From assembly GCA_025055755.1 (NCBI GenBank), contig JANWWF010000012.1, positions 1-42,202 on the forward strand: a stretch of 42,202 nt of DNA. Reading direction: 5' to 3'. The stretch comes from Candidatus Kapaibacterium sp. (GTDB lineage: Bacteria; Bacteroidota; Ignavibacteria; Kapaibacteriales; NICIL-2). Below are positions 1-42,202 of the stretch, piece after piece. The first letter of the stretch is position 1. Every line of letters starts with the position of its first letter. A model generated the notes under the pieces. It saw only the letters and a list, made by a program, of their open reading frames with translations. It was not told the origin of the DNA and did no database searches. The position numbers and the translations under genes were made by a program.

Positions 1-1601
1 CCTCGTGCAACTGTTCGGGACTGTGGCTCTGCAGTAATTGTTGGCTTCGAAGTAACCGTGACTTGAGCAGGATTCGAGGTCACCGATGCTTGGCAGATTG
101 AGTTGGTAATCTCAACGGTATAGGTGCCTTGGTCGTCGGGGGTGATAGTTGCAATCCGGAGTGTTGCAGTCACTGCTCCTTGAATGCGGCCACCATCACT
201 GAGGGGAATACCGTTTTTCTTCCACTGGTACGAGTTTGCGACTAGGCGGTTAACTGTAACACTGAGGGTGAGATTTGCTCCTTCGCACAGTGTTTGCGAT
301 TGTGGATGCGAAGTAATCACAGGGGGCAGAGCAACCTGCAACTGAGCTTGGTTGCTTGTTACCGTGCCACAGTCGCCAGTGACTACGCATGCATAAAATC
401 CAGTGTCTGCCAGTGTAACGGAAGAAATCGTATAGCTGGCACTAGTTGCACCGCTAATCTCTTGCGTTCCTTTGCGCCACTGATAGCGAAGATTAGCACC
501 TGTTGCACTCACCGTAAATGTTACCGTAGCGCCTTGACAAACGGTCGTTGATTGGGGATGAGCATTGATGGCAGTTTGTGGGCTAATCGTGAGCGTTGCT
601 CCATTGCTTGTTACGGGCTGTCCACATGCACCACTGACAGCGCAGTCATATGTTCCAGCCTGTGCTTGAGAGACATTTGTCAGCGTGAGAGTCGCTTGTG
701 TTGCACCACTAATAGGAGTGCCATTGCGTCGCCACTGATACGTGAGATTTGCTCCTGTGGCAGTGACAGAAAACGTTGCGGTTGCTCCCTCACAAAGCGA
801 AACACTTTGCGGATGTCCCGTTACAGCAGTGGGAGCAGCAAGTGTCAGGTTCTGTGTGGTAGAGGAAATCGTATTGTCGCTGGCATCGGTCAGACGGATG
901 CGGTATAGGTTGCCTGGCTGCAAGGTGGAAGGAAGGGTGAAACTTTGCAAGTTCTGCCCATCTTGAGAGTTAAGAGTTCCAACTGGCGTGAAGGTGTTGC
1001 CTCCGTCGCTCGAAAGAGAAACTATCACGGAGCTGACCCCGTAGCTAGTCCATTGGAGTGTGACAGTACCGCCAGCGCAGAGGATTTGGGAAGGAGTCGG
1101 GGCAGTGATGGTAATGCCCTTGACTGTGACGGTGACGTTCTGCATATAATTCCATGCGTCACCGCTGGTGCCATTGTTATTGTTGACAGCATTACCTACC
1201 GCACGAACTGTGTAATAGCCAGGTGTTGTTGGTGCCTGCCAGGTAAATTGCCAGCTTACGCTTCCATTGCTGAGATTTTTCCGACTGCTGTGCGTAAGCT
1301 CACCGTTGAGAATTTGGGTTTGCTGCCCACTAATTGTTCCTAAGCTACCGGCGTTTTGTCCGTTAGTGTTTACAATTGCCAGGTTGAATCCTGCCGAGGG
1401 AAGGGCGCTGTGTTGGAGAGTAAGGGTAAAGGTTGAACTTGATCCGGGGTTTACGACTGTTGGACCGCTAAGACTAAGCGAGGTGGCTGTCGAAGAGCCG
1501 CCATGGCATGTACAACCTGTAGTTGTGTAGCCAGAGGCGCCACCCGAATACGCCCAGAGCTGGATTGATATTCCAGCAAGAATCGCACACCACCGACTCA
1601 T
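1..1601 (-). CDS. Exported choice-of-anchor V type protein with Ig-like repeats (partial)
   Basis: The reverse-strand frame is open from an ATG at 1601 to the left edge, giving about 533 residues without the C-terminus. A short hydrophobic N-terminus (residues 5-17) looks like a signal peptide. Next comes a domain of about 130 residues opening with Cys30-Thr-Cys32-His33-Gly-Gly and containing NGELTHSSR, which matches my memory of the choice-of-anchor V family of Bacteroidetes surface proteins. A beta-rich segment (about 160-255) follows. Then come at least three immunoglobulin-like repeats of about 85 residues, each with a Cys near the start, YQW in the middle, GTY or GFY and a second Cys. 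A fourth repeat begins at the edge. It is a paralog of the protein at 1673-3298, which lies 71 bp upstream. By analogy with that protein it probably ends in a T9SS sorting domain outside the window. Its role is unknown; surface adhesion or binding is a guess. Confidence 0.85.
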   Translation of the reverse strand, partial: MSRWCAILAGISIQLWAYSGGASGYTTTGCTCHGGSSTATSLSLSGPTVVNPGSSSTFTLTLQHSALPSAGFNLAIVNTNGQNAGSLGTISGQQTQILNGELTHSSRKNLSNGSVSWQFTWQAPTTPGYYTVRAVGNAVNNNNGTSGDAWNYMQNVTVTVKGITITAPTPSQILCAGGTVTLQWTSYGVSSVIVSLSSDGGNTFTPVGTLNSQDGQNLQSFTLPSTLQPGNLYRIRLTDASDNTISSTTQNLTLAAPTAVTGHPQSVSLCEGATATFSVTATGANLTYQWRRNGTPISGATQATLTLTNVSQAQAGTYDCAVSGACGQPVTSNGATLTISPQTAINAHPQSTTVCQGATVTFTVSATGANLRYQWRKGTQEISGATSASYTISSVTLADTGFYACVVTGDCGTVTSNQAQLQVALPPVITSHPQSQTLCEGANLTLSVTVNRLVANSYQWKKNGIPLSDGGRIQGAVTATLRIATITPDDQGTYTVEITNSICQASVTSNPAQVTVTSKPTITAEPQSRTVAR

Positions 1602-1672
1602 AGGCTGCCTTGGGAAAAAAGAACGCTCTATGAACCACCAGACGAGATATTAGGTTCCTTTCCGCTAAGAGC

Positions 1673-3298
1673 TTATTGTATAACTACTATCGGCGCAGCG
1701 ACGATGCGCTCACCGGTCCGCACGCGGAGAATATAGACACCTGGTGTTAGCGGATGTTCTTGATGCCCAACGAGAGAGAGAGCTACCTGTGTTTTTGGCT
1801 CAAATTCCGCCCGATGCAGAAGAACCCTCCCTGTCAGGTCATACACGCCGATGTCATAAATCAAGGTTGGAGCAGTGATGATAATGTGATCGCGCGCTGG
1901 CTGCGGGTAAACCTGGCAGAAAAGCGGGTCGGCATACTCGACCGAGCTTTGGACGCTTACCTGGACACGAATCGGCTCAGTTTCTGCACTGCCACATTCT
2001 GTAGTAGCACGAGCTACATAGACACCACTATCACGTGGGGTTACTTGCTCGATTATCAGTCGCCGCGAAGTGGCACCCGGAAGAGGAGAGCCGTTTTTGA
2101 GCCATTGATAGGTTGCTGCACTGTCGTTGCTCCAGGTTGCGTAAAGTTCAAGTCGGGTATTTTCGATAACTGTGGTATCAGAGCTTTGCGCCACCAGGCG
2201 AGGCTTCGGTTTGACGGTGAGCTTAATAGAATTGGAAGAGACGGTGCCACAGTTCCCACTCACAACACACTTATAGGTGCCTGCCTGTTCTGGCGTAAGG
2301 TTGGATAGAACTAATTGTGCCGATGTTGCTCCCGCGATTGCTGTTCCATCCTTTTGCCACTCGAAGGAGAGATTTACACCGGTGGCATTAACCGAAAGTG
2401 TGACCGAACCTCCCTCGCACTGGGGAGCAGGTTGCTGGGGCTGAGTGCGAATGGTTGTCTTTGGGTGGACGGTAAGAGTGGGTGAATCAGTGTAAAGAAG
2501 TTCGTTGTCGGCGCTAATAAGCCGAAGCTTCCATTGTTGGGTTGTCAGCACTGGTGCTGTAGGGATGAGGAAACGATATGTATTTCGTCCTTCTCGCGTG
2601 TCAACCGTTGTCACCTGCTGCCATGTTTGGCCGTTGTTAGTCGAGTATGCAATGCTTGTTGCGCTAATCCCATAACTTGTCCATTCCAGGAGTACGGTAT
2701 CGCCTGCACACACAGTTCCTGCTTGTGCTGGGCTGATAAGTATCATCCCGCGGACAGTGACAGTGACAGGGGCAAGGAAATTCCACTCGTCAACCGGAGA
2801 AGCAGCGTTATCGCCGTTTGCAGCGTTTGCAACAGCGCGAAGTGTATACTTCCCAGGCTCTGCAGGGGAACGCCATTGTAATTGCCATTGGGCTTGGCGT
2901 GGCGTCCCGCTCATTGTGCGGCGATCACGATGAGTCAGTTCTCCATTGAGGAGCTTTACGTAGGCACTTTGTCCACTGGGATATTGCAGCATCCCCGCTG
3001 GCTGTCCATTCTGGTCAAATGCTGCAAAGTTGAAGCCTGCTACTGCTTGACTGGAGTGCTGAACAGTCAAGGTAAAGGTGTTTACGGTGTTGGGATCAAC
3101 AACAAGATTCCCACTTAAAGAAACGCTTGTGGCAGGGCTTGGCCGGCTACCGTGGCAGGTAGTACCGCCACAGCCTGTTTGGGTGCGTCCAGCAATCCCA
3201 TCGCGGTAAGCACTGCTTGGGACGATTGCAATACCGAGGCTAAGAAGACACAGAAGAATGTGTACTCCGAGCATAAGTGTTCTTCGCCGTATTTCCAT
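1673..3298 (-). CDS. T9SS-secreted choice-of-anchor V type protein with Ig-like domains
   Basis: I chose the ATG at 3298 because it is followed by a basic n-region (MEIRRR) and a hydrophobic core, a good signal peptide. A longer frame reaching a GTG at 3412 adds an unlikely hydrophobic extension across the promoter-like boxes. The product is 541 residues. After the signal peptide comes the Cys/His motif Cys43-GGTT-Cys48-His49-Gly, then a domain like that of the downstream paralog (NGELTHRDRR). A beta segment and two Ig-like domains with YQW/FEW and GTYKC/GVYVA motifs follow. The last 80 residues (VYPQPARDHI, VYDLTGRVLL, GVYILRVRTG) are a type A T9SS sorting domain, implying export across the outer membrane and cleavage or anchoring at the surface. 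The partner or ligand cannot be told from sequence. Confidence 0.88.
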   Translation of the reverse strand: MEIRRRTLMLGVHILLCLLSLGIAIVPSSAYRDGIAGRTQTGCGGTTCHGSRPSPATSVSLSGNLVVDPNTVNTFTLTVQHSSQAVAGFNFAAFDQNGQPAGMLQYPSGQSAYVKLLNGELTHRDRRTMSGTPRQAQWQLQWRSPAEPGKYTLRAVANAANGDNAASPVDEWNFLAPVTVTVRGMILISPAQAGTVCAGDTVLLEWTSYGISATSIAYSTNNGQTWQQVTTVDTREGRNTYRFLIPTAPVLTTQQWKLRLISADNELLYTDSPTLTVHPKTTIRTQPQQPAPQCEGGSVTLSVNATGVNLSFEWQKDGTAIAGATSAQLVLSNLTPEQAGTYKCVVSGNCGTVSSNSIKLTVKPKPRLVAQSSDTTVIENTRLELYATWSNDSAATYQWLKNGSPLPGATSRRLIIEQVTPRDSGVYVARATTECGSAETEPIRVQVSVQSSVEYADPLFCQVYPQPARDHIIITAPTLIYDIGVYDLTGRVLLHRAEFEPKTQVALSLVGHQEHPLTPGVYILRVRTGERIVAAPIVVIQ

Positions 3299-3329
3299 GG
3301 TGCCACACCATTTGAAGAAACATTCTATG

Positions 3330-3360
3330 CAAAAGTATGCAATAAACCCGCTCAAAAGTA
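3330..3360 (-). promoter_or_regulatory. Two TACTTTTG boxes upstream of the surface-protein pair
   Basis: On the reverse strand TACTTTTG occurs at 3360-3353 and again at 3337-3330, with starts 23 bp apart. Both match the Bacteroidetes -7 consensus TAnnTTTG. The proximal box ends 31 bp before the chosen ATG at 3298, a plausible distance for a promoter. No good -33 TTTG at the expected spacing was found. Assignment as a promoter is inference. Confidence 0.4.
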
Positions 3361-3449
3361 CCCACGAGAAAATCCCCCTTCCGCTGTTCAACTCGAAAAT
3401 TGTTGTTAGCACCCGGGCGCCATTCTACAGCAAGGAAGTTTATGTTCTG

Positions 3450-3457
3450 TATTTTTG
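3450..3457 (+). promoter_or_regulatory. TATTTTTG box upstream of glgA
   Basis: An exact match to TAnnTTTG, 116 bp before the glgA start. A one-mismatch copy (TTGTTTTG) lies closer, at 3493-3500. No clear -33 element is visible, so this is only a candidate promoter for the glgA-lipoprotein-barrel unit. Confidence 0.3.
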
Positions 3458-3573
3458 CGTGTTGTATGCAGACCGTTGTCGGCTGTCGTACGTTGTTTTG
3501 CGGGTAGTGCTGGTGTGACACCGCGACATACGGTCGCGTAACCCGTTCCACCTATCGCGAGGCGGACACACGC

Positions 3574-5049
3574 ATGCCGGATCGTCCGTTAAGTATCCTT
3601 TTCGTTTCGAGTGAGGTTTATCCTTTTGCCAAGACAGGTGGTTTAGCTGACGTATCACATGCCCTTCCGATTGCCCTCCGCGAACTTGGCCACGACGTCC
3701 GTGTAATGCTCCCAAAGTACGGGAATGTGAGTGAGCGTCGCAACCGCATTCACGAAATCAACCGTCTCAAGGAAGTACCAATTGCGATCGGCGATACTGT
3801 CGAACTTGCGACGATTAAGTCTTCTTCGATGCAAAATCCCCGTACGAAGGTGCAAGCATACGTCACTACTAACTTCACCTATTTCGATTCAAAAAAAGGT
3901 CTCTATGCTGATCCCATCACTGGAGAACCTTATAACAACGATGAGCGCTTTATTTTTTTTGATCGCTCCGTAGTGACTACCTGTCTGCTGCTTGGCTGGT
4001 TCCCTGACATCATCCACTGTAATGGCTGGCAGACAGGTCTTATTGGTGCATACATCCGGACAATGCACGCCCGCGAGTTTGCTAAAACAAAGCTCGTTTT
4101 CACAATTCACAATGCTGCGGACCAGGGAGTATTCCCTGCATCGAGTCTGGAAAAAACAGGGCTTCCAAAAGAGGTCTATCCGCGAATTACGCATGCTAAG
4201 CACCTAAACTTTACTAAAGCAGGCATGGAATTCGCTGATGCGATTACCACCGTCAGTCCCACCTATGCGCGCGAAATCCTGCGAGACAAAACTGCCAGCG
4301 GAGGAACACCTACCCTATACCGCAACTATACGATTGAAGGTATCCTCAATGGGATTGATAGCTACTACTGGAATCCCAAGACTGATCCATTCATCGAGCA
4401 CCACTATGATAGCACCACGTGGAAAGAGGGCAAAGCGCTCAATAAGAAAGTCCTCCGCGAGCGAATGAAACTCCCTCACGAAGAAAAAGCTCCTCTTCTA
4501 GCAACAATCGCCCGGCTGGGCGAGGCAAAAGGTATTCCTTTGCTTATTGAAGTCTTGCCAGCGCTATTGCAAGAGCAAGTGCAGATTGTTATTCTCGGAG
4601 AGGGAGACCCATCCCTGACTGCATCGCTGGAAAAGTTAGCAGCCAAGCATCGCTCCAAACTTGCTCTTTTCATTGGCTTTGATGATGCACTGGCACACCT
4701 GATTGAAGCCGGAGCAGATATGTACCTCATGCCCTCTCTGTTTGAGCCCTGCGGTCTTAACCAAATGTACTCGATGGCATATGGAACAGTACCAATTGTT
4801 CGCGCAACCGGAGGACTGATTGACACTGTCACAGAGTTTGATCCAGAGGCCCGCACAGGCACAGGGTTTGTTTTCCATGACTACACTGCCGAAGCATTTT
4901 TGGCTGCGATCAAGCGCGCATTAGCACTCTACAAAAAGCCTACCTACTGGGCGTCCCTTGTTGCTAATTGCATGAGCCAGGATTTCTCCTGGGCAACAAG
5001 CGCACGCCAATACGATGCCATCTATCGCCGAATCCTTTCTGCCCGATGA
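3574..5049 (+). CDS. glgA: Glycogen synthase (ADP-glucose type)
   Basis: Transfers glucose from ADP-glucose to the non-reducing end of a growing alpha-1,4-glucan in the cytoplasm. The 491-residue length fits bacterial GlgA (GT5 family). The N-terminal Rossmann domain opens with ILFVSSEVYPFAKTGGLADV; Lys20 of KTGGL is the ADP-glucose binding lysine. HNAADQG and FADAITTVSPTYAREI are typical of the family. The C-terminal domain carries LPSLFEPCGLNQMYSMAYG (near residue 390), with the nucleotide-sugar-binding Glu, and a GTGFVF segment. The ATG at 3574 places the first strand directly at the N-terminus. Its stop overlaps the start of the next gene by ATGA. No other glycogen gene (glgB, glgC, glgP) is in the window. 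Confidence 0.97.
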   Translation: MPDRPLSILFVSSEVYPFAKTGGLADVSHALPIALRELGHDVRVMLPKYGNVSERRNRIHEINRLKEVPIAIGDTVELATIKSSSMQNPRTKVQAYVTTNFTYFDSKKGLYADPITGEPYNNDERFIFFDRSVVTTCLLLGWFPDIIHCNGWQTGLIGAYIRTMHAREFAKTKLVFTIHNAADQGVFPASSLEKTGLPKEVYPRITHAKHLNFTKAGMEFADAITTVSPTYAREILRDKTASGGTPTLYRNYTIEGILNGIDSYYWNPKTDPFIEHHYDSTTWKEGKALNKKVLRERMKLPHEEKAPLLATIARLGEAKGIPLLIEVLPALLQEQVQIVILGEGDPSLTASLEKLAAKHRSKLALFIGFDDALAHLIEAGADMYLMPSLFEPCGLNQMYSMAYGTVPIVRATGGLIDTVTEFDPEARTGTGFVFHDYTAEAFLAAIKRALALYKKPTYWASLVANCMSQDFSWATSARQYDAIYRRILSAR

Positions 5050-6290
5050 ATCTCCTTCGTGCAACGATTGCAACTGCCCTTGTCCTTGGGCTATGTGCAT
5101 GCAATGAACCGCCGACGGAGGTTGGCTCTGCGGTAATCTTCGATACGACGCGGGTGCAGCAGATAAGTTCCACTGCCCTTCCCCTGCTTGTTGCAACGCG
5201 AAGTATCTCGACGCCTACCTACCTGTTCAATGCAGGAGTGCTGTACATTGGCCAAACCCCTGAGCTGCATGCAACAACACTCTTGCGCTTTACTACTTTG
5301 CCGGATACACTGGGGTGGATTACAGCGAATGACATTATTAGCGCTACCCTGTTGATTCGACCCCACCGCTATGTGATAGGCGATAGCATAACAAACTTGC
5401 TCGCCTTTAGCGTTCACCAGCTTCAGCGGGCGTGGATTACTGCGGATTCTGCTGGTAGCATTGTCATTGAACCGCGATGGTATGACTTGTTCTCGGCTGA
5501 TAGAGTCCCAAATCCTTTGTATTTCGATCCTACACCGCTTGCTCTTTTCGACGGAAGCGAGAAAATCCCCCTTACTGATTCGCTGAAGGATGTCGAAATA
5601 CCCCTAACATCCTACGGACTCCAAATCGTTACTGGGTGGCTCCAAAAAATGGCAGATACGAATCTTCGGAAAACCGTTTACGGCATTGGCTTTGTCCCGA
5701 GCAGGACCTCGACGGTCGTCCGCGAGTTCGAAACGCAGCCCGTGGGAGACGTATCACGCCAGCTGGTGCGGCTGCGGATTGTGTACCGCCGCCGCGATGG
5801 GATTACCGATTCCCTGATGGTCTATTCAGGCAATGATGCAACGTTTGTGAGTGCGCGCGAACTTTCCGGTGGCGTGCTACCAATTCAGTCTGTTGTGCGG
5901 TCCGAGGTCGCAATGACGCTTGACTTGAGCACGCTTCCTCCCCTCGATGCTGTGCTCAATGCCCAGCTGACGGTATGGACCGATACTACGCAACGCTTGG
6001 CAGGAAATTATGGTATCCCCACCACCATGGAGCTGGCCTATAGAGACTCAACGACCAACTACTCGCTGGGCTTTGTGGGAGGGCAGCAAAAAGAGTCGAG
6101 CCGTTTTGTCTTTCCCAACATTGGACCACTGGTGGATTACTTGCGCCAACGCAAGCAAGGGCGCGGCACCGTGCTCTTTCGCTCACGGAATTTCCGTTTA
6201 GAGCGACTTGCTCTTTATGGGACCGACGCTCCCGACTCGCTCCGACCGCGTTTAGTCATTACCTACATTCCTCGCCTACAGGCGCCATGA
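5046..6290 (+). CDS. Envelope lipoprotein of unknown function (DUF4270-like by context)
   Basis: The ATG at 5046 overlaps the glgA stop (ATGA), which suggests translational coupling. A longer frame starting at 4968 lies inside glgA and is unlikely. The 414-residue product starts with MNLLRATIATALVLGLCACNEPP: a signal peptide with a lipobox-like end (LCAC), so the acylated Cys is probably Cys20. The rest is beta-rich with Thr-Ser-rich strands, repeated SARELSGG/VLNAQLTVW segments, and a closing LRPRLVITYIP that resembles strand patterns in carbohydrate-binding or DNRLRE-type modules. From memory, Bacteroidetes often place a DUF4270 lipoprotein next to glycogen synthase, and this protein may be the equivalent. 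That assignment rests mostly on position. The molecular function is unknown. Confidence 0.82.
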   Translation: MNLLRATIATALVLGLCACNEPPTEVGSAVIFDTTRVQQISSTALPLLVATRSISTPTYLFNAGVLYIGQTPELHATTLLRFTTLPDTLGWITANDIISATLLIRPHRYVIGDSITNLLAFSVHQLQRAWITADSAGSIVIEPRWYDLFSADRVPNPLYFDPTPLALFDGSEKIPLTDSLKDVEIPLTSYGLQIVTGWLQKMADTNLRKTVYGIGFVPSRTSTVVREFETQPVGDVSRQLVRLRIVYRRRDGITDSLMVYSGNDATFVSARELSGGVLPIQSVVRSEVAMTLDLSTLPPLDAVLNAQLTVWTDTTQRLAGNYGIPTTMELAYRDSTTNYSLGFVGGQQKESSRFVFPNIGPLVDYLRQRKQGRGTVLFRSRNFRLERLALYGTDAPDSLRPRLVITYIPRLQAP

Positions 6291-7516
6291 AAACTGCTCA
6301 GCTGTTTGGAGTGATGCTGGTAGCTATTGGGGCGTTTGCCCAAGGAGGAGCAAACTACTCTGCCCTAGGCATAGGGCAGACGCGAACTACTTTTGGTGCT
6401 GCCTACGAGGCGCTTGCAGGGGCAGCCTATGCTATTCCTTCTGATTACTTGTTTAGCATTGCCAATCCAGCCCTATGGACGCTGGTTAAAACAACACGCG
6501 TGCAAGGTGGCTACCGATTCAACCAACAACGCATTGAACAGGGCGGGGCATTCCGTGCACAAAACAACGGTAAGCTCGATGGAGCTGCCCTCTTGTTCGC
6601 AATTGACACAAGCAGGGAAATTGCTGCCAGTGTTGGTCTTTTCCCAGCAACAAGTGTCAATTACGCCTCAGCACGCAACTTTCAGTTTCAGTTGCCCGAG
6701 CTCGGCATGATCGAAGGTACCACCACATACCGCGGCACAGGGGGAATGACCATTGCCTATGCAGGGGGAGCGGTGCGAGTCGCGCCGGGGCTTTCTTTGG
6801 GTGCAGCATTACTCTACGGCTTTGGTATCATCGGTGACCAGAATGAAATCCAGGTGAGTACGGAAGCCTCGCAACGTGCAGTCACAACGCAAACAGATAA
6901 GCTTTCCACCATTGGCGTGCGCCTAGGTACCTATTCGGCACTCGGTAGCGGATGGTCCACTGGAATTGCAGTGGGACTCTTTCGCCCGTTAGAGGTAGAG
7001 CGACAAATTCGGTACCAAAGCTTTGTCGAGGGAGAAAACACACCGACATTCGACACGATGTTTACATCTCGCCTCTTGTCACCCTTCCCTTCGACAATAG
7101 GGGCGGGAGTAACCTACACAGGGCGGCGGTGGATGCTAACACTTGACGGCGAATGGTCTTCCTCCCATGTCCTTCGCTATCGGCTGTCACCGTTAGCTCA
7201 AGCACGGGATAGCTACCGCGCCAGTCTGGCGGTGTCGTACTTCGGTAGTCGTGGCGCAGGGGTGTCATTTGAAGACAAGCTCACCGTCAATGCAGGAGTG
7301 TATATCCAGCGCCTGCCTGTTGCGATCAATACAAGACCAGTGGAAGAATACGGAGCTGCTGTTGGCTTGCAGATACCGTTTGGTGGCGCTGCGATGATTG
7401 ATGCAGCAATAACGGCCGGCGTGCGCGGCAATGGGTTGCCAGTCCGGGAAGAGTTCTTCCGCTTCAGTGCAACAATAAGCGTAGGGGAGGTGTGGTTTGT
7501 GCCGTTCCGCCGCTAA
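6287..7516 (+). CDS. Outer-membrane beta-barrel protein
   Basis: Starts with an ATG overlapping the preceding stop (ATGA). The 409-residue product begins with a signal peptide (MKTAQLFGVMLVAIGAFAQG). The mature N-terminus reads NYSALGIGQTRTTFGAAYEALAGA, followed by IPSDYLFSIANPALW. This Ala/Gly-rich opening with asparagine-proline is common in FadL/PorV-like and other barrel proteins of the FCB group. Alternating hydrophobic and polar strands run to the end, with aromatic residues at strand ends. No periplasmic domain is seen. Coupling with a lipoprotein and glgA makes a three-gene unit; what the barrel transports or holds is unknown. Its stop codon overlaps the convergent sirtuin stop at 7513-7516. 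Confidence 0.85.
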   Translation: MKTAQLFGVMLVAIGAFAQGGANYSALGIGQTRTTFGAAYEALAGAAYAIPSDYLFSIANPALWTLVKTTRVQGGYRFNQQRIEQGGAFRAQNNGKLDGAALLFAIDTSREIAASVGLFPATSVNYASARNFQFQLPELGMIEGTTTYRGTGGMTIAYAGGAVRVAPGLSLGAALLYGFGIIGDQNEIQVSTEASQRAVTTQTDKLSTIGVRLGTYSALGSGWSTGIAVGLFRPLEVERQIRYQSFVEGENTPTFDTMFTSRLLSPFPSTIGAGVTYTGRRWMLTLDGEWSSSHVLRYRLSPLAQARDSYRASLAVSYFGSRGAGVSFEDKLTVNAGVYIQRLPVAINTRPVEEYGAAVGLQIPFGGAAMIDAAITAGVRGNGLPVREEFFRFSATISVGEVWFVPFRR

Positions 7517-8274
7517 CAGTTGCTGCGAAGCTGTTCGATAAGTGCTACCAAGTGGGGCATTGCGACACCGGCTTTCTGGCGAATTGCTGCATGGGCATAG
7601 CTGCTCAGATGGGTAGGGGTAGGATTGACTTCGATAAGCATAGCGCCGTGGTGCCATGCAATCAGCGGTAATCCTGCGGCAGGATACACCTCAGCGGATG
7701 TGCCAATAACCAAGAATATCTCTGCCGTGCGTGCAGCATGCTCCGCTTCTGCAAGGACGCCGGCAGGAAGAAGCTCGCCAAACCACACTACCGACGGGCG
7801 AATCAATCCACCACACGAAGGACAACGTGGCGGCTGCGCTATTTCCGCTGAGATTTCTCCCTGATACGGTCGCCCGCACTGAGCGCAGTGATGATCTTCC
7901 AGATTCCCATGCAGCTCAAGAACGCGCTGCGAGCCCGCACGCTGATGGAGGCGATCAATGTTTTGGGTAATAAGCGTGAAGGTAGGGACAATCTGCTCAA
8001 GCTTTGCCAGTGCGATGTGGGCAGGATTAGGCTGTGCTGACTCAATAACATGCCGGCGATATTGGTACCACTGCCACACGCGCGTTGGATTTGCTAAAAA
8101 TCCCTCCATGCTGGCAAGTTCCTCAGGACGGAACTGTGCCCACAATCCGTTTGGGTCGCGGAATGTTGCAATACCGCTTTCTGCTGAAACGCCAGCGCCG
8201 GTTAGCACCGCAAAGCGTTCGGCTGTTGCCAAGCGTTCAAGCAGACGCTGTCCCAGCAGTGCTCGCATCTCCAT
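7513..8274 (-). CDS. cobB: NAD-dependent protein deacylase, Sir2 family (CobB type)
   Basis: Removes acyl groups from lysines using NAD+, producing nicotinamide and O-acyl-ADP-ribose. With the ATG at 8274 it has 253 residues, the usual size for bacterial CobB. The NAD pocket GAGVSAESGIATFRD is at 26-40, TQNIDRLHQ at 103-111, and the catalytic His122 is in ELHGN. The zinc site is Cys130-AQ-Cys133 and Cys151-PS-Cys154. Tyr70 and Arg73 sit in the WYQYRRH helix at the position of E. coli CobB Tyr92/Arg95, the pair that marks class III sirtuins able to remove succinyl or malonyl groups. The start lies 38 bp inside the upstream peptidase gene, so the two are probably co-transcribed. A second Met two codons on is an alternative start. 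Confidence 0.94.
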   Translation of the reverse strand: MEMRALLGQRLLERLATAERFAVLTGAGVSAESGIATFRDPNGLWAQFRPEELASMEGFLANPTRVWQWYQYRRHVIESAQPNPAHIALAKLEQIVPTFTLITQNIDRLHQRAGSQRVLELHGNLEDHHCAQCGRPYQGEISAEIAQPPRCPSCGGLIRPSVVWFGELLPAGVLAEAEHAARTAEIFLVIGTSAEVYPAAGLPLIAWHHGAMLIEVNPTPTHLSSYAHAAIRQKAGVAMPHLVALIEQLRSNC

Positions 8275-10114
8275 TGCAGATGCGCCCTCCAAGATGCGTA
8301 GCCAAAAATCGTTCGATGATGCCGTACATCCAGACACGGTTGCGTTCGTCGAGAAAACCGTGTCCTTCGTCGTCGCGGACGTAGTACTCGACGGGGATGT
8401 TTCGTGTCCGCAGTGCTTCGACAATTTGATCCGACTCTGCTTTATTGACGCGTGGGTCGTTTGCGCCTTGGAACACCAGCAACGGGGCACAAATGTTGGA
8501 TGCGTGGAAAACCGGGGAAACCTGGCGCAGCAGCTCCTCCTCGGTCTCGGGATTACCGATCATTTCGTCGAGCATTTGGTTGAGTGGTCGCCAGTACGGT
8601 GGAATGGTTTTGCGGAAGGTCAGCAAGTTTGACACGCCCACAATGTCCACGCCACAGCGGTAGAGTTCGGGGGTAAAGGCTAATCCTGCCAAGACCGCGT
8701 ATCCTCCGTAGCTTCCGCCAACGATGCCCACGCGCTCGGGGTCTGCTACGCCATTAGCGATAAGCCATCGGACGCCGTCAGTGATGTCATCCTGCATTGC
8801 GCGTCCCCATTGCTTGAACGATGCTTCCCAAAAGCGTCGTCCGTAGCCAGTGGAACCGCGATAGTTCATCTGGAGCACGCCATAGCCTCGATTGGCAAAT
8901 AGTTGCACTGCCGGGTTGAATCCCCAAACATCCCGTGTCCACGGACCGCCGTGGGGAAAGACAACCAGCGGAACAGGCTTTGTGTGCTCACGGGGCAACG
9001 TCAAATAGCCGCGGATGAGTTCACCATCCCGACTGCGGTACTGAATCGGTTGCATAGGAGCAAGCTCGTCAGACCGAAGATGGGGCATTGCATTGCCCAA
9101 AAATGTGAGCTCTCCTGTTGCAGCATTGCCGAGATAGTAGGAAGCGGGGTGAACATCGCCATAGGCAGCGACGATGAACCAATCTTCCTCGCGGGACCAG
9201 TCCGTCAGAGCAACGACAATGTCGCTACCGTGACGGTGATGAAGCTGAAAAGCAAAGCGTTCCCAGAGCGCCTGCCAGCGCGGATCACAAAAAATGTACT
9301 CTTGCTTCCAGGAAACAAATGACGCCGCCACTGCCCGCTTGGAACGGTAAGAGTACAGAATTCCTTCCAGGTCATAAGTGTCGCTGGCAGCAACAAGTTC
9401 CTCTTCCCGCAGGGTTTCCGGATCGAACACGTACACTGCTGCAGTGTCACGCCCCCGATTGGAAAGCACGTACAGCCGCCGCCCATCGGCAGTGAAGCGC
9501 AAAGGTTGAAGTGTGGTGCGGAAATTGGTTGTCAGCAGCTCGCGAAATTCCTCTGCCGGAGTAGAACGGTACAGAATCGTGGTGTTTGCTCCATCACTTC
9601 GGACAGCCGCTCGCACTGCGCCCTCGTCATCTGCAAGCCAACTGATAACTCCTCCCGGATTTTCTGCCACACACTCGAGCATCCCTGTGGACACATCGAG
9701 TGCATACACATCGAACAGCTCTCGATTGCGACCGTTGTGCGTGATTAGAATGCGATCCTCTCGCCAGGGGAGTACGCTGAGTATTCCTGCTCGCACACCA
9801 CCGGCAGGGGTACATAATCGTGCTGGCTCTCCAGAGCGAACATCGAGCAGGTAGAGCTGATAGTTTTCGTCTCCATTGGTATCCCGCAGGAATGCAATCG
9901 TCGTGGCATTTGCCCACGCGAATGCATGAATGCTCCGCTGGCGCTCATCGGTGACGAAACGCTCTTCGCCGGTGACGCGATCGCGAACGCAGATGTTGAG
10001 GTGTCCATTGTGCGGTGCAAGCCAGGCAAGCAGAGCACCATCGGGAGAAAGACGAACCTGCGCAATCGAAGGATTGCGAAAAAGTTCTTCCGCGGGAATG
10101 CAGCGAATAGCCAT
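8237..10114 (-). CDS. S9 family serine peptidase (prolyl oligopeptidase / acylaminoacyl peptidase type)
   Basis: A 625-residue cytoplasmic hydrolase without a signal peptide. The N-terminal 370 residues form a WD/TolB-like beta-propeller (VRLSPDGALLAWLAP, FAWANATTIAFLRDTNG, LRFTADGRRLYVLSNRG). The C-terminal alpha/beta-hydrolase domain has PLVVFPHGGPWTRD, QMNYRGSTGYGRRF, the nucleophile Ser468 in GGSYGGYAV, the acid in GANDPRVNKAES and the His in DDEGHGF. Peptidases of this type cut short peptides or remove N-acylated residues; the exact substrate is unknown. The ATG at 10114 begins MAIRCIPAEELF, close to the usual family start. It probably heads a two-gene transcript with the sirtuin. Confidence 0.94.
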   Translation of the reverse strand: MAIRCIPAEELFRNPSIAQVRLSPDGALLAWLAPHNGHLNICVRDRVTGEERFVTDERQRSIHAFAWANATTIAFLRDTNGDENYQLYLLDVRSGEPARLCTPAGGVRAGILSVLPWREDRILITHNGRNRELFDVYALDVSTGMLECVAENPGGVISWLADDEGAVRAAVRSDGANTTILYRSTPAEEFRELLTTNFRTTLQPLRFTADGRRLYVLSNRGRDTAAVYVFDPETLREEELVAASDTYDLEGILYSYRSKRAVAASFVSWKQEYIFCDPRWQALWERFAFQLHHRHGSDIVVALTDWSREEDWFIVAAYGDVHPASYYLGNAATGELTFLGNAMPHLRSDELAPMQPIQYRSRDGELIRGYLTLPREHTKPVPLVVFPHGGPWTRDVWGFNPAVQLFANRGYGVLQMNYRGSTGYGRRFWEASFKQWGRAMQDDITDGVRWLIANGVADPERVGIVGGSYGGYAVLAGLAFTPELYRCGVDIVGVSNLLTFRKTIPPYWRPLNQMLDEMIGNPETEEELLRQVSPVFHASNICAPLLVFQGANDPRVNKAESDQIVEALRTRNIPVEYYVRDDEGHGFLDERNRVWMYGIIERFLATHLGGRICNGDASTAGTASA

Positions 10115-10155
10115 AAGTCTCTCGGCAGAGTGCAGATAGGTTCAAATGCAAGAGA

Positions 10156-10163
10156 CAAAAATA
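10156..10163 (-). promoter_or_regulatory. TATTTTTG box upstream of the S9 peptidase
   Basis: On the reverse strand TATTTTTG at 10163-10156 matches TAnnTTTG and ends 41 bp before the peptidase ATG at 10114. No TTTG was found at the -33 spacing. A candidate promoter for the peptidase-sirtuin pair. Confidence 0.35.
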
Positions 10164-10265
10164 GGTGTTGGCTTCCTTTTAGGGAGCAGTGGAGAGCTCA
10201 TCGAATAAGCGCCGGTGCTCATGCTTCGTATTTTCGGCATAGTTTTTTCGTGTCCGGGCAGTGTA

Positions 10266-11216
10266 ATGTGCCGCTTTGTTGCGTACATTGGTCCGCCGAT
10301 TCTGGCGAACGAGCTTCTCTACAAGCCTCGAAACTCACTGGTGATAGCGCAGAGCGTCAACGCCGGTGAGATGTCTGTTGCTGTCAATGGAGATGGTTTC
10401 GGGGTAGGGTGGTATGTTCCGGAGCTGGATAGCGAGCCATGTGTGTTTCGCTCGATTAAGCCAGCCTGGAGTGACGCGAATCTGCGGAACTTAGCACGAA
10501 AGATATACTCGCCACTCATCTTTGCCCACATCCGTGCTGCTACACCAGGCTTTCCGGTCGAAGAAGTGAATTCGCATCCGTTCATGTGCGGCAAGCTAAT
10601 GTTCATGCACAATGGTATGATTGGTGGTTTTCGGGAGATTCGGCGGAAGCTGCTACGGATGCTCAACGATGTTGCCTACGACGCAATTTTAGGTTCAACG
10701 GATTCAGAGCACTTTTTCGGCTTAATCCTCAACCATATTGACGACCCGTGGGGAGATGTTACCTGCGATGACATGGTCTATGCCCTCCACCGGGCTCTCG
10801 ACGACTTGAGCACACTCCTTATCGAGGCAGGAGTGCGGCAGCATTCGTACTTGAACATTGCTTTGACAAATGGGACGAGCATTGTTGCCCTGCGCTATAC
10901 AACTAATCCGGACGTGCAGCCCGCCTCGCTCTACTATGCACTGGGGAAGCGCTATAACTGCGAAGTGGAAGGATGTGTTGTAGAGCCAATGCCTGAAGGG
11001 AAACGCCCGGTGATGGTTATCATTGCGTCCGAACCCATCACCGCCCGCCGCACCGATTGGATCAAGGTCGAGCGCAACGCCATGATGATCGTGGACGAAA
11101 CACTCCGCATCCGTTTTGAGTCGGTGGAGCTGCCCTTTGAGCGAGTATTTTTCGATTACGAAACCGATAGCGAAGAGGAGGAACACAACGACGCGCATAC
11201 ACGTTCCACCTCATAG
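10266..11216 (+). CDS. Class II glutamine amidotransferase (YafJ/EgtC-like)
   Basis: I chose the ATG at 10266 because it gives MCRFVAYIGPP, exposing Cys2 as the N-terminal nucleophile after Met removal, as required by this Ntn-hydrolase family. The 316-residue protein also has FAHIRAATPG, VNSHPFMCGKLMFMHNGMIGGF and STDSEHFFGL, typical of the single-domain GATase_4 group. The reaction is glutaminase chemistry on glutamine or a gamma-glutamyl compound. Relatives include EgtC, which removes a gamma-glutamyl group in ergothioneine synthesis, but no egt gene is nearby. The C-terminus is acidic (DYETDSEEEEHND). It stands alone, convergent with nuoC. The real substrate is unknown. Confidence 0.9.
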   Translation: MCRFVAYIGPPILANELLYKPRNSLVIAQSVNAGEMSVAVNGDGFGVGWYVPELDSEPCVFRSIKPAWSDANLRNLARKIYSPLIFAHIRAATPGFPVEEVNSHPFMCGKLMFMHNGMIGGFREIRRKLLRMLNDVAYDAILGSTDSEHFFGLILNHIDDPWGDVTCDDMVYALHRALDDLSTLLIEAGVRQHSYLNIALTNGTSIVALRYTTNPDVQPASLYYALGKRYNCEVEGCVVEPMPEGKRPVMVIIASEPITARRTDWIKVERNAMMIVDETLRIRFESVELPFERVFFDYETDSEEEEHNDAHTRSTS

Positions 11217-11295
11217 CACGGTGGCCTGCCGAGGGTGAATTCCTTGCCCCAAGAAAATCCTGCCGTCGGACGGGCAAGCACACGCTGCACGATAG

Positions 11296-11329
11296 CTCCC
11301 TCCGCGCAAGCGCTATTGCTTGTCGGGAG
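11296..11329. other. Inverted repeat at the convergent amidotransferase/nuoC junction
   Basis: CTCCC (11296-11300) pairs with GGGAG (11325-11329), and CAAGC (11307-11311) pairs with GCTTG (11318-11322) around a six-base loop. An internal loop separates the two stems. It overlaps the nuoC stop codon. There is no T-run on either side, so it is not a classical terminator, but it could help end both convergent transcripts. The rest of the 96-bp gap shows nothing else I can name. Confidence 0.3.
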
Positions 11330-11924
11330 GAAATGTGTACGACGTGTCGAGTGGATTAGGCGGGTATTTTTCCAGGTATTCTTTCTGTCGCTGAAGCCAC
11401 AATTCACGTTCGGGAAAATCGGGCAGGGGGGCTGCACCGGGAATGCCCATCAGGGGATAATCCTTGCGCAATGGATACAGCGGCTCTCCAGTTTCGGGAT
11501 GGACGTAATCTTCCGGCATATAGAAACGGCGCAAGTCGGGATGTCCCTCGAAACGAATCCCATACATGTCATAGGTCTCGCGCTCGTACCAGTTAGCACT
11601 TTCCCAGACGACCGTTGCTGTCGGCACGACAGGGTCTTGCTCTGGTACCGGCACTTTAACACGCAAGCGATGCTTGAGAGGAATCGAGTAGAGGAAGTAG
11701 ACGACTTCGAAGCGAACAGGCTTTCGGTCGAGCCAGTCGATTGCAGTGACGTCGAGCAATTGGTCAAAACGGGTCAGTGGATGGTCACGGAGTTGACGAA
11801 GGACCTCGATGAGCTCCTCTCGCGCGACGATAATACTCAGCTGTCCATGATGCTCGTAGGTTTCCAGTGTATCACCGACGATAGGAGAAAGCACATCGGC
11901 GACAATGTCCTTGGCGATGTACAT
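11313..11924 (-). CDS. nuoC: NADH-quinone oxidoreductase subunit C
   Basis: The 30-kDa hydrophilic subunit of respiratory complex I, part of the peripheral arm at the cytoplasmic face. I chose the ATG at 11924 because it gives [12 protein letters not shown], matching the usual start and a 203-residue length. The reverse frame stays open 291 bp further but that sequence is not NuoC-like. The signature is clear: [13 protein letters not shown], then [20 protein letters not shown] and [11 protein letters not shown], ending with a LRKDYPL segment. Unlike most genomes, nuoA, nuoB and nuoD are not adjacent: the gene has a transferase gene on one side and an amidotransferase gene on the other. It is not fused to NuoD. 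Confidence 0.96.
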
Positions 11925-11956
11925 GCTGCCGCTGGCGGTTGATAAAACGTTGCAGG

Positions 11957-11964
11957 CGAAAATA
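11957..11964 (-). promoter_or_regulatory. TATTTTCG box upstream of nuoC
   Basis: On the reverse strand TATTTTCG (11964-11957) differs from TAnnTTTG at one position and ends 32 bp before the nuoC ATG. That spacing is similar to the other candidate boxes here. Weak evidence on its own. Confidence 0.22.
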
Positions 11965-12006
11965 CAGCAGCACCGCTGATTGGAAACAGCAGGCAATTTT
12001 GTAACA

Positions 12007-12780
12007 ATGACTACTCCTCTCTTGCACAACCAAAGGAGCTTTCTTGAGCGTCTCCTCGACGCACCCGTGCTGACAGTGGACGGTCCCTGCCGTGGTGCAG
12101 TCAACATGGAGCGGGATGTTGCACTGGCGCAGGCACTTCTGGAGTCTCCAGAAGATGACCGTGTGCATGTGCGGCTATACGCGTGGCAACCGTGGTGCAT
12201 TTCGCTTGGGCACACTCAGCCAGAAAGCGATATTGCTCGCGAACGGGCAGAAGCCGATGGTATCGAGCTTGTGCGCCGCCCAACAGGAGGTCGCGCGATC
12301 CTTCATGCGCAGGAGTTGACATACGCCTTTGCGCTTCGTTTGCGCGACGGCTTAACGCCCTCGCTTGTGTACCAGCAATGGCACCTGTGGCTTGCTGAAG
12401 TGCTCCGCCGCTCGTTTGAAGTGGAGGGCATCACGATAGCTCGCGTTCAGTCAGATTTTCCACTGCTGTACCGTCGTGCTCCTACCCGATGGCTATGCTT
12501 TGCATCCAGTGCTCGTACAGAGCTCCTTTGGCGTGGTCGCAAGCTGGTTGGCAGTGCACAACGGCTCTATGGGGAGGTGCTTCTTCAGCATGGGTCGCTG
12601 CTATTGGGTTCAGGACACCAGCGGCTTCCCTTCTACCTGCGCGAATGTCCAGAGCCTGAGTCGGTGGCAGCATATCTTGCCCAGCGGAGCGTGACGCTGT
12701 CGGAAATATGCCAGCGCGCAGTTTCTTTCGACGAAGTATGCGATGCAATTAGGTGCGGCTTACGTTCTCCGCCCGTGTAG
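12007..12780 (+). CDS. Lipoate/octanoate protein transferase (LipM/LplA family)
   Basis: Attaches an octanoyl or lipoyl group to a lysine of lipoyl-domain proteins such as the glycine cleavage H protein. The 257-residue product from the ATG at 12007 has the family order: [33 protein letters not shown], the [11 protein letters not shown] loop, LCFASSA with Cys164, then [10 protein letters not shown] with Lys179 and [11 protein letters not shown]. The Cys in a CFxxxS-like context is at the position of the LipM acyl-accepting cysteine (Cys150 in Bacillus), which favours an octanoyltransferase over an ATP-dependent ligase. It diverges from nuoC, and a hairpin terminator follows 21 bp after its stop. 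Ligase activity cannot be excluded. Confidence 0.88.
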
Positions 12781-12801
12781 CAATTGCTTTCTCTGGCATG
12801 A

Positions 12802-12828
12802 AGGGACAGTAATCGTCCCTCTATTTTT
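12802..12828 (+). terminator. Rho-independent terminator after the octanoyltransferase gene
   Basis: AGGGAC (12802-12807) and GTCCCT (12815-12820) form a perfect 6-bp stem with a 7-base loop. CTA and five T residues (12824-12828) follow. It begins 22 bp after the upstream stop and ends six bases before the next ATG at 12835, so it could also act on transcripts entering the next gene. Confidence 0.65.
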
Positions 12829-12834
12829 GTCGCC

Positions 12835-15015
12835 ATGATGCGCCAAATTGCTCAGCATCTTCGCAGCGGCATTGTATCGGTTGAACAGGTGCCTCCTCCT
12901 TCGTGTGGAGAGGGGATGGTTCTGGTTCAGGTCGTTCGGTCACTGGTGAGCGTAGGGACAGAGCGAACCACTGTGCAATCAGGGCAGCAGTCGCTGGTAG
13001 AGCGTGCCCGCAAACATCCCGAGCAAGTGCGCACCGTACTTGACATGCTCCGTCGCAATGGATTGCGTCAGACGCTCGCAGCAGTGCGTGCGCGTTTAGA
13101 TGCATATCGCCCGCTTGGCTACAGTGCTGCAGGAGTGGTGATCGAATCGCGCTGCACAGAGTTTGCTGTTGGCGATCGAGTTGCCTGTGCAGGTGCCCAA
13201 TATGCGCACCATGCAGAATACATTGCAGTTCCTAAGCACTTAGTGGCTCGCATTCCCGACAATGTGACGTTCGACCACGCTGCGTACACAACAATTGGGG
13301 CAATTGCTCTGCAAGGAGTTCGGCAGGCTGCGCCACGCCTGGGGGAGACTGTGGTAGTCATTGGGCTGGGACTTATTGGACAGCTCACGTGTGCCTTGCT
13401 GCGAGCAAGTGGCTGCTCAGTCATTGGTATGGACATCCGAACTGATCTTTTCGAGCTTGCCCGGCAAAGCGGATGCGATGTGACCCTACCCAGTGCACCG
13501 GAAAGTATTCCTGCTGTGCTGCACCGAACCGAAGGGCTGGGCGCTGACGCAGTCATCATCACTGCATCGACTCCCTCAAATGCCCCTGTGGAACTTGCCC
13601 TTGCTCTTGCACGGAAAAAGGGGACCGTGGTATTTGTTGGTGCTACTGGGATGAACATTCCCCGCTCGCCGTTTTACGAGAAAGAACTGGACTTGCGTAT
13701 CGCCTGCAGCTATGGACCGGGTCGTTACGATCCTCTCTACGAGGAACACGGCATAGACTATCCCCCTGCCTACGTGCGCTGGACTGAGCAGCGGAATATG
13801 CAAGCCTTCCTTGACATGTTGGCGCGAGGACTTATCTCTGTGGAGCATTTGACCACACACCGCTTTCCTATTGACCAAGCAACAGCCGCATATCAGTTGA
13901 TCAGCGCACCGGAACGCGAGCTTGTCGTGGGCGTGCTACTGGAATATCCTGTTTCTGTCCAGACACAGCCCTCCCGCGTGCGAGAATACCCTCCTGTTTC
14001 TTGCCGTGCCGATCATCCGCTTGGCGTAGGATTCATTGGAGCAGGCAGCTTCGCCCAGAGTACACTTCTGCCGATTCTTCGCACCATCGGCGTGCGACTG
14101 GAAGCTGTAGCGACTCGTTCCCCTCTGTCAGCCCATAGCGTTGCGCGGCATTACGGTTTTCGGCGTAGCACGACGGCGATCGAAGAGGTAATCGGCGATC
14201 CCAACGTTGAACTTGTCGTATGTGCAACGCGCCATGATACCCACGGTGCTTACGTCTGTGCTGCGCTTGATGCAGGCAAAGCAGTGTTTGTTGAAAAGCC
14301 CCTATGCATAACCGTCGAACAGCTTGCCGAGATTGACCGCCGTGTCCTTGAACGGGGAGAACGAGTCATGGTAGGATTCAATCGGCGATTTAGTCCTGCT
14401 ATCCGTGCAATTGCTGAGCACTTTGCTCATCGTGTTGCACCGATGACGATTACGTACCGTTTCAACGCGGGAGCGGTGCCCCCAACCAGTTGGATTCAAG
14501 ACCCTGCGCAAGGTGGACGCATCATCGGCGAAGCCTGCCATGCGATTGATACGATGGTGTTCCTTACTGGCGCATTGCCGGTGGAAGTTGTTGCATATGC
14601 GTTGCCCCCGGTGGCGCGAGGAATTCCGCACGATACGGTGAGCGCGCTTATCCGCTTTGCCGATGGTTCGGTCGGGACACTCCACTACTGGAGCAACGGC
14701 GACCGTGCGATCGAGAAAGAGTGGTGCGAAGTCTATTGCGAGCAAGCTAGTGCAGTGATGGACAATTTCCGCTATGTTGTGCTTGCCCGCAATGGGCGCC
14801 AGCAGCGGCGTCGCTTCGGCGCGGACAAAGGGCATCAAGGGGAGTTACGCGCAACAGTCGAGGCAATGCTGCGGGGAGCGCCAATGCCTATCCCCTATGA
14901 ACAGCTTCGCGCTGTTACACTGGCAACATTTGCTATCGTTGAATCATGCCGCCGTGGTGGCGAGCCAGTGCGGTTAACTGCACTTGATCCACACACCTAT
15001 TCCCCAAACAAATAG
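12835..15015 (+). CDS. Two-domain oxidoreductase: MDR dehydrogenase fused to Gfo/Idh/MocA domain
   Basis: A 726-residue fusion. Residues 1-350 form a medium-chain (zinc alcohol dehydrogenase-like) unit: a GroES-like fold starting RQIAQHLRSGIVSVEQVPPP, GYSAAGVVIE, and a nucleotide site in VVIGLGLIGQLTCALL. Residues from about 395 form a Gfo/Idh/MocA unit: a second Rossmann site in VGFIGAGSFAQSTLLPIL, then FVEKPLCI with the conserved EKP, GGRIIGEACHAID and a C-terminal beta sheet. Natural fusions of this type are known, often in surface polysaccharide loci, where they are thought to act on sugars; the substrate is not established. No other sugar gene adjoins it here. MM at the start leaves 12835 or 12838 as the first codon. 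Its 3' end overlaps the convergent HNH gene by 19 bp. Confidence 0.93.
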   Translation: MMRQIAQHLRSGIVSVEQVPPPSCGEGMVLVQVVRSLVSVGTERTTVQSGQQSLVERARKHPEQVRTVLDMLRRNGLRQTLAAVRARLDAYRPLGYSAAGVVIESRCTEFAVGDRVACAGAQYAHHAEYIAVPKHLVARIPDNVTFDHAAYTTIGAIALQGVRQAAPRLGETVVVIGLGLIGQLTCALLRASGCSVIGMDIRTDLFELARQSGCDVTLPSAPESIPAVLHRTEGLGADAVIITASTPSNAPVELALALARKKGTVVFVGATGMNIPRSPFYEKELDLRIACSYGPGRYDPLYEEHGIDYPPAYVRWTEQRNMQAFLDMLARGLISVEHLTTHRFPIDQATAAYQLISAPERELVVGVLLEYPVSVQTQPSRVREYPPVSCRADHPLGVGFIGAGSFAQSTLLPILRTIGVRLEAVATRSPLSAHSVARHYGFRRSTTAIEEVIGDPNVELVVCATRHDTHGAYVCAALDAGKAVFVEKPLCITVEQLAEIDRRVLERGERVMVGFNRRFSPAIRAIAEHFAHRVAPMTITYRFNAGAVPPTSWIQDPAQGGRIIGEACHAIDTMVFLTGALPVEVVAYALPPVARGIPHDTVSALIRFADGSVGTLHYWSNGDRAIEKEWCEVYCEQASAVMDNFRYVVLARNGRQQRRRFGADKGHQGELRATVEAMLRGAPMPIPYEQLRAVTLATFAIVESCRRGGEPVRLTALDPHTYSPNK

Positions 15016-15626
15016 GGGCGCCATTCTTGCTCAATAGTGCCCATGAAGTTGCGCAAAAACACGATGTGGTTGGGCTTGCGGGGCACTGAGCGAAGACGCA
15101 TGCCTGCTTCTTCCGGCGTGCGATTGCCTTTGCGGTTGTTGCAAGGAATGCATGCAGTTACCAAATTCTCCCACGTATCATTCCCCCCTCGCGAACGGGG
15201 AATGACGTGATCAATGGTAAGTGGTGCAGAGCGTGTTCCACAATACTGACAAGCAAATCCATCCCGCCGAAGGATGTTTCGGCGCGATAGCTCAACTTTT
15301 TTGTAAGGCAAGTGAATGTACGCGTGCAGACGAATGACGCTGGGGAAGGGGTAGGCAGCACGAACTGACCGAATCACTGCCCCATTGCGTGATTCGACCA
15401 ACTCTGCTTTGTTGAGAAATAACAGCAGAAGAGCTTTCTTGACGCTGCAGATAAGGATAGGCTCGTAGCTTTGGTTAAGCACCAGCACTCGCCCACTGCT
15501 TAGCGGTGGTGCTGCAGCGTGATGCCCGTTGAGGATTGGACTAAATCGTAAGCCGAAGGCAGTTGCACCTCCTTTCACGTCTGTGAAAAACGACTTCAAC
15601 TGTTTGGGTGCAGGCGAATATACCAA
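14997..15626 (-). CDS. HNH endonuclease family protein
   Basis: The domain is clear: RVLVLNQSYEPILICSVKKA opens the conserved part, then SVIRLHAYIHLPYKK, Cys-QY-Cys in RDGFACQYCG, the HNH core LTIDHVIPRSRGGNDTWENL, and a second zinc pair Cys-IP-Cys in TACIPCNNRKGN. This family is widespread and chromosomal in FCB bacteria; its biological target is unknown. The start is uncertain because there is no ATG. The open frame begins at a TTG (15626), with further choices at GTG 15578 and GTG 15488. Known relatives start close to the RVLVLN strand, so the first 30-45 residues given here may not be translated. It overlaps the convergent oxidoreductase gene by 19 bp. Confidence 0.87.
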   Translation of the reverse strand: MVYSPAPKQLKSFFTDVKGGATAFGLRFSPILNGHHAAAPPLSSGRVLVLNQSYEPILICSVKKALLLLFLNKAELVESRNGAVIRSVRAAYPFPSVIRLHAYIHLPYKKVELSRRNILRRDGFACQYCGTRSAPLTIDHVIPRSRGGNDTWENLVTACIPCNNRKGNRTPEEAGMRLRSVPRKPNHIVFLRNFMGTIEQEWRPYLFGE

Positions 15627-15658
15627 ACCGATGTTAGCCGAAGAATACGGTGCCAGTG

Positions 15659-15666
15659 TAGTTTTG
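15659..15666 (+). promoter_or_regulatory. TAGTTTTG box upstream of the DUF1573 gene
   Basis: An exact TAnnTTTG match ending 34 bp before the ATG at 15701. It would lie upstream of the DUF1573-protease-DUF3108 run. It also supports the shorter start, since the longer frame would begin within 5 bp of it. Confidence 0.35.
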
Positions 15667-15700
15667 TGCTGTGCGTGTGAGAGACATTGGTATCAAACCC

Positions 15701-16060
15701 ATGCGATGGCTGGCGAGTGCGGTCCTGTGGGCGGTGATTTTTTCTCAACATCCCCAGATGCGTCTTGTTCCTCCACGCTTGGAACTGCATGCAGATAGTA
15801 GCGGTTTTGCAAGCGGGCGTATTCAAGTGCTTAACAGTGGTGGAGAACCGCTTGACATACGGCAGGTGGTGCCCTCGTGTAAGTGCGCAAGCGCAACGGT
15901 TCTGAAAAATCCTGTCTATCCACTCGAGGTTGGTGAAATCCTCGTCCGCGTCAATACGCAGCAGTGGAAAGACACAGTTGGCACTGTTGAGCTGGAAATC
16001 GAAACAAATGTGGCACGCCAGCCAACGCGGTACACCGTCATAGTCCGCCGGACACCGTAA
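15701..16060 (+). CDS. DUF1573 domain protein, exported
   Basis: The ATG at 15701 gives MRWLASAVLWAVIFSQHPQM, a signal-peptide-like start, and 119 residues in total. An alternative ATG at 15671 adds ten residues. The mature part has the DUF1573 layout: RIQVLNSGGEPLDIRQVVPS, then Cys-Lys-Cys-Ala, then YPLEVGEILVRVN and a final strand RYTVIVRRTP. Such domains form small Ig-like (ASPM/SPD-2/Hydin-related) folds in periplasmic or surface proteins of FCB bacteria; function is unknown. The gap to the protease gene is 57 bp, consistent with one transcript. Confidence 0.82.
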   Translation: MRWLASAVLWAVIFSQHPQMRLVPPRLELHADSSGFASGRIQVLNSGGEPLDIRQVVPSCKCASATVLKNPVYPLEVGEILVRVNTQQWKDTVGTVELEIETNVARQPTRYTVIVRRTP

Positions 16061-16117
16061 TGCAATCGAAGATGGTATCATTCCGTCTTGCATGTTCAAA
16101 TGGCGTGGTTTGAGGCG

Positions 16118-17764
16118 ATGAGAAAGCACCGTAGTACCGTTAGGTCGAGTATAATGCGACGGCGATTGAGCATAATTTTTGTCCCGGCGCTGCTGCTGGG
16201 AATTGCGATTGGCAGTATCGTGACTTCCCGCTTAGTGTCCGGGGATACTGTATACGATCAGGTCGAGAAGTTTAGCACAATTCTCAATATGGCGGTGAAA
16301 AACTACGTTGAGGAAGTGGACACGCAAAAGCTCACTGAAGCAGCAATCAAGGGAATGCTGGCGGAGCTTGATCCACACTCTGTGTACATTCCTCCGAAGG
16401 AAATGAAACGCGTTGAGGAAGATTTTCGCGGTAGCTTCGAGGGAATCGGCGTAGAGTTTGACATCATCAACGACACCATCACAATTGTATCGCCTATAGC
16501 GGGTGGGCCGTCCGAAAAACTTGGCATTTTGCCCGGCGACAAAATCGTCAAAATTGATGGAGAAAATGCGGTGGGACTAAGCCGGGAGGATGTTCCCAAA
16601 AAGCTGCGCGGTCCAAAAGGCACAATCGTCACAGTCAGCATCAAACGAGAAGGTGAACCAAAGCTCCTGGAGTTTGTCATCACGCGAGATAGAATCCCCC
16701 TCTACAGTGTCTCGGCAAGCTATATGATTCCGGGCACCGATATTGGCTATGTTTCATTGAACCGCTTTGCTGCGACGACATACCGCGAATTCATGGATGC
16801 TGTTGCAAAGCTCCGTCAGCAAGGGATGAAGCGGCTCATTCTGGACCTGCGCAACAATCCAGGCGGCTACATGGATCAAGCACGCTTGATTGCCGATGAG
16901 TTCATTCCTGCTGGCTACAAGATTGTGTACACCAAAGCGCGCCGACCGGAGTTTGAGGAAGTCTATACCTCGACCAGTGGTGGAACGCTGGAGAAAACGC
17001 CCGTTGTCGTTCTCATCAACGGTGGTTCAGCATCAGCAAGTGAGATTGTATCCGGCGCGTTGCAAGACCTTGATCGAGGCTTAGTAGTAGGCGAAACATC
17101 TTTCGGAAAAGGATTGGTCCAGCGCCAGTATGAACTCGGCGATGGCTCAGGGTTACGCTTGACGATCGCCCGGTACTATACCCCCTCCGGTCGCCTCATT
17201 CAGCGACCATACAAAGACAAAGACAAGTACTACCGCGGGGAAGGGCGCATTGAACTGGATGAAGAAGAGAATGTAACGCATGAAGCAGAGAAAGTTGATT
17301 CCACTCGTCCTGTCTTCAAAACGCTCAGTGGGCGAAAGGTTTACGGAGGAGGTGGTATAACGCCAGATTACTTTGTCAAAAGCGATACTATCAACAGTTT
17401 TAGCCGCCAGCTTCGTAGCCGTGGTGTATTCTTCGAGTACGTAACGAACGAGTATCTGAAAGTTCATAGTGCTGCTCTCCACCAGCGCTACGGTGACGAC
17501 CTTTATCGCTTTGTCCAAGAGTTTACCGTTGGTGATGATATGATTGCCGGAGTCAAAGCGTTGGCAACTAAGAAAGGCATCGAATGGAACGAGGAGCTTT
17601 TCCGCAAGGATGAAGAGTTCATCCGAACGGAGCTGAAAGCACGCGTTGCGTATGGCTTGTTTGGAAGCAATGGCTCGTCGCTTGTGTATATGCCGATTGA
17701 CCGTCAGCTGAAAAAAGCAGTCGAGTTGCTTCCCGAAGCAGCACGCATTGCCCGATTGAACTGA
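16118..17764 (+). CDS. C-terminal processing peptidase, S41 family (PDZ protease)
   Basis: A membrane-anchored or periplasmic serine protease that trims C-termini of envelope proteins. The 548-residue product starts at ATG 16118, with a basic stretch and one hydrophobic segment (about residues 18-36). ATG 16154 is an alternative start. LAELDPHSVYIPP and the GSFEGIGVEFDI strand lead into a PDZ domain (IVSPIAGGPSEKLGILPGDK). The S41 core has LILDLRNNPGG, then GGSASASEIVSG with Ser306, and GETSFGKGLVQ with Lys331. These are 25 residues apart, as in CtpA/Prc enzymes. A charged insert (KDKDKYYRGEGRIELDEEEN) follows. It sits between DUF1573 and DUF3108 genes. Confidence 0.95.
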   Translation: MRKHRSTVRSSIMRRRLSIIFVPALLLGIAIGSIVTSRLVSGDTVYDQVEKFSTILNMAVKNYVEEVDTQKLTEAAIKGMLAELDPHSVYIPPKEMKRVEEDFRGSFEGIGVEFDIINDTITIVSPIAGGPSEKLGILPGDKIVKIDGENAVGLSREDVPKKLRGPKGTIVTVSIKREGEPKLLEFVITRDRIPLYSVSASYMIPGTDIGYVSLNRFAATTYREFMDAVAKLRQQGMKRLILDLRNNPGGYMDQARLIADEFIPAGYKIVYTKARRPEFEEVYTSTSGGTLEKTPVVVLINGGSASASEIVSGALQDLDRGLVVGETSFGKGLVQRQYELGDGSGLRLTIARYYTPSGRLIQRPYKDKDKYYRGEGRIELDEEENVTHEAEKVDSTRPVFKTLSGRKVYGGGGITPDYFVKSDTINSFSRQLRSRGVFFEYVTNEYLKVHSAALHQRYGDDLYRFVQEFTVGDDMIAGVKALATKKGIEWNEELFRKDEEFIRTELKARVAYGLFGSNGSSLVYMPIDRQLKKAVELLPEAARIARLN

Positions 17765-17829
17765 GACGAGAGGGAGCGTGCATTTCTCCTGCAGTATCTT
17801 CCTTTCACCACTGGTCCTACAATGTTGGT

Positions 17830-18591
17830 ATGCGGTATATTTCACTTGCCTTAGCGCTTGGGTACATAGTTGCTAACGCCCAAGTGCTTCTGCCAGGAGA
17901 GGAACTCATCTACCGTGTTTCGTACCTGGGAATTAACCTGGGAACTATTCGCCTGGTCAATGAAGGGCGGCAAGAAGCCCTCGGAAAACCTGCATTCAAG
18001 TGTACTGCGTACATTGATTCACGGGAGGGAATCCCCTTTTTAGCACTCCACGTGGTCTATCAATCGTGGATGGAGCCGACAGCTCTTGCCTCACTCCAAT
18101 TTATTGCCCAAAACAAGGGAGATGGTGAATACACCAAATACACGTTTGACTACGAGAATCGGCGAATTACCACCGCCATCTGGAAGGACCGCCAGAAAAC
18201 CGAAGAACGCATCTTCGAAATTTCACGCAAGTACACTGACGGCCTGACCATCCTGTACGCAGCCCGTCAACTTCTCTATAGTAAGCGCACCGCCTGGATT
18301 CCCACCATCGTGCGCGAGGACACTGCATGGACCAAAATCAACTTCATCGGACGGATTGAGCCTGTTGCTATCGAGGCAGTTGAGTATCCTGTGCGCACGG
18401 TGTACTTCGATGGTGAAGCAAACTGGACCGGCGTGTATGGGGTCACAGGATATTTCCAGGGCTGGTTTAGCGATGACGATGCGCGCATTCCTATCAAGGC
18501 AAAAATGAAACTTTACTTGGGTAGCGCCGACATTGAGCTGGTGGGGTGGAAGCGTCCCGGCTGGATGCCCCCGCGCACTGATGCCCGCTAA
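17830..18591 (+). CDS. DUF3108 family exported protein
   Basis: A 253-residue protein with a short signal peptide (MRYISLALALGYIVANAQ). The start of the mature part, LPGEELIYRVSYLGINLGTI, is the hallmark of DUF3108. It continues with AYIDSREGIPFLALHVVYQSW, TKYTFDYENRRITTAIW, and DGLTILYAARQLLY. The closing part (FSDDDARIPIKAKMKLYLGS, IELVGWKRPG) is a beta-rich lipoprotein-localisation-like fold, as proposed for this family. It lies 65 bp after the protease gene. No enzymatic motif is seen and the role is unknown. Confidence 0.87.
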   Translation: MRYISLALALGYIVANAQVLLPGEELIYRVSYLGINLGTIRLVNEGRQEALGKPAFKCTAYIDSREGIPFLALHVVYQSWMEPTALASLQFIAQNKGDGEYTKYTFDYENRRITTAIWKDRQKTEERIFEISRKYTDGLTILYAARQLLYSKRTAWIPTIVREDTAWTKINFIGRIEPVAIEAVEYPVRTVYFDGEANWTGVYGVTGYFQGWFSDDDARIPIKAKMKLYLGSADIELVGWKRPGWMPPRTDAR

Positions 18592-18792
18592 TCAAGATTT
18601 CTCAATGGTGGTAGCAGAGCCCACGGAAAAACAAGCATGCTTTGCTCTCTGTATTGCTTCCGGGGGAGCCTTTCGGAGAAAAAGGAAGTGACCGACAACC
18701 TTTTTCTGAAGCGTTAGGAGGACAAATGCAACTTTTTCTTTTTCTCTGCGTTTGTGCGCAGTGTAATGTATCACGGTTTGCGTCCTTCGAGA

Positions 18793-20136
18793 ATGCGCCA
18801 AGTGCTCCTGCTTGTGTGTACAGTGGTGGCGACCTATGCGCAGACGGCAGGCGATACACCGACAATGTACACGCTCGATGCTTGCATAGCACATGCTCTG
18901 CGGGATAATCCCCTCCTTCAGCGTGAGCAGAAGAATATCGAGATTGGGCAAAGTGCTCTTACTCGTGCCTTCGGTCAGTACTTGCCAAGCATTAGTGCAA
19001 CTGCTGGGTATTCCCGCCAGCTCAACATCGAGGGAGGGCGTGCAGTCAATATCGGAGGGCAAGTGTTCGTGCTGGGTCCACCAGAGCCGAATGCATACTC
19101 GTTCAATGCTGTGGCTTCCTACACCGTGTTCAATGGCTTTGCGCGGGAAGCTACTTACAGCCAAGCGCGGCATGAGCTGGCAGCAGCCAGTCAATCCTTC
19201 GAACGAACACGGCAACAAGTAATCCTGCAAGTGATTACGCAGTACCTTGAGGTACTCCGAGCACTACAGACAGTGCGCGTTCGCCGAGAAAACCTGGAAT
19301 TAGGGCGGCAGGAAATGGCCCGTGTTCGTGCGCTATACGATGCAGGCCGTGTGCCTATAACTGCAGTCTACACCCAGGAGGCGGATCTCGGCACGCGAGA
19401 GTTAGACCTTTTAGCAGCAGAAAACGCCCTTGCGCAAGCGAAAGCAGCGTTACTGGCGACGATGGGTGTTTCCCCCGATCAAAACGCTGAATTTGCTGAA
19501 ACATCGGTTCCAGCCACTGTTACCGACAGTGATGTTGCGGATTTTCGCAAGGAGATTGGCTCTCCTGCCGCCGTCGTCGCAACCGCCTTGCGGCAGCGGA
19601 GCGATTATGCTGCCCTCGATGCACGTGTCCGTGCTGCTGACGAGGCTATCGCAGTCGCCCAAGCTGCATTTATGCCCCAGTTGAACCTTGCCAGTGGATG
19701 GTCGTGGTCGAATACGCGCGTGGGAGATTTTGACTTGTTCGGTCGCTACTTTGTGAGCATGAGTGTGCAGGTGCCAATCTTTGATAACTTCGGGGCAGCA
19801 ACGCAACGCCAGCAAGCGGCCCTGCAGATGGAGCAACGTCTGCTTGAGCGTCGGCAGTTAGAGTTACAAATCCGCACCGAGGTTCGCCAAGCCTTGCTGG
19901 AACTGGATGCAGCAGAAAAACAACTCGACATCACTGCCCGTGCGCTCCGTGCAGCCGAACAGAGCTATGCTGCAGCAGCGGAGCGTTTTCGGGTCGGAGC
20001 GGGCACGCAGTTGGAGTACTTGGCTGCGTCCAATCAATTCGTCACAGCGCGCATCAACCGCATCACGGCAGTCTATGGCTACCGTGCTGCACAAGCTCGG
20101 GTGCGCTTTGCGATGGGTACTCTTGAGAAACGATAA
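18793..20136 (+). CDS. TolC family outer-membrane efflux protein
   Basis: The outer-membrane channel of the tripartite exporter encoded by this and the next four genes. The 447-residue product from ATG 18793 begins MRQVLLLVCTVVATYAQ, a signal peptide; an ATG at 18766 adds nine residues. Two outer-membrane-efflux repeats are visible: YTLDACIAHALRDNPLLQRE with long helices and GQYLPSISATAGYSRQ, then LDARVRAADEAIAVAQAAFMPQLNLASGW and VPIFDNFGAATQRQQAA. The closing helices (ELDAAEKQLDITARALRAA, FRVGAGTQLEYLAA) are typical. The 200 bp before it hold a 10-bp palindrome AAGCATGCTT (18633-18642) and an AGGAGG followed by an out-of-frame ATG at 18726, but no gene. Confidence 0.94.
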   Translation: MRQVLLLVCTVVATYAQTAGDTPTMYTLDACIAHALRDNPLLQREQKNIEIGQSALTRAFGQYLPSISATAGYSRQLNIEGGRAVNIGGQVFVLGPPEPNAYSFNAVASYTVFNGFAREATYSQARHELAAASQSFERTRQQVILQVITQYLEVLRALQTVRVRRENLELGRQEMARVRALYDAGRVPITAVYTQEADLGTRELDLLAAENALAQAKAALLATMGVSPDQNAEFAETSVPATVTDSDVADFRKEIGSPAAVVATALRQRSDYAALDARVRAADEAIAVAQAAFMPQLNLASGWSWSNTRVGDFDLFGRYFVSMSVQVPIFDNFGAATQRQQAALQMEQRLLERRQLELQIRTEVRQALLELDAAEKQLDITARALRAAEQSYAAAAERFRVGAGTQLEYLAASNQFVTARINRITAVYGYRAAQARVRFAMGTLEKR

Positions 20137-20153
20137 CACTCTTGCGAGAACCA

Positions 20154-21410
20154 ATGGCACAAAAGAGCAAACGGTGGCTTCTATGGATCGTTGTGGTCGG
20201 GGTGCTTGGAATTCTGGCTGTTGCAGTTGCCCTGGAGAAAAACTCTGGCGGCGATGCTATCGAGGTGCGCATAGATACTGCTGCATTGCGCACTATTGTG
20301 CAAGAAGTTTCGGCAACCGGTAAAATCGAGCCAGAGACTGAGGTGAAAATCTCCTCCGAAGTCAGCGGGGAAGTTATTAGCGTCCGAGTCAAGGAAGGCG
20401 ATCGTGTGCAACGCGGACAGTTGCTGGTGCGGATTCGTCCGGACCTGCTGGAAACGCAATTGGAGCAATTTCGGGCAGCAGTGCGTGCTGCTGAGATGGG
20501 CGTAGAAATTGCCCGCGTTGAAATGGATCGGAGCGAGCGCGAATTACGCCGAGCAACCGAGTTGTACGACAAAGGGTTCCTCTCGAAACAAGAGTTTGAG
20601 ACTTCAAAAGCTGCTTATGACCGTGCAGTGGGGCAGTACCAATCAGCGCTGGCAGAAAAAGCACGGGCAGCAGCTTCATTGCGGCAGGCAGAGCTGTCGT
20701 TTAGCCGCACAGCAATCTATGCACCAATGAGTGGGGTGGTAACTAAACTCAACGTTGAGGTTGGAGAAAAAGTGGTCGGTACCGCACAAATGCAAGGCAC
20801 CGAACTGCTTCGCATTGCAAACCTGGATACGATGAATGCAATCGTCGAAGTCAATGAAAACGATGTTGTCCTTGTCCACATTGGCGATAGTGCCTTTGTG
20901 CGTGTTGATGCATTCCGGGATAGTGTGCTGATTGGTCGAGTGGTGGAAATTTCCCATTCGCCGCTGCAGAAAGCGGTTGGCACGCAAGACGAGGTGGTCA
21001 ATTTCCAAGTCAAGATTCGTCTGCAGAGCAACGATGCGCGCTTGCGGCCAGGAATGACCTGTGTGGCGGACATTCGTACTGCTCGACGTGATAGTGTCCT
21101 TGCGGTGCCGATTCAAGCAGTAACGGTGCGCTACGATGACAGTGCACCACAGTCCCAACCAGGAGGGACACCGACAGCAAAGGCAGCGCCCCAGATTGTG
21201 TTTGTCGTCCGCGGTGACCGCGTCTATAAGCGGCAAGTGCGTACCGGTATTAGCGATCGAGGCTACATTGAAATCCTTTCCGGGCTTCGGGCAGGTGATG
21301 TTGTCGTTGCAGGTCCCTATAGCGCGATCACGCAAACACTACAGGACAGTGCGCGGGTCCGTATTAAGCCATCGTCGAGACGTTCTGCTGTAAAGAACGA
21401 GTCGTTATGA
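20154..21410 (+). CDS. Efflux periplasmic adaptor (HlyD/MacA type)
   Basis: Links the inner-membrane ABC permeases to the TolC-like channel. The ATG at 20154 gives 418 residues with a single N-terminal membrane anchor (about residues 8-26). The lipoyl halves are [20 protein letters not shown] and [19 protein letters not shown], flanking a long alpha-hairpin rich in Glu, Arg and Ala ([39 protein letters not shown]). A beta-barrel (VVEINENDV-like segment, [14 protein letters not shown]) and a membrane-proximal domain ([20 protein letters not shown]) follow. It begins 17 bp after tolC and its stop overlaps the ATPase start (ATGA). Confidence 0.94.
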
Positions 21411-22129
21411 GCACACCTCCACTGATAGTTCTCGAGGGCATTACTAAGCATTACCGCATGGGCTCAGAAATAGTCGAGGCGCTCCGCGGGGTGGACTTGA
21501 CCATCCGGCGAGGGGAATATGTCGCCATCATGGGACCGTCGGGATCGGGCAAATCCACGTTGATGAACATCATCGGGTGTCTGGATACGCCGACAAGTGG
21601 TCGGTATATGTTGGAGGGAACAGACGTATCCTCGCTTGGGGATGCGGCGCTTGCTGCTATTCGCAATCGCAAGATTGGATTTGTGTTCCAGACGTTCAAT
21701 TTGCTTCCTCGTGCAACTGCACTAAAAAACGTTGAGCTTCCGCTCATCTATGCAGGTGCTCCACCGCAGGAGCGCCGGCAACGTGCTATTGCAGCGCTCG
21801 AAAGCGTGGGGTTAGGTGATCGGCTCCGTCACAAGCCGCCTGAGCTGTCAGGCGGTCAACGCCAGCGAGTCGCAATTGCTCGGGCATTAGTTACAGGTCC
21901 TTCGATTATTCTGGCAGATGAACCGACGGGGAATCTTGACTCGAAAACTGGGATGGAAATCATGGCATTATTCCATCGCATTTGGCAAGAAGGCAACACC
22001 ATCGTCCTTGTCACACACGAAGAAGACATCGCTCGCCATGCCCACCGCATCATCCGCATTCGGGATGGACGCGTAGAGTCGGACATGCCCAATCCCACGC
22101 CAATTGTCGGAGCTCCTCTCCTGGTGTAG
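21407..22129 (+). CDS. ABC transporter ATP-binding protein (MacB/LolD-type)
   Basis: The 240-residue energy-coupling subunit. Walker A is GPSGSGKST (43-51), the Q-loop is in [15 protein letters not shown], the signature is [15 protein letters not shown], Walker B with the catalytic Glu is [13 protein letters not shown], and the switch His is in IVLVTHEED. The [20 protein letters not shown] segment is characteristic of the MacB/LolD/FtsE subgroup, whose complexes act by mechanotransmission. It overlaps the adaptor gene by four bases and is followed two bases later by the first permease. In E. coli MacB this domain is fused to the permease; here it is separate. Confidence 0.96.
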
Positions 22130-22131
22130 CG

Positions 22132-23385
22132 ATGCGTCGCATGCTGAGCCAATACGCGGACATCTTTCAGAGTGCGGTTGAGTCACTCCGTGCACATCTG
22201 CTCCGTTCGACGCTCACCAGCATTGGGGTAATGATAGGTGTTGCGTTTGTCTCGCTCATGGGCTGGGCGCTCCGGAGCTTGGATGCAGCATGGGAAAGGA
22301 CACTCTCGACACTCGGTTCGGATATGCTCTACGTGGATAAGTGGGATTGGTCGGGCCAAGGTAACTGGCGCACGATGATGAACCGAAAAAACATTACTCT
22401 TGACCAAGCCGAAGAGATTGCCCGCCGTCTGCGAGTGGCGGAGATGACCTACTTCAGTGCTGACGCATGGGGGCAAACAATTACAACTGCTGACCGCCGC
22501 GCCAGTGGTATTGTCATCGAGGGGACAATGGCACGTTTTGGTATGCTGCCCAGTACACAGCTTGCGGAGGGACGCTTTTTCTCCGAGTTGGAAGAACGCA
22601 CCGCTGCAGCTGTTGCTGTCATCGGGGAAGGAGTGCGAACGACGCTTTTCGGTAACCGCTCTCCGGTGGGACAAACAATTCGGATCAAAGGGCGCCCTTT
22701 TGTGATCATTGGGGTCATGCCAAAGCGGGGCACCCTATTTAGCGATTTTCTCGATCGAACGGTATACATTCCCCTACCAGCATTTTTTGGCATCTACGGG
22801 CGCTACAGCCGCAGCATTACAGTGGCAGCAAAGGCACGCTCCCCTGAAGAACTGGACGTCCTACGAGATGAACTCACCGGTGTTGTTCGAGCTGTGCGGA
22901 AACTTCCCCCTCAGGCAGCAAATGACTTTGCCATCAACGAGGCAGAAGTATTTCGTCAGCAGGTTGCCAACATTCGCATAGTGATCTGGGCAGTAGGGAT
23001 TGGCTTAACTGCGCTCTCGTTTCTTGTCGGTGTTATCGGTATCACGAATGTGATGTTTGTTGCTGTTATCGAACGTACCAAGGAGATAGGAATTCGGCGT
23101 GCTGTAGGGGCTCGCCAGAGTACAATTCTCCTCCAATTTTTGCTCGAAGCGACAATGCTATGTGTCGCTGGTGCTCTGGTGGGAGTTATTGTTTCTGGCG
23201 CTATTGTGCTCGTTGTAACGGCGGTAGCACGGGATAGTGCCGACTTTCTGCTTCCCGTATTGCCCCCAGAGATTGTTGTGGTTGCAGTTGCGGTTTCAAT
23301 TGCCGTGGGAATACTTGCGGGATTTATTCCTGCGCTTCGTGCCGCGCGACTCGATCCAGTAGAAGCACTGCGGTATGAAGCATGA
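22132..23385 (+). CDS. ABC transporter permease 1 (MacB/FtsX family)
   Basis: The ATG at 22132 lies two bases after the ATPase stop. A longer frame inside the ATPase gene is a shadow. The 417 residues show the MacB topology. One membrane helix is near residues 27-45 (LTSIGVMIGVAFVSLMGW). A large periplasmic domain (about 46-280) contains GTMARFGMLPSTQLAEGRFF and IRIKGRPFVIIGVMPKRG. Three C-terminal helices follow, with the conserved TKEIGIRRAVGARQSTILLQFLLEA between the first two. It ends LRAARLDPVEALRYEA, as expected. The next gene is a paralog starting in an ATGA overlap, so a heterodimeric permease is likely. Confidence 0.94.
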   Translation: MRRMLSQYADIFQSAVESLRAHLLRSTLTSIGVMIGVAFVSLMGWALRSLDAAWERTLSTLGSDMLYVDKWDWSGQGNWRTMMNRKNITLDQAEEIARRLRVAEMTYFSADAWGQTITTADRRASGIVIEGTMARFGMLPSTQLAEGRFFSELEERTAAAVAVIGEGVRTTLFGNRSPVGQTIRIKGRPFVIIGVMPKRGTLFSDFLDRTVYIPLPAFFGIYGRYSRSITVAAKARSPEELDVLRDELTGVVRAVRKLPPQAANDFAINEAEVFRQQVANIRIVIWAVGIGLTALSFLVGVIGITNVMFVAVIERTKEIGIRRAVGARQSTILLQFLLEATMLCVAGALVGVIVSGAIVLVVTAVARDSADFLLPVLPPEIVVVAVAVSIAVGILAGFIPALRAARLDPVEALRYEA

Positions 23386-24620
23386 GAGCCGGTGAATATT
23401 TCCTTTCTGCCTTCGATACGTTTCGTGCACAACCAATACGGACAGTACTCACGCTGGTGAGTATTGCCATTGGCATTGTGGCAATTGTTGCGGCTGGGGG
23501 AGCTGCAACTGCGCTCGAACAGGCACTCACGACGGAAATTACTGCCTCCGGTGCTTATTCCCTGGTCATCCAAAAGCAGCCCAGCATTATTACCAGCGGT
23601 GAACAATGGCGACGGTACATGCGACGGCGTCCGATTTCCTATGGGCAGGCAAGTGAATACAAGCGGCGGATCGAAGGCAGCGGTGCGCTGGTGTCACTGT
23701 TTAGTGCCGCGCCATCCCAGACCGTTCGAGCTGGCACAGAGCATACTGATCCTGATGTAACACTTGTTGGAAGCGATGAAGCATTTTTCCCGATGCGGAA
23801 CTACCAGCTTGCAGCAGGACGTCCCCTTGTAGGGGAGGATATCTTCTATGCTCGCATGGTAGCGGTCATTGGCAACGACGTGCGGCAGGATTTGTTCCCT
23901 GCTGACACCGATCCAGTAGGCAAGGAGATCCAGGTGCAAAATCAGCGGTTTACTATCGTCGGCGTACTTGCCCGCAAGGGGGGAATATTCGGTCAAAGCC
24001 AGGACAACATGGTGATTATCCCCATTCCTGTTTTTGTACGCGCCTACGCCGAGGAGTGGAATTATTCGGTCTCTATCTTCGTCCGTGCTCGCAACCAAGC
24101 ACACTTGGAGCACGTGTTCGACGAAAGCATTGGTATCTTGCGAAGTATACGAAACGTTCGTCCCGGCGAGGAGAACGACTTCGAAATCGAGGAGCTCGCT
24201 TCGATTGCAAATCAGCTGGGAACTTTTCTCCGCTTTGTCGGGCTGTTCGGGGCATTCTGTGGAGGCATTGCCCTTGTTGCAGCGGGGGTGGGAATCATGA
24301 ACATCATGCTTATTAGCGTTCGAGAGCGGACACGGGAAATTGGGGTGCGGAAAGCGGTCGGTGCAACGGTGCGGTCAATCTTAGTGCAATTTTTAGTCGA
24401 GGCAATCGTGCTCTGCCAAATTGGTGCGCTTGGTGGGATTGTGCTGGGGATGCTGTTTGCTCTGCTCCTATCGCATCTGGCAGGAATAGAGCTCACCATT
24501 CCGATCGGATGGGTGGTTGCAAGTATTGGGCTATGCACGCTTGTCGGTGTGGGTTTCGGTGCATATCCAGCTCTAAAGGCAGCGCGGCTCAATCCTATCG
24601 AAGCGCTCCGCTACGAGTAA
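23382..24620 (+). CDS. ABC transporter permease 2 (MacB/FtsX family)
   Basis: A 412-residue paralog of permease 1. Its first membrane helix is around residues 22-42 (TLVSIAIGIVAIVAAGGAAT). The periplasmic domain has AAGRPLVGEDIFYARMVAVIG and IQVQNQRFTIVGVLARKGG. Three C-terminal helices flank RTREIGVRKAVGATVRSILV, and the end is AYPALKAARLNPIEALRYE. The start overlaps the preceding stop (ATGA). With permease 1, the ATPase, adaptor and TolC protein it completes a five-gene exporter. The substrate (antibiotic, peptide, lipid or lipoprotein) cannot be read from the sequence. Confidence 0.94.
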   Translation: MRAGEYFLSAFDTFRAQPIRTVLTLVSIAIGIVAIVAAGGAATALEQALTTEITASGAYSLVIQKQPSIITSGEQWRRYMRRRPISYGQASEYKRRIEGSGALVSLFSAAPSQTVRAGTEHTDPDVTLVGSDEAFFPMRNYQLAAGRPLVGEDIFYARMVAVIGNDVRQDLFPADTDPVGKEIQVQNQRFTIVGVLARKGGIFGQSQDNMVIIPIPVFVRAYAEEWNYSVSIFVRARNQAHLEHVFDESIGILRSIRNVRPGEENDFEIEELASIANQLGTFLRFVGLFGAFCGGIALVAAGVGIMNIMLISVRERTREIGVRKAVGATVRSILVQFLVEAIVLCQIGALGGIVLGMLFALLLSHLAGIELTIPIGWVVASIGLCTLVGVGFGAYPALKAARLNPIEALRYE

Positions 24621-24641
24621 CACCATTGGAAGACATTAGCA

Positions 24642-26126
24642 GTGTCCATAGCTCGTCGTATCCTTGCGCGGCTGCATCCATCTCGCTATGTGCGCGATGG
24701 TGAGTACCGAGACCTCCAGCTTCAGCTTGTCCAGCGTGGCATCGGTGGATTTTGCATTATGGATGGCACGCTCGAGAGCGTTGCTGAAACGATTGCTGCA
24801 CTTCGTGCCGAAGCACACAGCCCGCTGCTGTTTGCTATCGACGGCGAAACTGGACTTCGCATGCGGATTGAAGATGCCGCCGAATTTCCCCACGCTTGGG
24901 CGCTTGGATTGCAATCGCCAGCAGTAACTGAAGAAGTATCAGCAGCAATAGCCCGCAGCCTGCGTTCGCTGGGTATTGCGTGGAATTTTGCGCCGGTGGC
25001 GGACGTTGCAAGTAATCCACACAATCCGATTATCGGCATTCGTGCATTTGGAGCGCAGCCCGCAACTGTTGTCGAGCATGTGCAGGCGTGGATTCGTGCC
25101 CATCAGCGCGAGAAAGTAGCAGCATGTGCAAAGCATTTTCCCGGCCATGGGGATGCGACGGTGGATTCCCATGTGGAGTTGCCGGTCATCAACGTACCAC
25201 TGGAAGTACTGGTTGAGCGGGAGCTGGTTCCTTTCTATGCCGCTATCAAGGAGGATATCGCTTCCATCATGGTAGGACACTTAGCAGTTCCCGCTATGGA
25301 TGCCAGTGGCAAAGCGGCATCGCTTTCGCCTGCAATTATGCGGGATTTCCTTCGGCAACGACTTGGTTACGGTGGCATTATTGTGACCGATGCACTGGAT
25401 ATGCAGCCAATCCGCCAACGCTACTCCAGCGGTGAGGCTGTCGTCGAAGCACTTGCGGCAGGAGCAGATGTTGCGCTGCTTCCTGCCGATGCCCATGAAG
25501 CGTTGACCATAGCGGAAGCTGCATTTAGGCGGGGGGTGCTTTCCCAGGAGGAACACCACGCTGCGATCGCGCGACTGGATCGCCTGGCTGCGATGGCGCT
25601 GGAAAATGTGCCCGTTTCCGTCCGCCAGGAGGAGTTGGCAAATACTGCACTGTGGGCAGCCCAGGGGGCGATACGCTATGGAGGCAATACGGCTGTACTC
25701 CCCCTTTCGCAGTATGCGCACATTGTGGTGTTTGCCCTTGTCCAGGACGGTAGTCCGCTCGATGGACCGACAGAGTTTCTCCGCTATGTTGCAGAACTCT
25801 ATCGGGGGAACATGGATGCTGCATTCATTTCTCCCTCGGTGAGTGCGGAGGAGATGGCGGCGTTTTCCGATGCTATCGCCGAGGCGGAGTGCATTGTTGT
25901 CGCAGTCTTTGAGCGTCCACAAGCAGCACGGTTGCCAGTACCTTATCCGGAGCATGTGGTAGCTACACTGGCACAGCGGGGTACAAAGCCTCTTGTGCTT
26001 GTGCTTGCGGGTTCTCCTTGGCAGGACGTGGGGATAGCCGCCGATACTGTGCTCTGGACATTTTCCGATAGTAGCCCTTCCTGTGCTGCAGCCGCAGTGG
26101 CACTGACCAAGCCCCCAGAGTGGTAG
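24642..26126 (+). CDS. Glycoside hydrolase family 3, NagZ-like beta-N-acetylhexosaminidase
   Basis: Likely removes terminal beta-linked N-acetylglucosamine, for example from peptidoglycan fragments. The start is a GTG at 24642; no ATG is near enough. Of 494 residues, the first ~340 form the TIM barrel: GGFCIMDGTLESVAETIAAL, FAIDGETGLRMR, NFAPVADVASNP and KHFPGHGDATVDSH (164-177), whose Asp175-Ser-His177 is the acid/base dyad typical of NagZ. The nucleophile Asp250 is in IIVTDALDM. The remaining 150 residues form a second domain like that of two-domain NagZ enzymes. There is no signal peptide, which suggests cytoplasmic recycling. It begins 21 bp after the exporter operon and may be read with it. 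Confidence 0.9.
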   Translation: MSIARRILARLHPSRYVRDGEYRDLQLQLVQRGIGGFCIMDGTLESVAETIAALRAEAHSPLLFAIDGETGLRMRIEDAAEFPHAWALGLQSPAVTEEVSAAIARSLRSLGIAWNFAPVADVASNPHNPIIGIRAFGAQPATVVEHVQAWIRAHQREKVAACAKHFPGHGDATVDSHVELPVINVPLEVLVERELVPFYAAIKEDIASIMVGHLAVPAMDASGKAASLSPAIMRDFLRQRLGYGGIIVTDALDMQPIRQRYSSGEAVVEALAAGADVALLPADAHEALTIAEAAFRRGVLSQEEHHAAIARLDRLAAMALENVPVSVRQEELANTALWAAQGAIRYGGNTAVLPLSQYAHIVVFALVQDGSPLDGPTEFLRYVAELYRGNMDAAFISPSVSAEEMAAFSDAIAEAECIVVAVFERPQAARLPVPYPEHVVATLAQRGTKPLVLVLAGSPWQDVGIAADTVLWTFSDSSPSCAAAAVALTKPPEW

Positions 26127-26207
26127 CGCGTTGCCTACGGTACAGCAACCGACCATGCGATCCCCCTTGAGCGGCACTGAAAGCGTTGCATTCGCTGGTG
26201 TGCATGC

Positions 26208-26287
26208 GCATTTTTGCACTCCGAATGCCTCAGTGCTCTTTTGCACGACATACGAAGCTCTTTTGCACGACATGCGAATTCTTGCAC
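26208..26287 (+). repeat. Four GCATTTTTGCAC-like elements, two in a 22-bp tandem repeat, before nuoL
   Basis: Two adjacent 22-bp copies at 26235-26256 and 26257-26278 differ at one base only (A at 26252, G at 26274). Each begins GCTCTTTTGCAC. Related 12-mers flank them: GCATTTTTGCAC at 26208-26219 and GAATTCTTGCAC at 26276-26287. The four element starts are 27, 22 and 19 bp apart. The last copy ends 18 bp before the nuoL ATG. They could be operator sites or multiple promoter-like boxes (compare TAnnTTTGC). Upstream, a weak GTTGC/GCAAC inverted repeat (26130-26149) follows the glycosidase stop. The 179-bp gap contains no gene. Confidence 0.6.
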
Positions 26288-26305
26288 AATTTCATGTGAC
26301 GACCA

Positions 26306-28261
26306 ATGGCAGAACTTCTCGGTTTGATTGTTGCATTTCCGCTTCTTGGCTTTGTTCTCATCGGGCTTGGTGGGCGCCGGCTCGGGTCAGAGCGGACAAT
26401 CGGTGCGATTGCATCAGGTGCCGTCGGTGCCAGTTTTCTTGTCGCAGTATGGTTGTTAGCGGAGCTGCTGGCACGTCCTGTCGAAGAGCGAGTACTTACA
26501 CTCCGCCTCTACTCCTGGATTAGCGCTGGCGATTTCGGGGCAGAAATGGCGTGGCGCTTTGATGCGCTGTCGGCCGTGTTTGTGCTGTTTATCACAGGCG
26601 TTGGCTTCCTAATTCACGTGTACGCCATTGGGTACATGCACGGGGATCGCTCCTTCCCCCGATTCTTTGCCTACCTGAACCTGTTTGTCTTCATGATGCT
26701 CAACCTTGTGCTCGGGGATAATCTGCTGGTGACATTTCTCGGCTGGGAAGGAGTAGGGCTTGCTTCATACCTGCTCATCGGCTTTTGGTGGGATCAGCAT
26801 TTCGAGGGAGTGCGCATTCGGTGGACAGGCGATGCAGCAATGAAGGCATTCGTAGTCAACCGCATTGGGGACTTTGGAATGCTGGTGGCAATGTTTCTGC
26901 TGATTCTCTACGCTGGGACACTTCGCTACGAAGAAATCTCGTCTGCTGTAATCGCGGGAAACGTTATTCCCTCGCACGTTGTCACACTCATCGCGCTGGG
27001 ACTATTTCTGGGGTGCACCGGGAAATCCGCTCAGATTCCGCTTGCAGTGTGGCTGCCTGACGCAATGGCAGGACCTACACCGGTTTCTGCTCTCATCCAT
27101 GCGGCGACGATGGTCACCAGCGGCATCTTCCTCATCACACGATTGAATGTGCTGTTTGCTGCCTCGCCAGAGGCAATGGCCGTGGTGGCCGCTGTTGGAA
27201 TTGCCACAGCATTCTTTGCGGCAACGATTGGGCTTGTGCAGAACGACATCAAGAAAGTGCTCGCGTACTCGACAGTGTCGCAATTAGGCTTCATGTTCAC
27301 TGCGTTAGGGGTTGGCGCTTTTACTGCGGGAGTGTTCCACGTCGTTACGCATGCGTTTTTCAAGGCGCTTCTGTTCTTAGGCGCAGGCTCGGTCATCCAT
27401 GCGCTACACCACGAACAAGACATCCAGCGCATGGGAGGGCTTGCCCGCTTTATGCCCCGTACACACTGGACGTTCCTGGTCGGAGCATTAGCAATTGCGG
27501 GCATTTTCCCCTTGAGCGGATTTTTCTCGAAGGACGAAATACTGCTGAACCTCTTTGTCCACGGCGGACCGATTCTCTGGGGCATTGGTGTAGCAGCGGC
27601 ATTCTGCACGGCGTTTTACATGTTCCGGCTCTACTATTTGGTGTTCCACAACACCGAGCGGTTTGACCATCACCATACGCCTCATGAATCGCCTGCAGTG
27701 ATGACAGTCCCCCTGGTAGTGCTGGCGATACTTTCAGCTGTTGGGGGGCTGCTGGGTGTTCCTGCCGCGCTCAGTGGAGGAGCAATCCCGCATATTCTCG
27801 AGCAGTGGCTCGAGCCGGTATTTGCTGCAAGTGCCCAGCTGCTTGCACGAGAGCATGCTCATGTTTCCCATGCCCTGGAGTACACGCTAATGGCCGCATC
27901 GCTGGGGATAGCTGCAATCGGGATTGCGCTGGCAACCGCCTTTTACCGCCGCCCCAGCGATCTACCAAACCGATTGGCAGATCGCTTTCGGTGGCTTTAC
28001 CAAGTGCTCTGGCGGAAGTACTTGGTTGACGAGTTCTACTACGCAACGGTTGTCGATCCCATCTACCGCCTGTCGGTACAGGTGCTGTGGCGCATTACCG
28101 ACGTTGCCATTGTTGACGGCGCGGTCAATGGCATTGCTCGATTGGTTGGTCGGCTGGGCGAGTTGGTGCGCCGCATCCAAACAGGTTATGCGCAGAGCTA
28201 CGCAGTACTGATGCTTATCGGGATTGTGGCAGTGGTGTGGTACTTGGCAACCGGGCAGTAG
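26306..28261 (+). CDS. nuoL: NADH-quinone oxidoreductase subunit L
   Basis: The distal antiporter-like membrane subunit of complex I, contributing to proton translocation. The 651-residue length is normal. It has about 15 or more hydrophobic segments, starting MAELLGLIVAFPLLGFVLIG. Family motifs include FLGWEGVGLASYLLIGFWW with the conserved Glu, CTGKSAQIPLAVWLPDAMAG with the key Lys, PTPVSALIHAATMVTSGIFL, and VLAYSTVSQLGFMFTALGVG. FKALLFLGAGSVIHALHHEQ follows. The C-terminal amphipathic part (KYLVDEFYYATVVDPIYRLS) is specific to NuoL rather than NuoM or NuoN. No other nuo gene adjoins it: the neighbours are a glycosidase gene and a convergent phosphatase gene six bases downstream. Confidence 0.97.
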   Translation: MAELLGLIVAFPLLGFVLIGLGGRRLGSERTIGAIASGAVGASFLVAVWLLAELLARPVEERVLTLRLYSWISAGDFGAEMAWRFDALSAVFVLFITGVGFLIHVYAIGYMHGDRSFPRFFAYLNLFVFMMLNLVLGDNLLVTFLGWEGVGLASYLLIGFWWDQHFEGVRIRWTGDAAMKAFVVNRIGDFGMLVAMFLLILYAGTLRYEEISSAVIAGNVIPSHVVTLIALGLFLGCTGKSAQIPLAVWLPDAMAGPTPVSALIHAATMVTSGIFLITRLNVLFAASPEAMAVVAAVGIATAFFAATIGLVQNDIKKVLAYSTVSQLGFMFTALGVGAFTAGVFHVVTHAFFKALLFLGAGSVIHALHHEQDIQRMGGLARFMPRTHWTFLVGALAIAGIFPLSGFFSKDEILLNLFVHGGPILWGIGVAAAFCTAFYMFRLYYLVFHNTERFDHHHTPHESPAVMTVPLVVLAILSAVGGLLGVPAALSGGAIPHILEQWLEPVFAASAQLLAREHAHVSHALEYTLMAASLGIAAIGIALATAFYRRPSDLPNRLADRFRWLYQVLWRKYLVDEFYYATVVDPIYRLSVQVLWRITDVAIVDGAVNGIARLVGRLGELVRRIQTGYAQSYAVLMLIGIVAVVWYLATGQ

Positions 28262-28267
28262 AGAAGG

Positions 28268-30265
28268 CTATAGCTTGACAAAACGCTCTTGCTCGATTGC
28301 CTCTCCACAGCGCAGCTCGAGAATGTACATGCCGCTCGGAAGATGTGCTAAGGGAAGCGCGATTGTGTGAACGCCATACTCGCGGGGCTGAAGCGAGAGT
28401 GCTTCTACCGTTCGCCCAGTGTTATCGCGAATGACAATCGAGATGCTGCCCTGTTGGCGGCAGAAAAAGCTCACCGTAAGCATGGTGGTAGCCGGCTGGG
28501 GGTACAATGCCAGCGCAATGAGAGGTGAGTCAACAACAGTGCTTGTTACATTCGGTGGGTCTAAGGGCGTTGGGTCTGCAGGGCGTTCTTTCCCGGGTGC
28601 TGGAACAGAAGCAGGCTGTGACCACTGCCTTTGACCGCGAGCGACAGCAAATGCTTTCCCCAAATGCAGAAGAGCTGAGCGTATGCGAACGGTGTCGCTG
28701 ACGTACCACTCCGCTTGTACCTGGTCTGGACGAACGTCAACGAGGACGTAGCCATGCTTTGTCAGATCCCACCATCGCAGATGCAGATTGTTTTTCGCGA
28801 GAGTGCTGTCGAGGGTGCGCAGTACTTCGGCGCGCAAAAAAGCTGGCACTGCGGCAAGATCAAGGATTTCATCAAAGTTCCGCGAAGAAACGCTGGGGGT
28901 CAGTGCTTCGACTGCAACGCTGGGGCGCTGGTCGGAGGGAGAAGCGGTAACGTCGAAGGCAAACGAGCTGTGGAAGTCTCCCGTAAGCACAACGATATCT
29001 TTTGCTGCAGTACGGAAAAACTCAATCAAGCGCTGTTGCTCGGCGGGGTAGTTATTCCAGGAGTCGGTTGTAAAGCGCTGCTCTATCAGGGGGACTGCTG
29101 TAGGGAGCAACAGACGCCCAAATGCCGAAAGCTGAGAAGAATCTATCGGCAAGGGCTTGATAGGGGAGAACATCACCTGGTTGCCGATGAGTATCCACTG
29201 TGCAGGGCTTTGGCGAATGCTTGTTACAAGCCATTCGTACTGTTCCCCTCCGAGCATCGTTCGATTCGGGTCGTTGAGTGAATCAAGCGATGCAGGAGTT
29301 GCCGACGTGCCTACATTCCGCACCTGTTTGTTTCGTGCTTCGTGGCGGGTGTCAAGCATGAGCAGCTCTGCTAAGTCCCCAAAACGGAATGAGCGATACA
29401 AGTGGCGTTGCTCTCGGACGGGAAGCCATTCGTAATATGCCCGCTGAGCAGCACGTTTGCGCTCGTGGTAATCTCCTTCCGAAGGTTGGTGGTTTTCTGC
29501 ACCGTCGGCGTAGGCATCGTTAGCCACTTCGTGATCGTCCCAAACCGCAATCATGGGATGCTGCTGGTGGAGCCGCCGAAGATTCGGATCGAGCCGATAA
29601 ACGGCATACCGCGAACGGTAATCGCTCAGCGTGAGCAGTTCGACGTTTGGTGCCGGAATGCGCTGCGATTGGCGTACCCACGGTTGCGTTGTGTCAGCAG
29701 CGTATTCGTAGATGTAATCGCCCAAGTGAATAACAGCGTCCAGATCATTACGCTCGGCGATATGCTCGTAGGCGTTGAAGTAGCCTGCTGCATAATCGCT
29801 ACAGGAAACAACAGCAAAGCGCAGATGGTTTGCGCGGTCGCGCGGAGCGGTCTTTGTGCGCCCAACAAGCGACCAGCGCCCAAATGCTCGGAAGGCATAG
29901 TAGTAGTAACGGTCTGGCTGGAGACTGTCAACATCTACTTTGACAGTGAAGTCGCGATAGGCAGAGGTGTACGCAATGCCGCGGCGGACAATTTGCTGGA
30001 GAGAAGTATCAAGTGCGACCACCCACTCGACGGCGACAGCAGTATCGAGCGTCGGAGGCGTTACGCGTGTCCAGATAATGACGCGGTCATCGAGTGGATC
30101 GCCGCTGGCAACGCCGTGGTAGAAGGGCCATAAGCGGGGTTCAATTTGGGAAGTTTGCTGCGTGGGTGTTGGGCGGGTCACCGGTTCCCAGTGGATGATA
30201 GGTTGCCACTGCTGCGCAAAGAGAAGAGTACTTGCAACAAGTATGCTGAACCCTACCCACCACAT
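28268..30265 (-). CDS. Secreted PhoD-like phosphatase with T9SS sorting domain
   Basis: I chose the ATG at 30265, which gives MWWVGFSILVASTLLFAQQ, a signal peptide, and 665 residues. An ATG at 30325 lies above a promoter-like box at 30321-30306. An N-terminal beta-sandwich (FYHGVASGDPLDDRVIIWTR, DVDSLQPDRYYYYAFRA) precedes the metallophosphatase core of the PhoD (alkaline phosphatase D) family: FAVVSCSDYAAGYFNAYEHI, IHLGDYIYEYA, AVWDDHEVANDAY, IVVLTGDFHSSFAFD. These supply the expected Asp, Asn and His metal ligands. A linker rich in Pro leads to a C-terminal domain (ALYPQPATTMLTVSF, VIRDNTGRTVEAL, GMYILELRCGE), a T9SS sorting signal. It probably releases phosphate from diesters or monoesters outside the cell. 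No Pho regulator is nearby. Confidence 0.92.
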   Translation of the reverse strand: MWWVGFSILVASTLLFAQQWQPIIHWEPVTRPTPTQQTSQIEPRLWPFYHGVASGDPLDDRVIIWTRVTPPTLDTAVAVEWVVALDTSLQQIVRRGIAYTSAYRDFTVKVDVDSLQPDRYYYYAFRAFGRWSLVGRTKTAPRDRANHLRFAVVSCSDYAAGYFNAYEHIAERNDLDAVIHLGDYIYEYAADTTQPWVRQSQRIPAPNVELLTLSDYRSRYAVYRLDPNLRRLHQQHPMIAVWDDHEVANDAYADGAENHQPSEGDYHERKRAAQRAYYEWLPVREQRHLYRSFRFGDLAELLMLDTRHEARNKQVRNVGTSATPASLDSLNDPNRTMLGGEQYEWLVTSIRQSPAQWILIGNQVMFSPIKPLPIDSSQLSAFGRLLLPTAVPLIEQRFTTDSWNNYPAEQQRLIEFFRTAAKDIVVLTGDFHSSFAFDVTASPSDQRPSVAVEALTPSVSSRNFDEILDLAAVPAFLRAEVLRTLDSTLAKNNLHLRWWDLTKHGYVLVDVRPDQVQAEWYVSDTVRIRSALLHLGKAFAVARGQRQWSQPASVPAPGKERPADPTPLDPPNVTSTVVDSPLIALALYPQPATTMLTVSFFCRQQGSISIVIRDNTGRTVEALSLQPREYGVHTIALPLAHLPSGMYILELRCGEAIEQERFVKL

Positions 30266-30305
30266 CGTCGCCCACGTAGTTGTGAAACACTCAACGCATT
30301 CTGTA

Positions 30306-30321
30306 TGCGAAAATGCAGTGC
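30306..30321 (-). promoter_or_regulatory. GCACTGCAT element, phoD-like side of the divergent region
   Basis: On the reverse strand 30321-30306 reads GCACTGCATTTTCGCA. It matches 14 of 16 bases of the element at 30383-30398 on the other strand and contains CATTTTCG, a degenerate -7 box. It ends 40 bp before the chosen ATG at 30265. A promoter or shared regulator site is inferred. Confidence 0.4.
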
Positions 30322-30382
30322 ACATGTCACCCCTATGTTGCGAGGGTGTTACCTGTTTATCACCACGGATGTTGGCGCTGTC

Positions 30383-30398
30383 GCACTGCATATTTGCA
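30383..30398 (+). promoter_or_regulatory. GCACTGCAT element, nfeD side of the divergent region
   Basis: GCACTGCATATTTGCA contains CATATTTG, one mismatch from TAnnTTTG, and ends 22 bp before the nfeD ATG at 30421. Its first nine bases are a perfect inverted copy of 30313-30321. The extended GCATATTTGCAC (30388-30399) differs at one base from the GCATTTTTGCAC upstream of nuoL. Confidence 0.42.
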
Positions 30399-30420
30399 CG
30401 CATGTTGCAAGAAGCTGTCC

Positions 30421-31755
30421 ATGAGGCTACAACGCACACGAACCGTCATTGGGACCTTCCTGACACTTCTGGCAGCAGGATTTTCCACCAATGCGGTATC
30501 GCAAAGTAGCGTGGTTGTTGCTGCTATCGATGGGGTCATCAATCCGATGACAGCAACATACCTTGACCGCACTCTTGCTCGAGCGCGTGAGCTGGGAGCA
30601 GAGTGTGTTATCATCGAGCTAAACACTCCCGGTGGATTGGATCGGTCTATGCGCGATATGGTGCAGTCGTTGCTCAATAGCACCGTTCCGACGGTGGTGT
30701 ACGTTACTCCAGCGGGGGCGCGAGCAGCATCGGCGGGAGTGTTCATCACAATGGCAGCGCATGTAGCTGCGATGGCACCAGGTACGAACATCGGTGCTGC
30801 ACATCCTGTTGCCCTCGGCGAAGGAGGGATGGACTCAGTGATGGAGCAGAAGGTCACCAACGACGCCGTTGCGTTCATTCGCTCTATTGCGCAAGTGCGC
30901 CAGCGCAACGTGCGATGGGCAGAAGAAGCAGTTCGGCGAAGTGTGTCCCTGACAGCGCAAGAAGCGCTCGACAGCAATGTTATCAACCTGATTGCTCGCG
31001 ACCGGGGCGACCTCCTTGCGAAGCTGCGTGGGCGAACTATCCGAACAGCAGCAGGGGAGCGAACGCTCCGGCTAGACAATCCCCAAATCGTCGAAGTCGA
31101 GATGACCGTGCTCGAAAAATTCCTCCACACGATCACCGATCCCAACATTGCCTTGCTGCTGCTTTCGCTGGGTTTTCTGGCAATCGTGATCGAGTTCTAC
31201 ACACCGGGTACATTTGGTCCCGCAATAGCAGGAGTCATCTTGCTGATTTTGGGCTTTATGGCAACAGGAAGCTTGCCAATCAACTGGGCGGGGATACTGC
31301 TGATTGTGTTGGCAGCAATTTTACTGGCTATCGAGCTGTACACACCAACGGTCGGTGTTTTTGCGATCGGTTCGGCGGTTGCATTTACCGTCGGAGCATT
31401 GCTTTTGTTTTCGCCCTCCACCCCGCCATCGCCTTCGATGCCCGCTGTCTCGGTCAGTGGATGGCTTGTGGCGCTGATTGCTGTTCTATTTGCCCTGGTT
31501 GGGCTGGTCATCGCACGGGCAGCAGTAGGTGTGCACCGCAGCCGTCCGCGCAGTGGGGTAGAGGCGCTCATCGGTGCAGAAGGAATTGCACGTACCAATC
31601 TTGCACCAATCGGCACCGTCTTTGTTCGCAGCGAAGAGTGGAGTGCTGAAAATGTTGGACCTACGCCAATTGCTGCAGGCGATCCTATCATCGTCGTAGG
31701 GGCGGAAGGAAGTGTGCTCCGTGTCGAGCGCAAGCCTCTTGCGACCGATTCTTGA
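30421..31755 (+). CDS. NfeD family membrane-bound serine protease (long form)
   Basis: The ATG at 30421 gives 444 residues with a signal peptide (MRLQRTRTVIGTFLTLLAAG). The ClpP-like protease domain has AIDGVINPMTATYLDRTL, CVIIELNTPGGLDRSM, and Ser104 in RAASAGVFITMAA. Lys144 in MEQKVTNDA is 40 residues on, matching the Ser/Lys dyad spacing of the archaeal homologue PH1510 (Ser97/Lys138). Four or five membrane helices follow (about 235-375: FLAIVIEFYTPGTFGPAIAG, GILLIVLAAILLAIELYTP). The C-terminal OB-fold NfeD domain has GVEALIGAEGIARTNLAPIG and GDPIIVVGAEG. Long NfeD proteins cut the C-terminus of stomatin-like partners, and the next gene encodes one. Confidence 0.95.
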   Translation: MRLQRTRTVIGTFLTLLAAGFSTNAVSQSSVVVAAIDGVINPMTATYLDRTLARARELGAECVIIELNTPGGLDRSMRDMVQSLLNSTVPTVVYVTPAGARAASAGVFITMAAHVAAMAPGTNIGAAHPVALGEGGMDSVMEQKVTNDAVAFIRSIAQVRQRNVRWAEEAVRRSVSLTAQEALDSNVINLIARDRGDLLAKLRGRTIRTAAGERTLRLDNPQIVEVEMTVLEKFLHTITDPNIALLLLSLGFLAIVIEFYTPGTFGPAIAGVILLILGFMATGSLPINWAGILLIVLAAILLAIELYTPTVGVFAIGSAVAFTVGALLLFSPSTPPSPSMPAVSVSGWLVALIAVLFALVGLVIARAAVGVHRSRPRSGVEALIGAEGIARTNLAPIGTVFVRSEEWSAENVGPTPIAAGDPIIVVGAEGSVLRVERKPLATDS

Positions 31756-31767
31756 TAGAAGTCTCTC

Positions 31768-31801
31768 TTTGACAGGCGGTTAAGTGCTGCTCGTATATTT
31801 G
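31768..31801 (+). promoter_or_regulatory. Promoter-like pair TTGACA / TATATTTG before the slipin gene
   Basis: TTTGACA (31768-31774) is followed after 19 bp by TATATTTG (31794-31801), an exact TAnnTTTG. This lies in the 99-bp gap between nfeD and the slipin gene, 53 bp before the slipin ATG. It is the best two-part promoter in the window and suggests that the slipin gene can be transcribed independently of nfeD. Confidence 0.55.
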
Positions 31802-31854
31802 CTTTGGCACACCAGTGCTATGGCAGGAGTTCTACCACCGACGGAGATCGTGCG

Positions 31855-32748
31855 ATGGATGTAGTGGTTGTTGTGATTTTGGTAGTTGTAGGGTTGTGGC
31901 TCCTATCGCGTGCTATCAAGATTGTGCCGGAATATCAGCGCATTGTGGTCCTTCGCTTGGGGAAAAGCATTGGCGTGCGCGGACCGGGACTTGTGCTGCT
32001 CATTCCGTTTGTGGATAAGCCTATCTGGACCGACTTGCGTGAGATGGTCATTGATGTTCCTTCCCAGACCTGCATTACCAAGGACAACGCGCCGGTGGCA
32101 ATTGACTTTCTCATCTACATGAAGATTGTCGATCCCGAAATGAGCGTGATCCAAGTGCAGAACTTCCGCATGGCATCGCAAGGAATCGCGACGACAACGC
32201 TGCGGGCGGTGGTCGGGGATATTGTGCTCGACGACGTACTTTCTAAGCGGGAACACATCAACGAAACGCTGCGGCTCAAGCTCGATGAAGTCACAGGGCG
32301 GTGGGGAGTTAAAGTCACGGCAGTGGAAATCCGCGAAATACTGCCTCCACGGGAAATTCAAGAAGCAATGAGTCGCCAAATGTCAGCCGAGCGCGATCGT
32401 CGTGCTCTTGTCACCGAAGCGACCGGCAAGCGTGAAGCAGCTATTACCGTGGCAGAAGGGGAAAAGCAAGCAGCAATTCTCAAAGCAGAAGGCACGCGAC
32501 AAGCGACCATTCTGCAAGCCGAAGGAGAACGCCAAGCGACTGTTCTCCGTGCCGAGGGATACGCACTAGCATTGCAGAAAATCTTCGAAGTGGCACAAAA
32601 CCTCGATAGCAAGACGCTGAGCTTACAGTACCTGGAAGCGCTCAAGACCGTGGGCTCCAGCCCTGCAACGAAGTTCATCTTTCCCATGGAGCTCCTCAAC
32701 TTGGTCAAGCCATTTGTTGAGCATACAGCAACAGCATCGAAACAGTAG
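31855..32748 (+). CDS. Slipin (stomatin/prohibitin SPFH-domain membrane protein)
   Basis: Forms membrane-associated oligomers that organise lipid microdomains and partner NfeD. I chose the ATG at 31855 (MDVVVVVILVVVGLWLLSRA) because it places the membrane hairpin or anchor at the N-terminus. The frame upstream to 31804 crosses the promoter. The 297-residue product has the SPFH domain: IVPEYQRIVVLRLGKSIGVR, GPGLVLLIPFVDKPIW, RTxxxDVPSQ-like MVIDVPSQTCITKDNAPVAI, and GVKVTAVEIREILPPREIQE. Then comes a charged helix with three 11-residue repeats: AEGEKQAAILK, AEGTRQATILQ, AEGERQATVLR. It follows nfeD, the classic pairing. Confidence 0.95.
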   Translation: MDVVVVVILVVVGLWLLSRAIKIVPEYQRIVVLRLGKSIGVRGPGLVLLIPFVDKPIWTDLREMVIDVPSQTCITKDNAPVAIDFLIYMKIVDPEMSVIQVQNFRMASQGIATTTLRAVVGDIVLDDVLSKREHINETLRLKLDEVTGRWGVKVTAVEIREILPPREIQEAMSRQMSAERDRRALVTEATGKREAAITVAEGEKQAAILKAEGTRQATILQAEGERQATVLRAEGYALALQKIFEVAQNLDSKTLSLQYLEALKTVGSSPATKFIFPMELLNLVKPFVEHTATASKQ

Positions 32749-32764
32749 TCAGTCTCCACTACTG
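32743..32764 (+). other. Hairpin across the slipin stop codon
   Basis: CAGTAGT (32743-32749) and ACTACTG (32758-32764) are perfect 7-bp complements around an 8-base loop, and the slipin TAG stop lies in the first arm. No T-run follows. A GGAAGGAG sequence and the next ATG (32778) come immediately after. It may stabilise the upstream mRNA end or modulate translation of the next gene. Confidence 0.4.
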
Positions 32765-32777
32765 CATGGAAGGAGCG

Positions 32778-33353
32778 ATGCGAGCAGTTATTCCCCTTGG
32801 CATGGCAGCAGCTATTGTGGTAATGGGTCTTGTGCCTGTGCGGTTTAGTGACGGTGCTCTTGCTGAACGCGCTCAGGCGGCAATCGATACGCTGCAACAA
32901 CGGTTGCTTAAGCGGCTGCTTCATGAATACCAGCAGGGAGGTGCCGAGCGTGGCGTTCGCGTGTGCGCCGAGGTTGCTCAAGTGCTCACCGAGCAAGTTG
33001 GTGCAGAACAAGGCGTGCATATTCGGCGCGTTTCGCGCAAGTACCGCAATCCGAAGAATGCACCGGATCAATGGGAGGAAAGCGTACTCCGTCAGTGGGA
33101 GGAGCAGCTTCGCCGAGGGGAGCCCATCGAGGAAGTTGCCTATTGGGATGGAAGCGGAAAAGAGCGCACCTACCGTTTGATGCGTCCTATCCGCATTGCA
33201 ATGCCTCTGTGCTTGGAATGTCATGGGCAGCACGTGCAGCCATCAGTGCTTCGGCTGCTGCGGCAAAAGTATCCTCGCGATAATGCCAGGGGCTATAAGC
33301 TTGGCGATCTGCGCGGCGCATTCTCTGTGCGTATTCCCTCACCAGAGAATTGA
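32778..33353 (+). CDS. DUF3365 (Tll0287-like) heme-binding protein
   Basis: The ATG at 32778 is preceded by GGAAGGAG, a rare good ribosome site here; an in-frame ATG at 32766 lies just before it. The 191-residue product has an N-terminal hydrophobic segment (AVIPLGMAAAIVVMGLV), an export signal or anchor. A domain follows with NPKNAPDQWEESVL, PIRIAMPLCLECHGQ (Cys145-LE-Cys148-His149, a heme c site), and YPRDNARGYKLGDLRGAFSV. This order is typical of DUF3365, whose structural relative Tll0287 binds one heme in a PAS-like fold and is thought to sense redox state or a ligand. It sits 29 bp after the slipin gene. Confidence 0.9.
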   Translation: MRAVIPLGMAAAIVVMGLVPVRFSDGALAERAQAAIDTLQQRLLKRLLHEYQQGGAERGVRVCAEVAQVLTEQVGAEQGVHIRRVSRKYRNPKNAPDQWEESVLRQWEEQLRRGEPIEEVAYWDGSGKERTYRLMRPIRIAMPLCLECHGQHVQPSVLRLLRQKYPRDNARGYKLGDLRGAFSVRIPSPEN

Positions 33354-33415
33354 CCCACCTGCGAAGATGCCAAGGGAGAGATGTGCTTGCCCTGTCTTGG
33401 GAATATCGGGGCGCG

Positions 33416-33423
33416 TAGTTTTG
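33416..33423 (+). promoter_or_regulatory. TAGTTTTG box upstream of the semialdehyde dehydrogenase gene
   Basis: An exact TAnnTTTG match ending 28 bp before the ATG at 33452, in the 98-bp gap after the DUF3365 gene. A CTTG 16 bp before it is closer than the usual -33 spacing. A candidate promoter for the dehydrogenase-transporter-oxidoreductase run. Confidence 0.38.
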
Positions 33424-33451
33424 CTGCGGAAGACATCAACACAGAACTGGG

Positions 33452-34810
33452 ATGGATTTTATCAGCCGAAATCCTGCCACAGGCGAAGTGATCGCTCGCT
33501 ACGGATTGATGAGCGATGAAGAGCTCGATGCTGCTCTCGATCGTGCATGGCACGCCGCACGCCGCTGGCGTGCTACATCGCTGGAGGAGCGTCGCGCTGC
33601 GGTGCTCCGTGTAGCGGAAATCCTGCAGATGCATCGCGAGGAGGCAGCACGGCTGGCAGCGCTTGAAATGGGCAAACCAATCGTCCAAGGGCGAGCAGAG
33701 CTGGACAAATGTGCGTGGGCGTGCCGCTCTCTTGCAGACCAGGCAGAAGCAGCCCTGGCGCCGGTGGATGTCCCTACCGAGTTCCGTCGCAGCCGTGTTG
33801 TTTTCGAGCCTCTTGGAGTAGTGCTGGCAATCATGCCGTGGAATTTTCCCTTCTGGCAAGTTATCCGCGCAGCAATTCCAGCAATGCTTGCCGGTAATGC
33901 AGTGCTGGTCAAGCACTCACCGGAAGTGACAGGATGCGCGCTGCTGCTCGATCGCATGATGGCAGAGGCAGGATTGGCAGAAGTGTACACGACCATCCGC
34001 GCAAGTCACCAGCAGATTGCTGCACTCATTGGCGATGCGCGGATTGCGGGCGTTACGCTGACCGGAAGCACACGGGCAGGGCGTCATGTTGCAGCACGTG
34101 CTGGCGAGGCACTCAAAAAAACGGTGCTCGAACTCGGTGGGAGCGATCCATATCTTGTGCTCGACGATGCAGATCTTGCGTATGCGGCAGAAACATGTGC
34201 TGCAACGCGCATGATTAACAGTGGACAAAGCTGCATTGCTGCCAAACGGTTTATCGTGCTTGAGTCTGTCCGCAGCGCGTTCGAAGAGATGCTCGTCGAG
34301 CATATGCGGCGCTACCAGCCCGCTGATCCTCTTGCGGAGGAAACGATGCTTGGACCGCTTGCCCGTCCGGACCTGGCAGAAACGCTTGCTGCACAGGCAG
34401 CAAAGAGCATTGAGGAAGGAGCGCGTGTGCTTCTTGCCGGCGGACCAACGGGCAGCGGTGCATACGTTCGCCCAATTGTGCTAACCGATGTTCAGCCCGG
34501 CATGCCCGCGTTCGACGAAGAAACTTTTGGTCCGCTTGCAGTAGTAGTGCCGGCGCGAACGGAGGAGGAAGCAATTCTCCTGGCAAATCGCTCGACCTAC
34601 GGTTTGGGGGCGGCAGTATTCACGCAGGACCTTGATCGTGCAGAGCGCATTGCTGCACAGCTTGAAGCAGGATCGGTGTTCATCAATGCATTTGTACGCT
34701 CCGATCCACGACTGCCTTTCGGTGGCATCAAAAGCTCTGGCTGGGGACGCGAACTGTCGGTGTTTGGATTGCGCGAGTTTGTCAACATCAAGACCGTGGT
34801 TGTGGCATGA
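33452..34810 (+). CDS. NAD(P)-dependent succinate-semialdehyde dehydrogenase
   Basis: Oxidises succinate semialdehyde to succinate. At 452 residues it has the compact form typical of the Sad/GabD1-like branch: it starts MDFISRNPATGEVIARYGLM, without the longer N-terminus of E. coli GabD. MPWNFPFWQVIRAAIPAMLA, TGSTRAGRHVAARAG, the general base Glu227 in LELGGSDPYLVL and the nucleophile Cys261 in NSGQSCIAAKRF are intact. VFINAFVRSDPRLPFGGIKSSGWGRELSVFGLREFVN closes the fold in the usual way (SDPRLPFGGIK is the key stretch). No GABA aminotransferase is adjacent, so the source of the semialdehyde (GABA or 2-oxoglutarate decarboxylation) is open. A transporter gene follows 34 bp later. Confidence 0.94.
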   Translation: MDFISRNPATGEVIARYGLMSDEELDAALDRAWHAARRWRATSLEERRAAVLRVAEILQMHREEAARLAALEMGKPIVQGRAELDKCAWACRSLADQAEAALAPVDVPTEFRRSRVVFEPLGVVLAIMPWNFPFWQVIRAAIPAMLAGNAVLVKHSPEVTGCALLLDRMMAEAGLAEVYTTIRASHQQIAALIGDARIAGVTLTGSTRAGRHVAARAGEALKKTVLELGGSDPYLVLDDADLAYAAETCAATRMINSGQSCIAAKRFIVLESVRSAFEEMLVEHMRRYQPADPLAEETMLGPLARPDLAETLAAQAAKSIEEGARVLLAGGPTGSGAYVRPIVLTDVQPGMPAFDEETFGPLAVVVPARTEEEAILLANRSTYGLGAAVFTQDLDRAERIAAQLEAGSVFINAFVRSDPRLPFGGIKSSGWGRELSVFGLREFVNIKTVVVA

Positions 34811-34844
34811 AAGTGCTGCGTGTAACCGTGGAAAGGGAAAGCGG

Positions 34845-36140
34845 ATGGACTGGCAATTGGGAGTAGCCCTTGGGGTAAGTGCAGCGGCACTGGTGCTTGT
34901 CTGGCGTGGTGTAGATGTGCGCGTGGTGTTGATTGCCGCGGGGATTGTACTAGCATTTCTGGGAGGAGTGCCCCAGGTAGTGCTCGATGCATTCTTGCGC
35001 GTCATGGGGGATGGGAGCATTGTGGGACCGATTTGTTCTGCAATGGGCTATGCGTACGTGTTACGTGCGCTTGGTGCAGATCGAGCGTTGGTGGAGCTGC
35101 TTGTTGCGCCGCTCCAGCGTGTGCGGTGGCTTCTGGTGCCCGGTGGATGTGTTGCCGGCTTTATCGTGAACATGGCAATTACCAGTCAAACAGCAGCGGC
35201 AGCGGCTGTCGGACCAATCCTTCTTCCGTTGTTGCGCAGTGCAGGGTACGACGCACTCGCCAGCGCTGCAGTGCTTGTTGTCGGATGCTCAACGGGTGGA
35301 AATCTGTTCAATCCTGGCGAACCAGACATTGTCACAATTTCTGCTGCCACGGGTGCGCCTGTGCACCATGCTATCGGGGCGGTTATGGTGCCGCACGTTG
35401 TTGGCTTTGCGGCTGCGGTGGTGGTGACGACTATCCTTGCGGCACGGCGGCGGGGGATTGCCACTTCGGCAGTCGAGTGTAGTCAGCACCGACCGCGACT
35501 TTTCTTAGCATTGCTTCCGCCGCTGCCGATCGCATTGCTTTTGCTTCTTATGCCCCAGTGGAATCTTGTGCCAGCTGTCACGGAATTGTATCCAACGGGA
35601 GTACCCGTGACGCATGTAATGGTGCCATGTGCCGTGCTGGCAATTGTCGTCCACTGGCGGCGTGCTTCCGAGCTTGCGCGGAGTTTTTTTGAGGGTCTTG
35701 GCTATGGCTTTGCTGCCGTCATCTCGATCATCATTGCTGCTGCGTGCTTTCTTGAAGGGCTCAAAGTGATGGGGGCGATTGAACACCTTGTCGCTCTGCT
35801 CAGTGGAGTAGGCGATGCAGCACCAATTGTGGCAATACTGGTGACGGTGCTTTTAGCAGTGATTTCTGGTTCGGGTACTGCACCGAGTGTGACGTTCTCG
35901 AAAGCAGTATTGCCCAGCCTTGTGCAGACAGGTGGCTTGGACACAGCGGTTCAGCTTGGTGCATTAGGCGCAATTGGTGCATCGCTGGGGCGGACGATGT
36001 CGCCCCTTGCGGCGGTGGTGATTTTTTCCGCGACGCTCGCGGAAGTCTCTCCCCGTCACGTCGTTCGCCGAACAGCACCGGCGATGGTCGCCGCCGGCAT
36101 TGCAGCCATAGTGGCTCATTATCTGTGGGTGTACCTCTAA
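34845..36140 (+). CDS. DcuC family C4-dicarboxylate transporter
   Basis: The ATG at 34845 gives 431 residues with about 12 membrane segments. The frame extends upstream into the dehydrogenase gene, which is not credible. The order of motifs fits DcuC: LGVALGVSAAALVLVWRGVD, AFLGGVPQVVLDAFLRVMGD, GPICSAMGYAYVLRALGADR, NMAITSQTAAAAAVGPILLP, and GCSTGGNLFNPGEPDIVTIS. GSGTAPSVTFSKAVLPSLVQ and SLGRTMSPLAAVVIFSATLA follow. Members export succinate or exchange C4-dicarboxylates in anaerobic or micro-oxic growth. Downstream of succinate-semialdehyde dehydrogenase, succinate is a reasonable but unproven substrate. Confidence 0.88.
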   Translation: MDWQLGVALGVSAAALVLVWRGVDVRVVLIAAGIVLAFLGGVPQVVLDAFLRVMGDGSIVGPICSAMGYAYVLRALGADRALVELLVAPLQRVRWLLVPGGCVAGFIVNMAITSQTAAAAAVGPILLPLLRSAGYDALASAAVLVVGCSTGGNLFNPGEPDIVTISAATGAPVHHAIGAVMVPHVVGFAAAVVVTTILAARRRGIATSAVECSQHRPRLFLALLPPLPIALLLLLMPQWNLVPAVTELYPTGVPVTHVMVPCAVLAIVVHWRRASELARSFFEGLGYGFAAVISIIIAAACFLEGLKVMGAIEHLVALLSGVGDAAPIVAILVTVLLAVISGSGTAPSVTFSKAVLPSLVQTGGLDTAVQLGALGAIGASLGRTMSPLAAVVIFSATLAEVSPRHVVRRTAPAMVAAGIAAIVAHYLWVYL

Positions 36141-36154
36141 AAGCGACCAGAGCG

Positions 36155-37300
36155 ATGGACGCAACAGTGTCTTTTTGGGAACAGGAAGAGTTTCTCCAGG
36201 CTGATGTTTGCATCGTCGGGGCGGGAATTATTGGGCTGTCGGTTGCGGCGTCGCTTGTCGAGAAAGCACCACGGCTACGGGTAGTGGTTCTCGAGCGAAG
36301 TACGCTACCGACGGGGGCGAGCACGAAAAATGCCGGCTTTGCTTGCTATGGCTCGCCGACAGAGCTTTGGCGAGACATCCAGCACATCGGGGAAGATGCT
36401 ACCTGTCAGCTTGTAGCGCAGCGCAAGCGCGGGTTGGAACGTCTCCGTGCTCGCTTAGGGGACGAGGCAATCGGCTATGAGCCCTGCGGGGGATACGAGC
36501 TTCTGTGGGGACCGCACTGCGCCGTGCTTGACTGGCTCGACCACCTCAACAAGCTTATGATGCCGATTTTTGGTCGCCCCTACGCTGCCAGAGCCGATGA
36601 GCGCATCCGAGAATTCGGGTTTGGCAGTATGGTCACACATCTTGTTGCCCTGCCCAATGAAGGACGTATCCACACAGGGCGCATGATGCGCTCGTTGTTT
36701 CGTTACGTTGCCGAGCGGGGAGTACTGGTGCTTAGTGGCTCGCCGGTCGAGCAAGTGGTGCCTGCTGGCTTTGGTGTTGAGCTGATAGTTTCTGCTCGTA
36801 GCCACAGAGAGCTGCGCTTTTCCGCCCGTGCAGTCGTGGTGGCGACAAACGCACTTTCAACGCATCTTGCTGACTGTGTTGCTGCTGTTCCCGGGCGAGG
36901 ACAAGTTCTCATCACTGAGCCAGTCGAACATCTTCCCTGGGATGGGGTGTTTCACTTCGACGAAGGATACTACTACTTCCGCAATGTCGGCAAGAGAATC
37001 CTTTTCGGAGGTGGACGCAACCTTGATTTCGAAGGAGAGACAACCGACGAGCTTGCCCTGACCGATCGCATCCAGGCGCAGCTGGAAACGTACCTGCACA
37101 CCGTGATAGCGCCGGGGAGAGAACTTCGTATCGCACACCGATGGGCAGGAGTGATGGGCTTTCGCACTCCTCCACTTCCTGCAGTTGAATGGTGCGGCGA
37201 ACGAATCCTCCGGGTGTTTGGGTGCAACGGTATGGGTGTTGCTCTGGGGAGCCTTGTAGCTGATGATGCAGCAGAACAGCTGAAGGCGTTACTTTTGTAG
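36155..37300 (+). CDS. FAD-dependent oxidoreductase (DAO family)
   Basis: The ATG at 36155 gives 381 residues; a GTG at 36125 would overlap the transporter gene. The FAD site is DVCIVGAGIIGLSVAASLVE, with Glu in VVVLERSTLPTGASTKNAGF. The TGASTKNAGF stretch and the GYEPCGGYELLW region are typical of the DAO (D-amino acid oxidase, glycine oxidase, glycerol-3-phosphate dehydrogenase-like) fold. ERGVLVLSGSPVEQV, VVVATNALSTHLA and GRGQVLITEPV follow, then RWAGVMGFRTPPLPAVEW and VFGCNGMGVALGSLVADDAA at the C-terminus. The substrate, probably an amine or amino acid, is unknown. It lies 14 bp after the transporter gene. Confidence 0.92.
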   Translation: MDATVSFWEQEEFLQADVCIVGAGIIGLSVAASLVEKAPRLRVVVLERSTLPTGASTKNAGFACYGSPTELWRDIQHIGEDATCQLVAQRKRGLERLRARLGDEAIGYEPCGGYELLWGPHCAVLDWLDHLNKLMMPIFGRPYAARADERIREFGFGSMVTHLVALPNEGRIHTGRMMRSLFRYVAERGVLVLSGSPVEQVVPAGFGVELIVSARSHRELRFSARAVVVATNALSTHLADCVAAVPGRGQVLITEPVEHLPWDGVFHFDEGYYYFRNVGKRILFGGGRNLDFEGETTDELALTDRIQAQLETYLHTVIAPGRELRIAHRWAGVMGFRTPPLPAVEWCGERILRVFGCNGMGVALGSLVADDAAEQLKALLL

Positions 37301-37349
37301 CGGGGCAGGGAAAATGCCCTCGAACTGTTGGACCACGGGAGATAATCCT

Positions 37350-38393
37350 ATGCGTCGTCGGTGGCTGCTGTGGACAGGAGTTGCTCTCCTTGCCTTCGGA
37401 GGACTCGGTTGCCCCAGCGACGAGCTTATAGGCACTGTGACACCCCAGTGGCGTCTTCTGGCAGCAGTCCGCGCTGGTGAGCATACGCGCCTTGCGCTCT
37501 ATGCTATGCCTGTAGGCACGCTCATTAGCGACGACGTTTACTCAACTGCAAATGGCGAACCGCTTGGAGGCGCAGTGACATGCATCGAGCAGTTTCGCTC
37601 GATGCTCTTTTTGCTTCAACCGGACCAGCAGCGCATCGAGGTACTCGATGCGACTTCCTTTCGGCGGATTGCGCGTATTTCAACTGCACCGTACCGTGCC
37701 CACGCAATCTGCTTTGCCAATGGCACGACCGCCTATACTGCCAACGGAGACTCGACGGTGGGGATCATTGACCTGACCGTGTTCCGTTTGGTGCGTACAT
37801 TGATGGTAGGCAAGGAGCCTGTCGCCATTGCTGCAATGGGCAATCAAGTGGGAGTTTGCAACCGGCGCGATGGAACGGTGAGCATCATTGACACGCGGAC
37901 AAATGCAGTGACAGCAACCGTTTCCGTTGCGCCGCAGCCTGTGTTTATCGTGGGGGGCAATGATCCGGTGACCAGCTTTACGATTGTCTCTGCGGGCAGA
38001 GGAAAGCTCGGCGATAGTGGACCGCCTTCGGCGGCAATGCTGAGCTTTTACGATCCGTTTCAACGGCAAATAGGGGCACAGATCGAGCTATCGCAAGCCC
38101 AGGGAGGACCAGAACAAACGATTCCCTTTGGACTGGTTGCAAGTGGAAGTGGTTCTGCCTACGTACTGCTTGACCAAGAAGTGCAGCTTGTGGATGTTGT
38201 TGGGCAACGGATGCTGGGAGCTGTACTCAGTACCGGTGTCCAAGGAGGAACGTATAACTTCCCGCGCGACCTTGTGGTCCTGTGGGCGCAGAGCGAGGGA
38301 GGGACGCTTGTTGTTGCCCTCGATCCAATCTCGGCGGTAGAGCGGAGCCGAACGACCTTGCCCGTTACTTTCCAAACAGCGGCGGGATTGTAG
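37350..38393 (+). CDS. Exported lipoprotein with YVTN-type beta-propeller
   Basis: The ATG at 37350 gives MRRRWLLWTGVALLAFGG followed by Leu-Gly-Cys, a basic n-region, a hydrophobic core and a lipobox-like site with Cys21. The total is 347 residues. The body contains propeller blades: RIEVLDATSFRRIARISTAP, AYTANGDSTVGIIDLTVFRL, GVCNRRDGTVSIIDTRTNAV. These are like YVTN repeats, in which D-T-x-T-N strands recur. It resembles surface or periplasmic propeller lipoproteins without enzymatic residues. The gene for apolipoprotein N-acyltransferase follows 17 bp later. Function is unknown. Confidence 0.85.
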   Translation: MRRRWLLWTGVALLAFGGLGCPSDELIGTVTPQWRLLAAVRAGEHTRLALYAMPVGTLISDDVYSTANGEPLGGAVTCIEQFRSMLFLLQPDQQRIEVLDATSFRRIARISTAPYRAHAICFANGTTAYTANGDSTVGIIDLTVFRLVRTLMVGKEPVAIAAMGNQVGVCNRRDGTVSIIDTRTNAVTATVSVAPQPVFIVGGNDPVTSFTIVSAGRGKLGDSGPPSAAMLSFYDPFQRQIGAQIELSQAQGGPEQTIPFGLVASGSGSAYVLLDQEVQLVDVVGQRMLGAVLSTGVQGGTYNFPRDLVVLWAQSEGGTLVVALDPISAVERSRTTLPVTFQTAAGL

Positions 38394-38410
38394 GGGCTGC
38401 AGGTGCAGCG

Positions 38411-40042
38411 ATGGAAAGGATAGGGGATACACCAGGAACAGGGTTTGTGTGGCGGTACCGCTGGGCACTTGCGCTCATCAGTGGGGCTGCGCTGGGGATG
38501 GCGTATCCTCCGACGATTGCGGGTCCTGTTGCGTGGATTGCTTTTGTGCCAGTGCTGGCGATGCTGGACATGGCAAATGTCCGGCAGCGGCGCTGGTTTG
38601 GGCTTGTGTATCTGTTTGGTTGGGCTTGGCATGGTGCTGCCAACTGGTGGGTGATGAGCTGGCAGCCAGAAACCGATCCTTACTTGATGGTAGCGGGGGC
38701 TATGCTATGGCTTGTCCATCCGTTGTTTTTGATCCCTTCGCTCGTTCTCTATGCGATACTCCGCCGCCAAGGAATGAGGCGCTCGATGGCACTCGTGTTT
38801 TTTTGCATGGCAACAGTAGCAGTCGAATGGCTCCATTCTCTTGGCGACTTGAGCTATCCATGGCTGGCGCTGGGCTACACCCAACTCCGGAGCATGGCAC
38901 TGGCACAAATGGCGGACCTAACCGGCGTGTGGGGATTGAGCATGATTGTGGTGGCACTCAATGCAGTGGTGTATGGCTGGATTGCTCGCCGCCTTGAGCA
39001 TAAGCAGCCGACAAGAGTCCCTTTGCGCGATGCGCTCCAGCTGGCAGCAGCAATGTTTGCAGTGCTTGCTCTGCCGCTTGGGTACGGAGTTCTTCGATTG
39101 ATGGAGTACACGCCATCACCTGGGGTGCCCCTACGGGTTGGGATTGTCCAGCCCAATATCAATCCTTGGCGCAAGTGGAGCTATGCCGACATGGCACCAA
39201 TGCTCGATGCCCATCTTGCACTTCAGGATTCCCTCCAGCGTTCAGCACCGCTGGATCTTGGGGTGTGGAGTGAAACTGCACTTCCTGTGAATCTTTTCGA
39301 TGCACACGGAGCTGCTCTCTTAGCGCGGATTCGCGCCTGGTGCGATAGCACCGGCTGTGCAGTGCTTACGGGCTTTGCTGACATTGAGCGCTATAAGCCG
39401 TTGCGTGCCTATAACGCTGCCGTGCTGATTGCTCCACACGTGGAGCAATTTCACCGGCATCGCAAGTCTCGTTTGACACCGTTCGGGGAGTACATGCCAT
39501 TTTCCGATGCCTTGCCTGAGCTGGCGAAGGCATTGCAGTGGAGTGTAGGCATTTCCAGTTGGGCAAAAGGTCCGGGAGCAACTGCATTGCCTTTAGTCGA
39601 GGGTGCTGATACAGTGGCGCGGCTGGGAGTAATGATTTGCATTGAGAGCATTTATCCCGACTTTGCGGCAGAATGCGTCCGCCGTGGTGCCGATGTGCTG
39701 GTGGTGATTACCAATGATGCTTGGTACGATGGCACACCCGGACCGGATCAACACTTTGCCATTGCCCAGATGCGAGCGATTGAAACGCGCCGCCCAATTG
39801 TACGATGCGCTAACAGCGGCATTAGTGGATTTATCGCGCCGACGGGAAGCGTGCTTGTGCGTGCACCAGCCCGCGTTGCAACAGCAATTGCAGCAACGGT
39901 TGTCCCACAGTCGGAATGCACGGTGTACGTTCAATGGGGAGATTGGTTCCCTATCGGCATGCTCGCGGGATCAGCAGCAATCCTTTTGTGGTGGGGAGTG
40001 CGGCGCTATAGAGGACAGGCAGCGATTTATTCCTCGCGGTAG
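38411..40042 (+). CDS. lnt: Apolipoprotein N-acyltransferase
   Basis: Adds the third acyl chain to the N-terminal cysteine of lipoproteins in the inner membrane. The ATG at 38411 gives 543 residues; the frame extends upstream into the previous gene. The first ~235 residues hold several membrane helices (ISGAALGMAYPPTIAGPVAW, VTWLHSLGDLSYPWL-like VEWLHSLGDLSYPWLALG). The nitrilase-like domain starts LRVGIVQPNINPW. The catalytic triad is present: Glu288 in VWSETALP, Lys352 in HRKSRLTPFGEYMPF, Cys410 in VMICIESIYPD. A final hydrophobic helix (GMLAGSAAILLWWGV) closes it. Its presence implies fully triacylated lipoproteins. It overlaps the convergent gene by 16 bp. Confidence 0.96.
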   Translation: MERIGDTPGTGFVWRYRWALALISGAALGMAYPPTIAGPVAWIAFVPVLAMLDMANVRQRRWFGLVYLFGWAWHGAANWWVMSWQPETDPYLMVAGAMLWLVHPLFLIPSLVLYAILRRQGMRRSMALVFFCMATVAVEWLHSLGDLSYPWLALGYTQLRSMALAQMADLTGVWGLSMIVVALNAVVYGWIARRLEHKQPTRVPLRDALQLAAAMFAVLALPLGYGVLRLMEYTPSPGVPLRVGIVQPNINPWRKWSYADMAPMLDAHLALQDSLQRSAPLDLGVWSETALPVNLFDAHGAALLARIRAWCDSTGCAVLTGFADIERYKPLRAYNAAVLIAPHVEQFHRHRKSRLTPFGEYMPFSDALPELAKALQWSVGISSWAKGPGATALPLVEGADTVARLGVMICIESIYPDFAAECVRRGADVLVVITNDAWYDGTPGPDQHFAIAQMRAIETRRPIVRCANSGISGFIAPTGSVLVRAPARVATAIAATVVPQSECTVYVQWGDWFPIGMLAGSAAILLWWGVRRYRGQAAIYSSR

Positions 40043-41895
40043 CGAAGCTGGATAGCGATAAGCTCCGAGTACTGCTTGCGTTCTGGCGAGAAGGGACGGT
40101 AGAGTGGTTCATGACGTTCGACACGAGGTGCGGAAAATCCTGCTTGGATGAGAGCAGTAGTGGTGGAACGAATAGCCTCCTCGACGGCAGGTGAATTACC
40201 GTATGCGACGATGGTCACCTCCTCCAGTCGTCCGTGGTAGCGTGCTGCCAGGGCACGTGCACTATCAGCAGAGAGCTGGTCTGAGGGGAAGAGAAAGTAC
40301 TCAGCAACTGCAGTGCGCTCGCTCTGCTGAAGTGTATTCAGATGTGCAAATTCCAGCGGGATGAGCTCTTCTGCCCAGGCACGGCTCCCAGCGGTACTTT
40401 CTACCTCCAGTCGTACCAAGAGGGGACGTCCAGGCTTTAGGCGTTCTCCATAGGAGGCAAGATCAACGTCAACGCGGAGAGGCAATCCTCCTCGTCCAGT
40501 GCGGATAGCAATGTCGGTGGAGTCTTGGATCAGCCGAATTACCCAGCGGTCAAGTGGCGCAGCGCCGTTGGTTGCAGGGCGCAAGCGAAGTACCGAGGGG
40601 ACAAGAATGCGGACAGTATCCACATGCACGACCGGTCTGAGTGTATGGGAGCTGCACTCAAGCAGAATGCGAGCAATCGTATCGCGATCGTCAGTTCGGG
40701 TTGTGATGCGCAGTCGGGCGGAAGGAATTTTCCAGATAGCCTGGAGGTAGCGTGCAACGTATTCAGCCCGTCGCCGCGCCAGGGCTATTGATCGTGGGTC
40801 AATGCTAACAATAGTGCAAGTGTCGGTTGTTGATCGCAGACGCTGCCCCAGAATGGGGAGCAGAGCGTAGTAAGCGGCAAGAGGGGAAGAAAGCGTGCTT
40901 ATCCAGCTGCTGTCAGTAGCAGAGGTCGGGAGAAGATAACGTTCTGGAATCTCGCTGTTCTCGGCAAAGATCACCGGGAGCAAAGGGATGATACGATGAC
41001 GGCGTTGCTCTTCTATGCGGAGGGGCACGTGCTCTCTTGTATTGGCAACGCCGTAGGCAATGATTGAAGCAGCCAACGTCAGCGGTGTTTCTGGTGGCTC
41101 CACTGCTGGAGGAGGAGGCGAAGGAGAAGGACGAAAGCGAACTGGTTCAAAAGCAATCCCGATTCCCACTAGCACGCTGTAGACGTACCACTGCTGAGTG
41201 CGGGCGATAGGTTCAAGTCCATATCGGAAGCACAACTCTGGCATGAGAGACCATTGCTGCAAGGTTCCCAGTGGAATGCTAAATCGCATACCCGCCGTCA
41301 GAGAGGGCATCGAGCGTACAGTGCCGACAAGAGAGGCGCTACGTTCATTGCGGGTGCGGCTGCCGTTTTCAAATGTTCCACGGTCAGGCTGGACCAATTC
41401 CTCCCGGATGTTTCCTTCGGCAAACTGGATCAAGTCAGTGCCTATCCCCAGATACACATCCAATACTTGTGAGGCACGCACATCGAGATATCCCTCCCAG
41501 CGCATCGAATGGAATTGCGTGCTCAAGCTATGCTGGATAACCGCGTCGGTGGGGGTGTCGTCGAGCAGGACAGGTTTTCGTTCCAGTGCTCGGAGCATAC
41601 CTGCAAAGCGGGCAATTCCAATCCGTAGTCCAAGGCTGAAGTTGCTCCCGATTGCGTATTCTCCCCACACCGCTGCACCAGCGCTCAGCCCACTGCCTTC
41701 TCGAAATTGAGGGCAGCACGAGGGCAGCTCCGGTAGGGAGGAAAAATCTGCAACGTGAAGCGTTATTCCTCCCAATGCTGAAGCACCTATGCGGATGGAG
41801 GAGCCAGTGGTATCCTCCGCACGGGTCCATCCAGTGGTGCTTAGCGCAACCATCAGTCCTGCAAGTGCTACAGAGGGTGGCAGGACTTTTCTCAT
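40027..41895 (-). CDS. Outer-membrane barrel with divergent OmpA-like C-terminal region
   Basis: A 622-residue protein starting at ATG 41895, which overlaps the preceding stop (ATGA). A signal peptide (MRKVLPPSVALAGLMVALST) leads into a beta-barrel-like domain of about 220 residues (SIRIGASALGGITLHVADFS, GAAVWGEYAIGSNFSLGLRI, YLDVRASQVLDVYLGIGTDL). A proline-rich linker (RPSPSPPPPAVEPPE) follows. The C-terminal half has a stretch resembling the OmpA helix (IALARRRAEYVARYLQAIWK, followed by PSARLRIT). A second stretch, ADSARALAARYHGRLEEVTI with GNSPAVEEAIRSTTTALIQA, looks like a degenerate repeat. The exact peptidoglycan-binding Asp and Arg of OmpA are not evident. Similar barrel plus OmpA layouts are common in FCB bacteria; the function is unknown. 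Confidence 0.8.
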   Translation of the reverse strand: MRKVLPPSVALAGLMVALSTTGWTRAEDTTGSSIRIGASALGGITLHVADFSSLPELPSCCPQFREGSGLSAGAAVWGEYAIGSNFSLGLRIGIARFAGMLRALERKPVLLDDTPTDAVIQHSLSTQFHSMRWEGYLDVRASQVLDVYLGIGTDLIQFAEGNIREELVQPDRGTFENGSRTRNERSASLVGTVRSMPSLTAGMRFSIPLGTLQQWSLMPELCFRYGLEPIARTQQWYVYSVLVGIGIAFEPVRFRPSPSPPPPAVEPPETPLTLAASIIAYGVANTREHVPLRIEEQRRHRIIPLLPVIFAENSEIPERYLLPTSATDSSWISTLSSPLAAYYALLPILGQRLRSTTDTCTIVSIDPRSIALARRRAEYVARYLQAIWKIPSARLRITTRTDDRDTIARILLECSSHTLRPVVHVDTVRILVPSVLRLRPATNGAAPLDRWVIRLIQDSTDIAIRTGRGGLPLRVDVDLASYGERLKPGRPLLVRLEVESTAGSRAWAEELIPLEFAHLNTLQQSERTAVAEYFLFPSDQLSADSARALAARYHGRLEEVTIVAYGNSPAVEEAIRSTTTALIQAGFSAPRVERHEPLYRPFSPERKQYSELIAIQLRYREE

Positions 41896-42202
41896 CGGGT
41901 AATCACCAGTAGCGTGCTACTTATGCCACCAGGCGAACAGGCTTGCAGTACGTAGGTACCAGAGGGAAGCTCCAATTGGAGAGAATGAGTGCTGGAGCCT
42001 TCGACCATTCCCAGATTCGTATGCCAACGCTCAGTGCCCAGCATATCCAAGCAGCGCAGGTGGACAGGCATGCGAGAATCCACCGACAGCGTCACCTGGA
42101 GCGTCCCATCGCTGGGCTGCGGCTCGATACGCTCGATGAGTGGTGCTGCACCGCTCAGAAATAGCCGTGTAGTACCACCAGCGGTGCAGTAGTCGGTAAA
42201 CA
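41892..42202 (-). CDS. C-terminal part of a secreted protein with T9SS-type end (partial)
   Basis: The reverse frame is open from the right edge to the TGA at 41894-41892, about 102 residues, with the N-terminus outside the window. The visible part reads FTDYCTAGGTTRLFLSGAAP, then IERIEPQPSDGTLQVTL, and SGTYVLQACSPGG near the end. The PQPSDG turn, the LDMLGTERW strand and the GTYVLQ strand fit the pattern of a T9SS type A sorting domain. The protein is therefore probably exported. Its stop overlaps the start of the barrel/OmpA-like gene (ATGA), so the two are translated from one message. Nothing can be said about the main domain. Confidence 0.75.
   Translation of the reverse strand, partial: FTDYCTAGGTTRLFLSGAAPLIERIEPQPSDGTLQVTLSVDSRMPVHLRCLDMLGTERWHTNLGMVEGSSTHSLQLELPSGTYVLQACSPGGISSTLLVITR

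Follow-up and report, generated by a model that had tools for sequence, protein, structure and literature searches.

Our analysis indicates that two mirror-image 16-mers, found between a phosphatase gene and nfeD in an uncultured Kapabacteria-lineage genome, are most likely two divergent, back-to-back housekeeping promoters rather than a switch under a single common regulator. We put the probability of this reading at roughly 0.8. Both elements lie in the window, that is, the whole stretch of 42,202 nucleotides that was analysed, and their boxes are ~73 bp apart. In each of the cores GCATATTTGCA and GCATTTTCGCA there would be a -7 box whose T at -12 is replaced by C, and both boxes would be read by a Bacteroidota-type primary sigma factor of the host. 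RNA polymerase bound at the plus box would begin transcribing nfeD near 30401, giving a leader of ~20 nt; bound at the minus box, it would begin on the phosphatase gene near 30303, giving a leader of ~38 nt. These start sites, and the activity of the two particular copies, are predictions from the DNA sequence. On this reading the mirror-image pair would need no new regulator. The features concerned are as follows.

26208-26218, plus strand: GCATTTTTGCA before nuoL, a -7 box of the kind predicted below (at 26209-26216), 87 nt 5′ of the start codon
26306-28261, plus strand: nuoL, NADH:quinone oxidoreductase subunit L (Pfam PF00361, PF00662)
28268-30265, minus strand: PhoD-like phosphatase with a Por secretion (type IX) C-terminal tail (Pfam PF09423, PF16655, PF18962)
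30266-30420, no strand: divergent intergenic region of 155 bp holding both predicted promoters, from the phosphatase ATG at 30265 (minus) to the nfeD ATG at 30421 (plus)
30306-30321, minus strand: minus 16-mer GCACTGCATTTTCGCA, read directly
30308-30315, minus strand: putative -7 box for the phosphatase gene, CATTTTCG, the weaker of the two, with two departures from TAnnTTTG (motif statistics)
30383-30398, plus strand: plus 16-mer GCACTGCATATTTGCA, read directly
30389-30396, plus strand: putative -7 box for nfeD, CATATTTG, the C variant of TAnnTTTG (motif statistics)
30421-31755, plus strand: nfeD, an NfeD1b-type protein (Pfam PF25145, PF24961, PF01957)

Among named loci, those nearest to the phosphatase belong to the MAGs Chlorobiota bacterium SKW269 (73% identity) and Candidatus Kapabacteria bacterium KatS3mg039 (72%).

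Direct reading of the window found both copies where the sequence-only reading had placed them, GCACTGCATATTTGCA at 30383-30398 on the plus strand and GCACTGCATTTTCGCA at 30321-30306 on the minus strand. Their agreement at 14 of 16 positions and their outward orientation towards both genes were also described correctly, as was the match at 11 of 12 bases between GCATATTTGCAC of the plus copy (30388-30399) and GCATTTTTGCAC before nuoL (26208-26219). When the 155-bp gap was shuffled with its dinucleotides preserved, the best outward 16-mer pair agreed at 14 or more of 16 positions in 1 of 400 shuffles; for comparison, the top outward pairs of 28 further divergent gaps (100-220 bp) from the genome sample scored 9-13. 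The pair is above chance, by a figure that applies to one single gap among the many that were read. Without mismatch, the pattern occurs at only these two places in the whole genome; a scan of the window allowing up to 3 mismatches gave 3 matches versus 2.07 expected. Much of the 14/16 agreement arises because both copies are the same kind of -7 box; when 30 unrelated boxes of the sample were lengthened to 16 bases and compared, 3 of their 435 pairs likewise agreed at 14 or more positions. The remaining 5′ letters, GCACT, look like an accidental likeness that probably arose by chance. A local inverted duplication was rejected on inspection, as the flanks outside the 16 bases disagree.

The sequence-only reading had offered two explanations: an extended promoter form, or operators of one regulator acting on the phosphatase, nfeD and nuoL. 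The agreement of the two copies within one gap speaks for the operators, as do the core TGCATATTTGCA, which by inspection is partly palindromic, and TGCAnnnnTGCA, which is commoner upstream than in coding DNA. Matches to the 16-mer elsewhere tell against them. With up to 2 mismatches, the 835-kb sample holds 10 matches, namely the two of the finding, seven in coding DNA and one other in non-coding DNA; 7 of the 8 others are thus coding, and the 16-mer as a whole shows no non-coding enrichment in this sample. A reversed-pattern control (19 matches versus 1) was set aside as misleading, since dinucleotide shuffles of the sample gave 1-6 matches against those 10. The strict 11-base core behaves differently. 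GCATWTTTGCA has 8 occurrences in the genome, every one intergenic and in the sense orientation, 22-87 nt 5′ of a gene start, and the wider form GCAWWTTYGCA gave 22 rows, 14 intergenic and 8 coding. Because near-matches to the 16-mer are mostly coding whereas the strict core is entirely intergenic, we locate the signal in the core and not in the extension. The enrichment proposed as a check was found for the core, upstream and between genes, and was lacking for the full 16-mer in the sample. The core also precedes ald-like, isomerase-like and other genes (named by reading their translations) as well as tRNA-Ser, with no common theme, which further argues against an operator.

To which kind of promoter the core belongs is suggested by the upstream DNA of the genome at large. 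The sample consisted of 40 genome stretches plus the window (834,780 bases), in which 644 genes were called by a simple hexamer method. Of its upstream regions of at least 60 bp, 226 were examined, or 224 (112 tandem and 112 divergent-side) once the target gap was left out. In the first half of the sample, the strongest upstream words were forms of GTATTTTTGC. TAnnTTTG, the known -7 box of Bacteroidota as given in excerpts of PMC7366714, PMC6847099 and PMC9723704 and placed at -12 to -5 in an excerpt of the last, occurred 34 times in sense and 5 times in antisense in the tandem regions (binomial P 2e-6) and 41 times in the divergent-side regions without the target gap. Its density was 1.9-2.2 per kb upstream versus 0.12 per kb in coding DNA. 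A YAnnTTYG box was also present within 80 nt upstream of 14 of the 19 tRNA/tmRNA genes of the sample (L108-L147). The fuller form GTAWWTTYGC was found 25 times versus 0.13 expected in the 224 regions, the base at -6 being T in 16 cases and C, as in the minus copy, in 9.

In the same 224 regions the C form GCAWWTTYGC was found 5 times versus 0.48 expected (Poisson P 1.4e-4), while a substitution scan of the first T of GTAWWTTYGC gave 3 versus 0.57 expected for G and 1 versus 0.46 for A. C is the best-tolerated change at -12, yet it is clearly weaker than T, with enrichment dropping from ~198-fold to ~10-fold. The likeliest identity of the 11-base core GCAWWTTYGCA is a TAnnTTTG box, the -7 box of Bacteroidota-type housekeeping promoters, in which C replaces T at -12.

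Neither copy has the strict TAnnTTTG: the plus box CATATTTG departs from it at one position and the minus box CATTTTCG at two. The description of both as working like a housekeeping promoter stands despite this, because the C form is itself enriched ~10-fold upstream. The second departure of the minus box makes its end TTCG, and CAnnTTCG taken alone showed no upstream enrichment (3 sense and 7 antisense in the tandem regions). The two divergent promoters probably work like the known type in a slightly unusual form. Their non-canonical boxes, above all the minus box with its two departures, would also suit a chance similarity without function, the real promoters lying elsewhere in the gap. We consider this very improbable, since the gap has no other YAnnTTYG box on either strand, all eight strict C forms of the genome precede genes, and a box stands before nfeD in all three relatives with upstream DNA.

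Those relatives were among five genomes of the same genus (G001-G005); L028 and L029, which were taken to be the same genomes as G003 and G005 because their upstream sequences are identical, were counted once. In both G001 and G004, nfeD directly follows nuoL and has TAAATTTG on its 5′ side, and in G002 GCATTTTTGCA takes this place. The contig of G003 starts inside nfeD, and G005 gave no match to the gene. The phosphatase is present in G003 and G005 with different upstream DNA; in G005, CAATTTTG lies 40 nt 5′ of the start, and in G003 a standard box is lacking and the sequence there resembles TGATTTTCGC. Upstream of nuoL no box was found in G001, G003, G004 or G005, and the one in G002 is at -18. 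The orthologous nfeD and phosphatase promoters that were read lack GCACT in front of the box, and no relative with readable upstream DNA showed the divergent pair. Since neither the nuoL box nor GCACT is kept, we regard the promoters as local, with no conserved site common to the three genes.

These comparisons bear on both explanations offered earlier. For operators of one regulator, the motif would be looked for before the orthologs of all three genes; at nuoL it is absent in four genomes of five and displaced in the fifth, and the 5′ extension is missing from the orthologous promoters. Together with the coding location of most 16-mer matches, this led us to reject the shared regulator, to which we assign only a very small probability. 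Of the extended promoter form, the promoter part holds for the 11-base core, given its intergenic enrichment, sense orientation, short distance to genes and position before a tRNA gene in relatives. The extension with GCACT was discarded, as other boxes and the orthologs do without it.

The gene order at this spot also differs among relatives. Here the phosphatase gene, on the minus strand, sits between nuoL and nfeD (26306-31755), whereas nuoL and nfeD adjoin in G001 and G004. This points to a possible gene gain or loss at the nuoL-nfeD spot. The phosphatase of G005 still adjoins nuoL.

The housekeeping reading may be refined by the behavior of the C form at single genes. In G001, G002, G004 and G005, CATTTTTG is the sole box within 80 nt of tRNA-Ser(UGA), 8-9 nt from the 5′ end of the tRNA, a spacing that bears on the predicted start 5 nt past the box. 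The same tRNA gene in the genome under study (G000) has the C form CATATTTG at 15 nt and TAATTTTG further upstream. The strongest support for the C form being a promoter box in its own right comes from this placement. In addition, 5 of the 8 C-form genes of G000 have the C form before their ortholog in one to four relatives of the same genus, 14 pairs in all by tblastn (L170, L173, L185, L186, L189 and L190 near 1500; L246-L277 in the relatives). L172 was left out of the C list, as the matched site belongs to L173. In the relatives, 32 C-form loci were compared with 12 T-form genes, and none of these genes gave a match; this test began with 20 loci, of which 8 without a clear protein gene, several of them preceding tRNAs, were left out. 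In the reverse comparison, limited to 30 of the sites in the relatives, no C-form gene turned up. Taken together, this suggests conservation of the C at -12, possibly a sign of nothing beyond selection on an adequate promoter.

One could go further and take the C-at-minus-12 boxes as a distinct conserved promoter class, recognized by this primary sigma factor or by a different one, or overlapping the site of a regulator, with both copies as members. This would refine the housekeeping reading and is not exclusive of it. The 14 orthologous pairs and the lack of T-form matches favor such a class, but purifying selection on a working promoter would equally keep the base, and the reverse comparison was small. 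Moreover, one member is a tRNA promoter, as is often the case for the T form, and the phosphatase box deviates from the strict form. We consider membership of both copies in a distinct class unlikely. Also unlikely is the proposal that GCATWTTTGCA promoters form a conserved class in this Kapabacteria genus, with the C retained from species to species at the ald-like gene, tRNA-Ser(UGA), the isomerase-like gene, nfeD and one further gene. Such promoters might represent a -7 form fixed at low strength or regulated conditionally, including at nfeD, the phosphatase and nuoL.

A sigma factor suited to such boxes is encoded in the genome. Twelve matches to sigma-70 region 2 were found, and one, on L279, was scanned with Pfam. 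Its protein of 287 aa is a primary-type sigma factor with regions 1.2, 2, 3 and 4 and no match to region 1.1. Among solved structures it is closest to SigA and RpoD chains, and the sequence presumably resembles the SigA proteins of Bacteroidota. An excerpt of PMC6847099 likewise describes the Bacteroidota primary sigma factor as being without region 1.1.

Overall, the system shares with the primary-sigma promoters of Bacteroidota (-7 TAnnTTTG and -33 TTTG; sigma-ABfr type) a TA/CAnnTTYG core in the sense orientation at short distance from genes and tRNAs, as well as the short primary-type sigma factor. It differs in the C at -12, with a further C at -6 in the minus copy, whereas T at -12 is nearly invariant in Flavobacterium johnsoniae according to an excerpt of PMC6847099. 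In this genome the box also tends to be preceded by G and followed by C (GTAWWTTYGC), and no -33 element was detectable, as neither TTG nor TTTG was enriched at any spacing over 61 sites. According to PMC7366714, a -33 element was likewise not identified in F. johnsoniae. The host belongs to the Kapabacteria/Chlorobiota lineage, while the known promoters are from Bacteroidota proper. The SM1-SM3 motifs of Flavobacterium psychrophilum likewise vary around TAnnTTTG and have been assigned to the primary sigma factor (PMC9723704). They were compared through excerpts of the text description, which make no mention of C at -12.

An uncultured genome of the Kapabacteria lineage thus carries the Bacteroidota-type -7 box together with a matching short sigma factor, which should be useful for start-site prediction and expression tools in this group. 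Our literature search on Kapabacteria promoters and transcription starts found no title on the subject, which is not proof that it is unpublished, and a search on Chlorobaculum start sites found nothing useful.

The DNA upstream of nuoL also contains repeats. Between the GCATTTTTGCA box and nuoL, the 22-nt unit GCTCTTTTGCACGACATACGAA is present in two tandem copies that are 95% alike (26235-26278). No such tandem unit was seen 5′ of nuoL in the five genomes of the same genus; in G002 (L157), short imperfect repeats with units like GTGAAACGTCGGCATGACG fill the region 5′ of the gene.
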